From Nonomuraea montanisoli (GTDB taxonomy: Bacteria; Actinomycetota; Actinomycetes; Streptosporangiales; Streptosporangiaceae), in assembly GCF_013363975.1 (NCBI RefSeq), contig NZ_JABWGN010000010.1, positions 62,001 through 126,000 of the forward strand: a stretch of 64,000 nucleotides of DNA, read 5' to 3'. This document shows, one piece after another, positions 1-64,000 of this stretch (within the stretch, counting starts at the first letter, position 1; every line of letters begins with the position of its first letter). The notes under the pieces were generated by a model. It had not been told where the DNA came from. It made no database searches and saw only the letters and a list, made by a program, of their open reading frames with translations. The position numbers were made by a program, and so were the translations under genes.

Positions 1-86
1 AGCCGTCCCAGCCGTACCTCGGGCGCCCGGCCGTCGAGCAGGGAGTCTGCGGAGTCGCCGATCGGGACCGGGGGCGAGACAGTCAT
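1..86 (-). CDS. N-terminus of an unidentified protein (runs off the left edge)
   Basis: An ATG at 84-86 on the minus strand opens a frame of 28 codons that reaches the window edge without a stop. A strong Shine-Dalgarno (GGAGGAG, at 95-101 read as its complement) lies eight bases before the ATG, which is why I accept this start. The peptide begins MTVSPPVPIGDS and is too short to assign. It is divergent from the mannosidase gene, so the stretch 87-279 should hold both promoters; I see no clear operator in it. Confidence 0.5.
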   Translation of the reverse strand, partial: MTVSPPVPIGDSADSLLDGRAPEVRLGR

Positions 87-279
87 CGCGGGAACTCCTC
101 CGGCTGGTGTGCGGCACAGGGACCTTCTGCGAATGTGCCAACGGCCCCGGGGCCGCGCCAACCCCTATTCGGGCCTGCGGCGGCCCGCGCCACTGGCAGG
201 CTCTGGCCGTCGTTTCTGCTCGTTGACCGCCTCCGACGACCGGCGTTTCGATGCAGCAAACCGCCTTTTGGAGGCCCGC

Positions 280-3200
280 ATGTCCCCGTGGTCCTTATCC
301 GTATCCACTGTCACCGTCCTGCTCGCCGCCTTGGCGTTGCCGCCCGGCGCCCCGCCGCGCGCCGTCGCCACCGACGACACGGGCAGCGTGATCAGCCCGG
401 TGGAGCTGGTCAACGTGTTCCACGGCACGAAGGAGGCGGCGCTCGATTTCGGTCACGGCGGAGGCGGCGGCATGACGTTCCCCGGCGCCGTCCTGCCGTT
501 CGGCATGATGCAGTGGAGCCCCGACACCGTGGAGAGCGCCGGAGGCGGCTACCGGTACGAGGACAACCGGCTGCGCGGCTTCTCGATGACGCACATCTCC
601 GGGCCCGGTTGCAACGGCGCGCAGGACTTCCCCGTCATGCCCTTCTCCGGGAAGATCGGCCGCTCCCCCGCCACGCACGGCATGGACTACGTCCAGACGT
701 ACAAGCACGAGAACGAGAAGGCCGCGCCCGGCTTCTACAGCAGCACGCTCGACACCGGCATCTCCACCGAGCTGTCGGTCAGCGCCCGCGCCGGCGTCGC
801 CCGCTTCGCCTTCCCGGCGGGCAAGCCCGCCACGCTGCTGCTCAACACCAGCGGCTCCATCAACGGCGTGGACGACGGCGAGACCCGCGTCGGCCAGAAC
901 ACGGTCGAGGGCTGGATCAAGACCGGCGGCTTCTGCGGCCCGCCCCTGCGCTACAAGGTGTACTTCCACGCCACCTTCGACCAGCCGTTCACCGGCTACG
1001 GCACGTGGAAGAACGACGAGGTGCGGCCGGGCACGCAGACCACGGACGACGCCTCGAAGGCCCGCGCCCGGGCCGACCTGGTCACCGGTGAGGACGTCAC
1101 CGTCGACGGGCCCGGCTCCGGGGCGTACCTGGAGTTCGACCCGGCCAGGCCGGTGCAGATGCGCGTCGGCCTGTCGTACGTGAGCATCGACGGCGCGCGG
1201 GCCAACCTCGGCAAGGAGATCGGCGCCAAGACCCTCGACCAGGTGCGCCAGGACGCCACGGCCGTCTGGGACAAGCGGCTCGGCCAGGTGCGGATCGCCG
1301 GCGGCACCGAGGACCAGCGGCGCACGTTCTACAGCAACCTGTACCACGCGCTGCTCCAGCCGTACGTCTTCGAGGACGTGGACGGCACCTACACCGGCTT
1401 CGACGGCAAGCCGAGGACCGTGCGGGCCGGGCACCACCAGTACGCGACGTTCTCCGGCTGGGACATCTACCGTTCCGAGGCGCAGCTCCTCGCGCTGCTC
1501 GCGCCCGACGTGGCCGCCGACATCGCGCAGTCGATGTACGACAACGCCCAGGCGATCGGCAACGTCTGGGACCGCTGGTCGCACCAGACGGCCGTCACCG
1601 GCGTCATGGTCGGCGACCCGTACCACAGCATCCTGTCCACCATGTACGCCTTCGGCGCCCGCGACTTCGACGCGGGCCCGGCGCTGAAGGCGATGGCCGA
1701 GGCCGCCCGCCGCGTCGGCGCGAAGGACATCGGCCACCCCGAGGCGCAGTACGACGAGCGGCCCGGCAACGCCGACTACATGGCCAAGGGCTACGTGCCG
1801 TCCGACCCGTCGTCCACGCTGGAGTACGCCGTCGCCGACTTCGGGATCGCGCAGCTCGCCGGCCGGCTCGGCGACCAGACGACGGCCACGGAGTTCATGA
1901 AGCGCGCCCAGTCGTGGCAGAACCTGTACAACCCGGGCAACGGGTGGATCCAGCCGCGCACGGGCGACGGATCGTTCACCGCGCCCTTCGACCCGGCCGC
2001 GCCGGACGTCTACATGGAGGGCAACGGCGCCCAGTACCACTGGATGGTGCCGCACAACCCGCAGGGACTGTTCGCCGCGATGGGCGGCCTGGGCAAGGTC
2101 GTCCCCCGGCTCGACGAGTACTTCAAGAAGCTGAACGCGGGACCGCGCGAGCCGTACGCCTACCTGGGCAACGAGATCGCCCTGCAGTCGCCGTGGCTGT
2201 ACGCGTGGGCGGGGCAACCGTACAAGACGCAGAACCTGGTGCGCCGGGTGCAGCAGGAGCTGTTCAAGTCCGGCCCCGACGGGCTCGTCGGCAACGACGA
2301 CCTCGGCACCATGGGCGCCTGGTACGTGTGGTCGGCCATGGGCCTGTTCCCGGCCATCCCCGGCCGGGCCGAGCTGCTGGTCAGCACGCCGCTGTTCGAC
2401 AAGGTCACGGTCTCCCGGCCGGCCGGCGACATCGTCGTCAGCGCCCCCAACGCGGCCAACCGCTACATCCAGACGCTGCGCGTGAACGGCTTCGCGACGA
2501 GCAGGGCGTGGCTGCCCGAGTCGTTCGCGACCCAGGGCGGGCGGCTCGACTTCACGCTCGGCGCGTCGCCCAACCCGGCGTTCGGCGCCGACCCGCGCAA
2601 CGCGCCCCCGTCGTTCGGCCAGGGCTCCAAGCCGTACCTCGCCGGTCTCACCCCCGGCGCCGCGCCCGTCGAGCCCGGCGGCGCGGTGGACGCGGAGCTG
2701 TCGGTCCAGTCGCTCGGCGCGGCGGCCACGGTGACCTGGCAGGCCAAGCCGCCCGCCGGCATCACGGTGTCACCGGCGAGCGGGACGCTCAGCGTGCCGG
2801 CCGGCGGCCGCGCGGCGGTGAAGGTGCGGATCTCCGTGGCCGCCGGCACGGGGCTGGACCTGGTGACCGTGCCCGTCGCCGTGGGCGACCTGACCGCGAG
2901 CACGCGGCTCAACGTGGCCAAGCGCGGCACGATCGCCTGGTACCACAACAACGCCGGCATCGGCGACGCCGCCGGGCCCGACGAGGCCAACATCGACGGG
3001 CCGGGCTTCAGCTACCCGGCGCACTCGCTGTCCGACGCCGGCCTCAAGCCGGGCGCCACGGTCGCCTGGAAGGGCTTCTCCTTCACCTGGCCCAACCGCA
3101 GGCCCGGCCAGGTGGACAACCTGCGGCCCGGCACCCAGCCCATCGAGATGGCCGCGCCCGCCGGGGCCACCAAGCTGGCCTTCCTCGGCGCGGGGGTCAA

Positions 3201-3498
3201 CGGGTGGCCCGAGACGGAGGTGACGATCACCTACACCGACGGCTCGACCGGCACCGGGAAGCTCGGGTTCAGCGAGTGGATCCTGGACTTCGGCGGGGCG
3301 CAGCCCGCGTTCGGCAACGAGATCGTGGCCAGCGCGCCGTTCCGGCTCTTCTGGGGCTCGTGGGCGTTGCAGCCGATCGGCACGCACGTGTTCGCGGCGC
3401 AGCCGATCGCGCTCGACCCGGCCAAGACGGTCAGGAGCGTGACGTTCTCCACGCCCGAGGACGGGGAGCTGCACCTGTTCGCCTGGGCGTTCGCCTGA
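280..3498 (+). CDS. Secreted GH92 alpha-1,2-mannosidase
   Basis: Exo-acting alpha-mannosidase of glycoside hydrolase family 92, predicted to act outside the cell on mannose-rich glycans. From the ATG at 280 the protein has 1072 residues and opens with a hydrophobic signal peptide ending near PRAVA; the frame extends upstream to 109 but those codons do not look like a leader. GH92 hallmarks are visible: VNVFHGTKE near the mature N-terminus, GFSMTHISGPGC, the SGWDIYRSEAQLLALL block, GNEIALQSPWLYAW, and GNDDLGTMGAWYVWSAMG with the acidic residues of the active site. After about residue 780 comes an NEW3-like beta domain and then a C-terminal beta-rich segment, consistent with larger actinobacterial members. 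Convergent with the SMP-30 gene across a shared hairpin. GH92 enzymes are calcium dependent; substrate linkage is inferred from family. Confidence 0.93.
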   Translation: MSPWSLSVSTVTVLLAALALPPGAPPRAVATDDTGSVISPVELVNVFHGTKEAALDFGHGGGGGMTFPGAVLPFGMMQWSPDTVESAGGGYRYEDNRLRGFSMTHISGPGCNGAQDFPVMPFSGKIGRSPATHGMDYVQTYKHENEKAAPGFYSSTLDTGISTELSVSARAGVARFAFPAGKPATLLLNTSGSINGVDDGETRVGQNTVEGWIKTGGFCGPPLRYKVYFHATFDQPFTGYGTWKNDEVRPGTQTTDDASKARARADLVTGEDVTVDGPGSGAYLEFDPARPVQMRVGLSYVSIDGARANLGKEIGAKTLDQVRQDATAVWDKRLGQVRIAGGTEDQRRTFYSNLYHALLQPYVFEDVDGTYTGFDGKPRTVRAGHHQYATFSGWDIYRSEAQLLALLAPDVAADIAQSMYDNAQAIGNVWDRWSHQTAVTGVMVGDPYHSILSTMYAFGARDFDAGPALKAMAEAARRVGAKDIGHPEAQYDERPGNADYMAKGYVPSDPSSTLEYAVADFGIAQLAGRLGDQTTATEFMKRAQSWQNLYNPGNGWIQPRTGDGSFTAPFDPAAPDVYMEGNGAQYHWMVPHNPQGLFAAMGGLGKVVPRLDEYFKKLNAGPREPYAYLGNEIALQSPWLYAWAGQPYKTQNLVRRVQQELFKSGPDGLVGNDDLGTMGAWYVWSAMGLFPAIPGRAELLVSTPLFDKVTVSRPAGDIVVSAPNAANRYIQTLRVNGFATSRAWLPESFATQGGRLDFTLGASPNPAFGADPRNAPPSFGQGSKPYLAGLTPGAAPVEPGGAVDAELSVQSLGAAATVTWQAKPPAGITVSPASGTLSVPAGGRAAVKVRISVAAGTGLDLVTVPVAVGDLTASTRLNVAKRGTIAWYHNNAGIGDAAGPDEANIDGPGFSYPAHSLSDAGLKPGATVAWKGFSFTWPNRRPGQVDNLRPGTQPIEMAAPAGATKLAFLGAGVNGWPETEVTITYTDGSTGTGKLGFSEWILDFGGAQPAFGNEIVASAPFRLFWGSWALQPIGTHVFAAQPIALDPAKTVRSVTFSTPEDGELHLFAWAFA

Positions 3499-3513
3499 TT
3501 CCGAGAAGCCCGG

Positions 3514-4425
3514 TCAGGAGCCCGCCCACACCGGGCGGGCTCCTCTGACGTTCAGCAGCATCGAGTAGACGGACGTCGTGGCCGTCACGAACAGCCGGTT
3601 GCGCTTGGGGCCGCCGAAGACGAGGTTGGAGGCCTCCTCCGGCAGGATCATCCGGCCGAGGAGCGCGCCGTCGGGGTGGTAGCAGTGCAGCGCCGCGCCG
3701 ACGGCCGCCCACACGCGGCCCTCCTCGTCGAGCCGCAGCCCGTCGAAACCGCCTCTGCCGGTGTGCTCGGCGAACACCTTGCCGCCCGACAGGCCGCCGT
3801 CGTCGTGGACCTCGAAGACGCGCACGTGGTTGCGCTCGGTGTCGGCGATGTAGAGGCGGCTCTCGTCCAGGGAGAACGCGAGCCCGTTCGGCCGGGCGAA
3901 GTCGTCGGCCACGACGCGCGTCCCGCCGGTCACCGGGTCGATCCGGTAGACGTGGCAGCCGTCGATCTCCTGCTCGGCGCGGTGCCCCTCGTAGTGGCCG
4001 AGGATCCCGTACGGCGGGTCGGTGAACCAGACGGAGCCGTCGGAGCGCACCACCACGTCGTTGGGGCTGTTGAGCCTCCTGCCCTCCCACCGGTCGGCGA
4101 GCACCGTGATCCGGCCGTCGTGCTCGGTCCTGGTCACGCGGCGGGCGCCGTGCTCGCAGGAGACCAGCCGGCCCTCGCGGTCGAGGGTGTTGCCGTTGGT
4201 GTAGCCGGCCGGCTCCCGGAACGGCCCGACGGCGCCGGTCAGCTCGTCCCAGCGCAGCATGCGGTCGTTCGGGATGTCGCTCCAGACCAGGAAGCGGCCG
4301 GCGGGGAAGTAGACGGGGCCCTCGGCCCAGCGGGTGCCCCGGTGGAGGCGTTCGAGCCATCGGTCGCCGCCGAGGGCGGCGACCCGGGCGTCCAGCGCTT
4401 CGAGTTCGAGCGGTACGAGATCCAT
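3514..4425 (-). CDS. SMP-30/gluconolactonase/LRE family protein
   Basis: Six-bladed beta-propeller hydrolase of the SMP-30/gluconolactonase family, 303 residues, no signal peptide. Typical members hydrolyse sugar lactones with a divalent metal. I see the family signatures RWAEGPVYFPAGRFLVWSDI near the N-terminus, LNSPNDVVVRSDGSVWFTDP in the middle, ARPNGLAFSLDESRLYIADT, and GGFDGLRLDEEGRVWAA towards the end, giving the conserved Glu, Asn and Asp metal ligands. The start at 4425 is chosen because AGGAGG lies eight bases before it; an in-frame ATG 12 codons upstream lacks one. Substrate unknown; a role in oxidised-sugar use beside the mannosidase and cellulase is plausible but inferred. Confidence 0.88.
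   Translation of the reverse strand: MDLVPLELEALDARVAALGGDRWLERLHRGTRWAEGPVYFPAGRFLVWSDIPNDRMLRWDELTGAVGPFREPAGYTNGNTLDREGRLVSCEHGARRVTRTEHDGRITVLADRWEGRRLNSPNDVVVRSDGSVWFTDPPYGILGHYEGHRAEQEIDGCHVYRIDPVTGGTRVVADDFARPNGLAFSLDESRLYIADTERNHVRVFEVHDDGGLSGGKVFAEHTGRGGFDGLRLDEEGRVWAAVGAALHCYHPDGALLGRMILPEEASNLVFGGPKRNRLFVTATTSVYSMLLNVRGARPVWAGS
3516..3544. terminator. Bidirectional hairpin terminator
   Basis: Perfect 12-bp arms (AGGAGCCCGCCC and its complement) around a five-base loop, lying between the convergent mannosidase and SMP-30 genes. The minus-strand stop at 3514-3516 touches its left arm. There is no long T-run, as is common in high-G+C actinomycetes. Confidence 0.7.
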
Positions 4426-4627
4426 GCGCGGAACCTCCTCAAGGTCGATTCTTCCTACCAACCCACCCGAGTCGCATGAACCCCTACTGGCCAGCGTATA
4501 TACCCCTGACGTGCGGCCCGCCCCCAGCTACGCGATCCTGACCAATGTTCCGACATTTCGTCACATGATCATTGATCTCCTGTGATAGTTGGATCTCCGT
4601 TATTGCATCGCCCGAAAGGACGAATAG

Positions 4628-6124
4628 ATGCGGTTGTTAACCCGCGTGCTGGCGATCACCGCCTCGGCCGCGACGGTGGCCACGGCCGCCGCCGCCACCC
4701 CCGCCTCCGCGGCGGCCGAGCTCGTGGTCAACGGCACCTTCGCCGGCGGCACCACGCCCTGGTGGAACTCCGCCGACACCTCGATGGCCGTCAGCGGCGG
4801 CAGGCTCCAGGTCAAGGTGACCGGCGGCACCGCCAACGCCTGGGACGCCATGGTCGGCCAGAACGCCATCACCCTGGCCAAGGGCAAGGCCTACACGCTC
4901 TCCTTCGACGCCTCCGCCTCGGCCCCGGTCAGCGCCGTCACCACCGTGCAGCTCGCCGCCTCGCCGTACACGCGGACGCTCACCAAGACCTTCTCGCTCG
5001 GCACCACGAGCAAGCGTTACAGCTTCCCCTTCACCTCGACCCTGGCCACGACCGGCGGGCAGGTGTCCTTCCAGCTCGGCGGCAACGCCGGCTTCACCTT
5101 CTCCGTGGACAACGTCTCCCTGACCGAGGCGTCCTCCTCCACCCCGGCTCCCACGCCGACCGCGACCCCCAGGCCGACGAGCACCCCGAAGCCGACCGCC
5201 ACTCCCAAGCCGACGCCCACCACGACGGCCACGACCACCCCGAAGCCCGGCTCCGGTCCGCTCGCCCAGACCGACGGCTTCTACGTGGACCCCGACTCCA
5301 ACCCGGCCACCTGGGTGCGCAACAACTCCGGCGACTCCCGCGCCGCCCGCATCCGCTCCGCCATCTCCTCCAAGCCGATCGCCCGCTGGTTCGGCAACTG
5401 GAACAGCGACATCGGCTCGGCCGTCTCCTCCTACGTGGCCGCCGCCGACAAGGCCGGCAAGCTGCCCGTCCTCGTGGCCTACAACATCCCCGGGCGTGAC
5501 GCCTGCGGCGGCCACTCCGGCGGCGGCGCCGGGAGCGAGGCCGCGTACAAGACGTGGATCTCCGCGTTCGCCTCGGGCATCGGCAGCCGTCCCGCGGTCG
5601 TCGTCATCGAGCCCGACAGCCTGGGCGACTTCAACTGCATGAGCGACGCGGCCGTCCAGGAGCGCAACCGCATGCTCACGTACGCCACGCAGCAGTTCCG
5701 CGACAAGGCCACCAACACGTGGGCCTACCTCGACGGCGGCAACTCCGGCTGGGTCGCGGCGGGCACCATGGCCACGCGCCTGACCAGCGCGGGCGTGCGC
5801 AACATCCGCGGCTTCTCGGTGAACGTCTCGAACTACTACACCACCAGCGAGTCGGCGACCTACGCCAAGGCCGTCGACTCCGCGCTCGGCGGCACCGCCA
5901 CGTTCGTCATCGACACCAGCCGCAACGGCAACGGCTCCAACGGCGAGTGGTGCAACCCGGCCGGCCGCAAGCTCGGCGTCCCGGCCCAGGCCGGCGGGGC
6001 GGCCGAGATGCTGCTGTGGGTGAAGGTGCCCGGCGACTCGGACGGCAACTGCGGCATCGCGTCCGGCGTCCCGGCCGGCCAGTTCAGCCCGGCCATCGCC
6101 GTCCGCCTCATCGACGGCACCTGA
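4628..6124 (+). CDS. Secreted CBM4/9-like + GH6 cellulase
   Basis: Extracellular beta-1,4-glucanase of family GH6 (inverting endoglucanase or cellobiohydrolase). Layout of the 498 residues: signal peptide 1-30 ending ASAAA; a beta-sandwich carbohydrate-binding module like CBM4/9 at about 31-165, with a W-N-x-A-D-T-S core; a Thr/Pro/Lys-rich linker of repeated TPKPT units at about 170-214; then the GH6 barrel. In the barrel I see YNIPGRDACGGHSGGGA, containing the general-acid aspartate loop, VVVIEPDSLGD, and the C-terminal WCNPAGRKLG block with LLWVKVPGDSDG. GAAAGGA precedes the ATG. The 202-bp gap before it contains a GATCA-T-TGATC dyad at 4567-4577 that might be an operator; I see no perfect CebR box. 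Endo versus exo mode cannot be decided without structural modelling. Confidence 0.93.
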   Translation: MRLLTRVLAITASAATVATAAAATPASAAAELVVNGTFAGGTTPWWNSADTSMAVSGGRLQVKVTGGTANAWDAMVGQNAITLAKGKAYTLSFDASASAPVSAVTTVQLAASPYTRTLTKTFSLGTTSKRYSFPFTSTLATTGGQVSFQLGGNAGFTFSVDNVSLTEASSSTPAPTPTATPRPTSTPKPTATPKPTPTTTATTTPKPGSGPLAQTDGFYVDPDSNPATWVRNNSGDSRAARIRSAISSKPIARWFGNWNSDIGSAVSSYVAAADKAGKLPVLVAYNIPGRDACGGHSGGGAGSEAAYKTWISAFASGIGSRPAVVVIEPDSLGDFNCMSDAAVQERNRMLTYATQQFRDKATNTWAYLDGGNSGWVAAGTMATRLTSAGVRNIRGFSVNVSNYYTTSESATYAKAVDSALGGTATFVIDTSRNGNGSNGEWCNPAGRKLGVPAQAGGAAEMLLWVKVPGDSDGNCGIASGVPAGQFSPAIAVRLIDGT

Positions 6125-6148
6125 CGCCCTCCCGGGCTCGGGCTCGCC

Positions 6149-7060
6149 TCACGACGAGCGCCCCCTTTTCGAGGCGCCCGCCCCTGACGGGCGGGCGCCT
6201 CTCGTGCCCCACCTCCGGCGCAGCCAGCCGATCGTGGCCGCGCGTGACCGCTCACGGCGGTCCCGGAGGTGCGGGGCGTGCGCGGGCCCCGGCAGCGCGG
6301 CCGTGCGCGTCCAGTAATCGGCCAGCGCCACCAGGAACGCGTCCACCGCGCCGGGCGGCGCGCCCCTCCCCAGGGGATGCGCCAGGAACGTCTCCTCCAG
6401 GTCCACGCCGTCCGCCCGTGACAGGAGCAGCAGGCACACCAGGTCCACCCAGCCCGGCCCCAGGCACGCCCGGCCCCAGTCCACGACCCTGGCGACGCCG
6501 TCGGGCGCGACGAGGACGTTGTCGTGGCGCAGGTCGAAGTGGAGCAGCGTGTCACCGGTGACGCCGGCCGCCTCCAGCGACCGCCACGTCTCGCACCGCC
6601 CGGCCATCCGCCCGGCGACCGTGGGCAGCTCCGTGAGAGGGGACGGCGTCAGCTCCCGTACGCACAGGGTGAGGGCGTCCAGCGCCGCGTCCAGCTCGTG
6701 CCGCAGCCACGGCTCGTGCGGCGGCCGGCCCGGCGCGACGCCGAAGCAGAGCAGCACCCAGCCGTCCCGCTCCACCGCGAAGCGGAGCCGAGGACTCGGC
6801 ACGGTGACGGGCAGGGCCCGCGCGACGACCGCCTCCTCCCGGTAGCCGTCCCCGTCCTCGCTCGGCACCGCCTTGACGAACACCTGCCCGCCGCCGTTCT
6901 CGCCTGCGCCTTCGCCGAACTCGGCCACGCCCAGCACGCCGTACGAGAACCCGCCCGGCCGGTCGCCGAACCCCCGGATCTCGCCCCCGAGCCGCCGCGC
7001 CACCTCGCGCCGCAGCCCGGCGGGCAGCTCCTTCCAGCTCCGCCGCGTCGTCGTCCCCAT
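6149..7060 (-). CDS. Aminoglycoside phosphotransferase-like kinase (APH family)
   Basis: Protein-kinase-like small-molecule phosphotransferase of 303 residues. The Brenner-type catalytic loop reads HFDLRHDNVLV (catalytic Asp followed by Asn) and the metal-binding segment VVDWGRACLGPGW; in both, H-x-D-x-x-x-x-N and D-W-G match the APH/choline-kinase pattern. A Lys in VFVKAVP is a candidate ATP contact. The substrate cannot be read from sequence; many chromosomal actinomycete members do not confer resistance. I chose the ATG at 7060, although an ATG at 7102 in frame is possible and neither has well-spaced Shine-Dalgarno sequence. The last 15 codons overlap the terminator hairpin. Divergent from the NADAR gene. 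Confidence 0.8.
   Translation of the reverse strand: MGTTTRRSWKELPAGLRREVARRLGGEIRGFGDRPGGFSYGVLGVAEFGEGAGENGGGQVFVKAVPSEDGDGYREEAVVARALPVTVPSPRLRFAVERDGWVLLCFGVAPGRPPHEPWLRHELDAALDALTLCVRELTPSPLTELPTVAGRMAGRCETWRSLEAAGVTGDTLLHFDLRHDNVLVAPDGVARVVDWGRACLGPGWVDLVCLLLLSRADGVDLEETFLAHPLGRGAPPGAVDAFLVALADYWTRTAALPGPAHAPHLRDRRERSRAATIGWLRRRWGTRGARPSGAGASKRGRSS
6171..6201. terminator. Hairpin between convergent genes
   Basis: Perfect 13-bp arms (GAGGCGCCCGCCC and its complement) around CTGAC. It follows the cellulase stop and also forms part of the last codons of the convergent kinase-like gene, so it may serve both transcripts. Confidence 0.65.
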
Positions 7061-7183
7061 GCCTCCACGCAACCAGACCCCGTCCGCCGCCCGCCAGCGC
7101 ATTTCCACCGGCGGCACGGGCTCGTCCCGTCCGGCCGGATATCGGCTCGACCACCGGCGCGCGGATGTGTCACGGTGTGGGCC

Positions 7184-7777
7184 ATGTCCGGTCCCCTCCC
7201 CCGCACCCTCGACGAGGCCGTCGCCGCCGAGCAGGCCGGCCGCGCCCTGCGCTACCTCTACTTCTGGGGCCACCGCCCGGCCCGCGACGGCGGCGTCGGC
7301 CCCGGCTGCCTGTCGCAGTGGTGGCCGGTCACCTTCACCTCCGGCGGGCACACGTTCGCCTCGGCCGAGCACTACATGATGGCCCACAAGGCGTGGCTGT
7401 TCGGCGACGACGAGGCGGCGGAGGCGATCCTCGCCGCGGGTCACCCGGGCGAGGCCAAGAAGCTCGGCCGGACGGTGCGGCACTTCGACGAGGAGCGGTG
7501 GAACGCCCGCCGCTTCGCCATCGTGGTCCAGGGCAACCTCGCCAAGTTCGGGCAGCACGACGACCTGCGGCGCTTCCTGGCGGGCACGGCCGGCCGCGTC
7601 CTGGTGGAGGCGGCGCCGAACGACCGGGTGTGGGGCATCGGCCTGACGGCCGGCGACGAGCGCGCGGCGTCCCCGTCGACGTGGCGGGGCACCAACCTGC
7701 TGGGCTTCGCCCTGATGACCGTCCGCGACGCCCTCGCCGACACCCCCGCCGCCGACACCCCCGCCGCGGACGCCTGA
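7184..7777 (+). CDS. NADAR (YbiA-like) family protein
   Basis: A 197-residue cytosolic protein of the NADAR/YbiA family (formerly DUF1768), which includes N-glycosidases acting on ADP-ribose-like or early riboflavin-pathway intermediates. Visible family features are FWGHRP near residue 20, CLSQWWPVTF, FASAEHYMMAHKAWLFGD with the conserved Glu and His, the ALKK-type turn AKKLGR, and the C-terminal GIGL and WRGTNLLGFALM block. The start is ATG 7184; a GTG three codons upstream is an alternative and neither has a strong ribosome site. It ends in a short Ala/Pro/Thr-rich tail. Divergent from the APH-like gene. Some NADAR proteins act against phage or reverse ADP-ribosylation, but nothing here ties this one to that role. 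Confidence 0.85.
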   Translation: MSGPLPRTLDEAVAAEQAGRALRYLYFWGHRPARDGGVGPGCLSQWWPVTFTSGGHTFASAEHYMMAHKAWLFGDDEAAEAILAAGHPGEAKKLGRTVRHFDEERWNARRFAIVVQGNLAKFGQHDDLRRFLAGTAGRVLVEAAPNDRVWGIGLTAGDERAASPSTWRGTNLLGFALMTVRDALADTPAADTPAADA

Positions 7778-7829
7778 CCGGCCAGGCGCCACGCTTGCCC
7801 GGTCACGGCGAGACGTCGCCCCTGCCCGG

Positions 7830-8429
7830 TCACGGCGCGGCGAGCAGCGCCGACGCCCGCGCGGCGACCGACTCCCCGGCGACCTCCAGAGGCTCGGTGC
7901 TGCGCAGCGCCCTGGCGAGCACGAACGCGCCCTCCAGCGCCGACAGCAGCGCGATCGTCAGCTCGCGCGCCTCCCGCTCCCCCGCCCCCGCCTTCGCGAA
8001 CGCGGCCGTGCCGAGCGCGATCCACCCGGTGAAGACCTCGGCGGTGGCCTGGCGCAGCGGCTCGTTCGTGCTCGCCACCTCCAGCGCGAGGGTGGCGATC
8101 GGGCAGGCGTCGGCGTAGCCGGTCTCCACCAGCGTGTGCGCCGCACCCGTGAAGAAGTCGCGGACGCCCGTGACCGGGTCGGGCGCGGTCTCCATGGCGG
8201 CGGTGAACAGCCGGCCGTACGCGGCTCCGGAGGTGCGCACCACCTCCGCCCCGAGCTGCTCCTTCCCGCCGGGGAAGAAGTGGTAGACCGAGCCGAACGG
8301 CGCCTCGGCCTCGGCCACGATCTGCTTCAGGCCGGTGCCGGTGTAGCCCTGCCGGCGGAACAGCTCGGCGCCGGCGGTCACGATGCGCTCCTTGGTGGAC
8401 GGTCTCCCCGTCGCGGGCCCCGCGTTCAT
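7830..8429 (-). CDS. TetR/AcrR family repressor
   Basis: 199-residue regulator with an N-terminal TetR helix-turn-helix (STKERIVTAGAELFRRQGY, then GTGLKQIVAEAEAPFGSVYH) and a C-terminal ligand domain of the YxaF/LmrA-like type (ACPIATLALE motif). The start at ATG 8429 is preferred over an upstream in-frame ATG at 8462 because the palindrome at 8442-8455 sits just before it. Divergently transcribed from the hydrolase at 8502, so it most likely represses itself and that gene. The Cys in DACPI is typical of the subgroup. The inducer is unknown. Confidence 0.88.
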   Translation of the reverse strand: MNAGPATGRPSTKERIVTAGAELFRRQGYTGTGLKQIVAEAEAPFGSVYHFFPGGKEQLGAEVVRTSGAAYGRLFTAAMETAPDPVTGVRDFFTGAAHTLVETGYADACPIATLALEVASTNEPLRQATAEVFTGWIALGTAAFAKAGAGEREARELTIALLSALEGAFVLARALRSTEPLEVAGESVAARASALLAAP

Positions 8430-8441
8430 GGTCGTTACTCT

Positions 8442-8455
8442 ATCGCTAGAGCGAT
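8442..8455. promoter_or_regulatory. Operator of the TetR repressor
   Basis: ATCGCT-AG-AGCGAT, perfect 6-bp arms, in the 72-bp gap between the divergent TetR and hydrolase starts. Position and symmetry fit autoregulation plus control of the hydrolase; the assignment is inference. Confidence 0.55.
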
Positions 8456-8501
8456 CTATCAAGAACGATCATCGCGGGGACCCCGACGAGCGGAGGCGGA
8501 C

Positions 8502-9335
8502 GTGCCGGAGATCGAGCTGAGCGCGGGAGTGATCGAGTACACGGACACCGGCGGCGACCTGCCCGTCGTCGTCTTCCTGCACGGACTGACCATCGACTCC
8601 ACGGTGTGGCGCAAGGTCGTCCCGGAGCTGGCGGGCGAATACCGGTGCGTGCTGCCCACCCTGCCGCTGGGCAGCCACCGGCGGCCGATGCGGCCCGGCG
8701 CCGATCTGTCGCTGCGCGGCCTCGCGCTCCTCGTGGGCGAGTTCCTGGAACGGCTCGGCCTGCGCGAGGTGACCCTCGTCCTCAACGACTGGGGCGGCGC
8801 GCAGGTGCTCGTCTCCGAGGGCCGGGCCGAGCGGGTGGGCCGCCTGGTGCTGACGGCGTGCGAGGCGTTCGACAACTACCCGCCGGGGCTGCCGGGCCGG
8901 ACCATCGCCGCCGCCGCGCGGATCCCCGGCGGGCTCTGGCTGACCATGAAGGCGCTGCGCCTGCGCGCGATGCGCCGCGCCCCCGGCGGCTGGGGATGGA
9001 TGAGCAAGCGGCCGGTCGCGGACGAGGTGATGGACGGCTGGTTCCGGCCGGCCGCGACCGATCCGGCGATCCGCCGCGACCTGGCCGCCTACATCCGGTC
9101 CACGCCGGCCAAGGAGGTGCTGCTCGACTGGGCGGAGCGGATGCGCGGCTTCGACCGGCCGGTGCTGGTGGTCTGGGCGGCCGAGGACCGGCTGATGCCG
9201 CGCGCGCACGGCCGCGGGCTGGCGGAGCTGTTCCCGGACGCGCGGCTGGTCGAGATCGCCGACAGCTACACCCTCATCCCGGAGGACCGCCCGGAGGCGC
9301 TGGTGAAGGCCCTGCGCGACTTCCTGGAGGAGTGA
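8502..9335 (+). CDS. Alpha/beta hydrolase, haloalkane-dehalogenase/epoxide-hydrolase type, atypical triad
   Basis: 277-residue alpha/beta hydrolase started at GTG 8502 with GGAGG six bases upstream. The oxyanion turn is FLHGLTID and the nucleophile elbow LNDWGGAQ puts Asp96 where haloalkane dehalogenases and epoxide hydrolases have their aspartate. The acid loop reads VWAAEDRLMP. The region that should hold the catalytic His near the C-terminus reads ADSYTLIPEDRPE (residues 253-265), with Ser-Tyr where G-H is usual, so the base appears to be missing or replaced. Regulated, by inference, by the divergent TetR protein through the palindrome at 8442. Substrate unknown. Confidence 0.8.
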   Translation: MPEIELSAGVIEYTDTGGDLPVVVFLHGLTIDSTVWRKVVPELAGEYRCVLPTLPLGSHRRPMRPGADLSLRGLALLVGEFLERLGLREVTLVLNDWGGAQVLVSEGRAERVGRLVLTACEAFDNYPPGLPGRTIAAAARIPGGLWLTMKALRLRAMRRAPGGWGWMSKRPVADEVMDGWFRPAATDPAIRRDLAAYIRSTPAKEVLLDWAERMRGFDRPVLVVWAAEDRLMPRAHGRGLAELFPDARLVEIADSYTLIPEDRPEALVKALRDFLEE

Positions 9336-9342
9336 GCTCCTT

Positions 9343-9361
9343 CCCCCTTCACGTCAGGGGG
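9343..9361. terminator. Short hairpin between convergent genes
   Basis: CCCCCT and AGGGGG arms around seven bases, overlapping the stop codon of the convergent ammonia-lyase gene. Short stem, so only a tentative terminator. Confidence 0.35.
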
Positions 9362-10742
9362 CGCGGAGGACGGACAGGGCCGCGTCGAGGTCGCCGGTCA
9401 GCGGGCGGTCCGGGGCGGGGCCGTCCAGGGCCCGGGTCGCGGCGACGCGCTCGCAGGCCAGCACGATCTCGTACGGCTCCACGCAGCGCAGCGCCTGCCG
9501 GGCCGCCTGGGTGGCGAACCCCGCGTGGTCCTCGGTGCCCAGGGAGATCACCGCCGTGCCGGTCGTCACCGGGCCGGCCAGGTGGCGCAGCTCGGCCAGG
9601 GCGTCCTGGGCGACGTACTCCAGGATCATCGCCCCCGACGCCCCGGGACGGTCGGCCAGGAACGGCAGCCCGCCCGTGTACGCCGGGTCCATCAGCGTGG
9701 CCAGCCGCGCCGCGCCGAGCTGCGCCGTCTGCACCAGGGCGGCGCGCAGCGCGTCGAGGGCCAGGGCGACGGGCGCCGAGTGGAAGTTGCCGTTGTGCCA
9801 GGCGAGGGATCCGGAGACGAGGGGGTTCTCGGTGGCGGCGTTCAGGTCGGTCTCGACGGCACGCTCGGCCCGGCCGAGGGCGTCCAGTGCGGCCCCGTGG
9901 ACCTGGGCGAACGCGCGGTAGCCGTACGAATCCTGGACGCGCGCGGACGGCCCGGGGGCGTGCAGCGCGCGCAGGCGCTCGGCGACGGCAGCCTGCCCCG
10001 GGTGCGGGCGGGCCTCCTGGACGGCCGCGGCCAGCGGCTCCGCCGAGGCGCCGGCCGCCGCGAACGACAGGGCGGCGACGCCGACCGCCGCGTCGAGCAG
10101 CTCGCGCAGGCGATGGCAGGCGAGGGCGGCGTCGGCCAGGGTGGCGGCGCCCGAGCTGATGAACGGCAACGCGTCCTCGGGCGCGAGCGCGAACACCGGC
10201 GCCGCCCCCGCCTCACCCTGCTGGAAGCCCTGCTGGAAGCCCTGCTCGGCATCCTGGCCGGTGCCCTGTTCAGGGCCGTGCCAGGGCAGCTCGCCGAGCA
10301 GGCACAGCGCCGTCGTCGCCAGGGCCGTCAGGTCGCCGGTGCCGATGGCCCCGTACGTGCGCACCGGCGGCGTGAACCCGGCGTTGACCGCGTACGCCAG
10401 CACCGGCAGCACCGCCGGGTCCACCCCCGACCCGCCCGCCAGGAGCTGGTTGAGCCGGACGGCCAGCATGGCCCTGGCCCGCTCGGGCGCGACGAGCGGG
10501 CCGGCTCCGCAGGCGTGGCTGCGCAGCAGGTCGTGGCCGCCGTGCTCGACCGCCACGTCCTTGTTCGCGCCGACGCCCGTGGCCCGGCCGTACACCGGCC
10601 CGGTCAGCTCCCGGGCGGCGGCCCACGCGGCGCGCGCCCGGTCGGCCGGGCCGACGGCGACCTCCGCGCGGCCGTGCGCGACCGCGTGGACGTCGCCGCA
10701 GCTCAGCCCGGCTCCGTCGAGGATCACGGGAGCGCGCTCCAC
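9354..10742 (-). CDS. Aromatic amino-acid lyase (HutH/PAL family) homologue with altered MIO motif
   Basis: 462-residue member of the histidine/phenylalanine ammonia-lyase superfamily. Family landmarks are present: YGRATGVG with Tyr51, RSHACGAGP, RLNQLLAGGSGV, QDSYGYRAFAQVHG, ETDLNAATENPLV, NGNFHSAPVALALD and SLGTEDHAGFA. The Ala-Ser-Gly triad that cyclises to the MIO cofactor is not there; the segment reads RTYGAIGTGDLTAL (128-141), giving Gly-Thr-Gly. A Gln/Gly-rich insert of tandem QGFQ units sits at about 156-178. The start is GTG 10742, four bases after the stop of the upstream membrane-protein gene, so the two are translationally coupled. Histidine utilisation is not suggested by the neighbours; the enzyme may use a modified cofactor, catalyse another reaction, or be inactive. 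Confidence 0.82.
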   Translation of the reverse strand: MERAPVILDGAGLSCGDVHAVAHGRAEVAVGPADRARAAWAAARELTGPVYGRATGVGANKDVAVEHGGHDLLRSHACGAGPLVAPERARAMLAVRLNQLLAGGSGVDPAVLPVLAYAVNAGFTPPVRTYGAIGTGDLTALATTALCLLGELPWHGPEQGTGQDAEQGFQQGFQQGEAGAAPVFALAPEDALPFISSGAATLADAALACHRLRELLDAAVGVAALSFAAAGASAEPLAAAVQEARPHPGQAAVAERLRALHAPGPSARVQDSYGYRAFAQVHGAALDALGRAERAVETDLNAATENPLVSGSLAWHNGNFHSAPVALALDALRAALVQTAQLGAARLATLMDPAYTGGLPFLADRPGASGAMILEYVAQDALAELRHLAGPVTTGTAVISLGTEDHAGFATQAARQALRCVEPYEIVLACERVAATRALDGPAPDRPLTGDLDAALSVLRAP

Positions 10743-10746
10743 GAGG

Positions 10747-11127
10747 TCAGTCGCCGTCCGGGAGGATGAGCCCGAGGATCCAGCTCACGACGCTGATGAT
10801 GATCGCGCCCCAGAAGGCGGAGGGGTAGAAGTCGTCCACGTGGAACGGGATGTCGAGCTGCCCGGCGATCCAGCTCGTCAGCAGCAGCATGGCCGCGTTG
10901 ATGACGAGCAGGAACACGCCCAGCGTGAGGACGATGATCGCGCAGCCGAGGGTCTTGACGATCGGCTTCACGATGGCGTTGATGAGACCGAAGATCAGCG
11001 CCACGATGAGCAGCGTGCCCCAGTACTGGGGGGTGTACTTGGCGGTGGTGATCTGGATGCCGTCCAGGAACTGGATGGCGACCCACAGGGCGACCGCGGC
11101 CGCCAGGGTCCTGATGATGAACTTCAC
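10747..11127 (-). CDS. Phage-holin-like small membrane protein (PF04020 type)
   Basis: 126-residue integral membrane protein with four predicted helices (about 4-22, 38-58, 62-85 and 100-121) and the conserved GLINAIVKPIVK stretch of the family annotated as phage holin family or Mycobact_memb. Despite the name, such proteins are ordinary chromosomal genes in actinomycetes. GTG 11127 is preceded by GGGAGG; an in-frame ATG six codons upstream overlaps that site and is less likely. First gene of a coupled pair with the ammonia-lyase homologue. Confidence 0.82.
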   Translation of the reverse strand: MKFIIRTLAAAVALWVAIQFLDGIQITTAKYTPQYWGTLLIVALIFGLINAIVKPIVKTLGCAIIVLTLGVFLLVINAAMLLLTSWIAGQLDIPFHVDDFYPSAFWGAIIISVVSWILGLILPDGD

Positions 11128-11280
11128 GCTGGAAGATCCTCCCATTCCGGCAGGCGCCCCGGTAGGCCGACGTGCTTCGACCCTACGCGCCCGGCGATCA
11201 CGACGCGTCGTCGCGCGGTGGCCGGTGCGCCCGTTATCGGCTGCTCGCAGAGGGAAGGAGGGCCCGAGGGAGGAGATGAG

Positions 11281-11556
11281 ATGAACACCGAGGGCCTGGA
11301 GTCGTTGCCCGCGAGCGAGCTGCACGATCGCGCCGTCCGATACGCCGTGCGCCATGGGGACCTGGGGTTCCTGTGGAACCTGCTGAAGGTCATCCCGGCC
11401 GCGGAGGCGAGCACGGGCAACGAGGAGGAGACGGCCGCCGACCTGAGCCGCGTCTCGGCCCTGCTCAGTGACGCCCTGGCGGCGGGTGAGGGTGAGCTGG
11501 GGGACGCGCTGCGTCCCATCTACATCGAATACCTGACCAAGCACCCGGACGCCTAG
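11281..11556 (+). CDS. Small conserved actinobacterial hypothetical protein
   Basis: 91-residue soluble acidic protein with GGAGG before ATG 11281. It is predicted almost wholly helical (HDRAVRYAVRHGDLGFLWNL, then SRVSALLSDALAAGEGE). I recognise no catalytic motif. Its promoter must lie in the 153-bp gap shared with the divergent holin-like gene. Codon bias is typical of the region, so I believe it is a real gene. Confidence 0.75.
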   Translation: MNTEGLESLPASELHDRAVRYAVRHGDLGFLWNLLKVIPAAEASTGNEEETAADLSRVSALLSDALAAGEGELGDALRPIYIEYLTKHPDA

Positions 11557-11593
11557 CCGGGCCGCCCGCGCCTTCCGGGCGCGGGCGCCCGGC
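11556..11593. terminator. Bidirectional terminator hairpin
   Basis: A 16-17 bp very G+C-rich stem (GCCGGGCC... paired with ...CGCCCGGC, one bulge) with loop TTCC, filling the gap between the convergent 11281 gene and the ApbE gene. Confidence 0.65.
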
Positions 11594-11596
11594 CGG

Positions 11597-12370
11597 CTAT
11601 CCGGCCAGGCTGGGCTGCGCGACGTGCGCGGCGAAGCCGGGCGTCGCGTACTCCTGCCCGTCCCCCTCGATGATCATGCTCTGGTACGGGCTCCGCACCG
11701 CGGTCTCGGCGGCGAAGCGCCGGGCGCGGACGGGGCCCATCGCGTACATGGCGGTGGCGTAGGCGTCGGCGACGCCCAGGTCGGGGCCGATCACGGTGAC
11801 CGCGTCGACACCGGTGCGCCGCCGTCCCGTTCGGGGATCGACGACCGGCGAGCCTCCCGAGGTGGCGATGCCGAGGTCGTGCGCGGCCACCACCGCGCGC
11901 ACCAGGCCGGTGCGCGGGTCGCGGATGCCGACCTCCCAGGGACGGCCGGGGGCGGCCGAGCCGCGCAGCCTGATGTCGTCGCCCGCGTCGATGCGATGGT
12001 CGCCCGCGCCGGTGTTGGCCAGGGCGCGCGAGAGCCGCTCCAGCGCCCAGCCCTTGATGTAGCCCGACGGGTCGACGACGCCGTCGCGGCGGGCCTCGAA
12101 CCAGCCGCCGGTGGCCTCGCTCAGCTCGTCGCAGCGGTGCAGCACCTCGATCAGCTCGGGCACCTGCTCGATGGTCTGGCCGCGGTTCAGGCGGCCGATC
12201 TGGCTGTCCTCGCGCGAGGGGTGGAACGTGGTCTCCACCCAGCGCAGCCAGGCGAACGCGTTGTCGAGGAGGGGGGTGAGCTCCCGTACGGGCAGCGGGG
12301 TCCTGATGTCCACGCTGACCGGAATGCCGGCGATCATCTCGACACGGGTGCCACCGGGAAAAGTCGTCAC
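11597..12370 (-). CDS. apbE: FAD:protein FMN transferase (ApbE family)
   Basis: 257-residue flavinyltransferase that moves FMN from FAD onto a Thr/Ser of a flavoprotein with Mg2+. I see DPSGYIKGWALERLSRAL (the D-P-S-G-x-x-K-G-W signature), DAGDDIRLRG, the IATSGGSP motif, and GVADAYATAMYAMG, in which the Asp and Thr ligate metal. There is no lipobox or signal, so it is probably cytoplasmic or the N-terminus is short. GTG 12370 has AAGGAGG at ideal spacing and is preferred over an ATG at 12409. Next to it, in the same direction, is a membrane protein with an NAD-binding domain, but no FMN-binding-domain partner is encoded nearby, so the acceptor is elsewhere or is the neighbour in an unrecognised way. 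Confidence 0.88.
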   Translation of the reverse strand: MTTFPGGTRVEMIAGIPVSVDIRTPLPVRELTPLLDNAFAWLRWVETTFHPSREDSQIGRLNRGQTIEQVPELIEVLHRCDELSEATGGWFEARRDGVVDPSGYIKGWALERLSRALANTGAGDHRIDAGDDIRLRGSAAPGRPWEVGIRDPRTGLVRAVVAAHDLGIATSGGSPVVDPRTGRRRTGVDAVTVIGPDLGVADAYATAMYAMGPVRARRFAAETAVRSPYQSMIIEGDGQEYATPGFAAHVAQPSLAG

Positions 12371-12447
12371 CTTGCCTCCTTGCTCGCCATCCGGCTGCCA
12401 CCGTCCCACATGGGGCGTAATGCCGCCCTAAGTGATCCGTTGGCGGG

Positions 12448-13155
12448 TCAGATCGTCTGGGCCGTACGGATGCGCGCCCCGGGGACGGCCAGGCGGGACA
12501 GCGCGCCGCGCACGTACCGCTGGAAGGGACGCGGGCCCGCCACGACCACCCTGCGGGCGCCGATGTCGGGCACCTGCCGCCGCAGTCCCGAGGCGCTGAC
12601 CCGCTCCTTGGCGCGGGGGTCGTGCTCGTCGCCGACGACCAGGGTCAGCCCGTACTCGTCCTGGAGGGCGCGCAGCTCGTCGGTCATCCGCTCGGCGCGG
12701 TAGATGACCACGGTGTCGTCGGCGCGCTCGGCCCGCTCGGCGAGCAGGGCCCGCAGGCGGGCGGTGCCGAGGCCGGAGGCCACCACCAGCACGCCCTTGG
12801 CCGGCGGCGGCGTGGCGTGGTGCCAGACGGCCATCACGGCCGCCATGCCGTACAGGATGAGGGAGCCGGTGCGGCTGAGCGGCGTCACGTACGCGGTGGA
12901 GCTGAGCTGGTGGACCGGCACCAGCACGCCGGCCAGGTACGTCGCGAGCCGCAGCCGCTGCCGGGCCGTCTCGGACCGGACCAGGTCCGCGGCCTTGACC
13001 GCGAGCAGTCCCAGGGCCACCAGCAGACCGGCCATCGCGTAGGCCGTCGGACGCCACGGGAACCCCAGACCCGGCTGGATCGCCCCGAACTCCGCCACGG
13101 CGACCCCGCACCAGAACAGGATGGGCCACTGATCCGTCTTCGCCTTACCAACCAT
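12448..13155 (-). CDS. Membrane protein with C-terminal ferredoxin-reductase-like NAD-binding domain
   Basis: 235 residues. The first half has about four hydrophobic helices (roughly 8-30, 36-52, 68-88 and 92-112). The second half, from about residue 119, looks like the NAD(P)H-binding half of ferredoxin/ferric reductases: KGVLVVASGLGTARLRALL (nucleotide loop), DDTVVIYRAE, and the terminal RRVVVAGPRPFQRYVRGAL block where GPxxF packs on nicotinamide. A flavin-binding half is not present. It is upstream of apbE, separated by 77 bp, suggesting a shared membrane electron-transfer role. No good ribosome site precedes ATG 13155, so the transcript may be leaderless. Function is inference. Confidence 0.65.
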   Translation of the reverse strand: MVGKAKTDQWPILFWCGVAVAEFGAIQPGLGFPWRPTAYAMAGLLVALGLLAVKAADLVRSETARQRLRLATYLAGVLVPVHQLSSTAYVTPLSRTGSLILYGMAAVMAVWHHATPPPAKGVLVVASGLGTARLRALLAERAERADDTVVIYRAERMTDELRALQDEYGLTLVVGDEHDPRAKERVSASGLRRQVPDIGARRVVVAGPRPFQRYVRGALSRLAVPGARIRTAQTI

Positions 13156-13207
13156 GGGATCAACGATGCGTGCCGAACATGAGAGGTGTCTGAGTAGGGT
13201 CTAAATC

Positions 13208-13600
13208 ATGGCTAACGTGCGTGTTGAGCGGACCGAAGACGGCGGATTCAGGGCGACGAACGCCCGCGGCGCCGAGGTCCGGATGGGCGGCGGCGACGAG
13301 GACGGTGTCTTCACGCCGGTCGAGCTGTTGCTGGCCGCGGTCGGCGGCTGCAACATCGTCACCGTGGAGCCGCTCACGGCCCAGCGGGGACACCGGCTGG
13401 TGCGGCTGGCGATGACGGTCGAGTCGGAGAAGGTCCAGCCGAACCTCCTCGGGCCGGTGACGATCACCTACGACGTCGAGCTGCCGTCGGAGGAGGCCGA
13501 CGCGGTTTACCGAGCCGTGGCGGAGCGGGTGCACGAGAAGTACTGCACGGTCAGCCGTTCCCTGCAGGAGGGAACGGAGGTCCGGTTGGAGCTTTCATAG
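13208..13600 (+). CDS. OsmC/Ohr family peroxidase-like protein
   Basis: 130-residue OsmC-fold protein. The two redox cysteines of the family are visible in VGGCNIVTVEPL (about residue 48) and HEKYCTVSRSL (about residue 112), along with the ELLLAAVGGC helix that caps the active site. Family members reduce organic hydroperoxides using dithiol donors; most OsmC proteins form dimers. Divergent from the membrane NAD-binding gene with only 52 bp between starts, so the promoters overlap. Confidence 0.87.
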   Translation: MANVRVERTEDGGFRATNARGAEVRMGGGDEDGVFTPVELLLAAVGGCNIVTVEPLTAQRGHRLVRLAMTVESEKVQPNLLGPVTITYDVELPSEEADAVYRAVAERVHEKYCTVSRSLQEGTEVRLELS

Positions 13601-13876
13601 CCGTATTAGGCCGATATTCGACCCCGTTATGACGCGTCCGTTGCATTCCTCTCGGTAGTGTCGAGGCAGGTCAGAAGGTACGCCGACTGGCCGGAAGAGC
13701 CTTTACCGAGCGGACGCGGAGGGGGACCGTGGTCCGCAGTGCGGGACCGCCGGCGTTTTGGGGGAAGCGTCGGCCTGGACCGCCTTCGATCGGGGCCGGG
13801 CAGGTTTGGGGGAACTGCCCGGCCCCGACTCATGCCCGGGATCTCTCGTCACCGGCCTGCCCCATAAGGTGCATCC
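13601..13876 (+). promoter_or_regulatory. Structured leader before the nucleoside hydrolase gene
   Basis: No convincing gene in 276 bp. A perfect 13-bp stem (CGGGGCCGGGCAG at 13791-13803, complement at 13815-13827) with an 11-base loop lies 49 bp before the GTG start, without a T-run. Two related G-rich strings (TTTTGGGGGAAG and TTTGGGGGAAC) occur at about 13756 and 13805. This could be the terminator of the OsmC transcript, an attenuator or a small RNA; I cannot assign a riboswitch class. Confidence 0.4.
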
Positions 13877-14800
13877 GTGACAAAACTCCTCATCGACTGT
13901 GATCCCGGCATCGACGACGCCCTGGCTCTGGCCCTGGCCGCCGGCTCTCCGTCCCTGGAGATCGCCGGCATCACCACGGTCGGCGGGAACGTGGACCTCT
14001 CCCTCACCACCGCCAACGCGCTGGCCCTGCGGGAGTTCCTCGACCTCGGGGAGGTGCCGGTCGTCGCGGGCAGCCCAGGGGCGCTGCTGCGGCACGACGT
14101 GCGCGCCGCCACCGTCCACGGCAGCTCCGGCCTCGGCGACGCCGTGCTTCCCCCCGCCACCCGCCCGGCCGAGGACGGTCACGCGGTGGACTTCATCATC
14201 GACACCCTGCGCGCCGCCCCCGGCGAGATCACGCTCGTGGCCATCGGCCCGCTGACGAACATCGCCCTGGCGGTGCGCAAGGAGCCGCGCGTCGTGGAGT
14301 GGGCCCGCGACTTCGTGATCATGGGCGGCTCGTACACGCGGGGCAACACCAACCCGGCGGCCGAGTTCAACATGCTCGCCGACCCGGAGGCCGCGGCGAT
14401 CGTGTTCGGCGCGGGCTGGACCGTGAAGATGTTCGGCCTGGACGTCACGCTGACCGCCCTGGTCACCACGGACGTCCTGGAGCGCATGCGCCCCCTGGGC
14501 CGGCTCTCCGACCTCCTCGTGCCGGCCGCCACGTCGTACGGCGTGGTCACGGCCGAGGGCGGTCCCGCCATCCACGACGCCTGCGCGGTCGCCTACGTCC
14601 TGGACCCGTCGCTGTTCACCTGCGTCCCGGCCGTGGTCCGGGTGGAGACCGCCGGCCTCTACACCTCCGGGATGACCGTGACGGACTTCAAGGTGGCCGA
14701 TCGAGGCGCGAACGCCCTGGTCGCGACGTCCCTGGACGTGAACAGGTTCTGGGACGTGATGCTGGACGCGTACACCCGGCTGGCCTCCCGCCTCGGTTGA
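13877..14800 (+). CDS. Inosine-uridine-type nucleoside hydrolase
   Basis: 307-residue calcium-dependent N-ribohydrolase. The diagnostic DCDPGIDDALALAL motif is at residues 8-21, with the aspartate cluster that binds calcium and the ribose. Further marks are TTVGGNVDLSLTTANAL, VHGSSGLGD, IGPLTNIAL, and the C-terminal IHDACAVAYVLDP with the catalytic-site His-Asp pair. It splits purine or pyrimidine ribonucleosides into base and ribose in the cytosol; specificity is not readable. Starts at GTG 13877. Its only close downstream neighbour is tRNA-Lys. Confidence 0.92.
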   Translation: MTKLLIDCDPGIDDALALALAAGSPSLEIAGITTVGGNVDLSLTTANALALREFLDLGEVPVVAGSPGALLRHDVRAATVHGSSGLGDAVLPPATRPAEDGHAVDFIIDTLRAAPGEITLVAIGPLTNIALAVRKEPRVVEWARDFVIMGGSYTRGNTNPAAEFNMLADPEAAAIVFGAGWTVKMFGLDVTLTALVTTDVLERMRPLGRLSDLLVPAATSYGVVTAEGGPAIHDACAVAYVLDPSLFTCVPAVVRVETAGLYTSGMTVTDFKVADRGANALVATSLDVNRFWDVMLDAYTRLASRLG

Positions 14801-14846
14801 GTGTGCGGGTGGTGCGCGGCGGCTGCTACAGTTACACCTGTTGCGG

Positions 14847-14920
14847 GCGCCGCTAGCTCAGTTGGTCAGAGCAGCTGACTCTTAATCAGCGGGTCCGGGG
14901 TTCGAGTCCCTGGCGGCGCA
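14847..14920 (+). tRNA. tRNA-Lys (anticodon CUU)
   Basis: Complete cloverleaf of 74 nt: acceptor GCGCCGC pairs with GCGGCGC plus discriminator A, D arm GCTC/GAGC, anticodon arm GCTGA-CTCTTAA-TCAGC with CTT at 14881-14883, five-base variable loop, T arm closing TTCGAGT. CCA is not encoded. A terminator follows at once. Although tRNA 3' ends are common integration sites, I see no integrase or repeated 3' end here. Confidence 0.97.
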
Positions 14921-14924
14921 CAGC

Positions 14925-14963
14925 AGAAGACCCCAGCTCGTGAGATTCGGGCTGGGGTCTTCT
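14925..14963 (+). terminator. Terminator of tRNA-Lys
   Basis: Perfect 13-bp arms (AGAAGACCCCAGC and its complement) around 13 bases, followed by a T-rich run, directly after the tRNA. The next ATG (14966) is only two bases beyond it. Confidence 0.85.
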
Positions 14964-14965
14964 TC

Positions 14966-15640
14966 ATGTCGGAGGCTCGGTTGCCCCCTCTCCTCGACCA
15001 CGAGGCGCTCGAGCGCTCGGCCGTGGTGGCCAACAACCGGATGAATCGCGAGCGCCGGCTCCGCGGCTACGACCGGGAGCTCGGCCTGGACATCGCCGCC
15101 TTCCTGACCTCGCGGCCCGGCGCCAGATGGCTCGACCTGTGCTGCGGCACCGGCCTCGCGCTCTTCGAGGCCGCGCATGCCGTCGCGGGCGAGCTGGAGA
15201 TCGTCGGCGTGGATCTCGTGGACTTCTTCGCCGGCCCGTCGCGCCCGCCACGACTCCGGCTGACCACCGCGTCGGTGACCGCCTGGGAGCCGGCGGGGTC
15301 CTTCGACCTGATCACGTCCGTACACGGGCTGCACTACGTGGGCGACAAGCTCGGCGTGATCGCCCGAGCGGCGGGGTGGCTGACCGCGGACGGGCTGTTC
15401 GTGGCCAACTTCGACGCCCGGAGCATCCGCCGCGACAACGGCGCGCCCGCCGGAGCGCGCCTGACCCACGCGCTGAGGGCCGCCGGCCTCGACTACGACG
15501 CGCGAACGAAGCGGATCCGCTGCGCGGGCCGGCGGGAGGCCGGGCTGCCCTTCACCTTCGTCGGCGCCGATGACCGAGCCGGCCCCAACTACACGGGACA
15601 GCCCGCGGTCGACTCGCACTACGCGGGCCTGGCCGCATGA
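14966..15640 (+). CDS. Class I SAM-dependent methyltransferase
   Basis: 224 residues. Motif I is WLDLCCGTGLALFEAA (about 52-67), followed by an acidic EIVGVDLVDFF strand and LITSVHGLHYVGDK in the motif IV/V position. No N/D-P-P-Y motif is present, so it is unlikely to be an adenine-specific DNA methylase. The first ATG lies right after the tRNA terminator with no ribosome site; the true start might be a little inside, and ATG at the MNRERRLRGYDREL position is an option. It overlaps the next gene by 4 bp (ATGA), so the two are translationally coupled. Substrate unknown. Confidence 0.75.
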   Translation: MSEARLPPLLDHEALERSAVVANNRMNRERRLRGYDRELGLDIAAFLTSRPGARWLDLCCGTGLALFEAAHAVAGELEIVGVDLVDFFAGPSRPPRLRLTTASVTAWEPAGSFDLITSVHGLHYVGDKLGVIARAAGWLTADGLFVANFDARSIRRDNGAPAGARLTHALRAAGLDYDARTKRIRCAGRREAGLPFTFVGADDRAGPNYTGQPAVDSHYAGLAA

Positions 15641-17766
15641 CGCCTTCCTTCACCGCCGCACAGGCCAGGGCGCTGTGCGCGGACGCCGGTCTCCTTCTCG
15701 GCGACGCCCGGGCGCTGCTCGGGGAGCACGCCGAGGCCCTGCGGGCGGTGCGGCGGGCGCTGGCGGACGTGCGGGCCGACCTGTCCCGGACCGAGCTGGC
15801 CTCGATCCCGGTCAGCCGGATCAAGGACGTCACCGGCGGCCGGTTACGGATCGGCACGCTGGAGCGCTCCGGGTACGCGACGGTGCTGCAGGTCCTGGAC
15901 GCCACGCCGTACCGGCTGCAGTTGCTGCCGGGGATCGGGGCGCAGACCGCGGCCCAGGTGCACGCGGCGGCCCGCCAGATCGCCACGGCCGTCGAGCAGG
16001 CGGTCGGCATCCGGCTGGACATCGAGCACCAGGACCGGCACGGCGGCGAGCTCGTGATCGCCCTGCACCGGCTGGTGAACGTCGGCCCCGAGCTGGCCCG
16101 CGCCCTGGAGGCGGCGCGGACGCTGGACACGCGCCTCGACCGGCTGCTGCAGGAGGCGAGACCGGCGCGCAGCAGGCTGCGGATGCTGTTCGCGGGCGGT
16201 GAGCGGCGCGGACAGGCCCAGAGCGCGCTGGCGTCGCTCGCGGATCTGCTCGGCGACGCGCGCGAGACCAGGCTGCTGCTCGCCCAGGCGACCGCGGACC
16301 TGCTGCGGCCCGCGGCGTCGGAGTTCGAGGCGTGGTCGGACTTCGAGCACCGATCGGCGGAGTACTACGGCCTGCTCGCGGAGGTGGCGGGCGAACCGGT
16401 CGCGGCCGACGAAGGAGTCCTGCCCGACGATCTGCTCGCGAAGGTCGGCGCGCAGGACCTCGACGACACCCACCGGCGGGTGTCGTTGCGCGGCTACCAG
16501 TCCTTCGGCGCCCGTTTCGCCCTGGCCCAGCACCGGGTGATCCTCGGGGACGAGATGGGCCTGGGGAAGTCCGTCGAGGCCATCGCCGTTCTGGCCCATC
16601 TGAAGGCGCGCGGGGCCACGCACTTTCTCGTGGTGTGCCCGACGAGCGTGCTCGTCAACTGGGTGCGGGAGATCGAATCGCGCAGCACCCTGGCCGTCCA
16701 TCCCCTCCACGGCCCCGGCCGCGACGCGGCTCGCGAGGAGTGGGTACGGCGGGGCGGGGTCGCCGTGGCGACCCTGGACGGCCTGCACCGCCTCCCGGTG
16801 ACGGAGGTCGGCCTCCTGGTGGTGGACGAGGCGCACTACGTCAAGAATCCGCGAACCAGGCGGGCCGAGGCGGTCGCCGCGTGGTGCCGGCGCACCGAAC
16901 GGGTGCTGTTCCTGACCGGCACGCCGATGGAGAACCGGGTGGAGGAGTTCCGCACGCTGGTCGCGTACCTGCAGCCCGGCCTGGCCGCGGAGCTGCGCGG
17001 CAGCGACGTGGTGGCCGGGGCGCACGCCTTCCGCCGGGCCGTCGCGCCCGTGTACCTGCGTCGCAACCAGCAGGACGTGTTGCGGGAGCTGCCCGGCCGG
17101 GTCGACGTGGAGGAGTGGGTGGAGTTCAGCGGCGCCGACCTCGCCGCCTACCGTCAGGCCGTCGCGGAGGGCAACTTCATGGCCATGCGGCGCGCCGCCT
17201 ACGCCCGCCCCGACACCTCCGCCAAGCTCAAGCGGCTGCTGGAACTGGTGGCGGACGCTCAGGCCAACGGGCTCAAGGTGATCGTCTTCTCCTACTTCCG
17301 CGATGTCCTCGGTGTCGTGCGGACGGCGCTGGACGGTCGCGCCCACGGCCCGATCTCCGGCGCCCTGACGCCGGCGCGTCGCCAGCAGGAAGTGGACGCG
17401 TTCTCCCGGGCCAGGGGGCACGCGGTCCTGCTCAGCCAGATCCAGGCGGGCGGGGTGGGACTCAACCTCCAGGCCGCCTCGGTGGTCATCATGTGTGAGC
17501 CGCAGGTGAAGCCGAGCATGGAGAACCAGGCGGTGGCCCGGGCGCATCGGATGGGTCAGGTACGCACGGTGCAGGTGCATCGTCTGCTGTCCGTGGACGC
17601 CGTCGACCAGCGCATGCTCGACCTCCTGGGCGCCAAGGCGGAGCTGTTCGACGCCTACGCCCGGCGCAGCGACCTGGCCGAGTCCACCGCCGACGCGGTC
17701 GACATCTCCGAGCAGGCGCTGGCCCGGCAGATCGTGGAGGAAGAACAGCGCCGTCTCGCGCTCTGA
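15637..17766 (+). CDS. SNF2-family DNA helicase/translocase with N-terminal HhH-like region
   Basis: 709 residues. The N-terminal 280 residues include a helix-hairpin-helix-like segment (QLLPGIGAQTAAQVHAAA, about 95-112) and helical linkers. The SNF2 motor follows: RVILGDEMGLGKSVEAIAVL (motif I, Walker A), VVCPTSVLVNW, LLVVDEAHYVKN (DEAH box), FLTGTPMENRVEE, then the second RecA lobe with VIVFSYFRDVL, SQIQAGGVGLNLQ and QAVARAHRMGQVRTVQVH (motif VI). It is an ATP-driven double-stranded DNA translocase; it could remodel protein-DNA complexes or act with the coupled methyltransferase. The pairing faintly recalls DISARM-like gene sets, but the other DISARM parts are absent. Confidence 0.85.
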   Translation: MTPSFTAAQARALCADAGLLLGDARALLGEHAEALRAVRRALADVRADLSRTELASIPVSRIKDVTGGRLRIGTLERSGYATVLQVLDATPYRLQLLPGIGAQTAAQVHAAARQIATAVEQAVGIRLDIEHQDRHGGELVIALHRLVNVGPELARALEAARTLDTRLDRLLQEARPARSRLRMLFAGGERRGQAQSALASLADLLGDARETRLLLAQATADLLRPAASEFEAWSDFEHRSAEYYGLLAEVAGEPVAADEGVLPDDLLAKVGAQDLDDTHRRVSLRGYQSFGARFALAQHRVILGDEMGLGKSVEAIAVLAHLKARGATHFLVVCPTSVLVNWVREIESRSTLAVHPLHGPGRDAAREEWVRRGGVAVATLDGLHRLPVTEVGLLVVDEAHYVKNPRTRRAEAVAAWCRRTERVLFLTGTPMENRVEEFRTLVAYLQPGLAAELRGSDVVAGAHAFRRAVAPVYLRRNQQDVLRELPGRVDVEEWVEFSGADLAAYRQAVAEGNFMAMRRAAYARPDTSAKLKRLLELVADAQANGLKVIVFSYFRDVLGVVRTALDGRAHGPISGALTPARRQQEVDAFSRARGHAVLLSQIQAGGVGLNLQAASVVIMCEPQVKPSMENQAVARAHRMGQVRTVQVHRLLSVDAVDQRMLDLLGAKAELFDAYARRSDLAESTADAVDISEQALARQIVEEEQRRLAL

Positions 17767-17842
17767 AACGTTATGCCGGCGGTCCCGGCCCGTCTCCTGA
17801 CCGAGAGCTCGTCTTGAGTCTCGTCTTGACGAAAGGACTGAC

Positions 17843-18799
17843 ATGGGTCTCCAGACCAGCCGGCGTGACCTGTTGAAGGCGGCGGCGGGGGTGGCCGCGC
17901 TGCCCGCGCTGGGCGGCCGGGCGTGGGCCGGGGAGCGGGCGGCGGCGCCGTTCAGGCATCCGGGCCTGCTGCACACCCAGGCCGACTTCGACCGGATCGC
18001 GGCGGCCGTGCGGGCCGGGGCGCAGCCGTACAAGGCCGGGTGGGACAAGCTGGTGGCCAACGGGCGTTCGAGGAGCACCTGGAAGCCGCGTCCGCTGGCG
18101 ACCGTGGTGCGCGGCGGCGACGGGCAGAACTATCCGCAGCTCTACAACGACGTCCACGCGGCCTACCAGAACGCGCTGCGCTGGCGCGTCAGCGGCGACA
18201 GGGCGCACGCCGACACCGCGAGCGCCATCCTCAACGCCTGGTCGGCCACGCTCAGGACGATCACCGGCAACGCCGACCGGTTCCTCGCCGCCGGCATCTA
18301 CGGTTACCAGTTCGCCAACGCCGCCGAGCTGATGCGCGGCTGTCCCGGGTTCGAGGCGGAGCGGTTCCGGACCATGCTCCGCACCGTCTTCCACCCCCTG
18401 AACGAGAGCTTCCTGACCCGGCACAACGGCGCCTGCATCACCAACTACTGGGCCAACTGGGATCTGTGCGCCATCGCCTCGATCATGGCGATCGGCGTCT
18501 TCTGCGACGACCGGGCGATGTTCGACCGGGCCGTGGACTACGTCAGGAACGGCAAGGGCAACGGGTCGATCATGAACGCGATCCCGTTCCTGCACCCCGG
18601 CGGGCTCGCCCAGTGGCAGGAGAGCGGGCGCGACCAGGGGCACACCATGATGGGCGTCGGCCTGCTCGGCACCATCGCCGAATTCGCCGCGACGGTGGAG
18701 CGCATCCTCGCCGCAGCCCTCAAGCCCAACAAGAAGGTCGAGACCCATGCCCAGGAGGCACTCCCGCTCGACCGCAACGACGAGATGGCGGCTGCCTAG
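17843..18799 (+). pseudogene. 5' part of an interrupted alginate/polysaccharide lyase gene
   Basis: Residues 1-282 are the N-terminal portion of an alginate-lyase-family protein: a Tat signal (TSRRDLLKAAAGVAAL, cleaved near AWA), HPGLLHTQADFDRIA, the lyase core NGACITNYWANWDLCAIAS, and DQGHTMMGVGLLGTIAEFA. At 18688 the family match stops and the frame runs 36 more codons into unrelated DNA (ending MAAA) before a stop. The missing continuation (AWNQGLDLYGY...) is found at 28254-29030. The gene is therefore split by about 9.56 kb. The truncated product would still carry the export signal but would lack part of the catalytic barrel and the C-terminal binding domain. Confidence 0.85.
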
Positions 18800-18848
18800 A
18801 CCAGTGGCCAGCACGCGATGAAGGAGACAACCCCCAGACAGTAAGAAA

Positions 18849-18865
18849 GCCCCGCAGGGCGGGGC
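18849..18865 (+). terminator. Rho-independent terminator at the left end of the insert
   Basis: GCCCCGC-AGG-GCGGGGC, perfect 7-bp arms flanked by AAA and G-TTT, a classical terminator. It ends any transcript that reads from the lyase 5' part into the insert. From here to 19031 I see no gene. Confidence 0.75.
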
Positions 18866-19031
18866 GTTTCTCAGGACGAGCGATCCACTACGTTCCTCAG
18901 CTCTCCCTTGGTTTGGCCGCCTAGTGAGCTGAGCGACAAGGAGGATCGTCCGGCTTATTCACCGACCCGGCGCCTGGCTGGTGCCTCGTCGGCTCTTTGT
19001 ATGACCTCTTTCAGGAAGTAGAGGCTTCGCC

Positions 19032-19616
19032 ATGATAGCTGGCGGCCACGGGGTCATGCCAGCATGCCCGGAATCAGGAACCGTGGCGTGTCGGACACCC
19101 GTGCCTAAAACGCCCGGCCAGCAGCGCCAAAACGGCGTTCGCTGGACCGTGTTCACCGGCGTGTCGAACACGTCGGATCTTGCAATGCGGCCTTCGAGGG
19201 CGCTCATCGCGGCGGCGGTGCCGCGCGGGATGCGCCGAGCCGGCGCGCAGAAGGAGTGGCTGCGTGCGCTGAAGGAGGACCTGGAGGTCCTGGACCTGCG
19301 CGTGGACGGCTACTCCAATCTCGTTCGGATTGCGAACGTGATCTGCTGGGCGGCCGACTGGAGGACGATGTGCTCGCGGCCGACAGTCGCGAAGATCATG
19401 GAGCGGACCGGCCTGGGCAAGGCGACCGTGAAGCGCTGGGTCCGCTGGCTCAGAGAACGCGGCTGGCTCGGCGTCGTCGAAGAGGGCACCACCGTCCGCT
19501 ATCGCAAGGGCACGAAAGCGGGCCTGGACGACGACGGTTACGGCAACAGGGCGGCGGTCTGGGTGCTGTGCGCGCCTCGGCGCCCCCGCGAAACCGAAGA
19601 ACGATCAACCTGCTGA
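19032..19616 (+). pseudogene. Replication-initiator-like protein, HTH part (first half, frame broken)
   Basis: Up to 194 residues. The core from about residue 52 resembles replication/HTH proteins of actinobacterial integrative plasmids: ALKEDLEVLDLRVDGYSNLV, IANVICWAADWRTM, then a winged-helix stretch PTVAKIMERTGLGKATVKRW and ERGWLGVVEEGTTVRYRKGT. The frame stops at 19614-19616 just where such proteins normally continue. The neighbouring frame is open from 19618 onward and encodes the expected basic C-terminal half, so a frameshift close to 19600-19617 has split the gene. The start is uncertain (ATG 19032, 19068 or 19184). Family naming is from memory of similar proteins and is moderate only. 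Confidence 0.5.
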
Positions 19617-19617
19617 C

Positions 19618-20565
19618 CTGCACGACAGCACAAGTGAACCCCCTTCCGTTTCTCTCCTGAGGAGAGAAACAAGAAGTCCCACGCGCACACGCGAGGCAGG
19701 TCCTTCCTCTCGTGATCATTCCCGCATTTCGCCTGCCTGGACCCTGCACGCGACGGCGAGGACCAAACGAGATCGACTCCGGGCCTGCGAGCGGCTTCGC
19801 CAGGAGTCGCTGCCGCTGCGCCGGATGACGGCCTGGTATCTGCGGTGGATGCTGAAGCCCTTCTTCGAGGCGGGATGGACGGTCGCTGACGTGCTGCACG
19901 CCCTCGACGTGCGGGCGGATGACAGCGTGTGGACCTACGCGTGGTCGTCGACCAGCGAGCTGCGGCATGTCCCGGGCTGGGTCCGGCATCGCCTGTCGGC
20001 GTGGCTCGACGAGGACGGCGAGGTCCTGCCGTCGCGCTCGCAGCGAGTGGCGGCGGCTTTGGCCGAACAGCGGGCGGAGCAGGCTGCGCGCAGGCGTGAA
20101 TGGGAGGCGAGGGCGGCCGCGGCCGGCGTCGAGCTGGTGGCGCCCGCGCCCCGAATGAGCCGTGAGGAGGCTCTGGCTCCTGCGCCTGTCGCGGTGCGGC
20201 AGCCGGAGGGGCCGAACGAGGCGTTCAGGCGGGCCCGTGCGGAGGTGGAGCGGCGCCGCCAGGAGCGGGAGGCGCAGATCGCCGCCGCGGCGATGCGCGA
20301 GCGCGAGCAGGAGCGGACTCGCCGGCAGCGGGTGGCGGATGCGGCGGCGGAGGAGGCGATCGCGCGTGCGGCCGTCGAGCGCGAGATGCACGTGCTGGTG
20401 CAGCAGGTGCAGGCTCAGGACGCGGAGCGCGGTGAGAAGGAAGCGAGCCAGCGTGTGATGTCGCTGGCTCGCGCCCGGGCGCGTGCTCGGGCCGAACGCG
20501 CCGCGCGCAATTCAGATGGTTCTCGCGCACCAGGTGTGGACACGGCGCGGGAGTGCGATCGTTGA
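19618..20565 (+). pseudogene. Replication-initiator-like protein, second half
   Basis: Open frame continuous from 19618; the first ATG is at 19825 (MTAWYLRWMLKPFFEAGWTV). After a compact N-terminal segment with conserved Trp residues (SSTSELRHVPGWVRHRLSAW), the protein becomes a long charged helix rich in Arg, Glu and Ala (about 85-230), strongly predicted as coiled coil. It reads in the +1 frame relative to 19032-19616 and most likely was joined to it before a frameshift. It could still be translated alone from 19825. Confidence 0.5.
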
Positions 20566-20572
20566 TGGTGCT

Positions 20573-20845
20573 ATGAGGAGTTCGGCGATCGAGGCATGCC
20601 TGACCCGGCACGCAGCCCCTCGCGAGCGCACCATGGACGACCACATGTTCGTCGTCGGACGTCGCGGGGCCACGGCCACCTTTCGGCTGCAGGACGTGCT
20701 CGCCGACCAGCAGTGGGCGGGCCTGCTCACCCCGGCCGACCGGCGCGGCCTGACCCCGCTGTTCTGGCAGCACGTGCGCCCCTACGGCGAGGTCAGGCTG
20801 AACATGGATGCCCGGCTCCCGATCATCGCAAGAAAGCCTGCCTGA
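20573..20845 (+). pseudogene. Possible C-terminal remnant of a Tn3-like transposase
   Basis: 90 residues with normal high third-position G+C. The segment FRLQDVLADQQWAGLLTPAD and then LTPLFWQHVRPYGEVRLNMD resembles the last part of actinobacterial transposases of the Tn3 type as I remember them, but there is no catalytic D-D-E core in this window. It overlaps no other gene and is followed by a 116-bp gap. If correct, it is a relic of an element that once neighboured the recombinase at 24989. It might instead be an intact small protein of unknown function. Confidence 0.35.
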
Positions 20846-20914
20846 ACCCATCGCCTGGGGTTGGTGCTCGGGAGGCGACCGGTTTCGGGTGAACAGGCGT
20901 TTTCGATGCGTTAG

Positions 20915-20933
20915 CACACATGCGCGTTGTGTG
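20915..20933. promoter_or_regulatory. Dyad before the membrane/STAND operon
   Basis: CACACA-N7-TGTGTG, located 29 bp before ATG 20962. Possible operator for the two-gene unit; no clear -10/-35 pair is visible. The assignment rests only on position and symmetry. Confidence 0.3.
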
Positions 20934-20961
20934 ATCTTGTGATGAGGTCCATCATGCCGAT

Positions 20962-21372
20962 ATGCGCAGGCGCGTACTAATCTGGACCGGCAGCCTGGTC
21001 GCCTTGGCGGCCCTGGCAGGGCTGGGTATCTACCTGTGGCGAGTCGGCTTGGACGACGCCGACAAGCTGGCCAGCGTGTTCGGCTTGTTTGTCGCCCTGG
21101 CCGGCCTAGCGGTCGCGCTGTATGGGCTGATCGCTGACCGTCGTGCCGTCGACGTCGACGTGGACCAGGAGGCCGAGGTCGGCGGGAACGGCGAGGTCTA
21201 TCAGGCCGGCGGCGACATCAACGAGCGACAGGCCAAGCCGTCTTCGGCACCTGACGACCCGGCGAGCAGCGCCAGCCCGGACGGGCGGAAGCAGCCCCGG
21301 GTACGGCAGCGGGCGAAGACCACCGAGAGTGGCCGGTCGTATCAGGCCGGCCGCGACATCAACAAGCGGTGA
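20962..21372 (+). CDS. Two-helix membrane protein with two QAG-type motifs (candidate effector)
   Basis: 136 residues. Helices at about 5-27 and 36-57 form a hairpin in the membrane with a short outer or inner turn; the rest (58-136) is a flexible charged, Pro/Ser-rich cytosolic-looking tail. The tail contains two copies of one motif: GEVYQAGGDINER (77-89) and SGRSYQAGRDINKR (123-136, the extreme C-terminus). The stop overlaps the GTG start of the next gene by 4 bp (GTGA), so synthesis of the two is coupled. The STAND partner carries a related motif near its N-terminus. I infer a membrane-acting effector recruited through motif-motif assembly. I know of no characterised homologue. Confidence 0.75.
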   Translation: MRRRVLIWTGSLVALAALAGLGIYLWRVGLDDADKLASVFGLFVALAGLAVALYGLIADRRAVDVDVDQEAEVGGNGEVYQAGGDINERQAKPSSAPDDPASSASPDGRKQPRVRQRAKTTESGRSYQAGRDINKR

Positions 21373-24300
21373 GCGCCAAACGCGGCTTGAAACGGGTGAG
21401 CCAACAGGCGCACGCCACGGGGCTGGCCCAGGTCTTCCAAGCCGCTGGCAACCAGATCATCTACAAGGATGGGGAGCCGTACCGGTGGGCGTCATGGCCC
21501 TCCCCTGCGCCTCCGCCGGCTAAGGCGCAGGACTGGGAGCAGCCGAGTGATCTGCTGCGGGCGGCCAACGCGGTGGTCGACTTCACAGGCCGTGACGCCT
21601 TGCTGGGGGAACTACACGCGTGGCGGGACAGGGCAGGGGCAAGGGTGGCCGGGCGCGAGGGGGTCGCGGTCGAGCTGATTCACGGGCCGGGTGGGCAGGG
21701 CAAGACCCGGCTGGCCGGCCGGGTGGCCGAGGTGTGGCAGGGCGAGGGGTGGGTGGTGCTGTCGGCCCACCACCGGCGTGACCGCTCTGCCCCCAAGGCC
21801 TTCGCCGTCCCGGACTTTGAGCGGGCGGCCGGGGTGCTGGTCGTGGTGGACTATGCCGAGCGGTGGGACACCGGCGATCTACTGACCCTGCTGGGCGACA
21901 CGCTGATCGGGGGGCGGCTGCCGGTGCGGGTGCTGTTGCTGGCCCGCCCCTCCGGCACCTGGTGGCAGAGCCTGCGCGGCCGTATCAAGCGTGACCTGCA
22001 CGTAACGGCGACCTCGCGCGAGCTGAAGCCATTGGAGAGCGAGGCGGGCATCACCCGCCAGGGCCTGTTCGCCGCGGCCCGCGACCGGTTCGCCGACCTG
22101 CTGGAGCGGCCGGACGCGCGCCAGGTCGACCCGCCGGAGGCGTTGGAGTGGCACGAGGCCTACAGCCTGGTGCTGACCGTACAAATGGCAGCCCTGGCCG
22201 CGGTCCTGACCGCCGGCAGCGGCCAGGGACCGCCCTCCGACCCCGTAGAGGTGTCGCAGGTGCTGCTGGCCCGCGAGCGAGACCACTGGGAGGCGCTGCA
22301 CGATCGCCGAGAGAAGCCGCTGGCGACTTCACCGGACGCGATGGGTCAGCTCGTCTACACCGCCACGCTGACCGGCCGCCTCGGGCATGCCGACGGCCTG
22401 GCGGCTGTGGAAGGTGCCGCGATCGAGTCGCGCGAACACCCCGGGCAACTCCTAAAAGATCACGCCGTGTGCTACCCGCCCTCCGAGACCTTCGGCACGG
22501 CTCAATCTGCGCCGCCTGTTGCAGGAGACGGCGAGATTACAGTGCTGGAACCGCTGTATCCCGACCGGCTAGGAGAAGACTTTCTCGCTCTGTCCACACC
22601 CCGCCATTCCCACGATTTCCCGGCCGATTCCTGGGCCGCACTCGCTCCCGCCCGGCTACTGACCGCACCAGGTGAAGCAAGCGAGCCAGGTGCCGGCAGC
22701 GGTCGCGTGCCGGTGTGGATCCGACATGGGTTGATCACCTTGATCGAAGCCTCCCGCCGCTGGCCGCACCTGGCCCAACGGCAGCTGTATCCGCTACTTA
22801 CCGCCCGCCCCGAACTGGCCCTGCACGCAGGAGGTGCCGCGCTGGCGAGGCTGGCCCGCCTGGACGACATCGACCCGGCGCTGCTGGAGAAGATCGAAGC
22901 GATCCTGCCCGGCCACCGGCACATCGACCTGGACATCGGGATCGCCGCGCTCGCCGTCCGGCTGGCCGAGTATCGACTGCCCGATGCCGACCCTGTTGCT
23001 CGCGCCTACATTCACCACAAGCTGGCGCGCCACCTGTCTAACGCCGGTCTGCATATCCGCGCCTTGGCCGAAGGCCAGGAGGCGACCCGGAGATGGCGCC
23101 GACTGGCCGAGTTCAACCGCGACGCCTACCTACCCGACCTGGCCACCTCGTTGAACAACCAGGCGAACCTGCAGGCCGAGGCCGGGCAGCGCGATGAGGC
23201 GATGCCGATCATTGCGGAAGCCGTCCGCATGCATAGGGAGTTGGCCGAGCTCAACCCGGATGCCTACCTGCCCGGCCTGGCCGCCTCGTTGAACAGCCAC
23301 GCCGCCCTGCTGGCCGAGACCGGGCAGCGCGATGAGGCGGTGCCGATCATTGCGGAAGCCGTCCACATGCATAGGGAGTTGGCCGAGCTCAACCCGGATG
23401 CCTACCTGCCCGGCCTGGCCGTGTCGTTGAACAACCGGGCGAACCTGCTGGCTGAGACGGGGCAGCGACGCGAGGCGGTGCCGATCAGTGCGGAAGCCGT
23501 CTGCCTGCGCCGCGAGCTGGCGGAGCTCAACCGCGCTGCCTACCTGCCCGACCTGGCCGTGTCCTTGTACAGCCACGCGAAGCGGCTGGCCGAGACCGGG
23601 CAGCGCGATGAGGCGGTGCCGATCATTGCGGAAGCCGTCCGCCTGGAAAGGGAGTTGGCCGAGCTCAACCCGGATGCCTACCTGCCCGGCCTGGCCGCCT
23701 CGTTGAACAGCCACGCCGCCCTGCTGGCCGAGACCGGGCAGCGCGATGAGGCGGTGCTGATCAGCGAGGAAGCCGTCTGCCTGCGCCGCGAGCTGGCGGA
23801 GCTCAACCGCGCTGCCTACCTGCCCGACCTGGCCGCCTCGTTGAACAACCACTCTCTGGCGCTGGCCGAGACCGGGCAGCGCGATGAGGCGGTGCTGATC
23901 AGCGAGGAAGCCGTCTGCCTGCGCCGCGAGCTGGTCGAGCTCAACCGCGACGCCTACCTACCCAATCTGGCCACCTCGTTGAACAACCACTCTCTGCGGC
24001 TGGCCGAGACCGGGCAGCGCGATGAGGCGGTGACGGTCAGCGAGGAAGTCCTCCGCCTGCATAGGGAGTTGGTCGAGCTCAACCGCGACGCCTACCTACC
24101 CAATCTGGCCACCTCGTTGAACAACCACGCCGCCCATCTGGCCGAGACCGGACAGCGACGCGAGGCCGTACCGATCAGCGAGGAAACCGTCCGCCTGCGC
24201 CGCGAGCTGGTCGAACTCAACCGCGACGCCTACCTACCCGACCTGGCCGGCTCGTTGAGCAACCACGCCGCCCTGCTGGCCGAGACCAGGCAGCGCCCTG

Positions 24301-24821
24301 GACGGCGAGCAGGGACAGGGTGGCGGTCATGGTGGCGGGGAAAGTTTCGGCGACGGGCACGAGATGAGGCGGTGATGGTCTGCGGGGAAGCCGTCCGCAT
24401 GCATAGGGAGTTGGTCGAGCTCAACCGCGCTGCCTACCTGCCCAACCTGGCCGCCTCGTTGAACAACCACGCGCACCTGCTGGCCGAGACCGGGCAGCGC
24501 GATGAGGCGGTGACGGTCATTGCGGAAGCCGTCCGCTTGTACGGCGAGCTGGTCGAACTCAACCGCGACGCCTACCTACCTGACTACATTCAGAGCCTCA
24601 CCGCATTTGGGAAGGTGCTGGTCGACGGAGCCCGGTTCCGTGAGGCGATTGCCCCCCTGGTTGAGGCGTTCATCGCCGGGGAGCATCTGCCCGAGTACGC
24701 GCAAGGCATCCTCTACCGCGTCGCCGATCTGCTTCATCACGCCTATGTCGCAGACGTCGACGGGGTGAGCGAGGAGTTTCGCAAGGTCACCGGCGAGGAC
24801 GTCCCCGATGAGATGAAGTAA
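21369..24821 (+). CDS. STAND NTPase with C-terminal TPR array (candidate phage/stress sensor)
   Basis: 1150 residues. N-terminal segment AQVFQAAGNQIIYKDG (20-35) echoes the motifs of the upstream protein. Next come the pre-domain FTGRDALLGELHAW (72-85), Walker A GPGGQGKTRLAG (106-117), Walker B VLVVVDYAER (156-165) and a sensor-like LLLARPSGTWW (189-199), which define an NB-ARC/STAND-type ATPase. A helical middle (about 260-540) leads to ten tandem 46-residue TPR units (about 560-1075) of the pattern ETGQRDEAV...AYLPxLAxSLNNHA. Unit 9 contains a 22-codon insertion. The C-terminus (FIAGEHLPEYAQGILYRVAD) is a capping helix region. In this class the repeats sense a trigger, ATP-driven oligomerisation follows and an effector is switched on; here the effector is probably the coupled membrane protein. 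No nuclease or protease domain is fused. Confidence 0.85.
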   Translation: MSAKRGLKRVSQQAHATGLAQVFQAAGNQIIYKDGEPYRWASWPSPAPPPAKAQDWEQPSDLLRAANAVVDFTGRDALLGELHAWRDRAGARVAGREGVAVELIHGPGGQGKTRLAGRVAEVWQGEGWVVLSAHHRRDRSAPKAFAVPDFERAAGVLVVVDYAERWDTGDLLTLLGDTLIGGRLPVRVLLLARPSGTWWQSLRGRIKRDLHVTATSRELKPLESEAGITRQGLFAAARDRFADLLERPDARQVDPPEALEWHEAYSLVLTVQMAALAAVLTAGSGQGPPSDPVEVSQVLLARERDHWEALHDRREKPLATSPDAMGQLVYTATLTGRLGHADGLAAVEGAAIESREHPGQLLKDHAVCYPPSETFGTAQSAPPVAGDGEITVLEPLYPDRLGEDFLALSTPRHSHDFPADSWAALAPARLLTAPGEASEPGAGSGRVPVWIRHGLITLIEASRRWPHLAQRQLYPLLTARPELALHAGGAALARLARLDDIDPALLEKIEAILPGHRHIDLDIGIAALAVRLAEYRLPDADPVARAYIHHKLARHLSNAGLHIRALAEGQEATRRWRRLAEFNRDAYLPDLATSLNNQANLQAEAGQRDEAMPIIAEAVRMHRELAELNPDAYLPGLAASLNSHAALLAETGQRDEAVPIIAEAVHMHRELAELNPDAYLPGLAVSLNNRANLLAETGQRREAVPISAEAVCLRRELAELNRAAYLPDLAVSLYSHAKRLAETGQRDEAVPIIAEAVRLERELAELNPDAYLPGLAASLNSHAALLAETGQRDEAVLISEEAVCLRRELAELNRAAYLPDLAASLNNHSLALAETGQRDEAVLISEEAVCLRRELVELNRDAYLPNLATSLNNHSLRLAETGQRDEAVTVSEEVLRLHRELVELNRDAYLPNLATSLNNHAAHLAETGQRREAVPISEETVRLRRELVELNRDAYLPDLAGSLSNHAALLAETRQRPGRRAGTGWRSWWRGKFRRRARDEAVMVCGEAVRMHRELVELNRAAYLPNLAASLNNHAHLLAETGQRDEAVTVIAEAVRLYGELVELNRDAYLPDYIQSLTAFGKVLVDGARFREAIAPLVEAFIAGEHLPEYAQGILYRVADLLHHAYVADVDGVSEEFRKVTGEDVPDEMK
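23049..24590 (+). repeat. Tandem 138-bp repeats encoding TPR units
   Basis: Ten in-frame units with a 138-bp period (46 codons), seen from recurring GGGCAGCGCGATGAGGCG at about 23183, 23321, 23597, 23735, 23873, 24011 and 24491, and its CGACGCGAG variant at about 23459 and 24149. Units are nearly identical at DNA level, including synonymous sites, which implies recent duplication or gene conversion. Unit 9 is interrupted by 66 bp (24297-24362). Confidence 0.9.
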
Positions 24822-24988
24822 CCGCTGCCCGCCACCAAGGCCTGAGCGCTGCAATTACTCAACCCAGGAACTCGGACGCGATCGCCGCAGTAGCTGCGAT
24901 GGGTTTGCACTACGCCGTCGCCCAGGCCGTCAACCCACAGCCCGCGCCCCCGCGCCTGACTCGCCCCTGGCTCCGCGGGTCTCGAGCC

Positions 24989-25889
24989 TCAGCCGGACGT
25001 GTCCGGCGAGATGCTGCACTGGCCGGCATCGGCCAGCGCGCGATATAGCGAGGCGACCGACGGCGCCCGGCCGGCGTTCTTCCCTGTGGTGATCTTCAGC
25101 TTGGCGGCGATCTCGGGAATCGGGATGCCCTTGGCTCTCAGCGCCTGGGCGAGGGTAAGCATGTCGTCGTCGATGACCTTCGGGCGGCCGCCGTGATGGC
25201 CGCGTGCGGCGGCCGCGTGCTGTCCCTCCAGGGTTTTGTCGCGGATGTAGTCGCGGTCGAGTTGGGCGGAGACGGCCAGGACGGCGAACAGCATCGCGCC
25301 TAGCCCGTTCGGGTCGTAGACGCCGGTCAATGGGCCGGTCAGCAGCTCCAGTTGGATCCCGGCCGCCTGTAGCCCGCCGGCCAGCGCCATCAGCTCGGCG
25401 GCGTTGCGCGCGGGCCGCTTCAGCTCGTGCACGGTGAAGACGACCGTCTGGCCGGGTGCGGCCGACTTGATATCCCGACACAACGCCAGCGCGGCATCCA
25501 GCTCGGGCCGCACCTTGATCCGCGTGGAGATCTTCTCGGCGAAGATCCGCGTGCACCCGGCCAGCGCGCAACGCCAACAGCTGGCTGTCCAGCTCCTGGT
25601 CCTTGGTCGAACAGCGCGCGTATCCGATCCGGATCGCCGGGGCGGACGAAGCGACCTCGGCGGCCGCCACCGGGGCCAGCGCCTGCCAGCGCGCACCCGG
25701 GCGGCGACCGGCCGGAACCGCCACCTCCAGCAGCTCGCGCAGCGCGGGCACCAGGATGAAGCGCGCGGTGTGGTACTTGGAGGCGACCTTCCCACCCCGT
25801 GTCCGGCACGGAGAGGGGGCCATCACCTCGCAACTCGGGCAGTCAAACCGCTCGACCGCCGCGGCGGCCTCCTCCGGTGTCAGCTCCAC
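24989..25889 (-). pseudogene. Serine recombinase (resolvase/invertase type) with N-terminal zinc-finger-like domain, frameshifted
   Basis: From GTG 25889 the first frame encodes RFDCPSCEVMAPSPCRTRGG, a Cys-x2-Cys...Cys zinc-finger-like domain found in front of some actinobacterial recombinases, then the catalytic IRIGYARCSTKDQELDSQLL with the nucleophilic serine in CST. Near 25557-25562 one extra G shifts the frame; the rest (CTRIFAEKISTRIKVRPELD, VFTVHELKRPARN, AVLAVSAQLDRDYIRDKTLE and a C-terminal HTH ending SVASLYRALADAG) continues in the other frame to 24989. Undoing one base would restore a resolvase of about 300 residues with HTH. As it stands the gene is probably inactive, unless the frameshift is a sequencing error or is programmed. 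Confidence 0.8.
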
Positions 25890-25899
25890 CCGCCGATTC

Positions 25900-25948
25900 T
25901 CGCAGAACCTCCTCGCACAACCCTCCAGTTCTGCGAGGAGTTTTGCGA
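25900..25948. promoter_or_regulatory. Four-half-site recombination or operator site before the recombinase
   Basis: Two direct half-sites TCGCAGAAC (25900-25908) and TCGCACAAC (25913-25921) face two inverted ones GTTCTGCGA (25928-25936) and GTTTTGCGA (25940-25948). Spacers are 4, 6 and 3 bases. The array lies 10 bp upstream of the recombinase start, as expected for a res/crossover site or autoregulatory operator. The rest of 25890-26112 has no gene I can support. Confidence 0.6.
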
Positions 25949-26112
25949 ATGGCGACCTGCGCGAACTGGTCGCGGACGAGCTTGCGCGCCTGACGGGCGT
26001 GCTTCATCCCCCACTGTGAGGACGAAACCGGCGCGCAGCCCTGCGGCCGCATCGACAAAGAACCGATGAACAGCTCAGCCATCTGACCGATCTGCCGAGC
26101 CAGGCCATGGAG

Positions 26113-26985
26113 CTATGTAGTCACTTTTACCGGGCTAGCTGTTGGAGGCTCGGGCGCAGGATCTCCAACGCTGCTAAGAATCTTCTGTCCTTGGGCATCA
26201 ACCAATCTGGTGATCGCCTGTTGCGCTGCACCAAATACTGCAGCCCAGCCAAGGATCTGAGCACTAGTGTCGAGATTGCTCAGCCCTGGTATGAAGCGGC
26301 CTTGAATCAACAGCAGCCCTATAACAGCTGATATGGCCCCAGCCGGAAGTTTGAGAAAAGCTAGAACTATCGGAAGTGTGAAGGGTGTGGATGTTCCGTA
26401 AATGAGTCGAAGGCCAATGGCGCCTACCAGGGCTGCTGCGGATAGGCCCATCAATTCCACTATTAGAATATCCCACTTGACTGGCCTGCTCCCGATGGGG
26501 CACGCCGGCCCTGTCTGGGGGTCATTGAAGCAAAGCTTTATGAGGGTGGGATCAGCAAGTCCTATTACGCCAAGGGTCAGAGCTATTAGGGTGAGGACCG
26601 CCGTGGTGATGGTGATTATATTTCGGAAGCTGCGAACTCTGGCCTTCTCTAGCTGATCAGCGATATTGGCTGCCTGCAGGACGCTTATAGCCAGATAGCG
26701 ATCTCCTGCGTTGAGTTTGCCGTCCGAGCCCAGACGCTCTTTCAGTTTGATCCTTCGTGGATCGGATGGAGGCAGATGCATTTCGGCGCGGGCAAGGATA
26801 TCGTTTCCCCACCAGGCGAGCTCCTCGGGAGGGAGCAGTCGGAGCAAGGCAGCCTCCGCCTTGTGAATGTTGGCCCACGTTCGTTCAGTGGCGTAGCCAA
26901 AAAGTCCAGCTATCGGTCCACGAAGGGATGCAGCGGCTTCACGTGCTGCAGACAGATGCTGGCTAGCTCCCGTCTTCGATGACAT
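26113..26985 (-). CDS. Low-G+C multi-pass membrane protein, unknown function
   Basis: 290 residues from ATG 26985 (a TTG at 27033 is an alternative). The N-terminal soluble part, about 1-118, contains TERTWANIHKAEAALLRLLP and a charged helix region; four membrane spans follow at about 122-146, 174-199, 207-235 and 247-268, ending in FGAAQQAITRLVDAQGQKIL and a Pro-rich tail. Base composition is clearly lower in G+C than the flanks and includes rare-for-this-genome A/T-ending codons, so it was probably acquired separately. I recognise no enzyme motif. It sits behind the recombinase and might be cargo of the same element. Confidence 0.65.
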   Translation of the reverse strand: MSSKTGASQHLSAAREAAASLRGPIAGLFGYATERTWANIHKAEAALLRLLPPEELAWWGNDILARAEMHLPPSDPRRIKLKERLGSDGKLNAGDRYLAISVLQAANIADQLEKARVRSFRNIITITTAVLTLIALTLGVIGLADPTLIKLCFNDPQTGPACPIGSRPVKWDILIVELMGLSAAALVGAIGLRLIYGTSTPFTLPIVLAFLKLPAGAISAVIGLLLIQGRFIPGLSNLDTSAQILGWAAVFGAAQQAITRLVDAQGQKILSSVGDPAPEPPTASPVKVTT

Positions 26986-27274
26986 CGCAGCTAAGGGCGT
27001 CGAGTTGATGCTGTAGTTCTGCAATATAGGCAAGAGCGCGCTGACGCCATGAAGTTGCCCTCAGGCCAGCAACGTCGTGAAGTGGCTTGTCCACCTGGAT
27101 CCTCTAGAGATGAGAGATTCGGGCTGTGCACAGTGGATACCCAACTGTATGTCCATTTCTGGTCATTGCAGCTTCATGAATTTGTAACGGCAGAATGCGA
27201 TCAAGTTTCATTTCCCGGCCCCGGGCTGGGGAGACTCCTGGCGATGCGATGGGCCAAGCGCTCGGCGCGCATTT

Positions 27275-27655
27275 GTGAACCTGCGTAAAGTCGCCGGCTT
27301 CCTCCACGCCGCTGGACTGGACGACGTCGAGCGGGCCGCGCTCGACCAGGGAGTGACCGTACGACGCGGCACGGGCTACACCTTGCGTATAACCGCCGTT
27401 CCAGTCGTGCACCGCGGGCTCCTCGACCGCTGTCAGTCGCTCAACGGTGGCCAGGGCGCCCCGGCGGTCCTGTGGATGGCTCATGATGACCGCTCCGCTG
27501 ACCCTGTCCCGCCTGGTCTGCGTCGCGCCTATCCAGGGCCGCCCGGCTCGGCCCGGCGGCAGCCCTGCCGCTGGGCCACCCTGCCGCCTTGGCGTTCTGG
27601 GTCTGCCCCGCAAAGAGGCCATAAATCTCCAATGGTTACACTGAGTGGCGGATAG
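27275..27655 (+). CDS. Possible small hypothetical protein or remnant
   Basis: Starts at a GTG-type codon (MNLRKVAGFLHAAGLDDVER). The first 70 codons have strong third-position G+C and look coding (QGVTVRRGTGYTLRITAVP); the last 50 turn Pro/Arg-rich as if out of frame, so the original gene probably ended differently. An opposing open frame (27104-27622) has worse codon bias and I reject it. Apart from this, 26986-27696 holds only A+T-richer sequence without a recognisable feature. Confidence 0.3.
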   Translation: MNLRKVAGFLHAAGLDDVERAALDQGVTVRRGTGYTLRITAVPVVHRGLLDRCQSLNGGQGAPAVLWMAHDDRSADPVPPGLRRAYPGPPGSARRQPCRWATLPPWRSGSAPQRGHKSPMVTLSGG

Positions 27656-27696
27656 GGTACTTAGCGTTACGACATCTCTTGCTGAGAGGACTTCTC

Positions 27697-28008
27697 ATGG
27701 CCCAACGCATTCGTGCCGGCGCAACTACTCGCGGAGAAGGGTGGAAACCCTATAACGGTGGCCACGGCATCTACATCGACGTCGACACTAGCGACGCACG
27801 GTTCCCGACCACCCCCTTCTACTTCACCTCCATCGGCGGCAAGTCCGAACAGTGGGCATTGGTCGGCCCCAGCGCCGTCTACTTCCCCAAGCCCGACGGC
27901 TTTCGGGTTTACGTGCGGTGGAGCGACGGCTCCGCGCTAACCCCCGCCCGAGCCAAGGACAACGAGTGGTACATCAACTGGATCGGCTTCGTGCACGTGG
28001 ACGAATAG
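27697..28008 (+). CDS. Small beta-rich orphan protein
   Basis: 103 residues from ATG 27697, with AGAGGA seven bases upstream. No signal peptide. The sequence is dense in aromatic and short beta segments: GGHGIYIDVDTSDARF, TPFYFTSIGGKSEQW, AVYFPKPDGFRVYVRWSD and DNEWYINWIGFVHVDE. It resembles a beta-sandwich module that I have seen as single or repeated units in diverse proteins, but I cannot name a function. Codon use is normal for a high-G+C host. Likely cargo of the insertion. Confidence 0.6.
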   Translation: MAQRIRAGATTRGEGWKPYNGGHGIYIDVDTSDARFPTTPFYFTSIGGKSEQWALVGPSAVYFPKPDGFRVYVRWSDGSALTPARAKDNEWYINWIGFVHVDE

Positions 28009-28090
28009 CGTCGCGGCGGCCGCTGCTATGCCTGCATGACGCAATGCTGGCGCGCTCGGCGGCCTTCTCCACATCGGCCGGGTCTGCCAG

Positions 28091-28133
28091 GTTGAGGGTG
28101 CCCGTAGTGTCCGAGACCGCGGGCACCCTCAAC
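28091..28133. repeat. 14-bp perfect inverted repeat near the right junction
   Basis: GTTGAGGGTGCCCG (28091-28104) and its complement (28120-28133) around 15 bases. No T-run follows. It lies about 120 bp inside the right edge of the insertion and may be a terminator of the 27697 gene or an element-end structure. I see no gene in 28009-28253. Confidence 0.5.
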
Positions 28134-28253
28134 TCGGGGGTGGGCATCGAGGGCAACCGTGACCGTGACCCCGGCTATGAGCACGCGAAGGCGGCCCCTG
28201 AAACGAGGCGAACCGCGCAGCCTGCTCATCGGACAAGAACTGCGCGAAATCTG

Positions 28254-29030
28254 GCCTGGAACCAGGGGCTCGACCTCTACGGGTACGCCGACAACCGGAT
28301 CATGAAGGCCGCCGAGTACGTCGCGAGGTACAACCTCGGCCAGAGCGTGCCGTTCTCCACCTACACCTGGGGCACCGGCCAGAACTGCGCCCGCCGTGAG
28401 CAGACCGTGATCTCCGACGCCTCCCGGGGCCAGGACCGGCCGGTGTGGGAGCTGCTGTACAACCACTACGCCAACCGCCGGGGCCTGGCGGTGCCGTACA
28501 CCAAGGCGTACGCAGAGCGGGTGCGCGCCGAGGGCGGCGGCGGCGACTACGGGCCCAACAGCGGCGGGTTCGACCAGCTCGGCTTCGGCACGCTCCTCTA
28601 CACCCGCGCCGCCCCCGCCGCCGGCGGCGCCCTCCTCCAGGCGGGCACGTCCCGGCGGCTGCTGTCGGTCAACTTCCCGGAGGAGGGGATCGGCGCCTCC
28701 GGCGCGCCGGCCGTCCTGGGCGAGGCGGTGACGCTGCGGGTCGTGCCGGGCCTGGCCGACGCCGAGGGGTTCTCGTTCGTGGACGGGGACGGGCGCTACC
28801 TGCGGCACAGGGACTTCCGGCTGCGCTTCGACGGCGACGACGGGACGACGCTGTTCGAGCGCGACGCCACCTTCCACGCCCGGGCGGCGGGGACCGGGCG
28901 GCTGCGGCTGGAGTCGGCCAACTACCCGGGCCGGTTCGTCCGGCACCGCCACCACCAGCTCTGGCTCGACAAGGACCAGGACACCTCCGCCTTCCGCGCC
29001 GACAGCACCTTCCGCCCCACCGCTCCCTGA
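28254..29030 (+). pseudogene. 3' part of the interrupted alginate/polysaccharide lyase with AbfB-like domain
   Basis: Resumes the lyase where 17843-18688 breaks off: AWNQGLDLYGYADNRIMKAA, ARYNLGQSVPFSTYTWGTGQ, EGGGGDYGPNSGGFDQLGFG complete the helical lyase fold. A C-terminal domain of about 130 residues follows with SRRLLSVNFPEEG, DGRYLRHRDFRLRF and RLRLESANYPGRFVRHR, an AbfB-type (CBM42-like) carbohydrate-binding beta-trefoil. The upstream in-frame sequence is foreign, so no native start exists. It ends before a strong terminator, as an original gene would. Confidence 0.85.
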
Positions 29031-29067
29031 TCGTCCCGCTGCTCCCTGAGTCACACCGACGGCCCAT

Positions 29068-29100
29068 GACGTGCGCCTCCACGCCCTGGAGGCGCACGTC
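29068..29100 (+). terminator. Terminator after the lyase 3' part
   Basis: Perfect 14-bp arms (GACGTGCGCCTCCA and complement) with a five-base loop. Probably the ancestral terminator of the lyase gene. Confidence 0.75.
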
Positions 29101-29112
29101 AGGGCCGCACGG

Positions 29113-29143
29113 TTGACTTTATGCAGGCATATACCTGCATAAT
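29113..29143 (+). promoter_or_regulatory. Promoter with ArsR-type operator
   Basis: TTGACT (29113-29118) and CATAAT (29138-29143) are candidate -35/-10 boxes with 19 bp between. A perfect dyad TATGCAGG-N6-CCTGCATA (29120-29141) occupies the spacer. The GTG at 29150 follows immediately, so binding of the encoded ArsR domain would block its own promoter. Confidence 0.65.
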
Positions 29144-29149
29144 CGAGGT

Positions 29150-29953
29150 GTGAGCCACGAAGCGAGTGACATGGACCCGGTCTTCAGAGCGCTGGCCGAT
29201 CCCACCAGACGGCTCCTGCTCGACCGGCTGCGCGAGCACAACGGCCAGACGCTGCGCGAGCTGTGCGAGCGCCTGGACATGGCGCGCCAGTCGGCGACGC
29301 AGCATCTCGACATCCTGGAGCGGGCCGGCCTCGTGACCGTCGTGCGGCGCGGACGGGAACGGCTCCACTACCTCAACCCGATGCCCATCCACGAGATCGA
29401 GGAGCGCTGGATCTCCGGATTCGACCGGCCCCGCCTGCGGGCCCTCAGCGCCATCAAGAACCAGGCAGAGGAGTACGCCATGACCGACGGACCCGCATCC
29501 GTACCGACCTACGTCTACGTCACCTACATCCGCGCGAACCCGGAGCAGGTGTGGCACGCCCTGACCGACGCGGACCTGACGGCGCGCTACTGGGGGCACG
29601 CCAACGTCTCGGACTGGCAGCCGGGCTCGACCTGGGAGCACCGCCGCGTCGACGGATCGGGCGCCGTCGACGTCGTCGGCAAGGTGATCGAGGCGGAGCC
29701 TCCGACACGGCTGGTCATCACCTTCGAGGACGCCCCCGAGTCACCGAGGGAGCCGTCGGTCGTCACCTTCCTCGTCGAACCGCACCACGACATCGTCCGC
29801 CTCACCGTGACCCACGAGAACCTCGCCAACATGGAGATGTTCGGCGGCATCTCGCACGGATGGCCGGCCGTGTGCGCGAACCTCAAGTCGTTGCTGGAGA
29901 CCGGCGAGGTCCTCCCCCAGGCGCCGTGGGACATGTCCCCCGCGCACCACTGA
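29150..29953 (+). CDS. ArsR-family regulator fused to an SRPBCC (AHSA1) domain
   Basis: 267 residues. N-terminal winged helix (DPVFRALADPTRRLLLDRL; recognition helix MARQSATQHLDILERAGLV) spans about 1-100; no metal-binding Cys pair is present. After a linker comes an SRPBCC/AHSA1-type lipid or hydrophobic-ligand fold at about 120-255 (VYVTYIRANPEQVWHALTDA, ARYWGHANVSDWQPGSTWEH, HGWPAVCANLKSLLETG). In most bacteria these are two adjacent genes. The start is GTG 29150, with ATG 29171 as an alternative. The dyad at 29120-29141 implies autorepression relieved by ligand in the SRPBCC pocket. The downstream DinB-like gene is 16 bp away and likely co-transcribed. Confidence 0.85.
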   Translation: MSHEASDMDPVFRALADPTRRLLLDRLREHNGQTLRELCERLDMARQSATQHLDILERAGLVTVVRRGRERLHYLNPMPIHEIEERWISGFDRPRLRALSAIKNQAEEYAMTDGPASVPTYVYVTYIRANPEQVWHALTDADLTARYWGHANVSDWQPGSTWEHRRVDGSGAVDVVGKVIEAEPPTRLVITFEDAPESPREPSVVTFLVEPHHDIVRLTVTHENLANMEMFGGISHGWPAVCANLKSLLETGEVLPQAPWDMSPAHH

Positions 29954-29969
29954 ACCAGGAGGAGGACCC

Positions 29970-30461
29970 ATGGACACCACCCCCCTGCGGGACGCCTACG
30001 GCGCCCTGCTCGACGCCGCCGCCACGGTGGCCGGCTCCGGCGACCCGAGCCCCGGCCCGCCGCCGGGCGAGTGGGACGCCGACCAGATCCTGGCGCACGT
30101 CGCCCTCGTCACCTCCGCCACCATCGCCGCCGCCGCCTCCGTGGCCTCGGGGGCCAACACGACGTACGACAACCGCATGGCGCTCGACACGTGGACCATC
30201 GGCCGCGTCATCGCGCTGAGCGGTGGCGGCGCGGGCCTCCGGGACCGCGTCCGCCGCCAGGGCGAGGCCCTGTGCGCGCTCGGCGGACCGGCGCTCGGCG
30301 AGGCCGAACTCGGCACTCCGGTGCCCACGCTGCTCCTGTCCAACGGCACGGTCCTGGTCGATCAGCCCGTGCCGCTGCGGGACCTCGTCACGGGCCTGGC
30401 GGAGGTCGAGCTGCCGGGCCACACCGAACAGCTCCTGGCCCTCCTGGGGGACGGAGCCTGA
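29970..30461 (+). CDS. DinB/maleylpyruvate-isomerase-like protein
   Basis: 163 residues in the DinB/MDMPI superfamily of four-helix bundles; the N-terminal pattern PPGEWDADQILAHVALV matches the metal-site helix with a conserved His. Such proteins in actinomycetes often use mycothiol or bacillithiol-type thiols for conjugation or isomerisation. The usual later His ligands are not evident, so activity is uncertain. GGAGGA precedes ATG 29970. Co-transcribed with the ArsR-SRPBCC fusion by inference. Confidence 0.6.
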   Translation: MDTTPLRDAYGALLDAAATVAGSGDPSPGPPPGEWDADQILAHVALVTSATIAAAASVASGANTTYDNRMALDTWTIGRVIALSGGGAGLRDRVRRQGEALCALGGPALGEAELGTPVPTLLLSNGTVLVDQPVPLRDLVTGLAEVELPGHTEQLLALLGDGA

Positions 30462-30467
30462 CCGCCC

Positions 30468-30502
30468 GTCCGCGACCTGGGCTGTCAGCCCAGGTCGCGG
30501 AC
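30468..30502. terminator. Bidirectional terminator, 16-bp stem
   Basis: Perfect 16-bp arms (GTCCGCGACCTGGGCT and complement) with loop GTC, between the convergent DinB-like and LacI genes; the LacI stop lies inside it. Confidence 0.8.
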
Positions 30503-31474
30503 CGAGCCGCGCTCCTTGAGCGTCGGCCGCTGGACGACCCGGCGGCGCCGGGCGCCCCCGTCGGCGGCGGCCGACACCAGCCGGACCGCCGCCTTCACGA
30601 TGCCGTCGATGTTCCAGTCGACGGTGCTCAGCCCCGGCGTGAGCAGCCCGGACATCGGGTGGTCGTCGTAGCCCATGACCGAGACGTCGCCGGGGATCGA
30701 CAGGCCGAGCTCCTGCGCCGCCGCGTAGACGCCGTACGCGATCGAGTCGGAGAAGCAGAACACCGCCGTGGGACCGCCCGGGCGCAGCGCGCGGTGCGCG
30801 GCCTCGGTGGCGGCGGTCAGGCCGTGGGCGGCGGTCAACACCTCCATGTCGAGCCCGAGCCGCTCGGCCTCGGCCGTCACGTGGACGTCGGCGGGCCGGT
30901 CGGGCGTGCTGGGGCGGGTCGGGGTCAGCACCGCGATCCGGCGGTGGCCCAGCTCGCGCAGATGCTCCAGGGCCAGCGTGACACCGCTGCGGTTGTCGAA
31001 GACGACCTCGGCCGCCGTGCCGGCCAGCGAGTCGCCGATCGCCACGACGGGCACGGACTCGCACAGCTCCGGCCAGAACGCCGCCGCCGGGTCGAGCGGC
31101 TGCACGATCATGCCGTCGACCCGCTGGTCGCGTAGTTGCTGGGCGAGCGCGCGCTCGCGGGCCGGGTCGCCGACGGCGTCGAGGATGAGGGCGTAGCGGT
31201 CCTTCTCCCGCAGACCCCGGCTGATGCCGACGGCGAGCGACTGCTGCCAGAGGTCCTCCAGGGAGCCGCACAGCAGCCCGATCATGCCGGTACGCCCGCT
31301 GGCCAGGGCGCGGGCGATGGGGTCGGCCTCGTAGCCGAGCTCTGCCGCCGCCGCGCGCACCCGCTCCATGGTCTCCTCCGAGACCTGCAGGCCGCGCAGC
31401 GCGTAGGAAACGGCCGCGGGCGACAGACCGGTCGCCTTGGCCACTTCCCGGATCGTCGCTCTCTTCCGGGGCAT
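30485..31474 (-). CDS. LacI-family repressor
   Basis: 329 residues: DNA-binding HTH ATIREVAKATGLSPAAVSYA with hinge helix RALASG, then a periplasmic-binding-protein-like sensor domain (MIGLLCGSLEDLWQQSLAVG, VDGMIVQPLDP, VAIGDSLAG, VFCFSDSIAYGVYAAAQELG, VMGYDDHPM). Divergent from the amidohydrolase operon. Two LacI-type palindromes with a central CG lie in the shared 181-bp region, so it most likely represses that operon and itself. The effector is unknown but probably a small sugar or sugar-acid-like substrate of the amidohydrolase route. Confidence 0.92.
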   Translation of the reverse strand: MPRKRATIREVAKATGLSPAAVSYALRGLQVSEETMERVRAAAAELGYEADPIARALASGRTGMIGLLCGSLEDLWQQSLAVGISRGLREKDRYALILDAVGDPARERALAQQLRDQRVDGMIVQPLDPAAAFWPELCESVPVVAIGDSLAGTAAEVVFDNRSGVTLALEHLRELGHRRIAVLTPTRPSTPDRPADVHVTAEAERLGLDMEVLTAAHGLTAATEAAHRALRPGGPTAVFCFSDSIAYGVYAAAQELGLSIPGDVSVMGYDDHPMSGLLTPGLSTVDWNIDGIVKAAVRLVSAAADGGARRRRVVQRPTLKERGSVRDLG

Positions 31475-31544
31475 TGGATCAGCCTATTGGGTGCCGCCGA
31501 CAGAAACCCGTATCGCTGACGAACACCCGTTGACAGCAGCGAGG

Positions 31545-31582
31545 TGAAGCGGTTCACTGAACCGTATCACTGAAGCGATTCA
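31545..31582. promoter_or_regulatory. Two LacI-type operators
   Basis: TGAAGCGGTTCA (31545-31556) and TGAAGCGATTCA (31571-31582), both fitting TGAA-N-CG-N-TTCA, with centres 26 bp apart on the same helix face roughly. TTGACA at 31530-31535 is a candidate -35 just upstream. Likely bound by the LacI protein at 30485. Confidence 0.7.
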
Positions 31583-31655
31583 CCCCCTTCGTCACACAAC
31601 ATGCGATCAGTAACCTATATTATCAGTAGGAAATGCAGGGAGGAGGCGATCAGCC

Positions 31656-32540
31656 GTGGCCGTGGACGTGCACCAGCATCTGTGGACGCGTGAGTTCATC
31701 GAGGCGCTGCGCGCCCGCACGACCCCTCCCCACCTGGACGGCTGGACCCTCCACCTCGACGGCGAACCCCCGTACGAGGTGAACCCGGCCGACCACGGCC
31801 CCCGCGACACCACGGGGCTCGACCTCGCGCTGGTGTCGCTGTCGAGCCCGCTCGGCATCGAGTTCCTGCCGCCCGAGGAGTCCTGGCCGCTGATCGACGC
31901 CTACCACGAGGGCGCGCTCGGACTCGGCGAGCCGTACGGCGCGTGGGCAGCCACCTGCCACAGCGACCCCGACCCCGAGCGGCTGGCGCGCGACCTCGAC
32001 CGGGGGTTCGCCGGGCTGCAGATCCCCGCCACGGCGCTGCCCGACGACCGCCTCCTGAAGGTCCTCACCGACCGCGACCTGCCCCTGTTCGTCCACCCGG
32101 GCCCGGCCGCCCCGCCACGCGCCGGCGAGGCGCCGCAGCCGGCCGAGGCGCCGTCGTGGTGGCCGGCGGTCGTGCCGTACGTGCAGCAGATGCACACGGC
32201 CTGGCACTACTTCCACGCGGTCGTCCGCCCGCGCCACCCCGGCCTGCGCGTGTGCTTCGCGCTGCTGGCCGGTCTGGCGCCGCTCCACTCCGAGCGGCTG
32301 ATCGCCCGGGGCGGCGGCGGTCGCGGCCGGGTCGATCCCGGCTTCTTCGTGGAGACCTCCTCGTACGGCCCGCGCGCGATCGACGCGATCGTCCGCGAGC
32401 TCGGCGTCGACGTCGTCGTCAACGGCTCCGACGCCCCCTACGCCACCGCACCCGACCCGGGCCTCGGCGAGGCCGCCGCGCACGCCATCCGGGTCACCAA
32501 CCCCCGTCGTCTGCTCGCCAGAAAGGAGACTCGTACGTGA
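31656..32540 (+). CDS. Metal-dependent amidohydrolase (TIM-barrel, PF04909-like)
   Basis: 294 residues from GTG 31656, with GGGAGGAGG upstream. The N-terminal VDVHQHLW gives the H-x-H metal motif; VHPGPAAP contributes a barrel His, and VVVNGSDAPYATA supplies the conserved aspartate late in the barrel. Family members hydrolyse or decarboxylate cyclic and acyl substrates (for example ACMSD-like enzymes). The substrate here is unknown. The last 4 bp overlap the next gene (GTGA), so the two are coupled. LacI control is inferred from the upstream operators. Confidence 0.8.
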   Translation: MAVDVHQHLWTREFIEALRARTTPPHLDGWTLHLDGEPPYEVNPADHGPRDTTGLDLALVSLSSPLGIEFLPPEESWPLIDAYHEGALGLGEPYGAWAATCHSDPDPERLARDLDRGFAGLQIPATALPDDRLLKVLTDRDLPLFVHPGPAAPPRAGEAPQPAEAPSWWPAVVPYVQQMHTAWHYFHAVVRPRHPGLRVCFALLAGLAPLHSERLIARGGGGRGRVDPGFFVETSSYGPRAIDAIVRELGVDVVVNGSDAPYATAPDPGLGEAAAHAIRVTNPRRLLARKETRT

Positions 32541-33199
32541 ACGAGGGCACCGAATCGACCATCGGCCCGGTCGCCGCCGCACCCGGCAACCCGGACATCG
32601 ACCACGGCAACGCGCGCCAGACCCAGGACGGGGGTGTCTGCGCCGACCTGCCCGAGCGCGCGCTCGACCGGCGCGAGTTGCGCACACTGGTCGACACACT
32701 GGCCGCCAGCCCCGACCAGTGGGAGCACGAGGTGGACTTCCCCGAGGACGGCGGACGGCACTACGCCTCGCTGTACCGGGACGCGTACGTGGACGTGTGG
32801 CTGCTGTGCTGGCGTCCGGAGGACGACACGGGCTGGCACGACCACGACGTGTCGTCCGGCGCGGTCCACGTGGTGCGGGGCGCGCTGCTGGAGTGCAACC
32901 CGCGCATCGGCGGCGAGCACCTGGAGACGGTGGTGCCGGAGGGGCGCTCGTTCTCGTTCGGGCCGGACCACATCCACCGGCTGACCGGCGCCACGCACGG
33001 CAGCGTCTCGATCCACGCCTACTCGCCGCCGCTGTGGCGGCTCGGGCAGTACTCGATCGACGGGACCGGCGTGATGCGCCGCGTCTCGGTCAGCTACGCC
33101 GACGAGCTGCGCCCCCTCGACGACATGGCGCCGCCGGCGGACGAGGCCGTCGCCAGGTCCGACGGGGCCGCCGCGCTCGCCGACGAGGCCGTCGCCTGA
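32537..33199 (+). CDS. Cysteine-dioxygenase-type cupin
   Basis: 220 residues. The cupin iron site is visible: TGWHDHDVSSGAVHVVRG (H-x-H in motif 1) and later DHIHRLTGATHGSVSIHAY (motif 2 His). This is the CDO type I pattern of thiol dioxygenases, which oxidise cysteine or 3-mercaptopropionate-type thiols to sulfinates with Fe(II) and O2. The N-terminal 40 residues and an Ala/Asp-rich C-terminal tail (repeated DEAVA units) are extra. Coupled to the amidohydrolase, suggesting that the two act on one sulfur-containing compound; that link is inference. Confidence 0.8.
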   Translation: MNEGTESTIGPVAAAPGNPDIDHGNARQTQDGGVCADLPERALDRRELRTLVDTLAASPDQWEHEVDFPEDGGRHYASLYRDAYVDVWLLCWRPEDDTGWHDHDVSSGAVHVVRGALLECNPRIGGEHLETVVPEGRSFSFGPDHIHRLTGATHGSVSIHAYSPPLWRLGQYSIDGTGVMRRVSVSYADELRPLDDMAPPADEAVARSDGAAALADEAVA

Positions 33200-33251
33200 C
33201 GCCGGGCGCCCCGGACCAGGCGGATCGGCCGGGTCAGAAGGGTCGGGCGGA

Positions 33252-33944
33252 TCAGGCGGATCCGGGGCGCGGCTTCAGTACGCAGCAGCTTCCGCAGGGC
33301 TCCACGTCCGGTAGGGTCACCCACAGGCAGCAGGTCCTGCGGAAGTACGCGTCGCCGGCCGGCTCGACGAGCCCGTCGACCGGCCGCCCGATCTCGCGCA
33401 GCAGCGCCATGTAGTCGCCGGGCTCGATGAGGGTCAGCGGGTGGGCGAACGCCTCGGCGGTCGAGCCCCACAGCGTGCGCTCCCCGACCTTGGCCATCCC
33501 GCTGAGGACCCGCACCAGCGGCGCCTGCGACTCCTCCAGCGCCTCGCGGATCGCCTCCGGCCCGGAGCCCCAGCGCACCCGGGACGCGCCGATCGTCACC
33601 CCGGCCTCGGAGACCTTGAAGTACGTCTCGGCGAGCGGCATGACCGGGATCGGCCCGCCGAGCGCCCAGGCCAGCGCCATCGGCAGCGTGTGCCAGTAGC
33701 CGTAGGTCTTCCAGAACAGCGCCGCGCCGACGTGGCGGGGGGCGTTCCAGCGGGCCGCCGTCTGGTCGACGAGCTCTCCCAGCAGCGTGTACGGCTGGCG
33801 CAGCAGCTCGGTCGCGGGCGTCCACGTCGCGTCGGGCGTGACGACGAGCCCCGGAGGCACGCCGATCACCCCGCTCCGCTCGGTCGCGAGGCGTTCCAGC
33901 ACCCCGGTCACGTCGCGCACCTCGGTCGCCACCACGCCGCCCAC
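33252..33944 (-). CDS. FhuF-like (2Fe-2S) ferric-siderophore reductase
   Basis: 230 residues. The C-terminus RRTCCLWVTLPDVEPCGSCC contains the C-C-x10-C-x2-C cluster that binds a 2Fe-2S centre in FhuF-type siderophore reductases. The rest matches the family's FhuF/iron transporter domain (ATELLRQPYTLLGELVDQTA, ALFWKTYGYWHTLPMALAWA). It releases iron from ferric siderophores by reduction at the cytoplasmic face. The start is set at GTG 33944, but GTG 33935 fits better to GGGAG. An iron box is just upstream, so expression should rise when iron is scarce. No siderophore biosynthesis genes are in the window. Confidence 0.85.
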   Translation of the reverse strand: MGGVVATEVRDVTGVLERLATERSGVIGVPPGLVVTPDATWTPATELLRQPYTLLGELVDQTAARWNAPRHVGAALFWKTYGYWHTLPMALAWALGGPIPVMPLAETYFKVSEAGVTIGASRVRWGSGPEAIREALEESQAPLVRVLSGMAKVGERTLWGSTAEAFAHPLTLIEPGDYMALLREIGRPVDGLVEPAGDAYFRRTCCLWVTLPDVEPCGSCCVLKPRPGSA

Positions 33945-33958
33945 ACTCCCGGAATCAA

Positions 33959-33975
33959 TAGGTAAGCCTTACCTA
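33959..33975 (-). promoter_or_regulatory. Iron box (DmdR/IdeR-type)
   Basis: TAGGTAAG-C-CTTACCTA, perfect 8-bp arms, extending to TTAGG on one side. This matches the actinobacterial TTAGGTTAGGCTAACCTAA iron box closely and lies 14 bp before the FhuF-like start. Confidence 0.85.
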
Positions 33976-34019
33976 AGGTATCAGGGGTCCGCTCGTCAAG
34001 GTCAACCCGGCATCCTGGG

Positions 34020-34033
34020 TGACAACGTTGTCT
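34020..34033. promoter_or_regulatory. Palindrome before the second LacI gene
   Basis: GACAACGTTGTC (34021-34032), a perfect 12-bp palindrome flanked by T and T. It lies 30 bp before GTG 34063. The same palindrome, extended to 14 bp, recurs at 49877-49890 before an ABC sugar-binding protein gene. Confidence 0.65.
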
Positions 34034-34062
34034 GCCTCACCGGCATGGGACATGATCCTGGC

Positions 34063-35043
34063 GTGAGACCGACGATGAAGGACGTGGCCTCGGCCGCCGG
34101 GGTGGCGCTCAAGACCGTGTCCCGGGTGGTGAACGACGAGCCCGGCGTCCACCCGGCCACGGCCGCACGGGTGCGCGAGGCCATCGACCGCCTCGGCTAC
34201 AGCCGCAACGAGAGCGCCCGGGTGCTCCGCGCGGGCCGCACGTCCACGGTCGGCCTGGTCATCGAGGACCTCGCCGACCCCTTCTACTCGGCGCTCGGCC
34301 GGGCCGTCGAGGACGTCGTCATCGGCGAGGGCTGCCTGCTGCTGAGCGCCTCGTCGAGCGAGGACCCGGCGCGGGAGCGCGAGCTGGTGCGCACGTTCTG
34401 CGCGCGCCGGGTGGACGGGCTCATCATGGTCCCGGCCGGGCACGACCACTCGTACCTGCGCCAGGAGCTGGAGGCGGGCACACCGGCGGTGTTCGCGGAC
34501 CGGCCGCCGGAGCCGGGGCTCGACGTGGACACCGTGCTGTGCGACAACGCGGGCGGCGCGGAGCTGGCGACCCGGCACCTGCTCGCGCACGGGCACCGCA
34601 GGATCGCCTTCCTCGGCGACGACCCGTCGATCTTCACGGCCGCGCGGCGGCTGCACGGCTACCGCTCCGCGATGGGCCACCTGTACGACGAGCGGCTGGT
34701 CGCGATGCGGACGCCCACGCCCGGTTCGGTACGGGCCGACCTGGAGCGCATGCTGCTGCTGGACCGGCCGCCGACGGCGCTGTTCACGGGCAACGGCCGC
34801 GTCACGGTGACGGCGCTGCGGGCCCTGGAGGGGCGGCGGATGGCGCTGGCCGGGTTCGACGACTTCGAGCTGGCCGACCTGCTGGCGCCGGGCGTGACGG
34901 TGGTGGCGCAGGACCCGGCGGGGATGGGCCGGATCGCGGCGGAGCTGCTGTTCCGGCGCCTGTCGGGCGACGACGCCCCGTCGCGCCACGTCACGCTCCC
35001 GGTACGCCTCATCCCCCGCGGCTCGGGCGAACTCCCTCCGTGA
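34063..35043 (+). CDS. LacI-family repressor (likely regulator of the CUT1 sugar transporter)
   Basis: 326 residues. HTH RPTMKDVASAAGVALKTVSR with hinge helix ESARVLRAGRT, followed by a sugar-sensing PBP-like domain (VGLVIEDLADPFYSALGRAV, VDGLIMVPAG, FADRPPEP, HRRIAFLGDDPSIFTAARRL, MALAGFDDFELADL). The start is GTG 34063, with ATG 34045 an alternative; neither has a ribosome site, and the transcript may have a short leader. The operator palindrome at 34020 suggests autoregulation, and its second copy at 49877 suggests control of the transporter operon on the minus strand there. Followed at 51 bp by the convergent MFS gene. Confidence 0.9.
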   Translation: MRPTMKDVASAAGVALKTVSRVVNDEPGVHPATAARVREAIDRLGYSRNESARVLRAGRTSTVGLVIEDLADPFYSALGRAVEDVVIGEGCLLLSASSSEDPARERELVRTFCARRVDGLIMVPAGHDHSYLRQELEAGTPAVFADRPPEPGLDVDTVLCDNAGGAELATRHLLAHGHRRIAFLGDDPSIFTAARRLHGYRSAMGHLYDERLVAMRTPTPGSVRADLERMLLLDRPPTALFTGNGRVTVTALRALEGRRMALAGFDDFELADLLAPGVTVVAQDPAGMGRIAAELLFRRLSGDDAPSRHVTLPVRLIPRGSGELPP

Positions 35044-35094
35044 CCTCCCCATCCCCTGCCCCGCCGACGTCCTCCGCGACACAGTCTGCGGCAC

Positions 35095-36393
35095 CTAGTG
35101 CGCGGGCCCCGAAGCACCGTCCGCGACAGCTTCCGCACCGGCCTCCGTCACCCCCTGCGTGGCGTCCCCCGTGGGAGCCTCCCCGGGCTCCTCGCGCCCG
35201 GACCGGAAGACCGGAATGAGCGCCAGGGCGGCCGCGATGCCGGTCGCGCCCGCCGCGGCGATCGCCACCCTCGGCCCGAACGTCTCGCCGAGCGCCCCCA
35301 CCAGGGCCGCGCCCACCGCCTGGCCGGTCATCAGCCCCGCCGACAGCAGCCCGTACGCCTGCCCGCGCACCCCCTCCGGCACGGCCTCCAGGGACCGGCG
35401 CTGCAACCCGAGCTGGTAGGCCAGCCCGGCGGTGGCGAGCGCGGCGAGCGCCGCCGCCCAGCCCGCGCCCGGCCCGGCGAGGAAGCCCAGCCACGGCAGC
35501 CCGAGGAGCACGGCCAGCGGCAGCGACAGCCGCTCCCGCAGCCCTGGCCCCGCGAACCGGCCGACCGCGAACTCCCCGGCCGCCATGCCCACGGCCGCCA
35601 CCGCCAGCACCGCGCCGGCCCGGCCCTGCCCGCCGAGGTAGGGCACGATCATCGCCTCGGCGCCGGCCAGGCACGCGGGCGGCAGCCAGCTCGCCAGCAG
35701 CAGCCCGCGCACCCGCCGGTCCCGCACCAGCAGCCCGTTCACGCGCACGGTGGAGCGCACCGCCCCGGCACCGCGCTCGCTCCGGACGGCGGACGTCACG
35801 TTCCGGGCAGGCCGCTGGGGCAGGCCCAGCCGCAGCACCACCGCGGCCACCGCCGCCAGCACCGCCGTGACCCCCAGCGCCCCCTCCGGGCCCGTGGCCG
35901 CGAGGAACGCTCCCCCGAGCGACAGCCCCGCGATCTGCGCCGCCGCCGAGGTCACCCCCATGAGCGAGCGGGCCAGCACGAACGCGTCCCCCGGCAGCAC
36001 GTCGGGCAGCATCGCGTTGCGCGCCGCGCCGAACACCGGCGAGAACAGCCCCGTCAGCAGCACCAGCGCGAGCATCGCCCACACCGGCAGCCCGCCGTAC
36101 GCGAGCGCCAGGCACACCGCCACCCGCACCACCTCGCCGGCCACCATGAGCCCCCGGGCGGGCAGCCGGTCGGCCAGCGACAGCAGGAACAGCCCGCCGA
36201 GGATGTAGGGCAGCCACCCCACCATGTACGCGGCGGCCGACAGCCCCGGCGACCCGGTCTGCGCGTACACCAGCACCGACAGCGCCAGCATCTTGACCGC
36301 GTCGCCCACGATCATCAGCGCGAAGCTCCCGAACAGGACCCGGAACTCCCGGACCGCGAACACCTCCTTGAACGTCGCCCCACGCCCGCTCAC
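35095..36393 (-). CDS. MFS transporter (enterobactin exporter EntS-like fold)
   Basis: 432 residues with about 12 membrane helices and the MFS_3-type pattern: FGSFALMIVGDAVKMLALS in helix 1, LSLADRLPARGLMVAGEVVR around the cytosolic loop 2-3, then an intracellular basic loop (about 195-215), and a C-terminal acidic tail rich in Glu/Ala. Proteins of this type export small amphipathic molecules including siderophores and antibiotics. The start is GTG 36393. Divergent from a winged-helix regulator with only 88 bp between, so drug- or metabolite-dependent control is likely. Substrate unknown. Confidence 0.85.
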   Translation of the reverse strand: MSGRGATFKEVFAVREFRVLFGSFALMIVGDAVKMLALSVLVYAQTGSPGLSAAAYMVGWLPYILGGLFLLSLADRLPARGLMVAGEVVRVAVCLALAYGGLPVWAMLALVLLTGLFSPVFGAARNAMLPDVLPGDAFVLARSLMGVTSAAAQIAGLSLGGAFLAATGPEGALGVTAVLAAVAAVVLRLGLPQRPARNVTSAVRSERGAGAVRSTVRVNGLLVRDRRVRGLLLASWLPPACLAGAEAMIVPYLGGQGRAGAVLAVAAVGMAAGEFAVGRFAGPGLRERLSLPLAVLLGLPWLGFLAGPGAGWAAALAALATAGLAYQLGLQRRSLEAVPEGVRGQAYGLLSAGLMTGQAVGAALVGALGETFGPRVAIAAAGATGIAAALALIPVFRSGREEPGEAPTGDATQGVTEAGAEAVADGASGPAH

Positions 36394-36462
36394 AGCACCC
36401 CCGTCTTCACACGTCTCTTCACCGTCCCGATGGTGGCGACCAGGGACGATCCCGGGCGAACG

Positions 36463-36480
36463 TTTCGGATATAACCGAAA
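36463..36480. promoter_or_regulatory. Dyad between the MFS gene and its regulator
   Basis: TTTCGG-ATATAA-CCGAAA, 6-bp arms, ending two bases before the GTG at 36482. ATATAA could be a -10 element, making this a promoter-occluding operator. Inference from position and symmetry. Confidence 0.45.
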
Positions 36481-36481
36481 G

Positions 36482-37462
36482 GTGTTCACCATCGAGGTCA
36501 CGCCCCAGGACGTGGCCGCCAGCCGGTTCGCCATCTCGCCGCTGATCGAGACCATGCACGCCCAGTGGGTCCTGTCCGGCCGGGTGGCGGCGGGACCGCA
36601 CCGGCGCTGGGTGGAGCGGTGGCGCGGGCCGTACCTGGAGCTCGAACGCGCCTGCCCCGCGCTGCGCGCCACGGCCGCGATCACCGGCAACCGGGGCGAC
36701 AACGTCGACTTCGTCGCCCCGCCGCCCGCCGGGATGAGCGTGCCGTTCGAGACGGAGCTCGCCGCGATGCGCACCACGCCGGTCGCGCAGGCCCACGCGG
36801 AGATCACGGCGGTGCTGGCCGGCCGGCCGCCGGTGCCCGCGTGGGTGCGGGAGCTGCTGCTCGGCCCCGAGGTGGTGCGGGCGCTGGCGGACGCCTTCGA
36901 GGCCCTGTGGCGGGAGATCGTCTCCCGCTCCTGGCCGCGCTTCCACGCGGCGCTGGAACGGGACGTGATCCAGCGGGCCGGGCGGCTGGCCACGTACGGC
37001 TGGGCCGCGGCGCTCGGCGACCTCAGCTCGCAGGTGCGCTGGCGCGAGGGCCGCATCGAGATCGAGATGAGGAGCGGCGCCGACGAGCGGCACCGGCTCG
37101 GCGGGCGCGGGCTGCTGTTCCTGCCGTCGGTGTTCACCGGCAACGTGGGCGCCTACCTGGAGGAGGCGTGGCCGTACGCGCTGATCTATCCGGCGAGGGG
37201 CGTGGCGGTGGAGCCGCGGCCGGCCGACGCGGGGCTCGCGGCGCTGGTCGGGCGCAGCCGCGCGCGCATCCTGGCCGAGCTGGCCGTGCCCGCGACGACC
37301 ACGCACCTCGCGGCCCTGCTGGAGCAGAGCGTCGGGACCACGGGCGGGCATCTCGCGGCCCTGCGCGGCACGGGTCTGGTGACCGGAACGCGCTCCGGCC
37401 GCTCGGTCCTCTACACGCGCACGCCCCTGGGAGACGCGCTCGTCGCGGGGTCGCTTCCCTGA
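36482..37462 (+). CDS. ArsR-like winged-helix regulator with large N-terminal domain (DUF5937-type)
   Basis: 326 residues. The N-terminal two thirds form a domain seen in actinobacterial ArsR-like regulators (AASRFAISPLIETMHAQWVL, GRGLLFLPSVFTGNVGAYL). The C-terminal wing-helix is SRARILAELAVPATTTHLAA, VGTTGGHLAALRGTGLVTGT and RSGRSVLYTRTPLGDAL. It is divergent from the MFS transporter and probably represses it. GTG 36482 has only a close AAAGG, so translation may be weak or leaderless. Confidence 0.8.
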   Translation: MFTIEVTPQDVAASRFAISPLIETMHAQWVLSGRVAAGPHRRWVERWRGPYLELERACPALRATAAITGNRGDNVDFVAPPPAGMSVPFETELAAMRTTPVAQAHAEITAVLAGRPPVPAWVRELLLGPEVVRALADAFEALWREIVSRSWPRFHAALERDVIQRAGRLATYGWAAALGDLSSQVRWREGRIEIEMRSGADERHRLGGRGLLFLPSVFTGNVGAYLEEAWPYALIYPARGVAVEPRPADAGLAALVGRSRARILAELAVPATTTHLAALLEQSVGTTGGHLAALRGTGLVTGTRSGRSVLYTRTPLGDALVAGSLP

Positions 37463-37644
37463 CCCCGTGCCCGTCGCGTTGCTGAGGCCGTCCTCAGGGT
37501 TCGCAGGTGCCGGTCACGCCGAGGTCCGGGGCTCGCTAGCCTTTTCTCGGAGTGTGCGGAGGTATAGTCGGTGCGCATCCGTTCTGCACACGTGTTCACG
37601 CACCTGATCTCGCAGTTGATCTCGCACCCAGGGGGACCGCGCGC

Positions 37645-38604
37645 ATGAATGCCGCCGACGTCGCACCGGAGGCCCAGACCAGGTTCCCTCAGGAGCTGAT
37701 GTACGCGGCCGCCTCCCAGTACTACCTGGAGGACGCGACCCAGGCCGACATCGCCAAGCGGCTGGGCGTCAGCAGGGCGACCGTGAGCCGCCTGCTCACC
37801 GAGGCGCGCCGCCACGGCATCGTCGAGATCCGCGTCCACCGCCCCGCGACCCTGGAGGAGGGCCCGCTGGCCGCCGAGCTGGCCGAGGCCCTGCGGCTCC
37901 AGCGCGTCTACCTGGTCCCCAAGGTCAGCGGCCCGGCGCTGGGCCCGTGGCTGGCCCCCGGGCTCGCCAGGGCGCTGGCGGGCGTCGGGCTGACGGCCGG
38001 CGACACCGTGCTCGTCTCCTCCGGCAGCACGGTGTACGAGTGCGCGCGCGAGAGCCTGGGCCACTTCCCCGGCGTGACGATCGCGCCGGCCGTGGGCGGC
38101 CAGGAGGACCCGCAGCCCTGGTTCCAGACCAACGAGACCACCCGGCTGCTCGCCGAGCGGGTCGGCGGCATGCCCAGCTACCTCTACGCGCCCGCGCTGC
38201 CGGGTCCCGAGCTGTTCGCCTCGCTCCAGCACGAGCCGTCGGTCCGGCGGGTCATGGACCTGTGGGCGCACGCCAAGTGCGCGATCGTCGGCGTGGGCTC
38301 GCCCCCGCTGATGCGGCAGGTCACGCCCGCCTTCGTGCCCCGCTACGCCGACAGCCTGCGCCAGGCCGTGGGCGACGTCTGCTCCCGCTTCTACGACCGC
38401 GACGGCGAGACGGTGGGCTTCCCCGGCAGCGAGCGGCTGGTCGCCACCGGCCTGGAGGAGCTGCGCCGCATCCCGTTCTCGATCGCGGTGGCGGCCGGCC
38501 CCGAGAAGGTCGTCTCGATCGTCGCCGGCGCCAAGGGCGGGTACTTCAACCAGCTCGTCACCGACGCCCTCACCGCCGAGAGCCTGCTCGCCGCCACCCG
38601 CTGA
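37645..38604 (+). CDS. SorC/DeoR-type sugar-binding transcriptional regulator
   Basis: 319 residues. HTH: AAASQYYLEDATQADIAKRL followed by GVSRATVSRLLTEARRHGIV. The rest is a SorC-type sugar-phosphate isomerase-like sensor: VLVSSGSTVYECARE, TIAPAVGGQ, CAIVGVGSPPLM, VGDVCSRFYDRDGETV, AAGPEKVVSIVAGAKGG. AGGGGG lies nine bases before ATG 37645. Located 273 bp before the sugar operon and in the same direction, it most likely controls it, with a phosphorylated sugar made by the operon's kinases as inducer, as in the LsrR/SorC group. A hairpin at 38640-38659 separates the transcripts. Confidence 0.9.
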   Translation: MNAADVAPEAQTRFPQELMYAAASQYYLEDATQADIAKRLGVSRATVSRLLTEARRHGIVEIRVHRPATLEEGPLAAELAEALRLQRVYLVPKVSGPALGPWLAPGLARALAGVGLTAGDTVLVSSGSTVYECARESLGHFPGVTIAPAVGGQEDPQPWFQTNETTRLLAERVGGMPSYLYAPALPGPELFASLQHEPSVRRVMDLWAHAKCAIVGVGSPPLMRQVTPAFVPRYADSLRQAVGDVCSRFYDRDGETVGFPGSERLVATGLEELRRIPFSIAVAAGPEKVVSIVAGAKGGYFNQLVTDALTAESLLAATR

Positions 38605-38639
38605 TCCACGGTTCCCTTCCTGCCCTCGACGCGCGCGTC

Positions 38640-38659
38640 AAGGCACGCCTCCGTGCCTT
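38640..38659 (+). terminator. Hairpin after the SorC-type gene
   Basis: AAGGCACG-CCTC-CGTGCCTT, perfect 8-bp arms. The remainder of 38605-38877 is A+T-richer around 38720-38780, where the operon promoter and SorC operator presumably lie, but I cannot pick out a convincing box. Confidence 0.55.
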
Positions 38660-38877
38660 GCCATGCGCGCGCCTTGCCATGCCCTCAGCCGACCTTCCTA
38701 GGTGAACCGCAGGTCAAACGCATGGAAATACCGTGAACACTTTTGCTGGACAAATATTCCGAGGTCGCGCTAGCGTGAAACGCACCACAGCACGGCGCCG
38801 ACCGTGAGCGCTCCGTGCGTGGCCGGGATCCCGACCCGACCGGCTCCGCGAGGACCTAGCAAGTGAGGAAGCGACCC

Positions 38878-39963
38878 GTGAACAGAGCCAAGATCCGGAC
38901 CTCCGCGCTCGCCGCGGCGGCAATCGCCGCGAGCGTCTCCCTGACCGCCTGCGGCTCGGGCTCCACCAACGGCGGCACCGGCTCAGGTGGCGGCGGCGTG
39001 GAGAACGCCAAGGTGGCCTTCCTCATGCCGGACCTGGCCTCCACCCGGTACGAGCTGGCCGACAAGCCGCTGTTCGAGGCCAAGATGAAGCAGCTCTGCC
39101 CGAGCTGCACGGTCATCTACCAGAACGCCGACTCCGACGCCGCCAAGCAGCAGCAGCAGGCCAACTCCGCCCTCGCACAGGGCGTCAAGGCCCTCGTGAT
39201 CGACCCCGTCGACTCCGCCGCCGCGGCCACGATCGTCAAGACGGCGCAGTCCCAGAAGGTGCCGGTCATCGCCTACGACCGGCCCATCCCGGCCACCCCC
39301 GCCGACTACTACGTCTCGTTCGACAACGAGAAGATCGGCGCGATGATCGCCCAGTCGCTGGTGGACCACCTCAAGCAGGAGAACGCCAAGGGCGGGCTCC
39401 TGGAGGTCAACGGCTCCCCCACGGACGCCGCGGCCGGCCTGATCAAGAAGGGCATCCACAGCGCGATCGACCCGAGCGGCTTCAAGCTGCTCGCCGAGTA
39501 CGACACCCCCGACTGGCAGCCCGAGAAGGCGCAGACCTGGGTCAGCGGCCAGATCACCCGCTTCGGCGACCAGATCGCGGGCGTGGTGGCCGCCAACGAC
39601 GGCACCGGCGGCGGCGCGATCGCCGCGTTCAAGGCCGCGGGCGTGAAGGTGCCGCCGGTCACGGGCAACGACGCCGAGGTGGCCGCCGCCCAGCGGATCA
39701 TCGCCGGCGACCAGTTCAACACCATCTCCAAGCCCATCAAGATCGTGGCCGAGGCGTCGGCGAACGTCGCCTTCCAGTTCATGAAGGGCGAGAAGCCGGC
39801 CGGCAAGACGACCCTCTACAACACCCCGTCCGAGCTGTTCGTGCCCACGGTCGTGACCCGGCAGAACATCAACGAGGTGCTGTTCCAGAGCGGGATCATG
39901 AAGGCGTCGGACGTGTGTACAGGTGCGTACGCCAAGGGCTGCACCGAGCTGGGCATCAAGTAG
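38878..39963 (+). CDS. Sugar ABC transporter substrate-binding lipoprotein (XylF/RbsB class)
   Basis: 361 residues. Signal peptide with lipobox LTAC, lipidated Cys at residue 25, then a Gly/Ser linker and a type I periplasmic-binding fold: NAKVAFLMPDLASTRYELAD, ALVIDPVDSAAAATIVK, VPVIAYDRPIPATPADYYVS, QIAGVVAANDGTGGGAIAAF and PVTGNDAEVAAAQRI. The pattern is closest to xylose-type XylF proteins. It binds a pentose-like or related sugar outside the membrane and feeds the permease at 40827. GTG 38878 has GAGGAAG upstream; GTG 38863 overlaps that site. First gene of a seven-gene coupled operon. Confidence 0.92.
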   Translation: MNRAKIRTSALAAAAIAASVSLTACGSGSTNGGTGSGGGGVENAKVAFLMPDLASTRYELADKPLFEAKMKQLCPSCTVIYQNADSDAAKQQQQANSALAQGVKALVIDPVDSAAAATIVKTAQSQKVPVIAYDRPIPATPADYYVSFDNEKIGAMIAQSLVDHLKQENAKGGLLEVNGSPTDAAAGLIKKGIHSAIDPSGFKLLAEYDTPDWQPEKAQTWVSGQITRFGDQIAGVVAANDGTGGGAIAAFKAAGVKVPPVTGNDAEVAAAQRIIAGDQFNTISKPIKIVAEASANVAFQFMKGEKPAGKTTLYNTPSELFVPTVVTRQNINEVLFQSGIMKASDVCTGAYAKGCTELGIK

Positions 39964-40008
39964 CCCACCTCGTACGGCTCGGCATCGAGTAGACCGACAG
40001 GAGACCCC

Positions 40009-40830
40009 TTGTCCTCCATCCGGCAAGCAGACAGCCAGCAGGCGGACGCCCCGCGCGCCGAGAGCGTCCTGTCGCTGCGCGGGATCCGCAAGACCTTCGG
40101 CGCCGTCGCGGCGCTGACGGACGTGGAGCTCGACGTGGCCGCCGGCCAGGTCGTGGCCGTGGTCGGCGACAACGGCGCCGGCAAGTCCACCCTGGTCAAG
40201 ATCCTGTCGGGGGTCCACCCGCCGGACTCGGGCACGATCACGTTCGAGTCGCGCGAGGTGCACATCCCGACGCCGGCGGCGGCGCACAAGCTGGGCATCG
40301 CCACCGTCTTCCAGGACCTCGCCCTGTGCGAGAACCTCAACGTGATCCAGAACCTGTTCCTGGGCCAGGAGGTGCGCCCTCTCCGGCTCAACGACGTGGC
40401 GATGGAGACCCGCTCGTGGGAGCTGCTGCGGCAGCTCTCCGCGAAGATCCCCAGCGTGCGCGTGCCGGTGGCGTCGCTGTCCGGCGGCCAGCGTCAGACG
40501 GTCGCCATCGCGCGCTCGCTGCTCGGCGACCCGAAGGTCATCATCCTCGACGAGCCCACGGCCGCCCTGGGCGTCGCCCAGACGGCCGAGGTGCTCAACC
40601 TCGTCGAGCGGCTCCGCGAGAACGGGCTCGGCGTCATCATGATCAGCCACAACATGGCCGACGTGAAGGCCGTGGCCGACACCGTGGCCGTGCTCCGGCT
40701 CGGCCGCAACAACGGTGTCTTCGACGTCGCGGACGTCTCCACCGAGGACATCATCGCCGCCATCACCGGCGCCACCGACAACGTGGTGTCCCAGCGGCAG
40801 GCGCGCAGCAAGGAAGGGCTCTCGTCGTGA
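40009..40830 (+). CDS. Sugar ABC transporter ATP-binding protein, single-domain
   Basis: 273 residues with one complete ABC domain: VVGDNGAGKSTLVKILSG (Walker A), signature LSGGQRQTVAIARSL, Walker B VIILDEPTAALG and switch His in MISHNM. XylG and RbsA proteins usually carry two such domains in tandem, so this is the half-size FrcA-like version that must dimerise. Starts at TTG 40009, with AGGAG five bases upstream. It overlaps the permease gene by 4 bp (GTGA). Confidence 0.92.
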   Translation: MSSIRQADSQQADAPRAESVLSLRGIRKTFGAVAALTDVELDVAAGQVVAVVGDNGAGKSTLVKILSGVHPPDSGTITFESREVHIPTPAAAHKLGIATVFQDLALCENLNVIQNLFLGQEVRPLRLNDVAMETRSWELLRQLSAKIPSVRVPVASLSGGQRQTVAIARSLLGDPKVIILDEPTAALGVAQTAEVLNLVERLRENGLGVIMISHNMADVKAVADTVAVLRLGRNNGVFDVADVSTEDIIAAITGATDNVVSQRQARSKEGLSS

Positions 40831-42062
40831 ACAGCATGGTCACCACCGATCGCCAGGACGAGCGGCTGCAGAGCCGCGAGGGGCTGCGCGGCGCGATCAC
40901 CGACGTGGTGGAGCGCGCCCGTGGCGGCGACCTGGGCGTGATCCCCGTCGTGGTCGGCCTGATCGTGATCTGGACCGTCCTGCAGATCCTCAACCCGGTG
41001 TTCCTGTCCAGCGCCAACCTGGTCAACCTCACGCTGGAGTCGGCCGCGGTCGGCGTCATCGCGCTCGGCATCGTGTGCGTCCTGCTCGTCGGCGAGATCG
41101 ACCTGTCGGTCGGCTCGGTCAGCGGCCTGTCGGCGGCGGTGCTCGCGGTCCTGTTCGTCGGGCAGGGGCTGCCGGTGTGGCTGGCCATCGCCGCCTCCGT
41201 GATCATGGGCGCGGTGATCGGCTGGGTGTACGCGCAGCTCTACAACCGCTTCGGGGTGCCGAGCTTCGTCATCACCCTGGCCGGCCTGCTCGCCTTCCTC
41301 GGTCTCCAGCTCTACGTGCTGGGCACCAAGGGGTCGATCAACCTGCCGTTCGACTCCGGGCTGGTGGCCTTCGCCCAGCTCGACTTCGTGCCCGCGTGGC
41401 TGTCGTACACGTTCGCGGTGCTCGCGGCGGGCGGGCTGTTCGTCAGCGGCTACCTGCACGCCCGCGAGCGTCAGCGCGCCGGGCTGTCGGCCAGGGGCGT
41501 GCCCGTGCTGGCGCTGCGGAGCGCGGCGCTGCTCGTCGTGCTGCTGTTCGTGGTCTGGTACCTCGGCCAGACGCGCGGCGTGGGCTGGATGTTCGTCTTC
41601 TTCGTCGCCCTCGTCCTGATCATGCACTACTTCCTGTCCCGGACGAAGTGGGGCCGGTCGGTCTACGCGGTCGGCGGCAACGTCGAGGCGGCCCGGCGGG
41701 CCGGCATCAACGTCAGGGCCGTCTACACCTCGGTGTTCGTGCTCTGCTCGACGTTCGCCGCGGTGGGCGGCATCCTGGCCGCCGCCCGGCTGGCCGCGGC
41801 CAACCAGAGCAGCGGCACCGGCGACGTCAACCTCAACGCCATCGCCGCCGCGGTCATCGGCGGGACGAGCCTGTTCGGCGGGCGCGGCACCGCCTTCGGC
41901 GCGCTGCTCGGCATCATCGTCATCCAGTCCATCTCCAGCGGCCTGACCCTGCTCAACCTCGACTCCTCGATCCGGTTCGTGGTGACGGGCGTGGTGCTGC
42001 TGCTGGCCGTGGTGGTCGACTCGGTGGCGCGCAAGTCGCGCACCTCTCACGGAAGGGCCTGA
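40827..42062 (+). CDS. Sugar ABC transporter permease (XylH/RbsC class)
   Basis: 411-residue membrane protein of about ten helices. Family marks include NLVNLTLESAAVGVIALGIV, LLVGEIDLSVGSVSGLSAAV, FGVPSFVITLAGLLAFLGLQ, the EAA-like loop SVYAVGGNVEAARRAGINVR and IAAAVIGGTSLFGGRGTAFG. It forms the membrane channel with the single-domain ATPase. The long central loop (about 205-235) is typical of XylH. Its stop overlaps the next start (TGATG). Confidence 0.92.
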   Translation: MNSMVTTDRQDERLQSREGLRGAITDVVERARGGDLGVIPVVVGLIVIWTVLQILNPVFLSSANLVNLTLESAAVGVIALGIVCVLLVGEIDLSVGSVSGLSAAVLAVLFVGQGLPVWLAIAASVIMGAVIGWVYAQLYNRFGVPSFVITLAGLLAFLGLQLYVLGTKGSINLPFDSGLVAFAQLDFVPAWLSYTFAVLAAGGLFVSGYLHARERQRAGLSARGVPVLALRSAALLVVLLFVVWYLGQTRGVGWMFVFFVALVLIMHYFLSRTKWGRSVYAVGGNVEAARRAGINVRAVYTSVFVLCSTFAAVGGILAAARLAAANQSSGTGDVNLNAIAAAVIGGTSLFGGRGTAFGALLGIIVIQSISSGLTLLNLDSSIRFVVTGVVLLLAVVVDSVARKSRTSHGRA

Positions 42063-43549
42063 TGGCCGTCATCTGCGTCGACGCCGGCACCACGGTGATC
42101 AAGGCGGTCGGCTACGACGAGGAGGGCGCCGAGGTCGCGGTGGCCCGGCGCGAGACCCGCGTGTCCCGGCCCCTGCCGGGCCACGCCGAGCAGGACATGG
42201 ACGACGTCTGGGACGCGGTCGCGCACACCGTGCGCGAGGTCGCGTCCCAGGTGGACGGGCCGGTCGGCTTCGTCGCCCTCACCGCGCAGGGCGACGGCGC
42301 CTGGCTCGTCGACCGCGACGGCCGTCCGACCGGCCCGGCGATCCTGTGGAACGACGCCCGCGCCGTCGCCGTGGTGGACCGCTGGAACCGCTCCGGCCTG
42401 GCCGAACGCGCCTTCCGCGGCAACGGCTCGTCGGCGGCCTCCGGGCTGCCGCACGCCATCCTGACCTGGCTGAACGAGCACGACCCGGACCGGATCACCG
42501 GCTCGGCCGCGCTCCTGACCTGCGGCGGGTGGATCTTCTCCCGCATGACCGGCGAGCTCGCGGCCGACGAGTCGGACGCCTCCGCCCCGTTCCTCGACCT
42601 GCGGGCGCGTTCCTACTCCCCCGACCTGCTGCGGCTGTTCGAGCTGGAGTGGGCGGAGCGGCTGCTGCCGGAGCTGCGCGACGACGAGCACCGCGTGGCC
42701 GGCCTGACCGCCGAGGCGGCCGGCGCGCTCGGGCTGCCGGCCGGCACCCCGGTCGTGATGGCCCCGTACGACATCGTCTCCACCGCGATCGGCGCGGGGG
42801 CCGTGCGGGCCGGGCAGGCGTGCAGCATCCTCGGCACCACGCTGTGCACCGAGACGATCGTCGCCGAGCCCGAGCTGGACGGCCCGGCCGTGGGCATCAC
42901 CATCGCCGTCCCGGGCGGCTACCTGCGGGCCTTCCCCACCTTCGCCGGGACCGAGGTGCTGCAGTGGGCGTGCCGCATGCTGGGCCTGGCCGGCCCCGCC
43001 GAGCTCGGCGAGCTGGCCGCCGCAGCGCCGCCGGGCGCGTCCGGGCTGGCGTTCCTGCCGTACTTCTCGCCGGCCGGCGAGCGGGCGCCGTTCTCCGACC
43101 CGCTGGCCCGGGGCGCGTTCCTGGGCATGTCGTTCGAGCACGGCCGCGAGCACCTGGCGCGGGCCGTGCTGGAGGGGCTGACGCTGGTCGTCCAGGACTG
43201 CCTGGCCGCCTCCGGCGCGCCGGCCCGCGAGCTGCGGGTGTGCGGCGGCGGCTCGGCCAGCGACCTGTGGGTGCGGATGATCGCCGACGTCACCGGCGTG
43301 CCCGTGCTCCGCTCGGCCGACTCCGAGGTGGGCGCCCGGGGCGCGTTCCTCGTCGGCCTGGCCGCCACCGGCGCCGCCTCGGACATCGAGGCCGCCGCCG
43401 ACCGGCACGTACGGCTGCGCGACGCCGTGCGCCCCGAACCGGGCGCGTACCGCACCGCGTACAAGGACTTCCTCGCCCTGCGCGAGACCACCGCGGGATC
43501 GTGGCCGCTGCTGGCCGAGATGCGCGCCCGCACGGGGGGCGGCGCATGA
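42062..43549 (+). CDS. FGGY-family carbohydrate kinase 1
   Basis: 495 residues. Sugar-kinase ATPase fold: phosphate 1 loop CVDAGTTVIKAVGYDEEG, substrate region LTAQGDGAWLVDRDGRP and ILWNDARA, phosphate 2 loop SILGTTLCTE, FGGY-C segment FLPYFSPAGERAPFSDPLAR and adenosine motif RELRVCGGGSASDLWVRMIA. It phosphorylates the imported sugar or polyol at the expense of ATP; the closest pattern is the LyxK/LsrK/EryA branch, but substrate is not certain. Directly coupled to the permease by a TGATG overlap. Confidence 0.87.
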   Translation: MAVICVDAGTTVIKAVGYDEEGAEVAVARRETRVSRPLPGHAEQDMDDVWDAVAHTVREVASQVDGPVGFVALTAQGDGAWLVDRDGRPTGPAILWNDARAVAVVDRWNRSGLAERAFRGNGSSAASGLPHAILTWLNEHDPDRITGSAALLTCGGWIFSRMTGELAADESDASAPFLDLRARSYSPDLLRLFELEWAERLLPELRDDEHRVAGLTAEAAGALGLPAGTPVVMAPYDIVSTAIGAGAVRAGQACSILGTTLCTETIVAEPELDGPAVGITIAVPGGYLRAFPTFAGTEVLQWACRMLGLAGPAELGELAAAAPPGASGLAFLPYFSPAGERAPFSDPLARGAFLGMSFEHGREHLARAVLEGLTLVVQDCLAASGAPARELRVCGGGSASDLWVRMIADVTGVPVLRSADSEVGARGAFLVGLAATGAASDIEAAADRHVRLRDAVRPEPGAYRTAYKDFLALRETTAGSWPLLAEMRARTGGGA

Positions 43550-43602
43550 CGGTGGCGCACCCCACGACGGACATGACGGGCAGGACGGGGAGCACGGCAT
43601 GA
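43546..43602 (+). CDS. 18-codon bridging mini-ORF
   Basis: ATG overlaps the stop of kinase 1 (ATGA) and its TGA overlaps the ATG of kinase 2 (ATGA). It encodes an 18-residue Thr-rich peptide with no recognisable feature. It probably serves to carry ribosomes across the 49-bp gap, or is a vestige of the former C-terminus; a functional peptide is less likely. Confidence 0.3.
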   Translation: MTVAHPTTDMTGRTGSTA

Positions 43603-45050
43603 GCGTGTGGATCGGCGTCGACCTCGGAACGCAGAGCGTGCGGGCGATGGCCGTGGCCGCCGACGGACAGGTGCTCGGCGCGGCCGGCCGGTCGCTGACC
43701 AGCCGCCGCGACGGGCCCCGGCACGAGCAGGACCCCGAGCAGTGGTGGCAGGAGCTGGCCGCGGCCACCCGCGAGGCGCTGGACGGCGTGCCGCCCGAGC
43801 GGGTCAGCGGCGTGGCCGTGGACGCCACCTCCGGCACCATCCTGCTCGCCGACCGGGCGGGCCGCCCGCTGACGCCCGGCCTCATGTACGACGACCGCCG
43901 CGCCGCCGGCCAGGTGGACCGGGTCAACGCGGCGGGCGCCCACGTGTGGGAGAAGCTCGGCTACCGGCGCATGCAGGCCACCTGGGCGCTGCCCAAGCTG
44001 CTGTGGTTGCTGCGCGACGCCCCCGAGGGCTCGCGGCTGTCCCACCAGAGCGACTTCGTCAACCGCCGCCTGGCCGGCCGCGAGGTCGCCACCGACCTGA
44101 GCAACGCGCTGAAGACCGGCGTGGACCTCGTCGAGGAGCGCTGGCCGCACGACGTGCTCGACGCGCTGGGCGTCCCCGCCGCGATGCTGCCCCCGGTCGT
44201 ACGGCCGGGCACCGTGATCGGGCAGGTGTGCGCCCAGGCCGCCGAGGAGACCGGCATCCCGGAGGGCACGCCGATCGTCGCCGGCACCACCGACGGCTGC
44301 GCCGCCCAGCTCGGCGCCGGCGCCCTGCGGCCGGGAAGCTGGAACTCCGTGATGGGCACCACGCTCGTCCTCAAGGGCGTCACCCCCGAGCTGGTCCACG
44401 ACCCGCTCGGCGTCGTCTACTCCCACCGGGCGCCCGACGGCTCCTGGCTGCCCGGCGGCGCGTCCAGCACCGGCGCCGGGGTCCTGGCGCGCGACCTGCC
44501 CGGCCGCGACCTCGACGCGCTCGCCGCCGAGGCCGCCCGCCGCTTCGGCCCCGGCGGCAGGGAGCCGGCCGCGACCATCTACCCGCTGGTCTCGCGCGGC
44601 GAGCGGTTCCCGTTCGCCGCGCCGGAGGCGGAGGGCTTCACGCTCGGCGAGGTGACCGACGACGCCGACCGCTACGCCGCGATCCTGCGCGGCGCCGCGT
44701 ACGTCGAGCGGCTCTGCTTCGACTACCTCGACCTGCTCGGCGCCCCCGTCGACGGCGAGATCATCCTGACCGGCGGCGCCACGAGGAGCGCCTACTGGAA
44801 CCGGCTGCGCGCGAGCGTCCTCGGCCGTCCCGTGACCCTGCGGGAGAACGCCGAGCCCGCGCTCGGCATGGCGGCCCTGGCCGCCGGACCCGGCGCGACG
44901 GACGGGATGGTCCGCACCCGCGAGATCGTCCACCCCGACGGCGGCGACGACCTGCGCGAGCACTACCTGCGCTTCGTCGGCGAACTGGAGTCCCGCGGCT
45001 GGCTGCCCGCCACGGCCGCCGCCCACGCCCGCAAGAGGAGCACCCATTGA
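43599..45050 (+). CDS. FGGY-family carbohydrate kinase 2 (D-ribulokinase-like)
   Basis: 483 residues. IGVDLGTQSVRAMAVAADGQ (phosphate 1), GVAVDATSGTILLADRAGRP, LMYDDRRA, ATDLSNALKTGVDL, GTTDGCAAQLGAGALRPGSW, NSVMGTTLVLKG (phosphate 2) and EIILTGGATRSAYWNRLRAS (adenosine). The VDATSGTI and SNALKTG signatures resemble the plant/cyanobacterial D-ribulokinase branch rather than glycerol or xylulose kinases. Having a second, divergent kinase in the same transcript suggests either two substrates or two successive phosphorylations. The stop overlaps the next TTG start (TTGA). Confidence 0.87.
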   Translation: MSVWIGVDLGTQSVRAMAVAADGQVLGAAGRSLTSRRDGPRHEQDPEQWWQELAAATREALDGVPPERVSGVAVDATSGTILLADRAGRPLTPGLMYDDRRAAGQVDRVNAAGAHVWEKLGYRRMQATWALPKLLWLLRDAPEGSRLSHQSDFVNRRLAGREVATDLSNALKTGVDLVEERWPHDVLDALGVPAAMLPPVVRPGTVIGQVCAQAAEETGIPEGTPIVAGTTDGCAAQLGAGALRPGSWNSVMGTTLVLKGVTPELVHDPLGVVYSHRAPDGSWLPGGASSTGAGVLARDLPGRDLDALAAEAARRFGPGGREPAATIYPLVSRGERFPFAAPEAEGFTLGEVTDDADRYAAILRGAAYVERLCFDYLDLLGAPVDGEIILTGGATRSAYWNRLRASVLGRPVTLRENAEPALGMAALAAGPGATDGMVRTREIVHPDGGDDLREHYLRFVGELESRGWLPATAAAHARKRSTH

Positions 45051-45661
45051 CTCGGCTCGTTCTGGTGCGTCACGGCGAGACCGTCTGGCACGCCGAGAAC
45101 CGCTACGCCGGACTCAGCGACGTCGCGCTGACCCCGCGCGGCCGCGAGCAGGCCGGCGAGCTGGCCGCCTGGGCCGCCACCGCCGGGCTCACCGGCGTCT
45201 GGGCCTCGACGCTCAGCCGGGCGGTGATCACCGCCACGCCCAGCGCCGCGGCCGCCGGGGTGGAGCTGCGCGTGGACGAGCGGCTGCGCGAGATCGACTT
45301 CGGCCAGGGTGACGGCCTGACCTCGGCCGAGATGCACGAGCGCTTCCCCGAGGCACGCGCCGCGTTCGAGGCCGACCCTGCCGCGCACCCGCTGCCCGGC
45401 GGCGAGGACCCGGCCGCCGTGGCCGACCGCTTCGTCGCCGCGCTGGAGGACGTCCGCGCCGCGCAGCCGGACGGCCGGGTGCTGGTGGTGGCCCACACGA
45501 CCGCCATCAGGCTCGCCCTGTGCCGGCTCATCGGGGTGCCGCTCGGCTCCTACCGCCGGCTGTTCCCGAGCCTGGGCAACTGCGCCGTCACGGAGCTGCG
45601 CCTGCGGGACGGGCAGGTCGCCATGCTGCAGTTCAACTCTCCGATTGGAGCCGACCGTTGA
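45047..45661 (+). CDS. Histidine phosphatase superfamily protein
   Basis: 204 residues. N-terminal LVLVRHGETVWHAENRYAG carries the catalytic R-H-G, with DERLREIDFGQGDGL and VLVVAHTTAIRLALCRLIG supplying the second Arg/Glu and His. This is the phosphoglycerate-mutase-like phosphatase branch. In this operon it likely removes a phosphate from a kinase product or from a toxic phosphorylated by-product; that is inference. TTG 45047 has GAGGAG at good spacing. Confidence 0.88.
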   Translation: MTRLVLVRHGETVWHAENRYAGLSDVALTPRGREQAGELAAWAATAGLTGVWASTLSRAVITATPSAAAAGVELRVDERLREIDFGQGDGLTSAEMHERFPEARAAFEADPAAHPLPGGEDPAAVADRFVAALEDVRAAQPDGRVLVVAHTTAIRLALCRLIGVPLGSYRRLFPSLGNCAVTELRLRDGQVAMLQFNSPIGADR

Positions 45662-46680
45662 CCATCCGAGTCCTCGCCGCGGGCGACCACTTCGTCAAGA
45701 ACAGCCTGCTCATCGACGCGCTCAAGCGCGAGGTGCCCGGCGACCTGGACATCCGGGAGCTGACGCTGCCGTGGCCGGTCGTCCCGTTCGGCCCGGTGGG
45801 TGAGGTGAAAGAGGCCTCCGACGTGGAGGACGAGCTGATCGGGGCATTGCGGGACGTGGAGGTGTGCGTCACGCAGATGGCGCCGCTGACCCGGCGCGTG
45901 CTCGACGCGAGCCCCGCCCTGCGGCTGTTCAGCGTCAGCCGCGGCGGCCCCGTCAACGCCAACCTGGAGGCCGCCACCGAGGCGGGCGTGGCCGTCACGT
46001 TCGCGCCCGGCCGCAACGCCGTGGCCACGGCCGAGCACACGCTGGCCCTGCTGCTCGCGGCCACGCGCCGGGTCCCGCAGACGCACGCCGACCTGGCCGG
46101 GGGCGTGTGGCGGGGCGACTACTACCGCTACGACATGGTCGGGCCGGAGCTGGACGGCAGCACGGTCGGCCTGGTCGGCTACGGCGCGATCGGGCGGCGC
46201 GTGAGCCGCATGCTGGCGGGGTTCGGCGCCGAGGTGCTGGTGTACGACCCGTACGTGGACGACGTGCCCGGCAAGGTGGAGCTGGCGGAGCTGCTGTCGC
46301 GCTCCCGCTTCGTGTCCCTGCACGCGCGGGCCACGCCCGAGACCACCGGCATGATCGGCGCGGCGCAGATCGCACTGATGCCCGCCGGGTCGGTGCTGGT
46401 CAACTGCGCCCGGGGGGCGCTGCTCGACTACGACGCCCTGTGCGACGCGCTGGACTCCGGCCACCTGTTCGGCGCGGCCCTGGACGTCTTCCCCGAGGAG
46501 CCGATCCCGGCCGGGTCGCGCCTGCTGACCACGCCCAACCTGGTGATGACGCCGCACCTGGCGGGCGCCAGCAAGGAGACCGCGATCAAGGCGGCCCGGA
46601 TCGTGGCGGCCGACGTGGCCCGCTACGTGCGCGGCGAGCCCCTGGCCCACTGCGCCAACCCGTCGTTCGCCACGTCCTGA
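45658..46680 (+). CDS. D-isomer-specific 2-hydroxyacid dehydrogenase (SerA-like)
   Basis: 340 residues, NAD(P)-dependent. Nucleotide loop TVGLVGYGAIGRRVSRMLAG, then the catalytic Arg in VNCARGALLDYDAL, Glu in LDVFPEEPIPAG and His in NLVMTPHLAGAS. There is no C-terminal ACT domain, so it is not a full phosphoglycerate dehydrogenase. In this operon it may oxidise a phosphorylated or free sugar acid formed after the kinases. TTG 45658 overlaps the phosphatase stop. Last gene of the operon, followed by a terminator. Confidence 0.88.
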   Translation: MTIRVLAAGDHFVKNSLLIDALKREVPGDLDIRELTLPWPVVPFGPVGEVKEASDVEDELIGALRDVEVCVTQMAPLTRRVLDASPALRLFSVSRGGPVNANLEAATEAGVAVTFAPGRNAVATAEHTLALLLAATRRVPQTHADLAGGVWRGDYYRYDMVGPELDGSTVGLVGYGAIGRRVSRMLAGFGAEVLVYDPYVDDVPGKVELAELLSRSRFVSLHARATPETTGMIGAAQIALMPAGSVLVNCARGALLDYDALCDALDSGHLFGAALDVFPEEPIPAGSRLLTTPNLVMTPHLAGASKETAIKAARIVAADVARYVRGEPLAHCANPSFATS

Positions 46681-46687
46681 CGGCCCG

Positions 46688-46719
46688 GTGTCCCCGCTCC
46701 TTCCCGGCAGCGGGGACAC
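46688..46719. terminator. Bidirectional terminator
   Basis: GTGTCCCCGCT and its complement, 11-bp perfect arms around ten bases, between the convergent dehydrogenase and permease genes. Confidence 0.75.
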
Positions 46720-46721
46720 GG

Positions 46722-47579
46722 TCAGCCCTTGAGCGCCCCCGCCATGAGGCCGCGCATGAAGAAGCGGCCCAGCAGCACGTAGATGAGCATGGTGGGGATG
46801 GACGACAGGATCGCCGCGGCCATCTGCTGGCTGTACGGCGTGGCCTGCGCGCCCGCGATGTTGTTCAGCATCACCGTGGCCGGCCAGCTCTGCGGCCCCG
46901 TGAGGAACACCGCGAACAGGAAGTCGTTCCACAGCGACGTGAACTGCCAGATGACCACCACGGCGATGGCCGGCGCGGAGACCGGGAGCACCACGGACCA
47001 GTACGTCCGCAGCATGCCGGCGCCGTCCACCCGCGACGCCTCGATCAGCTCGTCGGGGATCGTGACGTAGTAGTTGCGGAAGATCAGCGTGCAGATCGGG
47101 ATGCCGTACACCACGTGCGCGAGCACGAGGCCCGGGATGCCGCCGTAGAAGACGCCCTGCAGCCCGGTCAGCTCGTTCAGGCCGACGAGGAGCTGCACCA
47201 GCGGGATCATCACGCCCTGGTACGGGATGAACATGCCGAACAGGAACAGCGTGAACAGCACGTCCGCGCCCGGGAAGCGCCACTTGGACAGCACGTAGCC
47301 GTTCATCGACCCGAGGGCGCACGACAGCAGCGACCCGGGGACGGCCAGCAGCACGCTGTTCCACAGGCCCGGCGCCAGCTTCTCCCAGGCGACCCGCCAC
47401 GCCTCCGCGGTCCAGGTGACCGGCAGGTTCCACGCCTGGCCGGGGTCGGCCTCGGTGAGCGGCTTGAAGCTGGTGACCAGCAGGACGTACACGGGGATCA
47501 GGAAGACCACCACGAACGCGACCAGGATCACCAGCCGCACCCCGGTGAACACCCGCCCCCGCGGGGCGACCGCCGTCAT
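46722..47579 (-). CDS. Carbohydrate ABC transporter permease (CUT1, MalG-like)
   Basis: 285 residues with six helices. The EAA loop reads YYVTIPDELIEASRVDGAGM, followed by SVVLPVSAPAIAVVVIWQFT, as in MalG-type subunits. ATG 47579 overlaps the stop of the upstream permease (ATGA). It pairs with the 47576 permease to import a sugar; no ATPase is encoded beside them, as usual for actinomycetes that share one MsiK-type ATPase. Confidence 0.93.
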   Translation of the reverse strand: MTAVAPRGRVFTGVRLVILVAFVVVFLIPVYVLLVTSFKPLTEADPGQAWNLPVTWTAEAWRVAWEKLAPGLWNSVLLAVPGSLLSCALGSMNGYVLSKWRFPGADVLFTLFLFGMFIPYQGVMIPLVQLLVGLNELTGLQGVFYGGIPGLVLAHVVYGIPICTLIFRNYYVTIPDELIEASRVDGAGMLRTYWSVVLPVSAPAIAVVVIWQFTSLWNDFLFAVFLTGPQSWPATVMLNNIAGAQATPYSQQMAAAILSSIPTMLIYVLLGRFFMRGLMAGALKG

Positions 47580-48457
47580 GAGCGCCTCTCCTTGCGCACG
47601 GACCAGATCAGGTACGGGATGACGAAGATCGCGACGCTCAGCACGATGTACGAGGCGATGGTGGCGCCCTTGGCCGGGTCGTGGGAGTCGAAGACCGCCA
47701 CCCACATGAACACCGCCGGCACGTCCGTGATGATCTGCTTGCCGGAGACCGCCACGATGAGGTCGAACACCTTGAGCGAGATGTGGCCGAGGATGATCAG
47801 CGCCGAGAGCGTCACCGGGCGCAGCAGCGGCAGCACCACGTGCCGGTAGACGCCCCACTCGCCGCATCCGTCCACCCGCGCCGCCTCGCGCAGCTCCTCG
47901 GGGACGCCCCGGAAGCCCGCCAGGAACAACGCCATGACATATCCCGACATTTGCCAGATTGCTGGTAACGCCATCGCGGCCATGCCCCAGTCGGGATCGC
48001 GGAACCACTGCCACTGCGGCAGCCCGATCGCGTCGAACAGCCGGTTCAGCCCGACCGCCCGCTCCCCCATGCCCGAGTTCATCAGCCACCGCCACACGAT
48101 GCCGGTGGCGACGAACGAGATGGCCATCGGGAACAGGTAGATCGCCCGGAACGTGCCCTCCCCGCGGATGCCCTTCTCCATGAGGAAGGCGAGGAACCAG
48201 CCGAGCACCAGCGCGCCCAGCACGAACACGACCGTGAACATGATCGCGTGATCGACCGACAGGTGCCACCTGGGCTGGTCCCAGATGCCGACGAAGTTGT
48301 CCAGCCCGACGAACGTCCCCTCGGACACCTCGTCGTGCTTGTCCGTCATGGCCAGCCGGAAGTTCCAGCCCAGCATCCCGTACACGAACACGCCGATCGC
48401 CACGATCGACGGCGCGACCAGGAGCAGGCCCGGCAGCCAGGTGCGTGCCCGCCTCAC
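47576..48457 (-). CDS. Carbohydrate ABC transporter permease (CUT1, MalF-like)
   Basis: 293 residues, six helices. TWLPGLLLVAPSIVAIGVFV is the first span; the EAA loop reads FRGVPEELREAARVDGCGEW and is followed by VVLPLLRPVTLSALIILGHI. It forms the channel with the MalG-like subunit and follows the binding-protein gene by 70 bp. GTG 48457 start. Confidence 0.93.
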   Translation of the reverse strand: MRRARTWLPGLLLVAPSIVAIGVFVYGMLGWNFRLAMTDKHDEVSEGTFVGLDNFVGIWDQPRWHLSVDHAIMFTVVFVLGALVLGWFLAFLMEKGIRGEGTFRAIYLFPMAISFVATGIVWRWLMNSGMGERAVGLNRLFDAIGLPQWQWFRDPDWGMAAMALPAIWQMSGYVMALFLAGFRGVPEELREAARVDGCGEWGVYRHVVLPLLRPVTLSALIILGHISLKVFDLIVAVSGKQIITDVPAVFMWVAVFDSHDPAKGATIASYIVLSVAIFVIPYLIWSVRKERRS

Positions 48458-48527
48458 GGCGAATCCCTCCAGAACGTCATCCGGGGGCCGCGGCGGGCAC
48501 CCGACCGGCGCCCGCCGTGCCCGCGGC

Positions 48528-49823
48528 TCACTGGGCGTTCGCCTTGGCGGCGTCGGCCAGCGCCTTCTGCAGCGCGGCCACGTCCTTGCTGCCGATGAAC
48601 AGGCCGACCGCCTCCGTGATCGCCGCCAGCCAGGGCTGGTTCACGGACACGCCGTGCTGGATCGAGCCGGCGAGCTTGTCGCTCGACCAGTCCTTCAGGG
48701 CGTCGGCCAGGTAGTCGGTGTAGAGCGACTGGTCGGCGTCCTTGCGGGCCGGGATGGAGCCCTTCTTCGGGTTGAAGGCGTCCTGCCCCTCCTTGCCGGC
48801 CGCGACCTTGAGCCAGGCGACGGCCCCGTCACGGTTCTTGGCGCCCTTGGGCAGGGTGAAGCTGTCGGACAGCCACAGGTAGGTGCCCTCGGTGCCGGGC
48901 GAGGGCGCCCAGTCGAAGTCGGTCTTCGAGGTCTTGCCCAGGCCGCCGTCCGGCGGGTTGTGGAAGTAGCCGTACGCCCAGTCGCCCATGATGTTGAACG
49001 CGGCCTCGCCGTCGGCCACCTGCTTGGCCGCGGGCTGCCAGTCGTCCTGCGGGTCGCCCGCGTACGACATGACCGTCTTGAAGGTCTCCAGGGCCTTGGT
49101 GACCTGCGGGGAGCTCCAGTCGGCGCCCGGCTTGAACAGCGCGTTGTAGGCGTCCGTGCCGAGCGAGCCGAGCAGGACGCTCTCCAGCAGGTGGGTCACC
49201 GTCCACTCGGAGCCGATCGACAGCGGGATCTTGCCCTTGGCCTTGACCTTGCCCAGGTCGGCGACGAACTCCTCCAGCGTCCTGGGCGCGCCCGCGATGC
49301 CGGCCTCCTTCAGCACCGACGGGTTGAACCACAGGACGTTCGACCGGTGGATGTTCACCGGCACCGAGTAGACCTTGCCCTGGACGCTGATCTGGTCGAC
49401 GAGCTGCGCCGGGAACACGTCGCGCAGCTTCAGCTCGTCGTAGAGGAAGTTGAGGTCCTCCAGGTCACCGGCCTTGATGTAGCCCTGCAGCTCGGCGCCG
49501 GCGTGGCCCTGGAAGGTGTCGGGCGGGGTGTCCGCCTGGAGCTTCGACTGCAGCAGCGCCTTGGCCTTGTCGCCGGAGCCGCCCGCGACCGCCGCGTCGA
49601 AGAACGTGTACGACGGGTTCTTCTGCTCGAAGATCTGCCGCATCGCCTTGAGTCCGTCGGCCTCTCCCGGGCCTGTCCACCAGGAGAACACCTCGACCTG
49701 CTTCTTGGCGTCACCCCCTCCTGAGGAGGGCTGCGCCCCCTTGCCCCCGCCGCCACAGGCCGCCAGGGTGAGCACGCTCGCCAAAGTGATCGCGACGGTG
49801 GCCGTCCACCTACGTCGCATCAT
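48528..49823 (-). CDS. Sugar ABC transporter substrate-binding lipoprotein (CUT1)
   Basis: 431 residues with signal peptide and lipobox LAAC (Cys near 22), then a type II solute-binding fold: VEVFSWWTGPGEADGLKAMR, TPPDTFQGHAGAELQGYIKA, VPVNIHRSNVLWFNPSVLKE, DGEAAFNIMGDWAYGYFHNP and TLPKGAKNRDGAVAWLKVAA. The GDWAYGYF and W-W-T-G patterns suggest an oligosaccharide such as a glucoside or chitobiose-like sugar; not certain. ATG 49823 follows AAGGGAC. The palindrome 54 bp upstream matches that of the distant LacI regulator at 34063. Confidence 0.92.
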   Translation of the reverse strand: MMRRRWTATVAITLASVLTLAACGGGGKGAQPSSGGGDAKKQVEVFSWWTGPGEADGLKAMRQIFEQKNPSYTFFDAAVAGGSGDKAKALLQSKLQADTPPDTFQGHAGAELQGYIKAGDLEDLNFLYDELKLRDVFPAQLVDQISVQGKVYSVPVNIHRSNVLWFNPSVLKEAGIAGAPRTLEEFVADLGKVKAKGKIPLSIGSEWTVTHLLESVLLGSLGTDAYNALFKPGADWSSPQVTKALETFKTVMSYAGDPQDDWQPAAKQVADGEAAFNIMGDWAYGYFHNPPDGGLGKTSKTDFDWAPSPGTEGTYLWLSDSFTLPKGAKNRDGAVAWLKVAAGKEGQDAFNPKKGSIPARKDADQSLYTDYLADALKDWSSDKLAGSIQHGVSVNQPWLAAITEAVGLFIGSKDVAALQKALADAAKANAQ

Positions 49824-49876
49824 GCACCGTCCCTTCGAGAATCCCCCGAGAACGCGTGTCGACGACGCCGTCTGAT

Positions 49877-49890
49877 TGACAACGTTGTCA
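49877..49890. promoter_or_regulatory. LacI-type operator before the CUT1 operon
   Basis: TGACAACGTTGTCA, a perfect 14-bp palindrome with central CG. Thirteen of its fourteen bases match 34020-34033, upstream of the LacI gene, linking regulator and transporter. Confidence 0.75.
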
Positions 49891-50039
49891 GAAGGAATCA
49901 ACCCACTTCGGCCTCCGAGCCGTCAAGGCGTGCGTGGTAACAGCTCCGCATACCCATCCGGACCATGAGGAACGTGACGCGATTCACCGGCCTGGCGCCC
50001 GGAGGGGAAAGTGTCGGCGCCCGCGGGCACACTCCCTTC

Positions 50040-50333
50040 ATGCCGGACGAGCCCCTGGAACTCGGTGAGGTCTCCACCGCCGACTGGTACGCCCACTCCG
50101 ACACCATGAACCAGGTGGGCTTTCTCACGATCGCCCGCCGGTTACCCTCCCTCGTCCGCCAGGCCCTGGCCATGGCGTGGCGGGCCAGCCCGCGCGACAC
50201 GACGGTCACGATGATCCTGCAGATCCTCGGCGGCGTCTTCACGGCGTTCGGGCTGCTGGCCACCACGGGAGTCCTGACAGCGCTGTTCGAGCAGGGCCCC
50301 ACCCCCGAGCGGTTGCTGCCGAGAACTCAGTAA
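50040..50333 (+). pseudogene. N-terminal fragment of an ABC exporter, cut by a TnpB element
   Basis: 97 residues: ADWYAHSDTMNQVGFLTIAR, RRLPSLVRQALAMAWRASPR and a first membrane helix TMILQILGGVFTAFGLLATT, then GVLTALFEQGPTPERLLP and a stop. This matches the start of actinobacterial ABC exporter (permease-ATPase) proteins, which normally run to about 600 residues. The sequence stops where the TnpB element begins and no continuation appears on its far side (51671-51907), so the gene was truncated and its remainder lost. The frame is open back to 49965. Confidence 0.65.
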
Positions 50334-50423
50334 CGAACCGAGTAGGTGCGCACAACAAAAACGCAGTAGCTGCCAGTCCCGATGTTCCTGCCTTCGGGCA
50401 TAGACCAACGGAAGGATCATGGT

Positions 50424-51560
50424 GTGCTGCTCCGGTACACCTTCCGCCTCTACCCGACCGCCAGTCAGCACGTCGCGCTGGCTCGGACGTTCGGATGCGC
50501 GCGGACGGTCTTCAACGACGGGCTGCGCATGCGACGCGAAGCACATATCAACGGCCTGCCGTATGTCTCGGACGGCGACCTGTCTAAGCGCGTCATCACG
50601 CAGGCGAAGAAGGCCCCGGAACGCGCCTGGCTGTGCGAGGTGTCTGCGGTGGTGTTGCAGCAGGCGCTGGCGGACCTGAACACCGCCTACCGCAACTTTT
50701 TCGCCTCCCTGTCCGGCAAGCGCAAAGGGCCGAAGATGGCCGCCCCTCGGTTCCGGTCGAGGAAGGACTCCCGGCAAGCGATTAGGTTCACCAGGAACGC
50801 CCGGTTCGCCGTCACGACGGGTGGCAAGCTGCGCCTACCGAAGATCGGGGACGTGCCAGTACGCTGGTCGCGGCCTCTGCCGTCCGAACCATCCTCGGTG
50901 ACGGTCATCAAGGACGCGGCCGGGCGCTACTTCGCATCGTTTGTGGTCGAGACCGCCGCTGCCCCGCTGCCGCAGACGACCGGCGAGGTCGGCATAGACC
51001 TGGGCCTCACGCGTTTCGCGGTGCTGTCGGACGGGCGGAAGATCGGCTCTCCGCGTTTCCTACGCCGCGCGGAGAAGAAGCTGAAGAAGGCACAAAAAGC
51101 TCTCAGCCGCACGACCAAGGGCAGCAACAACCGGAGCAAGGCCCGGGTGAAGGTGGCCCGCGCACACGCCCGGGTGGCCGACGCCCGCCGCGACTTCACG
51201 CACAAGCTCTCCACGCAGATCATCCGTGAGAATCAAACGGTGGTCATGGAGGACTTGTGCGTCAGGGGTCTGGCCCGCACTCGGCTGGCGAAGTCCGTGC
51301 ACGATGCGGGCTGGGCGATGTTCACCGGCATGCTTGAAAGCAAGGCCAAACGGTACGGCCGCACCCTCGTGCGTGTGGATCGCTGGTTCCCCTCCTCGAA
51401 GTTATGCTCGGCCTGCGGGGCGCTGGCCGAGGCGATGCCGCTCGACGTGCGGTCGTGGGCCTGCCTGTGCGGGGCCGTGCACGACCGCGATGTGAACGCG
51501 GCGATCAACATTCTGGCCGCCGGGCGGGCGGACAGCCTAAACGCCTGCGGAGGACTGTAA
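50424..51560 (+). CDS. tnpB: RNA-guided endonuclease TnpB (IS605 OrfB family)
   Basis: 378 residues from GTG 50424 (GGAAGG upstream). N-terminal RYTFRLYPTASQHVALARTF is the usual wedge/HTH start; the RuvC residues are Asp192 in EVGIDLGLTRFAVLSDG, Glu276 in VVMEDLCVRGLART and Asp356 in HDRDVNAAINILAAG. Zinc ribbon cysteines appear in SKLCSACG and WACLCG. All three catalytic acids are present, so the nuclease looks intact. TnpB cuts DNA at sites chosen by an omega-RNA transcribed from the element's 3' end, next to a short motif. Typical size for actinobacterial TnpB. Confidence 0.93.
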   Translation: MLLRYTFRLYPTASQHVALARTFGCARTVFNDGLRMRREAHINGLPYVSDGDLSKRVITQAKKAPERAWLCEVSAVVLQQALADLNTAYRNFFASLSGKRKGPKMAAPRFRSRKDSRQAIRFTRNARFAVTTGGKLRLPKIGDVPVRWSRPLPSEPSSVTVIKDAAGRYFASFVVETAAAPLPQTTGEVGIDLGLTRFAVLSDGRKIGSPRFLRRAEKKLKKAQKALSRTTKGSNNRSKARVKVARAHARVADARRDFTHKLSTQIIRENQTVVMEDLCVRGLARTRLAKSVHDAGWAMFTGMLESKAKRYGRTLVRVDRWFPSSKLCSACGALAEAMPLDVRSWACLCGAVHDRDVNAAINILAAGRADSLNACGGL

Positions 51561-51670
51561 GACCCGCCGCTTAGCGGAGGGCAAGATCCGTTGAAACAGG
51601 AAGCCACAGAGGTGCCGCACGTGCGGCGCGGACTGGATCCCCCGCCTTCAGGCCAGGGAGCGCGTCAAAA
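51561..51670 (+). ncRNA. Likely 3' scaffold of the TnpB omega-RNA and right end
   Basis: Follows tnpB directly. Contains a 14-bp palindrome GCCGCACGTGCGGC (51614-51627), a smaller CCGCTTAGCGG hairpin and a terminal hairpin CCCCCGCCTTCAGG... near 51639-51660, the usual arrangement of IS605 right ends. The guide would be read from the sequence just beyond about 51668. Precise 5' end cannot be set; it normally begins inside the tnpB frame. Confidence 0.5.
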
Positions 51671-51807
51671 CATCACGATGGGCACTCCTCCCCCTCGGCG
51701 TAACCACGGTCTCCGGCCAAGAGTGCGCGTCGTCACGGCGAGCACCCCGTGAGCCCTCACGACCGGCCATGACAGAGCCCGGCCGACGTCGGCGCGTGCG
51801 CGTGACC

Positions 51808-51890
51808 TTGGCTGTGCCGTAAAGAAAGAAAAAGCAGTTGGCTGTGCCGTGAAGGAAGAAAAAGCAGTTGGCTGTGCCGTGAAGGAAGAA
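51808..51890. repeat. Three tandem 30-bp repeats
   Basis: Unit TTGGCTGTGCCGTGAAGGAA plus GAAAAAGCAG, at 51808, 51838 and 51868; the third is truncated after 23 bases. Purine-rich and unlike flanking DNA. Together with 51671-51807 this leaves no gene between the TnpB element and the PbpA homologue. Confidence 0.85.
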
Positions 51891-51907
51891 TCACAAGAAG
51901 AAGAGCT

Positions 51908-53320
51908 CTACGGCAGCGCGGCGCGGAGGATGGCGCGGGCAAGGGGGGCGGCCGCGGACGGTGTGGTGGACTCCAGCACCACCCCCACCGCCACCTCCGG
52001 CGCGTCCGCCGGGGCGAAGGCCGTGCAGGCCGACGGGCCGTGGCCCGACGTCGTCGTCTTGGCCGCCACCTCCATCCCCGGCAGCGCCACCCCGGCCGCC
52101 GGGCCGCCCGGCACCGTGGTCGTCGTCATCAGGGCCGCGAGCTGCCCCGCCGGCTGCGGCGGCATGGCCGTCCGGTACGGCGCCGGTTCGGCGCGGTCCG
52201 TGGTGGACCCGTCCGGCAGCCGCACCTCCTCCACCAGGTAGGGCCGCATCAGCAGCCCCCCGTTGGCCACCGCCGCCGACAGCATGGCGAGCATCAGCGG
52301 GCTCGCCCGGACCTCGTCGCGGCCGATCGCCGACAGCGCCGCGCGCGACTGGTCGAGGTCGCCCGGGTACGTGCCGGTCCTGGCCTGGAGCGGGAGCGCG
52401 AGGTCGTCGGCGTTGAAGCCGAACGCCTCCGCCTGGTCGCGCAGCAGGTCCGGGCCGAGCTGGAGGCCGAGGTTGGCGAGCGCGGTGTCGCAGGAGAGCT
52501 GGAAGGCGTAGGCCAGCGGCGGCCGCCCGTCGCCGCAGGGCCGCCCGGCCGCGGCGGTCAGGAAGGCGGGCGGCCCCGGCAGCGGCAGCCGGGCCGGCGC
52601 GCCGACCCGCGAGGCGACCGTGTACTCCCCCGAGCCGAGCGCGGCCGCCGTGGTGACCAGCTCGAAGACGGCCCCCGGCGGGTAGGCGCGGTGCAGGGCC
52701 CGGTCGAGCAGCGGCCGGCGCGGGTCGCCGCGCAGCCGCCGGTCCGTGGCGGCCTCCTCGGTCGGGTCGCCGGGCGCGTAGGCGGCCGGGTCGTAGGACG
52801 GGTAGCTGACCAGCGCGAGGACCGCGCCGGTCGCCGGGTCGAGCGCCACCGCGGCGCCCGGCCGGCCCGTGGCCTCCAGCGCCTCGTACGCGGCCCGCTG
52901 CACCGGCTCCCTGATCGTCAGCCGGACGTCGGCGCCCCCGTAGGCGCGATCCTCGACCAGGGCCCGCATGCGCACCTTCGGGTCGCTGCCCGACAGGACG
53001 GCGTCGCGCGCCCTCTCGACGCCGGTGGCCCGCCGGAGCGACACGTGGCCGGTGACGTGCGCGTACATCTCGCCGTACGGATAGACCCGCAGGTGACCGT
53101 ACGGCTCGGCGTCCGCGCGGCGGCTGGTGGCGACGACCGCGCCCTCGTGGGTGATGATGTCGCCGCGGGGCCGGCCGAGCTTGGCGAGCAGCACCCGCTG
53201 GTCGCGCGGGTCGCCCTCCAGGTCGCTCCGCCCGAACGCCTGCAGATAGGTGAGGTTGGCCAGCAGCGAGAACAGCAGCGCGGCGCAGGCCAGGCTGGCG
53301 CGCCGCAGCGGGATGTTCAT
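51908..53320 (-). CDS. PbpA-like penicillin-binding protein homologue lacking catalytic motifs
   Basis: 470 residues from ATG 53320, MNIPLRRASLACAALLFSLL forming the single membrane anchor, as in PbpA. The dimerisation domain (NLTYLQAF...DPRDQRVLLAKLGRPRG, YPYGEMYAHVTGH) and transpeptidase fold (AAVALDPATGAVLALVSYPS, RAYPPGAVFELVTTAAALGS, LSCDTALANLGLQLG, SAIGRDEVRASPLMLAMLSA, VANGGLLMRPYL) are all recognisable. But S-x-x-K reads A-V-F-E (217-220), S-x-N reads S-C-D (276-278) and K-T-G reads K-T-T (421-423). It therefore cannot acylate and should not bind penicillin. No frameshift or stop is present, so it seems maintained as a structural or regulatory pseudoenzyme. The nearby rodA/pbpA/pknB cluster is absent. 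Confidence 0.88.
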   Translation of the reverse strand: MNIPLRRASLACAALLFSLLANLTYLQAFGRSDLEGDPRDQRVLLAKLGRPRGDIITHEGAVVATSRRADAEPYGHLRVYPYGEMYAHVTGHVSLRRATGVERARDAVLSGSDPKVRMRALVEDRAYGGADVRLTIREPVQRAAYEALEATGRPGAAVALDPATGAVLALVSYPSYDPAAYAPGDPTEEAATDRRLRGDPRRPLLDRALHRAYPPGAVFELVTTAAALGSGEYTVASRVGAPARLPLPGPPAFLTAAAGRPCGDGRPPLAYAFQLSCDTALANLGLQLGPDLLRDQAEAFGFNADDLALPLQARTGTYPGDLDQSRAALSAIGRDEVRASPLMLAMLSAAVANGGLLMRPYLVEEVRLPDGSTTDRAEPAPYRTAMPPQPAGQLAALMTTTTVPGGPAAGVALPGMEVAAKTTTSGHGPSACTAFAPADAPEVAVGVVLESTTPSAAAPLARAILRAALP

Positions 53321-53380
53321 GCGTCTCGCCCCGGGCCCGGCCATGGCTTCTGGTCTAGCAGCCACGGCCCCAAGGGCGGG

Positions 53381-53740
53381 CTAGAGGACGCTGCGGTAGT
53401 AGGAAATCTTGTGGTTGATGTAGCGCTGGCGTTCGGCGAGGTTGGCGATCTGCGCCTGCACGCGGCGGTCGTGCTCCTCCAGGACCCGGATGCGGTCGGC
53501 GATCGTGTGCTCGCCCGCCCGCACCAGCTCGGCGAAGCGCAGCATCTCGGCGATCGGCATGCCCGTGTCGCGCAGGCAGCGGATCATGCCGAGCCAGCTC
53601 AGGTCCTCCTCGCTGAAGCGGCGCTGACCGGCCGCGTTGCGTTCGACGGGCTCCAGGAGGCCGATCTTCTCGTAGTAGCGCAGGGTGTCGAGGGTGAAGC
53701 CGGTCTCCTCGACCGCTTCGGCCGGCGTGTAGACGGTCAC
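53381..53740 (-). CDS. MerR-family regulator
   Basis: 119 residues. Winged helix VYTPAEAVEETGFTLDTLRY followed by YEKIGLLEPVERNAAGQRRF, then SWLGMIRCLRDTGMPIAEML and a coiled dimerisation helix. No metal-binding Cys cluster, so it belongs to the AdhR/NmlR-like group that senses aldehydes or electrophiles. GTG 53740 coincides with the predicted transcription start, so it may be leaderless. Divergent from the aldo/keto reductase; both promoters carry its operator. Confidence 0.9.
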   Translation of the reverse strand: MTVYTPAEAVEETGFTLDTLRYYEKIGLLEPVERNAAGQRRFSEEDLSWLGMIRCLRDTGMPIAEMLRFAELVRAGEHTIADRIRVLEEHDRRVQAQIANLAERQRYINHKISYYRSVL

Positions 53741-53756
53741 GCGGCCCAGGATCTCA

Positions 53757-53814
53757 CCTGGAGCCGACTCCAGGTCAAGCTCCAGCCCCCGCTTGACATG
53801 GAGCGCACTCCAGG
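53757..53814. promoter_or_regulatory. Paired MerR-type promoters with long spacers
   Basis: Minus strand: TTGACC (53778-53773), dyad TGGAG-TCGG-CTCCA in the spacer, GATCCT at about -10, start at GTG 53740. Plus strand: TTGACA (53793-53798), dyad TGGAG-CGCA-CTCCA, GACAGT (53818-53823), start near ATG 53831. Both have the 19-bp spacer typical of MerR-controlled promoters. Confidence 0.75.
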
Positions 53815-53830
53815 CCGGACAGTCATGACC

Positions 53831-54766
53831 ATGACGACTGGACTGAACCTCGTGCTCGGCACCATCCCGTTCGGCACCGCGGTCAGCGAGGAGGACTCCT
53901 TCGCGCTGCTCGACCGCTTCTTCGAGGCGGGCGGGCGGATGCTGGACACGTCCAACAACTACCCGTTCTGGATGGAGGGCCGCACGGGTGACGAGAGCGA
54001 GCTGACGCTGGGCGCGTGGATGGCGGCCCGCGGCAACCGTGACGAGGTCTTCGTGAGCACGAAGGTGGGCGCCCGGCCCACGGTGCCGGGTGACACCACG
54101 CTGGACTCGGCCGAAGGGCTGTCGGCGGCGGCCGTCGCGCGGGGCGTCGAGGGCAGTCTGCGCCGCCTGCGCACCGACCGGATCGACCTGTACTGGTCGC
54201 ACATCGAGGACCGGTCCGTGCCGCTGGAGGAGACGCTCGGGGCGTTCGGCGAGCTGGCCGCGCGGGGCCTGATCCGCGAGCTGGGCGCCAGCAACATGCC
54301 GGCCTGGCGGCTGGAGCGGGCGCGCGCCATGTCGGCCGCGCACGGCTGGGTCCGCTGCACGTACGCGCAGCTCCGCCACACCTACCTGCGGCCGCGCCCG
54401 TTCACGCGGCTGGCGGAGGGCGGCCACCAGCTCGCCACCGACGACATGCTGGACTACGTGCGCTCGGAGCCGGACCTGACGCTGTGGGCGTACAACACGC
54501 TCATGTCCGGCCGCTACACCCGCCCGGACCGGCCGCTGCCGGAGAGCTACGACCACCCCGGCACGGACCGGCGGCTGGCCACGCTGCGCGAGGTGGCGGC
54601 GGAGCTGGGCGTGACCGTCAACCAGGTGGTGCTGGCCTGGCTGACGGCCGACGGGCACGTGCCGATCGTCGGGGTGTCCACGGCCGCCCAGCTCGACGAG
54701 GCGATCGGGGCGGCGGAGGTCAAGCTGGACGACGACGTCCGCGCCCGGCTCGACGCCGCCTGCTAG
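53831..54766 (+). CDS. Aldo/keto reductase
   Basis: 311 residues. LGTIPFGTAVSEEDSFALLD, DTSNNYPFWMEGRTGDESE (Asp and Tyr of the tetrad), VFVSTKVGARP (Lys), IDLYWSHIEDRSVPLEETLG (His) and the NADPH segment LTLWAYNTLMSGRYTRPDRP. It reduces aldehydes or ketones in the cytosol. I start at ATG 53831 because the mapped promoter would place the mRNA start there (leaderless); ATG 53825, two codons earlier, is equally open. Control by the divergent MerR protein suggests aldehyde detoxification. Confidence 0.9.
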   Translation: MTTGLNLVLGTIPFGTAVSEEDSFALLDRFFEAGGRMLDTSNNYPFWMEGRTGDESELTLGAWMAARGNRDEVFVSTKVGARPTVPGDTTLDSAEGLSAAAVARGVEGSLRRLRTDRIDLYWSHIEDRSVPLEETLGAFGELAARGLIRELGASNMPAWRLERARAMSAAHGWVRCTYAQLRHTYLRPRPFTRLAEGGHQLATDDMLDYVRSEPDLTLWAYNTLMSGRYTRPDRPLPESYDHPGTDRRLATLREVAAELGVTVNQVVLAWLTADGHVPIVGVSTAAQLDEAIGAAEVKLDDDVRARLDAAC

Positions 54767-54770
54767 CCGC

Positions 54771-54788
54771 ACCCGCCCCGGGGCGGGT
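54771..54788. terminator. Hairpin between convergent genes
   Basis: ACCCGCCC-CG-GGGCGGGT, 8-bp arms, between the aldo/keto reductase and the TetR gene. Confidence 0.5.
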
Positions 54789-55426
54789 CAGGGCAGGTGG
54801 TCGGAGAGGTAGCGGCGGACGAGCAGCTTGCACTCGGCGATCATGCCGGCGTCGCCGGCCGGGTCCATGCGGAACGCCAGCTTGAGCACCGCGTCCGTGG
54901 CCTCCACCGCCACGAGCAGGGCGCGGTCGAAGCCCTCGCCCGCGGGGGCGCCCAGCCGCTCGCGCGCGAGGGTCCGCAGCCGGTCGGCGACGATCGCGTT
55001 GTTCTCCAGCGCCGAGTCGAGCATCCGGTTGGTGCCCTCCAGGGCCGGGCCGCCGGGCGACACCAGCACCTCGCCGAAGTCGACCACCCCGAACCCGGGC
55101 GTTGTCCGCTTCATGACCACGAACTCGTCGATGGCCAGGTCGATCAGGTCGGTCCAGTGGTCGACGGTCGTGTGCGCGAGCCGCTCGGTGATCCGGCGCA
55201 GGAACGCGTCGAGGTTGCGCCGGGCCAGCGCGCGCACGAGCCCCTGCTTGTCGGGGAAGAACTGGTAGAACGTGCCGATCGGCACCTCGGCCCGGCGCGC
55301 GACCTCCTTGGTCGTGAGTGCCTCGTAACCGACCTCGTCGAGCAGCACGGCGCACTCGTCGAGCATGCGCTCGACCCGCTCAAGGCTGCGGCGTTGGGCG
55401 GGACGGCGCCGCAAGGTACTGGTCAT
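54788..55426 (-). CDS. TetR-family regulator
   Basis: 212 residues from ATG 55426 (an ATG six codons upstream is possible). HTH: RVERMLDECAVLLDEVGYEA and TTKEVARRAEVPIGTFYQFF; the C-terminal domain is of the SACE_7040-like type (LEGTNRMLDSALENNAIVAD, AVEATDAVLKLAFRMDPAGD). Lies divergently upstream of the decayed GH1 gene; it may have controlled that gene before its decay, or acts elsewhere. Confidence 0.87.
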   Translation of the reverse strand: MTSTLRRRPAQRRSLERVERMLDECAVLLDEVGYEALTTKEVARRAEVPIGTFYQFFPDKQGLVRALARRNLDAFLRRITERLAHTTVDHWTDLIDLAIDEFVVMKRTTPGFGVVDFGEVLVSPGGPALEGTNRMLDSALENNAIVADRLRTLARERLGAPAGEGFDRALLVAVEATDAVLKLAFRMDPAGDAGMIAECKLLVRRYLSDHLP

Positions 55427-55508
55427 GCCCCCATCCTGGCTCATTACCGGCAGGTAGAGGATCTCGCTTTGCCGTCAGTTAACATGAGCCTCACTCGTAT
55501 AACACTGA

Positions 55509-56422
<914 letters not shown>

Positions 56423-56433
56423 CGGCACCTCAC

Positions 56434-56460
56434 GGCGGGGCCGTCCGGCGAGGCCCCGCC
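56434..56460. terminator. Hairpin between the GH1 remnant and the next gene
   Basis: GGCGGGGCC and its complement, 9-bp perfect arms around nine bases, in the convergent gap. Confidence 0.6.
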
Positions 56461-56488
56461 CCCGCGCCGCCCGTCGCCGGCGGCCCGG

Positions 56489-57385
56489 TCAGAAGACCGA
56501 CACGTGGACGTGGTCGTAGTGGTTGGCGGTGACGCCGCCCCGGTCGGACATGGGGTCCCAGCCGCCGCCCGACCGGATGTCGTAGTAGCGCTGCTTCCAG
56601 ATGATGTACATGACGCCGATCTTCGACCCGTTCTGGATCAGCCACTCCGCCAGCGCGTCGCCGCGCTCCTCGTCGGCCCCGCTGGCGGCGCGGCCGCCGC
56701 TGGACATCATGAAGTCGCAGGCCCGGCCCTTGCCGTGCTCGCCCGGGTCGCCGGGGCGCAGGCAGCCGACCCCGTACGGCATGGGGAAGTTCGCCATGAT
56801 GGCGGCCCGGACCGCGATCATGCGCGGCGTGAGGCCCTCGGCGCCGCCGGGCTGCTGGAAGCCGTACTTGGCGAGCAGGCGCTCGATGTCGCGGCGCTTG
56901 CCCTGCATCACCTTGATCTCGCGCTTGAGCTTGTCCACCTTGTCGTCGGCCGCGACCTCGGCCTTCTTGGCGTCCTCGATGAGCTTCTCGACCTGGCGGA
57001 CCCGGCCGGCGCGCTCCGCGGCGATGTAGCTCATGTTCGCCGCCTGGGCGAGCGCCGTCGACGGGTCGCCGTCGTAGCCCAGCAGCCCGACGCCGTCGAG
57101 GGGGCCCATGACGTACGTGTTGCGGGCGATCGCGGCCACGTCCGCCCTGGCGCGGGCGAGCCGGGCCTTCAGGGCGCCCGAGGTCTTGACGGCCCTGCTC
57201 ACCTGGAGCTTGATCTCCTCCAGGCTCTGGATCTGGCCGCGGTAGCGCTGGTTCAGCTCCTGCGCCTGCTTGGTGAGTTTGCGAAGCTCGGCGGGGTTGG
57301 GGGCGGCCGTCGCGGCCTGCGGCAGGGGGAGTAAGAGCAGGCCGGAGAGAAGGACGGCCAACAGGGCGACGCGACCGACCATCAC
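56489..57385 (-). CDS. Secreted coiled-coil protein with ARB_07466-like C-terminal domain
   Basis: 298 residues. Signal peptide (VALLAVLLSGLLLLPLPQAA, cleaved near ATA), then two coiled-coil segments at about 32-75 and 130-170 separated by a Gly/Asp-rich turn. The C-terminal domain (about 185-298) has GVGCLRPGDPGEHGKGRACD and the final VTANHYDHVHVSVF with conserved His/Asp, resembling metal-site domains of cell-wall-associated proteins; overall layout resembles NlpC/P60 proteins with an RipA-like coiled coil but lacks their Cys-His. GTG 57385 follows GGGAGG. Likely acts at the cell wall; enzymatic role unproven. Confidence 0.8.
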   Translation of the reverse strand: MMVGRVALLAVLLSGLLLLPLPQAATAAPNPAELRKLTKQAQELNQRYRGQIQSLEEIKLQVSRAVKTSGALKARLARARADVAAIARNTYVMGPLDGVGLLGYDGDPSTALAQAANMSYIAAERAGRVRQVEKLIEDAKKAEVAADDKVDKLKREIKVMQGKRRDIERLLAKYGFQQPGGAEGLTPRMIAVRAAIMANFPMPYGVGCLRPGDPGEHGKGRACDFMMSSGGRAASGADEERGDALAEWLIQNGSKIGVMYIIWKQRYYDIRSGGGWDPMSDRGGVTANHYDHVHVSVF

Positions 57386-57595
57386 GCCTGTCCTCCCCTC
57401 ATAGACGGTCCGAAACTATAGAAGATGATCTTGATGACTGTCACCTGAACGACCGAACCGGCACACCTTTGGCGACCTATATCGCGATAAATCACGGTTT
57501 GTCGGTTCTAAGGGCGGGATAAAGATTTGGGTCTTGTCGGGAGCTCAGCCCCGGTTTGAGATGGCGAGGAATTCGTCTCCGACGAAGGGCACGCC

Positions 57596-60500
57596 GTGTC
57601 TCGAACCTCAGCCGCACTCGTGGCCGCACTCCTCGGCCTGGGCACCTCCCTCGTGGCCCTGGAGGCCCGGGCGCAGGTGGACCCGTTACCCCCGGCGGAC
57701 CGCATCGAGCTCTACCAGCTCGACAGTCCGCCCGGAACCGCCCAGAGCCTCAGGGAGAAGGGCTTCGACGTCGTCCAGCAGAAGGCCGCGTCGGGCAAGG
57801 AGCACATCGAGCTCACCGCGGCCCAGGAGGAGCTGGCGGGCCTGCGCAAGCTGGGGCTCAAGCCGGAGCCCGTCCGCGACCCGCAGGGCCGCACCCAGCT
57901 GGAGGCGGCCCGCGCGCAGGCCGCCGGGGGCTACACCGTCTGGAAGTCCTACTCCGAGCCCGGCGGCATCGCCGACCAGCTCAAGGCCATCGCCGCCGCC
58001 AACAAGGACATCGTCAAGATCCAGTCCATCGGCCGGTCGCTCAAGGGCCAGGACATCCTGGCCGTCAAGGTGAGCACGCTGGCCAGGACGCTGCCCGACG
58101 GGCTCAAGCCCTCGACGTTGTACTCGGCCACCCAGCACGCCCGCGAGTGGATCGCCACCGAGGTGGACATGCGGCTGCTGAAGTACGTGGTGGCCAACAA
58201 GGCGTCGCTCAGGAGCCTGCTGGACCGGACCGAGCTGTGGTTCGTGCCCGTGGCCAACCCCGACGGCTACGACTTCACCTTCACCGAGGGCAACCGCCTG
58301 TGGCGCAAGAACCTGCGCGACAACAACGGCGACGGCAGGATCACCACCGGGGACGGCGTGGACCCCAACCGCAACTTCCCCACGAACTTCCACTACGACG
58401 AGGAGGGCTCCTCCTCCATCCCGAGCAGCGAGACCTACCGCGGCACCGGACCGGCCAGCGAGCCGGAGACGAAGGCCATGGACGGCCTGCTCAGGCGCGT
58501 CGGCTTCGAGATGCAGCTCAACTACCACTCCTTCGGCCCGCTGCTGCTCTACCCGATCGGTTTCCAGATCGCGACGGAGACGGCCGACAACCCGATCTAC
58601 GAGGCGCTGTCCGGCGACGACGCCAGACCGGCCGTCCCGGGCTTCGACCCCGACCTCGGCGCCGAGCTGTACACCACGAACGGCGACACCAACGACCAGG
58701 CGCACTCCCGCTACGGCACGCTGTCCTGGACCCCCGAGCTGGACGAGGGCTGCGACGGCTGCGGCTTCGTCTTCCCCGACGACGAGGCGCTGGTGCAGGC
58801 GGAGTTCGACAAGAACCTGCCGTTCGCGCTCGACGTGGCGAAGTCGGCCGTCAACCCGGTCGAGCCGGTCAGCCACCTGGGCAACACCACGCCCGACTTC
58901 GTGCTCGACCCGTTCGACACCAGTTACGGCCGTGACCAGGTGGTCCAGGTCAACGCCAAGCGCAGGCTAGGTCCCGTCCTGCTCAACTACCAGGTCAACG
59001 GCGGCCGCGCCAAGGTGACGCTCACCGGCGAGTGGAAGGGCGGCGAGCGGTACGGCAAGGGATACGACCGCTACTACCACCGGCTGCGGGCCAGGATCAC
59101 CGGCACGAAACCCGGCGACAGCGTGAAGGTCTGGTTCACCGCCCTCGGCAGGAGGAGCGCGGACTTCACGTACAAGGTGGCCTCCGACATCGGCGGCGAC
59201 GTGCTGGTGCTGGCCACCGAGGACGTCACCGGCATCAGCCCGGTGCAGGGCGCGACCGAGGCCAAGTACGCCGCCACGTACGTCAAGGCGCTGGAGGAGG
59301 CCGGCTACAGCTCGGACGTGTACGACATGGACAAGCTGGGGCGCAGGGCTCCGCACCCGCTCGGCGTGCTCAGCCACTACAAGGCCGTGCTCTGGGAGAC
59401 GGGCGACGACGTCATCCCGCGCAGCGTCGGCCAGACGCCCGGCACCACCTCCAAGGGCGGCGTGGACACCGAGCTGGCCGTGCGCGACTACCTCAACGAG
59501 GGCGGCAAGCTGCTGCACGCCGGCAAGTACCCGTCGTACGCGGCCAACGCCAACGGCTCGTACTACTACCAGCCGGACCAGCCCGCGCAGCCGGAGTGCA
59601 CCACGCCGAACGACCCGCCGTGCATCCAGGTGTTCAACGACTTCCAGCAGTACTACCTGGGCGCGTACGTGTTCTTCGACGACGCGGGCGCCGACCAGAA
59701 CACCGGCACGCCGTTCGGCCTCAGGGGCGTGGCCGGGACGTTCGACGGCTTCACGGGCACGCTGGCGCCCAGTCACACGAACTCATTCGTGGCCACCTCG
59801 GCGATCCTGCCCGCCGACCGGTTCCCGCTGTTCGCGAGCTCGGCGCCGCTGAAGTGGGCGCGGCCCGGCGGGCCGTTCGACCCGCACACGGGCTCCTGGG
59901 ACGCCTACAGCGGCATCGCGGACGTCTCCTGGAAGCGGCTGACCAAGACCGTGGACCTGACCGGGAAGACGTCGGGCGAGCTGTCGTTCTGGACCTCCTA
60001 CGACACGGAGCCCGGCTGGGACTTCCTGACCGTCGAGGCCCACACGGCCGGGCAGGACGACTGGACCACGCTGCCCGACGCCAACGGCCACACGAGCCAG
60101 TCCACCGGCAGCAGCTGCGCCCCGCCGAGCGGCGGCGCGGGCTGGCGCTCCATCCACCCGTTCACCCAGCGCTACCAGGGCCCGAAGTGCGAGCCGACCG
60201 GCACCTCCGGCGCGTGGCATGCGGCCACGGGCAACTCGTCGGGCTGGCAGCAGTGGAAGATCGACCTGACGCCGTACGCGGGCAAGAAGGTCGAGCTGTC
60301 GATCTCGTACATCAGCGACTGGGGCACCCAGGGCGCCGGCGTCTTCCTCGACGACTTCACCCTCACGCTCGACGGCGCGGCGGCCGAGCAGACGTCGTTC
60401 GAGAGCGACCTCGGCGGCTGGACGGTCGCCGGCCCGCCGGAGGGCTCGTCCCCCTCGATCAACAACTGGTTCCGCACGGACCAGGTGTTCGAGGAGGGCG

Positions 60501-60622
60501 GCGGCATCACCACGAAGGACACCGTCTACCTCGGCTTCGGCGTGGAGAGCCTGTCCACGCAGGCCGAGCGGACCGACGTGGTCAAGCGGTCGCTGAAGCA
60601 CCTGATCGGCGCTCCGCGCTGA
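57596..60622 (+). CDS. Secreted M14 zinc carboxypeptidase with C-terminal beta domains
   Basis: 1008 residues. Signal peptide 1-26, a propeptide to about 105, then the M14 peptidase: zinc ligands in SATQHAREWIATEV (H-x-x-E), the third ligand in LNYHSFGPLLLYP, substrate Asn/Arg in VDPNRNFP, and the catalytic Glu in LSWTPELDEGCDG. From about residue 450 come a Ig-like or GATase-like segment (VLVLATEDVTGISPVQGATE, VLWETGDDVIPRSVGQTPGT) and a C-terminal immune-inhibitor-A-like jelly-roll (KTSGELSFWTSYDTEPGWDF, VFLDDFTLTLDG). It trims C-terminal residues from extracellular peptides. GTG 57596 has GAAGGG upstream. Preceded by a 210-bp A+T-richer promoter region. Confidence 0.92.
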   Translation: MSRTSAALVAALLGLGTSLVALEARAQVDPLPPADRIELYQLDSPPGTAQSLREKGFDVVQQKAASGKEHIELTAAQEELAGLRKLGLKPEPVRDPQGRTQLEAARAQAAGGYTVWKSYSEPGGIADQLKAIAAANKDIVKIQSIGRSLKGQDILAVKVSTLARTLPDGLKPSTLYSATQHAREWIATEVDMRLLKYVVANKASLRSLLDRTELWFVPVANPDGYDFTFTEGNRLWRKNLRDNNGDGRITTGDGVDPNRNFPTNFHYDEEGSSSIPSSETYRGTGPASEPETKAMDGLLRRVGFEMQLNYHSFGPLLLYPIGFQIATETADNPIYEALSGDDARPAVPGFDPDLGAELYTTNGDTNDQAHSRYGTLSWTPELDEGCDGCGFVFPDDEALVQAEFDKNLPFALDVAKSAVNPVEPVSHLGNTTPDFVLDPFDTSYGRDQVVQVNAKRRLGPVLLNYQVNGGRAKVTLTGEWKGGERYGKGYDRYYHRLRARITGTKPGDSVKVWFTALGRRSADFTYKVASDIGGDVLVLATEDVTGISPVQGATEAKYAATYVKALEEAGYSSDVYDMDKLGRRAPHPLGVLSHYKAVLWETGDDVIPRSVGQTPGTTSKGGVDTELAVRDYLNEGGKLLHAGKYPSYAANANGSYYYQPDQPAQPECTTPNDPPCIQVFNDFQQYYLGAYVFFDDAGADQNTGTPFGLRGVAGTFDGFTGTLAPSHTNSFVATSAILPADRFPLFASSAPLKWARPGGPFDPHTGSWDAYSGIADVSWKRLTKTVDLTGKTSGELSFWTSYDTEPGWDFLTVEAHTAGQDDWTTLPDANGHTSQSTGSSCAPPSGGAGWRSIHPFTQRYQGPKCEPTGTSGAWHAATGNSSGWQQWKIDLTPYAGKKVELSISYISDWGTQGAGVFLDDFTLTLDGAAAEQTSFESDLGGWTVAGPPEGSSPSINNWFRTDQVFEEGGGITTKDTVYLGFGVESLSTQAERTDVVKRSLKHLIGAPR

Positions 60623-60640
60623 CCTGACGAGGCGTCACGG

Positions 60641-60668
60641 AGGGGTGCGGCGGCGGCGCCGCACCCCT
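60641..60668 (+). terminator. Terminator after the carboxypeptidase
   Basis: AGGGGTGCGGC and its complement, 11-bp arms around GGCGGC, followed by CTT. Confidence 0.7.
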
Positions 60669-60755
60669 CTTGCGCCCGCGCACAGAACATGGTTCGGTCG
60701 GCTTGGGCACCCCCTTTTCCCAACCAAGCATCCGGTCAAGCAGGAGGCTCACGAC

Positions 60756-62189
60756 ATGCGCCAGCACGACACGCTGTTCATCGGAGGCGAGTGGGTGGCC
60801 CCAGCGGGCACCGGAACGATCGACGTGATCTCCCCGCACACCGAGGAGGTCGTGGGCCGCGTGCCCGACGGCACGGCCGCCGACATGGACCGCGCGGTCG
60901 CCGCGGCGCGCGAGGCGTTCGACCGCGGCCCCTGGCCGCGCATGACCTTCGCCGAGCGCGCCGAGGTCCTCGGCCGGCTGGCCGAGATCTACGCGGCCCG
61001 GCAGAACGAGATGGCCGAGCTGATCACCGAGGAGATGGGCTGCCCCATCACCTTCTCCCACCTCGCGCAGGTGCCCCAGCCGCTCGGCACGCTCCAGTTC
61101 TACGCCGAGCTGGGCCGCACGTTCGCCCAGGAGGAGCAGCGGCCCGGCATGTTCGGCCCGACGACCGTGCGCCGCGAGCCGGTGGGCGTGGTGGCGGCCG
61201 TCGTGCCGTGGAACGTCCCGCAGCTCGTCGCCATGACGAAGATCGCGCCCGCGCTCCTGGCGGGCTGCACGGTCGTGCTCAAGCCCGCGCCGGAGACGCC
61301 GCTCGACGCCTACCCGCTGGCCGAGATGGCGCTGGAGGCGGGGGTCCCGGCCGGGGTGCTGAACATCGTGGCCGCGGGCCGCGAGGCGGGCGAGCACCTG
61401 GTCTCCCACCCCGACGTGGACAAGGTCGCCTTCACCGGCTCGACCGCCGCCGGCCGCCGCATCGCCTCCATCTGCGGCGAGCAGCTCAAGCGGGTCAGCC
61501 TGGAGCTCGGCGGCAAGTCGGCGGCCATCATCCTCGACGACGCCGACCTGGCCTCCAGCATGGGCATGCTGGGGATCGCCTCCCTGCTCATCAGCGGCCA
61601 GGCGTGCGTGGCGCAGACCCGCATCCTGGCCTCGCGCAACCGCTACGACGAGGTCGTCGAGGCCGTGGCCGGCATGGTGTCCGGGCAGCAGGTCGGCGAC
61701 CCCGCCGACCCGGCCACCGGCATCGGCCCCCTGGTCGCCCGGCGTCAGCAGGACCGCGTCGAGGGCTACATCAAGATCGGCATGGACGAGGGCGCCAAAC
61801 TGGTCGTCGGCGGGCTCGACCGGCCGTACGACCGCGGCTGGTACGTCGCGCCCACCCTCTTCGCCGGGGTGAGCAACGACATGCGGATCGCCCGCGAGGA
61901 GATCTTCGGGCCGGTCCTGTCGGTCATCCCGTACGAGGACGAGGCCGACGCGATCCGCATCGCCAACGACAGCGACTACGGCCTGGCCGGCTCGGTCTGG
62001 ACGGCCGACACCGAGCACGGCATGGACGTCGCCCGCCAGGTGCGCACCGGCACGTACGGGGTGAACTGCTTCACCCTGGAGCCCAACGCGCCCTTCGGCG
62101 GCTACAAGTCGAGCGGCGTCGGGCGCGAGATGGGCCCGGAGGGACTGACCGGCTACCTGGAGCACAAGTCGATCATGCGGCTGGGCTGA
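60756..62189 (+). CDS. Aldehyde dehydrogenase (NAD(P)+)
   Basis: 477 residues. ALDH landmarks: VPWNVPQLVAMTKIAPALLA with the conserved Asn, VLKPAPETPLDAYPLAEMAL, KVAFTGSTAAGRRIASICGE, ELGGKSAAIILDDAD with the general-base Glu, SGQACVAQTRILASR with the nucleophilic Cys, and EEIFGPVLSVIPYEDEADAI. The pattern is close to the broad-range aldehyde dehydrogenases used in alcohol and aromatic metabolism; substrate not assignable. ATG 60756 has GGAGG at eight bases; the frame is open upstream to 60645. Monocistronic between two terminators. Confidence 0.93.
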   Translation: MRQHDTLFIGGEWVAPAGTGTIDVISPHTEEVVGRVPDGTAADMDRAVAAAREAFDRGPWPRMTFAERAEVLGRLAEIYAARQNEMAELITEEMGCPITFSHLAQVPQPLGTLQFYAELGRTFAQEEQRPGMFGPTTVRREPVGVVAAVVPWNVPQLVAMTKIAPALLAGCTVVLKPAPETPLDAYPLAEMALEAGVPAGVLNIVAAGREAGEHLVSHPDVDKVAFTGSTAAGRRIASICGEQLKRVSLELGGKSAAIILDDADLASSMGMLGIASLLISGQACVAQTRILASRNRYDEVVEAVAGMVSGQQVGDPADPATGIGPLVARRQQDRVEGYIKIGMDEGAKLVVGGLDRPYDRGWYVAPTLFAGVSNDMRIAREEIFGPVLSVIPYEDEADAIRIANDSDYGLAGSVWTADTEHGMDVARQVRTGTYGVNCFTLEPNAPFGGYKSSGVGREMGPEGLTGYLEHKSIMRLG

Positions 62190-62200
62190 GGGCCTGAGCA

Positions 62201-62234
62201 GTGGGGCCCCGGCACCGCAGTGCCGGAGCCCCAC
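62201..62234 (+). terminator. Terminator after the aldehyde dehydrogenase
   Basis: 15-bp arms with a single mismatch (GTGGGGCCCCGGCAC against GTGCCGGAGCCCCAC) and loop CGCA. Confidence 0.75.
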
Positions 62235-62565
62235 CGGGATCGGCGAGCACCCAGCGCGCCCCCGCAACGCTAGGTGCTGCTCACGCAGCTACCTGTGGAG
62301 GCTCGCTGAACGCGAGCCACCATAGGTGCATACAGCAACCTGTGGAGGCCTCCTGAACGGAGGCCACCAGAGGTGCGCACCGTGGCTCTGCGGCTGGACC
62401 AACCACAGAAATGTCCACGCTTGCGAGCCACTGGATGTGGATCACTGTGAGCAACCGCCCGGATACAAGAAGTATGTCCTACGGACCCCGCCTAAGGCGG
62501 TTTCCTTCCCCAAGGACTTTCTCCCGGCGGATTTCTTCCATCCGCTCTAGGTAGACGCGTATTAC
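62235..62565 (+). other. Intergenic region with small open frame and structured repeats
   Basis: Apart from the hairpin pair at 62291-62376, this stretch contains a 74-codon open frame (62326-62550) starting with GTG inside repeat 2. Its peptide is Cys/His/Pro-rich (GGHQRCAPWLCGWTNHRNVH, then YVLRTPPKAVSFPKDFLPAD) and matches nothing I know. Third-position G+C is low for this genome, so I doubt it is a native gene; it may be a remnant. A GCCT-AA-AGGC mini-dyad lies near 62492. Confidence 0.3.
62291..62376 (+). ncRNA. Two tandem, covarying hairpins (candidate structured RNA)
   Basis: Unit 1 is 62291-62329, unit 2 62338-62376 (47-bp period). Both fold as ACCT / TGG / seven-pair stem / loop TGAAC, with symmetric single-base internal mismatches. 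The inner stem is GGCTCGC:GCGAGCC in unit 1 and GGCCTCC:GGAGGCC in unit 2, so three or more positions change with compensation while loop and outer stems stay fixed. That is the signature of selection on RNA (or single-strand DNA) structure. Confidence 0.5.
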
Positions 62566-63327
62566 TCACGAAAGGTTCGTTGTGATCCACTTTCCGATTC
62601 GATGGATGAGTTCGGGGGTCGCCGCGGACTCCGCGTGACCGTACCCGGGCTCGATCCAGAGCTCCTTGGGCTCGCGCGCGCCGTCGTGGAGCTGATGGGC
62701 GTGCTCCAGCGGGAAGAACGCGTCAGCGTCGCCGTGGACGACCAGCAGCGGCGTCGGCGCGATGAGCGCGGCGGCCTCGTACGGCGGCATCGGGATCGGG
62801 TCCCACTGGCCCCGGGCGATCCGCGTGCGCTTGGCCACGCGCGCCGCCCACCGGCCCAGGGGCCGCTCGATGGCCCAGTGGACCTGGCGCATCGGCTTGG
62901 TGCCCCGGTAGTACCACCGGGCCGGGCCGCTCACCGAGACCACGGCTCCCACGCCACCGCGCAGCCCCGCGTGGCGCACCGCGACCGACGCGCCCATCGA
63001 GAAGCCCACCAGCGCGATCCTCCGGTAGCCGACCACCCGGGCGTGCCGGACCGCGGCCTCCACGTCGAGGATCTCCAGGTCACCGACCGTCGTCTCGCCT
63101 CCGGAGCGCCCGTGGCCGCGGAAGTCGAAGGCGATCACGCCGCCGTAGCCGCTCAGCACGTGGACGATGCGCCGCGCCGTGCGATCCCGCCACGACCCGG
63201 TGAACCCGTGCGCCACCACGATCCCGACCTCGTCGCCCGCTCCGGCGGCGGGAGGCGTGTGGGCGGCGTCGATGCGGACGCCGTCCTCGGTGCGGAGCAT
63301 GACGGGGAAGTGGGGCGCGAGCGGCAT
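62566..63327 (-). CDS. Alpha/beta hydrolase (S9/AXE-like esterase-lipase type)
   Basis: 253 residues. Oxyanion loop VVAHGFTGSWRDRTAR, nucleophile elbow ALVGFSMGASVAVRH (Ser), acid in LVVHGDADAFFPLEHAHQLH and base His in EPGYGHAESAATPELIHRIG: a complete triad. Residues VIAFDFRGHGRSGGETTVGD are typical of this cytosolic family. It follows the adenylation-fragment gene by 10 bp, so the two are probably co-transcribed. Likely acts on acyl esters or thioesters; substrate unknown. Confidence 0.88.
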   Translation of the reverse strand: MPLAPHFPVMLRTEDGVRIDAAHTPPAAGAGDEVGIVVAHGFTGSWRDRTARRIVHVLSGYGGVIAFDFRGHGRSGGETTVGDLEILDVEAAVRHARVVGYRRIALVGFSMGASVAVRHAGLRGGVGAVVSVSGPARWYYRGTKPMRQVHWAIERPLGRWAARVAKRTRIARGQWDPIPMPPYEAAALIAPTPLLVVHGDADAFFPLEHAHQLHDGAREPKELWIEPGYGHAESAATPELIHRIGKWITTNLS

Positions 63328-63337
63328 GAGGCCGAGC

Positions 63338-63709
63338 CTACGACCCGCCGCCGTCGCTCCCCAGGTCGGCCACGCTGACCACCATCCGCACGTGGGAGCC
63401 GTCGGCGGCGTCCATGGCCTGCGGCAGATCGGAGATCATGACACGGGCGCGGCTGGCGAGGATGCGCCGGCGCAACTGCCACGGGTCGAGCTCGACCGGC
63501 ACCGGCCAGGCCACTCCCCCTGCGGCGATCACCGCGTCGGTCGCCACCAGCAGGTCGGGCCCCACCGGCAGGCAGATGACCACCGTGTCGCCCGCGCGCA
63601 CGCCCCGGCGCCGCAACTGCACGGAGGCCGCGGCCGACCGCTCGTCGAGCTGCTCCTCGGTCAGGCCGACGCCGGTGCCCCAGTCGACCATGACGATGCG
63701 CTCCTCCAT
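63338..63709 (-). CDS. Stand-alone N-terminal adenylation-like (acyl-CoA synthetase) domain
   Basis: 123 residues. GLTEEQLDERSAAASVQLRR, GVRAGDTVVICLPVGPDLLV and AVIAAGGVAWPVPVELDPWQ resemble the first 100 residues of AMP-forming acyl-CoA synthetases, but the ATP-binding T-S-G-T-T-G-x-P-K loop and the rest are absent. Either an ancient truncation that is kept as a small protein, or a decayed gene. No stop or frameshift is inside. First gene of a pair with the hydrolase. Confidence 0.55.
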   Translation of the reverse strand: MEERIVMVDWGTGVGLTEEQLDERSAAASVQLRRRGVRAGDTVVICLPVGPDLLVATDAVIAAGGVAWPVPVELDPWQLRRRILASRARVMISDLPQAMDAADGSHVRMVVSVADLGSDGGGS

Positions 63710-63764
63710 GCCGCCACGGTAGGTGCCGGCCGCCGGCCGTGCATGAGGAGGATTATGCAGATCG

Positions 63765-64000
63765 CTATGCAGAAGTGCCCAGGTGCCGGGTCGCCCAGAC
63801 CGCGATCTGCGCCCGCGAGCTGTAGCCGAGTTTGTCCATGATGTTGGCGATGTGCCGGGCCACGGTCGCGGGACTGATCACCAGCTCCGCGGCGATGGCC
63901 CGGTTGGACAGGCCACGGGTGAGCAGCGCGGCGATCTCCTGCTCGCGGGCGGTCAGCAGCATCCGCCGGACCTGCGCGACGGACACCGGCCCCACTGACC
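63765..64000 (-). CDS. LuxR-family regulator, C-terminal HTH (runs off the right edge)
   Basis: The visible 78 codons hold a LuxR/GerE DNA-binding domain: LTAREQEIAALLTRGLSNRA, IAAELVISPATVARHIANIM and DKLGYSSRAQIAVWATRHLG. The frame is open to the window end, and the start codon lies beyond it, so the sensory part cannot be seen. It might belong to a LAL-type or response regulator. Upstream of the adenylation/hydrolase pair and on the same strand. Confidence 0.85.
   Translation of the reverse strand, partial: SVGPVSVAQVRRMLLTAREQEIAALLTRGLSNRAIAAELVISPATVARHIANIMDKLGYSSRAQIAVWATRHLGTSA

What the first reader, a model, noticed from the sequence alone, without database searches (positions are those of the whole stretch)
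20962..24821. Two-gene membrane protein + STAND-TPR unit linked by a shared QAG-type motif
The small protein has two membrane helices and two motif copies (GEVYQAGGDINER and GRSYQAGRDINKR, the second at the very C-terminus). The overlapping STAND NTPase has AQVFQAAGNQII near its N-terminus. This is the layout reported for bacterial amyloid-signalling (BASS) pairs, in which an NLR-like receptor's N-terminal motif templates the C-terminal motif of an adjacent effector. The novelty would be an effector that is a bare two-helix membrane protein with a duplicated motif. Seen: motifs, GTGA overlap, Walker A/B, TPRs. Known: NLR-associated amyloid motifs and STAND defence logic. Inferred: that this pair kills or arrests the cell by membrane damage after infection.
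Basis: partly seen in the sequence, partly recalled or inferred. Interest (0 to 1): 0.87.

Follow-up and report, generated by a model that had tools for sequence, protein, structure and literature searches.

The report
Membrane effector paired with NLR-like receptor
A soil bacterium carries two overlapping genes, a tiny two-helix membrane protein and a large sensor protein, that share a short sequence tag of the kind used to switch on cell-death proteins in fungi and animals; related gene pairs suggest the tag is swapped like a plug and socket.

Summary
A 136-aa two-helix membrane protein (20962-21372) overlaps by four bases a 1150-aa STAND-TPR protein (21369-24821). The six orthologous pairs I aligned all keep this 2:1 layout; two further receptors of this type have no effector beside them. 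Of 67 non-redundant two-helix loci, 29 have a P-loop ORF directly downstream, 9 are fused to one, 29 have neither. Tails match receptor N-termini by motif type: 0 of 20,000 permutations reach the observed mean, but the window's own receptor ranks only 7th of 29. The QAG tag also occurs on BELL-like helical proteins, divergent hairpins and a DUF4062 protein. Best reading: an NLR-type receptor that recruits a membrane effector by motif templating, like HET-S/NWD2 and BASS pairs, with a two-helix effector in place of BELL. Amyloid formation, killing and phage defence were not tested. Whether QAG equals a published BASS family could not be checked. Verdict: new variant of a known kind.

The parts
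20962..21372 (+). effector gene: 136-aa two-helix membrane protein
   Evidence: AF2 helices 3-28 and 30-63, tail below pLDDT 50; found in 33 of 118 genomes, the window's own included
20980..21132 (+). conserved two-TM hairpin module (residues ~7-57); N and C termini predicted cytosolic from charge pattern
   Evidence: alignment of 24 sequences, L30, D34, S38 and G41 invariant; topology is inference from R/K placement
21160..21228 (+). motif copy 1 (residues 67-89) VDQEAEVGGNGEVYQAGGDINER
21301..21369 (+). motif copy 2 at the C-terminus (residues 114-136) VRQRAKTTESGRSYQAGRDINKR
21369..21372 (+). GTGA start/stop overlap of the two genes
   Evidence: the same -1 offset in 18 of 29 adjacent pairs
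21369..24821 (+). receptor gene: 1150-aa STAND NTPase with TPRs
21396..21461 (+). receptor N-terminal motif copy (residues 10-31) VSQQAHATGLAQVFQAAGNQII
   Evidence: modelled as strands but at pLDDT 22-47, so not evidence of fold
21684..21707 (+). Walker A, GPGGQGKT
   Evidence: P107 to T113 invariant in 5 of 5 aligned receptors
21834..21854 (+). Walker B, VLVVVDY
   Evidence: V160, D161, Y162 invariant in 5 of 5
23103..24626 (+). TPR array, 138-bp units
   Evidence: 8.7 copies, 85% matches over 23103-24296; helices continue to residue 1086

Best explanation
A two-gene NLR-type signalling pair. The STAND-TPR protein is the receptor: a ligand (unknown, presumably an infection or damage cue) binds the TPRs, the NTPase oligomerises, and the clustered N-terminal 23-residue motifs form a beta-arch/solenoid seed. 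The seed recruits and templates the two matching copies in the cytosolic tail of the small protein, gathering many two-helix hairpins in the membrane, which then permeabilise or depolarise it. Shown: the gene layout, the 2:1 motif layout, matching of motif type between partners, and the same tag on different effector classes. Inferred: amyloid-type templating, oligomer-gated membrane damage, a role in defence.
For: Overlapping genes. Two motif copies in the effector and one in the receptor in 6 of 6 aligned orthologous pairs. Motifs 59% vs linker 23% identical. In 29 adjacent pairs the mean tail/receptor score is 56.4, against 34.4 (sd 2.5) for permuted pairs, 0 of 20,000 reaching it, and 24 of 29 beat shuffled tails at p<0.05. 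The same two-helix module carries different motif types, mostly matched by the neighbouring receptor. Another motif type is shared by related receptors next to two different effector classes: divergent hairpins L112 and L113, BELL-like L114 (p 0.0005 each). The QAG tag on BELL-like and divergent-hairpin proteins matches the adjacent receptor in 10 of 10 loci tested (p 0.0005 each; loci chosen because a QAG-tail query found them). Published BASS logic: NLR N-terminal and effector C-terminal motif in adjacent genes (PMC7889193, passages).
Against: No biochemical test. The match is by motif type, not by individual pair: the own receptor ranks first in 7 of 29 rows, the window's 7th of 29. Five of 29 pairs fail the shuffle test (L040, L041 at 0.063, L048, L053, L063), and so do 4 of 8 receptor-first loci (L115, L117, L118, L119), so a motif type I had read by eye in these and in L040/L048 is unproven. 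29 of 67 loci have no P-loop ORF directly downstream (upstream was not examined and at least L071 ends at its contig edge); 10 of them share the same downstream DNA. Two QAG receptors of the window's type lack an adjacent effector (L110, and L111, whose frame stops early). AF2 gives no reliable structure for the motif. No PADLOC match for either protein at E<=1.
Confidence: 0.62

Rival explanations
1. Membrane anchor, not executioner: the two-helix protein tethers the activated receptor at the membrane through the motif, and the receptor (or a further partner) carries out signalling, for example development or stress control.
For: Nine of 67 loci have the two-helix module fused directly to a P-loop protein, the simplest use of which is anchoring. 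In L226 the ORF next door shows no P-loop yet carries a similar motif by eye.
Against: In the same genetic slot stand BELL-like and other two-helix proteins carrying matched motifs, so the slot looks like one for effectors; the receptor shows no other output domain in Pfam.
Confidence: 0.22
2. The motif mediates an ordinary, stoichiometric protein-protein interaction (beta-augmentation or docking peptide), not amyloid templating.
For: Nothing here shows polymerisation; the motif is short and polar; AF2 does not fold it.
Against: The same kind of motif sits on both partners (homotypic) and is duplicated on the effector as in HET-S. For BASS3, another bacterial motif, passages report amyloids that cross-seed with RHIM and PP (PMC7889193) and foci abolished by proline mutants (PMC9815663).
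Confidence: 0.25
3. The motif resemblance is chance or shared GC-rich low-complexity composition.
For: The linkers are low-complexity and GC-rich; 5 of 29 pairs and 4 of 8 receptor-first loci do not beat shuffled tails.
Against: For the window's pair shuffle p 0.005, and 0 of 20,000 permutations over 29 pairs; motifs conserved across genera while the linker diverges.
Confidence: 0.02

Closest known systems
BASS (bacterial amyloid signalling sequence) NLR/BELL pairs
   Same: Adjacent or overlapping genes, motif at the effector C-terminus and NLR N-terminus, several motif families, filamentous bacteria (PMC7889193, passages); BASS4 is relatively often repeated on the BELL side (PMC8086366, passages).
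   Different: The effector is a ~60-residue two-helix hairpin with no detectable relation to the BELL-like proteins of the same genus (hhalign probability 0.1%). Identity of QAG with any of BASS1-10 was not checkable.
HET-S/NWD2 of Podospora (fungal prion signalling)
   Same: Effector with two C-terminal pseudo-repeats (about 21 residues, recalled) and a STAND receptor with one N-terminal repeat (r1, r2 and r0 named in PMC8086366).
   Different: No Pfam HET-S or HeLo match for the effector at E<=1; its only listed family was DUF3426 at E 0.13.
STAND/NLR antiphage proteins (Avs, bNACHT; recalled)
   Same: STAND sensor thought to be coupled to a killing output.
   Different: Effector encoded separately and linked by a shared motif; no PADLOC match.
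DUF4062 (Swarozyc) NADase defence
   Same: In L187 a DUF4062 protein (Pfam E 4.3e-25) carries a similar ISTGD+QAG tail.
   Different: Different effector, and no STAND ORF was seen directly downstream; the paper's main text has no occurrence of 'amyloid' (PMC13174449).

Membership tests
NLR-associated amyloid-signalling pair (BASS-type) | Effector and NLR-type gene adjacent or overlapping | tested here: met
   GTGA overlap; 29 adjacent and 9 fused of 67 loci
NLR-associated amyloid-signalling pair (BASS-type) | Similar motif at the effector C-terminus and receptor N-terminus | tested here: met
   window's pair p 0.005; six orthologous pairs
NLR-associated amyloid-signalling pair (BASS-type) | Motif forms fibrils and receptor motif seeds effector motif | not testable with these tools
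   bench assay needed
BASS families 1-10 | Match to the published profile HMM of a BASS family | not testable with these tools
   profiles and the defining paper not held; motif strings in no held paper
BELL-domain protein | HeLo-like helical (four-helix) BELL domain | tested here: not met
   two helices in a weak model (mean pLDDT 60); no HeLo-type Pfam match at E<=1; hhalign of 24 two-helix rows against 8 BELL-like rows, probability 0.1%. That the 8 rows are BELL is my own reading; no labelled BELL sequence was at hand
STAND NTPase with TPR | P-loop, Walker B and C-terminal superstructure repeats | tested here: met
Pfam nSTAND_NTPase5 | Score over the curated cut-off | tested here: inconclusive
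   19.7 bits against a cut-off of 34
HET-S prion-forming domain / HeLo | Pfam HET-S or HeLo match | tested here: not met
   none among families listed at E<=1
Known antiphage system (PADLOC 2.0.0, 2023) | Model match | tested here: not met
   0 families for both proteins at E<=1

The most novel reading that the evidence does not exclude
A ~60-residue two-helix hairpin is a minimal, general-purpose membrane executioner of bacterial NLRs, plugged into receptors by exchangeable amyloid-type tags. Some tails are multi-socket: of 10 effectors that carry both ISTGD and QAG motifs and have an adjacent receptor, the receptor carries QAG in 9 and, in 1 (L183), a third motif that the effector also has; ISTGD was seen in none (8 of the 10 tested). 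A spare motif would be left for unlinked receptors, making one effector the common output of several NLRs.
Probability: 0.25. Interest if true: 0.78.

Novelty: new variant of a known kind. Interest (0 to 1): 0.57.

Why it matters
It would add an unrelated, very small membrane effector to bacterial amyloid signalling, and give a natural series in which the effector is constant while the motif changes (or the reverse). That makes the claim that specificity lies in the motif alone directly testable by swapping tails. The 2:1 copy number, kept in the six orthologous pairs aligned, parallels HET-S/NWD2 and points to a common structural reason.

Tried and rejected
Chance motif match: rejected for the QAG type. 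Effector as a BELL protein: not supported. A YGVIG-type motif shared by L040, L048, L115 and L117-L119, which I had read by eye as effector swapping: fails shuffle tests, so I withdraw it as evidence.

Trans-pair test: the two-motif orphan effector (8 genomes) and an unlinked fused two-helix/STAND protein with an ISTGD-like motif (8 genomes at 78% identity or more) coincide in 7 of the 53 same-genus genomes searched (first seen). A recA tree of the 53 puts most of them in one clade; Fitch changes are 3 and 2 (branch supports not inspected). Shared ancestry explains nearly all of it, so it is not counted as evidence. rpoB as marker failed: matched in 39 of 53, often twice.

PDB fold search of the receptor: the 50 rows listed, of 1128 matches at E<=10, are large complexes and TPR proteins, with no NLR among them. 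PDB sequence searches: nothing meaningful for the receptor, no match for the effector. Plasmids: no effector match; receptor relatives in 34 records, 31 Streptomyces, 2 Kitasatospora, 1 chromosome-sized Nonomuraea record (20 rows listed). Phage, viral-contig and E. coli collections were not searched. Amyloid predictors were not run: PMC8086366 (passages) reports that generic ones perform poorly on BASS.

Rows dropped: of the 43 matches, 40 were fetched, plus the window's own; two were not (another part of the L045 gene, and a match with six stops). In one search, 82 loci went to 69 after removing 13 near-duplicates, then L072 and L079 were excluded. Adjacency was scored only downstream, same strand, from -60 to +400 nt, with a P-loop pattern. 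Pairs are not phylogenetically independent (L069, L073, L074 and L078 are close). The six orthologous pairs were chosen for their QAG tail and receptor N-terminus; the more distant QAG-like pairs L066 and L209 were not in that alignment. One search tested 8 receptor-first loci (of 20 fetched) and 11 QAG-tail loci (of the 22 places read).

Papers: PMC7889193, PMC8086366, PMC12261475, PMC8195603, PMC7159879, PMC9815663 and PMC13174449 were seen as matched passages only, the rest as search listings. The BASS defining paper (J Mol Biol 2020, recalled) was not seen.
Full report
Observation. The two ORFs lie where stated, overlap in GTGA, and contain the quoted motifs, P-loop, Walker B and TPRs. The window belongs to a 9.76 Mb genome. 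Its genus is probably Nonomuraea: the same-genus genome G005 has a contig of 113,225 bases whose effector locus is a near-duplicate of one on a Nonomuraea ceibae contig of the same length.

Anatomy. The effector is a hairpin of two helices (3-28 and 30-63, the confident part of an otherwise weak model, mean pLDDT 60 from 9 sequences) with a disordered tail. Arginines at the N-terminus and after helix 2 suggest both ends are cytosolic (inference). The tail carries two copies of a ~23-residue unit, V.Q.A.A...G.V.QAG.DI, and the receptor one copy at residues 10-31. In six orthologous pairs (window, N. ceibae L041, an unnamed same-family genome L045, Sphaerisporangium fuscum L198, Microbispora catharanthi L219, M. 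bryophytorum L221) the 2:1 layout holds in 6 of 6. Mean pairwise identity is 71% in the helical module, 59% in each motif, 23% in the linker between them and 42% in the short stretch before the first. Effector copies match each other in 6 of 6 (shuffle p 0.0005), and in every ortholog at least one copy matches the receptor copy (p 0.0005); single comparisons fail in L045 (copy 1, p 0.13) and L219 (copy 2, p 0.10). The segments were cut around the motif, so these p values are optimistic.

Not every such receptor has its effector. In one search the five closest receptors (61% identity or more, the window's included) are in G000, G005, G064, G049 and G039; the last two (L110, L111) show no adjacent effector on inspection of 1.5 kb upstream, and L111 stops early.

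Relatives of the effector. The module occurs in 33 of 118 genomes (own included) and, with a profile, in 34 of 394 drawn from the class (own included), many of these weak; a pattern scan of named genomes gave 41 loci, all in genera that I know as actinomycetes. Of 67 non-redundant loci, 29 have a P-loop ORF directly downstream (18 of 29 with the 4-nt overlap), 9 are fused to a P-loop protein, 29 have neither. No base rate for random genes was computed.

Motif specificity. Different loci carry different motif types on the same hairpin: QAG; ISTGD (L044); GGTFxAPVTxARDxT (L069, L073, L074, L078); GPNIQIGHAxGDV (L068); RSIxA (L060); GGTFHGPVIQGHTI (L205, L207, L213); VxQVxxVxGDV (L231, L232); VQINxGGxNxQVNHF (L235) (type names are by eye). 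Over 29 adjacent pairs the cognate mean score is 56.4 against 34.4 (sd 2.5) for permuted pairs, 0 of 20,000 permutations reaching it; 24 of 29 pass a shuffle test. A first set of 13 pairs gave the same result (64.5 against 39.1, 0 of 20,000). The specificity is for motif type: the own receptor ranks first in 7 of 29 rows, and the window's own is 7th of 29, because receptors of other QAG pairs score as well or better.

Effector swapping. Eight receptor-first loci were tested. Divergent hairpins L112 and L113 and the BELL-like L114 share an NAVQxGxLNIH-like motif with their receptors (p 0.0005 each), and the two-helix protein in L116 passes with another type; L115, L117, L118 and L119 do not pass (p 0.17-0.37). 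In 10 of 10 loci with a QAG-bearing effector of another class and a QAG receptor (divergent hairpins L176-L178, L180, L186, L189; BELL-like L181, L191, L193, L195) tail and receptor match (p 0.0005 each); these were found with a QAG-tail query, so their passing is partly by selection. A further two-helix type (L182, L184) and a DUF4062 protein (L187, Pfam E 4.3e-25) carry the tail without a STAND directly downstream. QAG receptors include an NB-ARC protein (L066) as well as the window's nSTAND-like type. The tag therefore behaves as a module independent of effector and NTPase class. Classes other than DUF4062 and NB-ARC are by eye, as is the trypsin-like N-terminus seen on some other receptors.

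Mechanism. One homotypic motif, duplicated on the effector, fits motif templating as in HET-S/NWD2 and BASS pairs (PMC7889193 and PMC8086366, passages). That the hairpins then damage the membrane is inference from their location and from the company they keep. AF2 models the receptor N-terminus as short strands, but at pLDDT 22-47, which carries no weight.

Known or new. The logic is known. The two-helix effector I did not find described: passages read name BELL, CHAT and TIR effectors, and none of the titles or abstract openings listed by searches is about it; the lists are capped and the defining BASS paper is not held, so absence is weak evidence. The QAG motif may well be one of the published families.

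Context. The selected ORFs from 19032 to 25795 have third-position GC of 0.82-0.86, against 0.90-0.96 for the five before and 0.93-0.96 for the four after 29150 (27852-29030 has 0.87; ORFs were picked partly by this measure). Upstream lies a fragment matching the last ~40 residues of Tn3 transposases (Pfam E 0.006, NCBIfam E 0.004; both below cut-off but both ending at the profile end) and downstream a resolvase (E 3e-14). This suggests acquisition with a mobile element (inference). A helicase with strong DrmD/DpdE matches lies 3.2 kb upstream; only a few neighbours were scanned, so a defence island is neither shown nor excluded.

Noticed in passing
L042, L046, L047, L049, L051, L052, L055-L059: Eleven orphan two-helix effectors without a P-loop ORF downstream; 10 share the same downstream DNA with L049 (itself included) but none shares its upstream DNA by blastn. 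Eight carry two different motifs in series (ISTGD then QAG).
   Followed up: partly
L183: Effector tail with three motif types in series (ISTGD, QAG, GGDHIEFHHSTF) while the adjacent receptor matches the third (p 0.0005).
   Followed up: partly
L187: DUF4062 protein with an ISTGD+QAG tail but no STAND directly downstream.
   Followed up: partly
L225, L226, L234: Two-helix effectors whose adjacent ORF shows no P-loop pattern in its first 400 residues but carries a similar motif by eye; possible non-NTPase partners.
   Followed up: no
window 23103-24296: TPR units repeat at DNA level (138 bp, 8.7 copies, 85% matches), which would allow copy-number change; an insert near residues 975-994 of the receptor interrupts the array (low pLDDT).
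   Followed up: no
window 15637-17766: SNF2-type helicase with strong PADLOC DrmD (E 2.9e-171) and DpdE matches, after an ORF that looks like a methyltransferase by eye (14966-15640); relation to the pair unknown.
   Followed up: no
window 20483-25795: Tn3 transposase C-terminal fragment before and resolvase after the pair; no clear long terminal inverted repeats among the 25 of 30 pairs listed.
   Followed up: partly
G021 and G034 recA: RecA profile matches stop at position 198 inside frames of 762 and 743 aa, as an intein would give.
   Followed up: no

Follow-up and report, generated by a model that had tools for sequence, protein, structure and literature searches.

Class B PBPs (bPBPs) work together with SEDS polymerases, and in SEDS-bPBP complexes the SEDS partner is contacted by the anchor and the pedestal of the bPBP. 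The pedestal also contacts regulators such as MreC (PMC10257715). PbpA of Mycobacterium tuberculosis (MtPbpA; 3lo7, 3un7, 3upn) is the closest solved structure to the protein described here. Its catalytic motifs STFK, SCN and KTG are intact and, according to the titles of structures 3upn, 3upo and 3upp, it forms acyl-enzymes with β-lactams. A bPBP can also be of use without its chemistry: the S309A variant of Bacillus subtilis PBP2B retains a non-catalytic structural role, catalysis being supplied by another PBP (PMC5656894), and PBP3 of Clostridioides difficile is an auxiliary bPBP that promotes asymmetric division/septal synthesis independently of its own catalysis (PMC12713402). Finally, class A PBPs without SxxK are reported from Streptomyces (PMC6273383).

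The window, that is, the whole stretch of 64,000 nucleotides of Nonomuraea montanisoli DNA that was analysed, contains a gene, pbpA2, whose product resembles MtPbpA in fold and domain order but lacks all three of its motifs. PBP2B S309A was made in the laboratory from an enzyme that is essential and normally active, whereas pbpA2 is naturally inactive by motif and dispensable. Similarly, C. difficile PBP3 belongs to a Firmicute, is induced in sporulation and had its catalysis removed experimentally, while the loss in pbpA2 is natural. The Streptomyces proteins are, like pbpA2, natural and from an actinomycete; unlike it, they are class A and bifunctional and mostly keep SxN and KTG (PMC6273383). 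Pseudoenzymes and the PBP fold are already known, and the Streptomyces class A PBPs constitute the nearest report; our searches of the open-access literature did not turn up any class B PBP that is inactive by nature and kept by selection throughout a genus.

A PbpA paralogue at a separate locus

The gene pbpA2 (51908..53344, minus strand) encodes a PbpA-type class B PBP paralogue of 478 aa plus stop, which its motifs mark as catalytically dead. Its start is the ATG at 53344, eight codons 5' of the internal Met used for the reading 51908-53320 (MAGPGARR-MNIPLRR). We place it there because orthologues retain a MAGPRARR-like N-terminus and because, in most of them, Ile, Leu, Val or Phe codons occupy the position of the internal Met.

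The protein chain begins with a predicted membrane anchor helix (53234..53329, minus; model residues 6-37), visible as a hydrophobic stretch and in the AlphaFold secondary structure. The pedestal, or dimerisation domain, PBP_dimer_2 (52955..53167, minus; residues 52-122 of the 470-aa reading, P0002) follows with 54.6 bits for PF21922, and the transpeptidase domain (51926..52858, minus; residues 155-465 of P0002) with 112.6 bits for PF00905. PF00905 with an N-terminal PF21922 and a predicted anchor is the domain composition of a PbpA-type class B PBP. The AlphaFold model (pLDDT 89.7, pTM 0.86) matches MtPbpA with a Z of 54 and an rmsd of 1.8 over 422 residues, at 41% identity over aligned residues.

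The catalytic motifs of the class, on the other hand, are all replaced. In residue numbers of P0002, the SxxK position reads AVFE (217-220; 52661..52672, minus), with YPPG retained just before it; the SxN position reads SCD (276-278; 52487..52495, minus) and the KTG position KTT (421-423; 52052..52060, minus). SxxK acyltransferases deprived of the nucleophile, the general base and residues on the oxyanion side are not expected to perform acyl transfer or to bind β-lactams covalently. With its serine gone, the pbpA2 protein is not expected to bind penicillin covalently either. Two cysteines by the active site, Cys262 and Cys277, never vary: they are present in every orthologue compared, whether its motifs are lost or intact, and in the canonical outgroups. 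In MtPbpA, the equivalent pair forms a disulfide.

A separate, intact PbpA (P0003) is encoded in the same genome on another contig (G000:C9:135037-136497), immediately downstream of RodA. It has STFK, SCN and KTG, shares its Pfam domains and the anchor and pedestal core with the pbpA2 product, and is about 36% identical to it. A KTT seen in canonical PbpA proved to be an artefact of tblastn gapping, the whole protein reading KTGTAE. Canonical PbpA is found in 55/55 Nonomuraea genomes. pbpA2 is not adjacent to RodA; in almost every genome it is found in a MerR/AKR locus. No SEDS partner gene lies beside it, the three SEDS genes of the genome all being elsewhere. The preliminary description, made from the DNA letters, is thus accurate in its structural part: the three motifs are altered exactly as it stated in an open frame, the anchor, dimerisation region and fold are kept, as attested by both Pfam domains and the confident MtPbpA-like model, and the gene is outside the usual division gene cluster, the true PbpA being elsewhere, beside RodA.

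Directly upstream of pbpA2 we find a gene for a MerR-family regulator (53381..53742, minus; PF13411; GTG start assumed), followed by a divergent aldo/keto reductase gene (53825..54766, plus; PF00248). The same-strand MerR gene is directly upstream in nearly all orthologue loci and is a constant neighbour across genera; synteny with the divergent aldo/keto reductase holds in most. It follows from this shared setting that the pbpA2 locus is ancestral, has been passed on vertically and does not belong to the division cluster.

The sequence TAGACC, 13-8 bases upstream of the ATG (53352..53357, minus), is conserved across genera as TAGACC or TAAACC and could be a -10 element. Its distance to the ATG is 13 bases in most Nonomuraea and about 27-38 in most Streptosporangium-type relatives. 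The pbpA2 mRNA is possibly leaderless in Nonomuraea. Between the element and the ATG, Nonomuraea genes have no clear Shine-Dalgarno, and most Streptosporangium-type relatives have a GGGGAGGGG-like site.

On its other side, directly past the stop codon, pbpA2 is flanked by a 30-bp tandem unit (51808-51890; 2.8 copies, 96% matches) and then by an IS605-type TnpB gene (50382-51560; OrfB_IS605, Cas12f1-like TNB). One locus of another genus (L145) has a 78% identical TnpB at a near-equal distance from pbpA2 (+3004 vs +2932), and nearly all other loci are devoid of it. Further away, an ORF of 298 aa with a signal-peptide-like beginning and no Pfam match (56489-57385, minus) is conserved near many pbpA2 loci.

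Graded motif loss across Nonomuraea

Orthologues of pbpA2 occur in Nonomuraea, where the frame is uninterrupted in 51/55 genomes, and also in Streptosporangium, Sinosporangium, Acrocarpospora and others. The nearest species by protein identity are N. rhodomycinica, at 95-96%, and N. roseoviolacea, at 93%. The triple loss AVFE/SCD/KTT is identical in two sister species of the window species. Of the 51 uninterrupted Nonomuraea copies, 46 carry a change in one motif or more, 15 have lost all three and five are fully intact; near KTG these counts are approximate, the alignment being gappy there in a few sequences.

Beyond Nonomuraea, only two orthologues depart from intact motifs. One of them, from genome G081 (AAFQ/SCG, KTG lost), branches within the Nonomuraea clade. 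The other is Streptosporangium violaceochromogenes, an independent loss with SAFE and SCD in which KTG is kept.

The earliest losses on the tree fall close to the root of the main Nonomuraea clade and concern KTG and the Asn of SxN. The SxxK motif was lost subsequently in 12-14 separate events, in which Ser became A, P or G and Lys became E, R, T or G. Among the 181 positions that are near-invariant in intact orthologues, loss affects 6/7 catalytic positions versus 25/174 others (Fisher p = 1e-4), far beyond chance, and 128/181 are still conserved after motif loss. The window protein marks the extreme of an erosion that is graded and runs through the genus, and is not an isolated case.

Could the altered cleft retain another, weak catalytic activity, for instance that of a hydrolase or esterase, through different residues? 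Ser276 of SxN is retained in 41/44 motif-loss sequences and Ser217 in 29/44, which speaks for such an activity. However, the three species with AVFE/SCD/KTT (hereafter the window trio) have Ala and Glu in place of Ser217 and Lys220, and species differ in the residues lost, with no shared replacement constellation among them. We consider this reading very improbable.

Purifying selection and dispensability

With GY94 codon models and F3x4 frequencies, omega is 0.112 (bootstrap 0.103-0.127) for 44 motif-loss sequences. The 21 intact orthologues are slightly below, at 0.087 (0.078-0.096), and 50 canonical PbpA genes give 0.085 (0.071-0.112). For the window trio we obtained 0.052 (0.030-0.076), a value matched by the canonical PbpA genes of these species at 0.052 (0.027-0.082), and omega = 1 is rejected for the trio with a 2dlnL of 179. 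As all three species share AVFE/SCD/KTT, they diverged after the loss. The dead transpeptidase domain of the trio, taken alone, also has an omega of 0.052 and is as constrained as the anchor. Six other eroded groups range from 0.07 to 0.13.

Some iqtree bootstrap replicates of the trio returned an omega of 1.0, apparently through failures of the optimiser; the interval given above comes from a refit with purpose-written codon-model code, which reached the same log-likelihood. Counting by NG86 gives 0.24-0.34 for the trio versus 0.17-0.25 for canonical PbpA, all well below 1: the absolute omega depends on the treatment of codon frequencies, while the trio and canonical PbpA stay roughly on a par.

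Essential catalytic residues have thus been lost and purifying selection has acted afterwards, as in a pseudoenzyme. This is what the preliminary description had proposed, and the low dN/dS among orthologues sharing the loss, in the motif-loss clade as in the trio, supports it. The same description took orthologues with intact motifs as a sign of recent decay, and this objection holds by half. Sister lineages do carry intact copies, but the motifs were lost long ago and repeatedly, and purifying selection has acted since, so that decay is not the explanation. A recent pseudogene or a sequencing error is rejected on account of the identical triple loss in two other species and of an omega far below 1.

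The gene is nonetheless dispensable. It is absent from three genomes (G016, G037 and G048), each with an intact MerR-AKR locus; G016 and G037 are sisters on the PbpA tree, which implies at least two deletions. In G026, which belongs to the nearest sister lineage of the window clade, the second half of pbpA2 is in another frame from about codon 255 (locus L225). This draft genome is fragmented, and the frameshift could be an assembly error as well as a pseudogene. Given three absences and one frameshifted copy, selection on pbpA2 is weak or conditional; its function is conditional or replaceable, useful and not essential.

The missing and frameshifted copies, together with motif losses that are graded and independent, are also what one would expect of a slow decay, in which canonical PbpA or L,D-transpeptidation came to be enough, pbpA2 became redundant and the intact frames represent a lag. 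Against it stand omega values of 0.05-0.13 in groups whose divergence came after the loss, a transpeptidase domain constrained like the anchor, open frames in all but four genomes, and the unchanged Cys pair and fold positions. Slow decay appears quite unlikely in general, and for the window clade, where omega is well below 1, it is largely refuted. Altogether, the motif loss, its recurrence, the later constraint, the conserved locus and the intact PbpA elsewhere are shown, and the pbpA2 product is best read as a maintained pseudoenzyme.

Possible roles of the pbpA2 product

The pbpA2 product would most likely be a partner without catalytic function in a septal or SEDS-bPBP complex. We favour such an auxiliary partner because the anchor, the pedestal and the outer fold are kept and because PBP2B S309A and C. 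difficile PBP3 provide two precedents. pbpA2 would have arisen as a PbpA paralogue in the Streptosporangium/Nonomuraea lineage, with its catalytic motifs present at first. Transpeptidase chemistry would then have been lost early in most Nonomuraea, through KTG and the Asn of SxN and later, repeatedly, through the Ser or Lys of SxxK, the fold, membrane anchor, pedestal and Cys pair staying under purifying selection. Today the anchor and pedestal would serve to attach the protein to a SEDS polymerase, either RodA or FtsW, or to the true bPBP. In this way it would modulate or scaffold the synthesis of polar, sporulation or septal wall, and cross-linking would fall to canonical PbpA and other transpeptidases. 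We found no feature in the pbpA2 sequence favouring RodA over FtsW, or any partner. The position of all three SEDS genes away from pbpA2, its missing and frameshifted copies and an omega slightly above that of intact orthologues also count against this reading. As the best explanation overall, an ex-active PbpA paralogue that is now an auxiliary, non-catalytic SEDS/bPBP partner has, in our estimate, a probability of about one half. The odds are likewise even that pbpA2 represents a genus-wide natural class B pseudo-PBP, whose dedicated task is to regulate or scaffold wall synthesis by SEDS-bPBP complexes without catalysis and which has repeatedly shed its motifs under strong selection for its function.

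Of the roles suggested in the preliminary description (scaffold, regulator of a true PBP or muropeptide sensor), the sequence separates none from the others, and the sensor looks the least likely of the three, as the protein has no cytoplasmic or other signalling domain. Such a sensor would bind muropeptides, lipid II or β-lactams non-covalently in the eroded cleft and signal to a partner, perhaps linked to MerR. The retention of YPPG and the Cys pair around the cleft and the constancy of the MerR neighbour are compatible with this. However, the predicted cytoplasmic tail consists of a few residues ahead of the anchor helix, and the residues that drift in the motif-loss group are those of the cleft itself (S, K, N, KTG, T424 and E426), which argues against a conserved ligand. 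We regard a ligand sensor as quite unlikely.

Dead paralogues commonly regulate live ones, and pbpA2 might accordingly be a dominant brake: it would heterodimerise with canonical PbpA or compete for RodA, limiting elongation at certain stages. It belongs to the PbpA family and has the corresponding anchor and pedestal, but the two proteins share only about 36% identity, and we hold this role to be unlikely.

The auxiliary, non-catalytic partner that we favour bears on how class B PBPs are understood. For jobs of these proteins beyond cross-linking, laboratory mutants are suggestive and natural evidence is scarce. Here, evolution has repeated the separation of function within one genus, removing catalysis and retaining the rest. 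Intact, half-eroded and fully eroded orthologues share one locus in related species, so that a non-catalytic role of a bPBP becomes directly testable. In these actinomycetes, PbpA-type annotations and counts of β-lactam targets extend to proteins for which penicillin binding is not expected.
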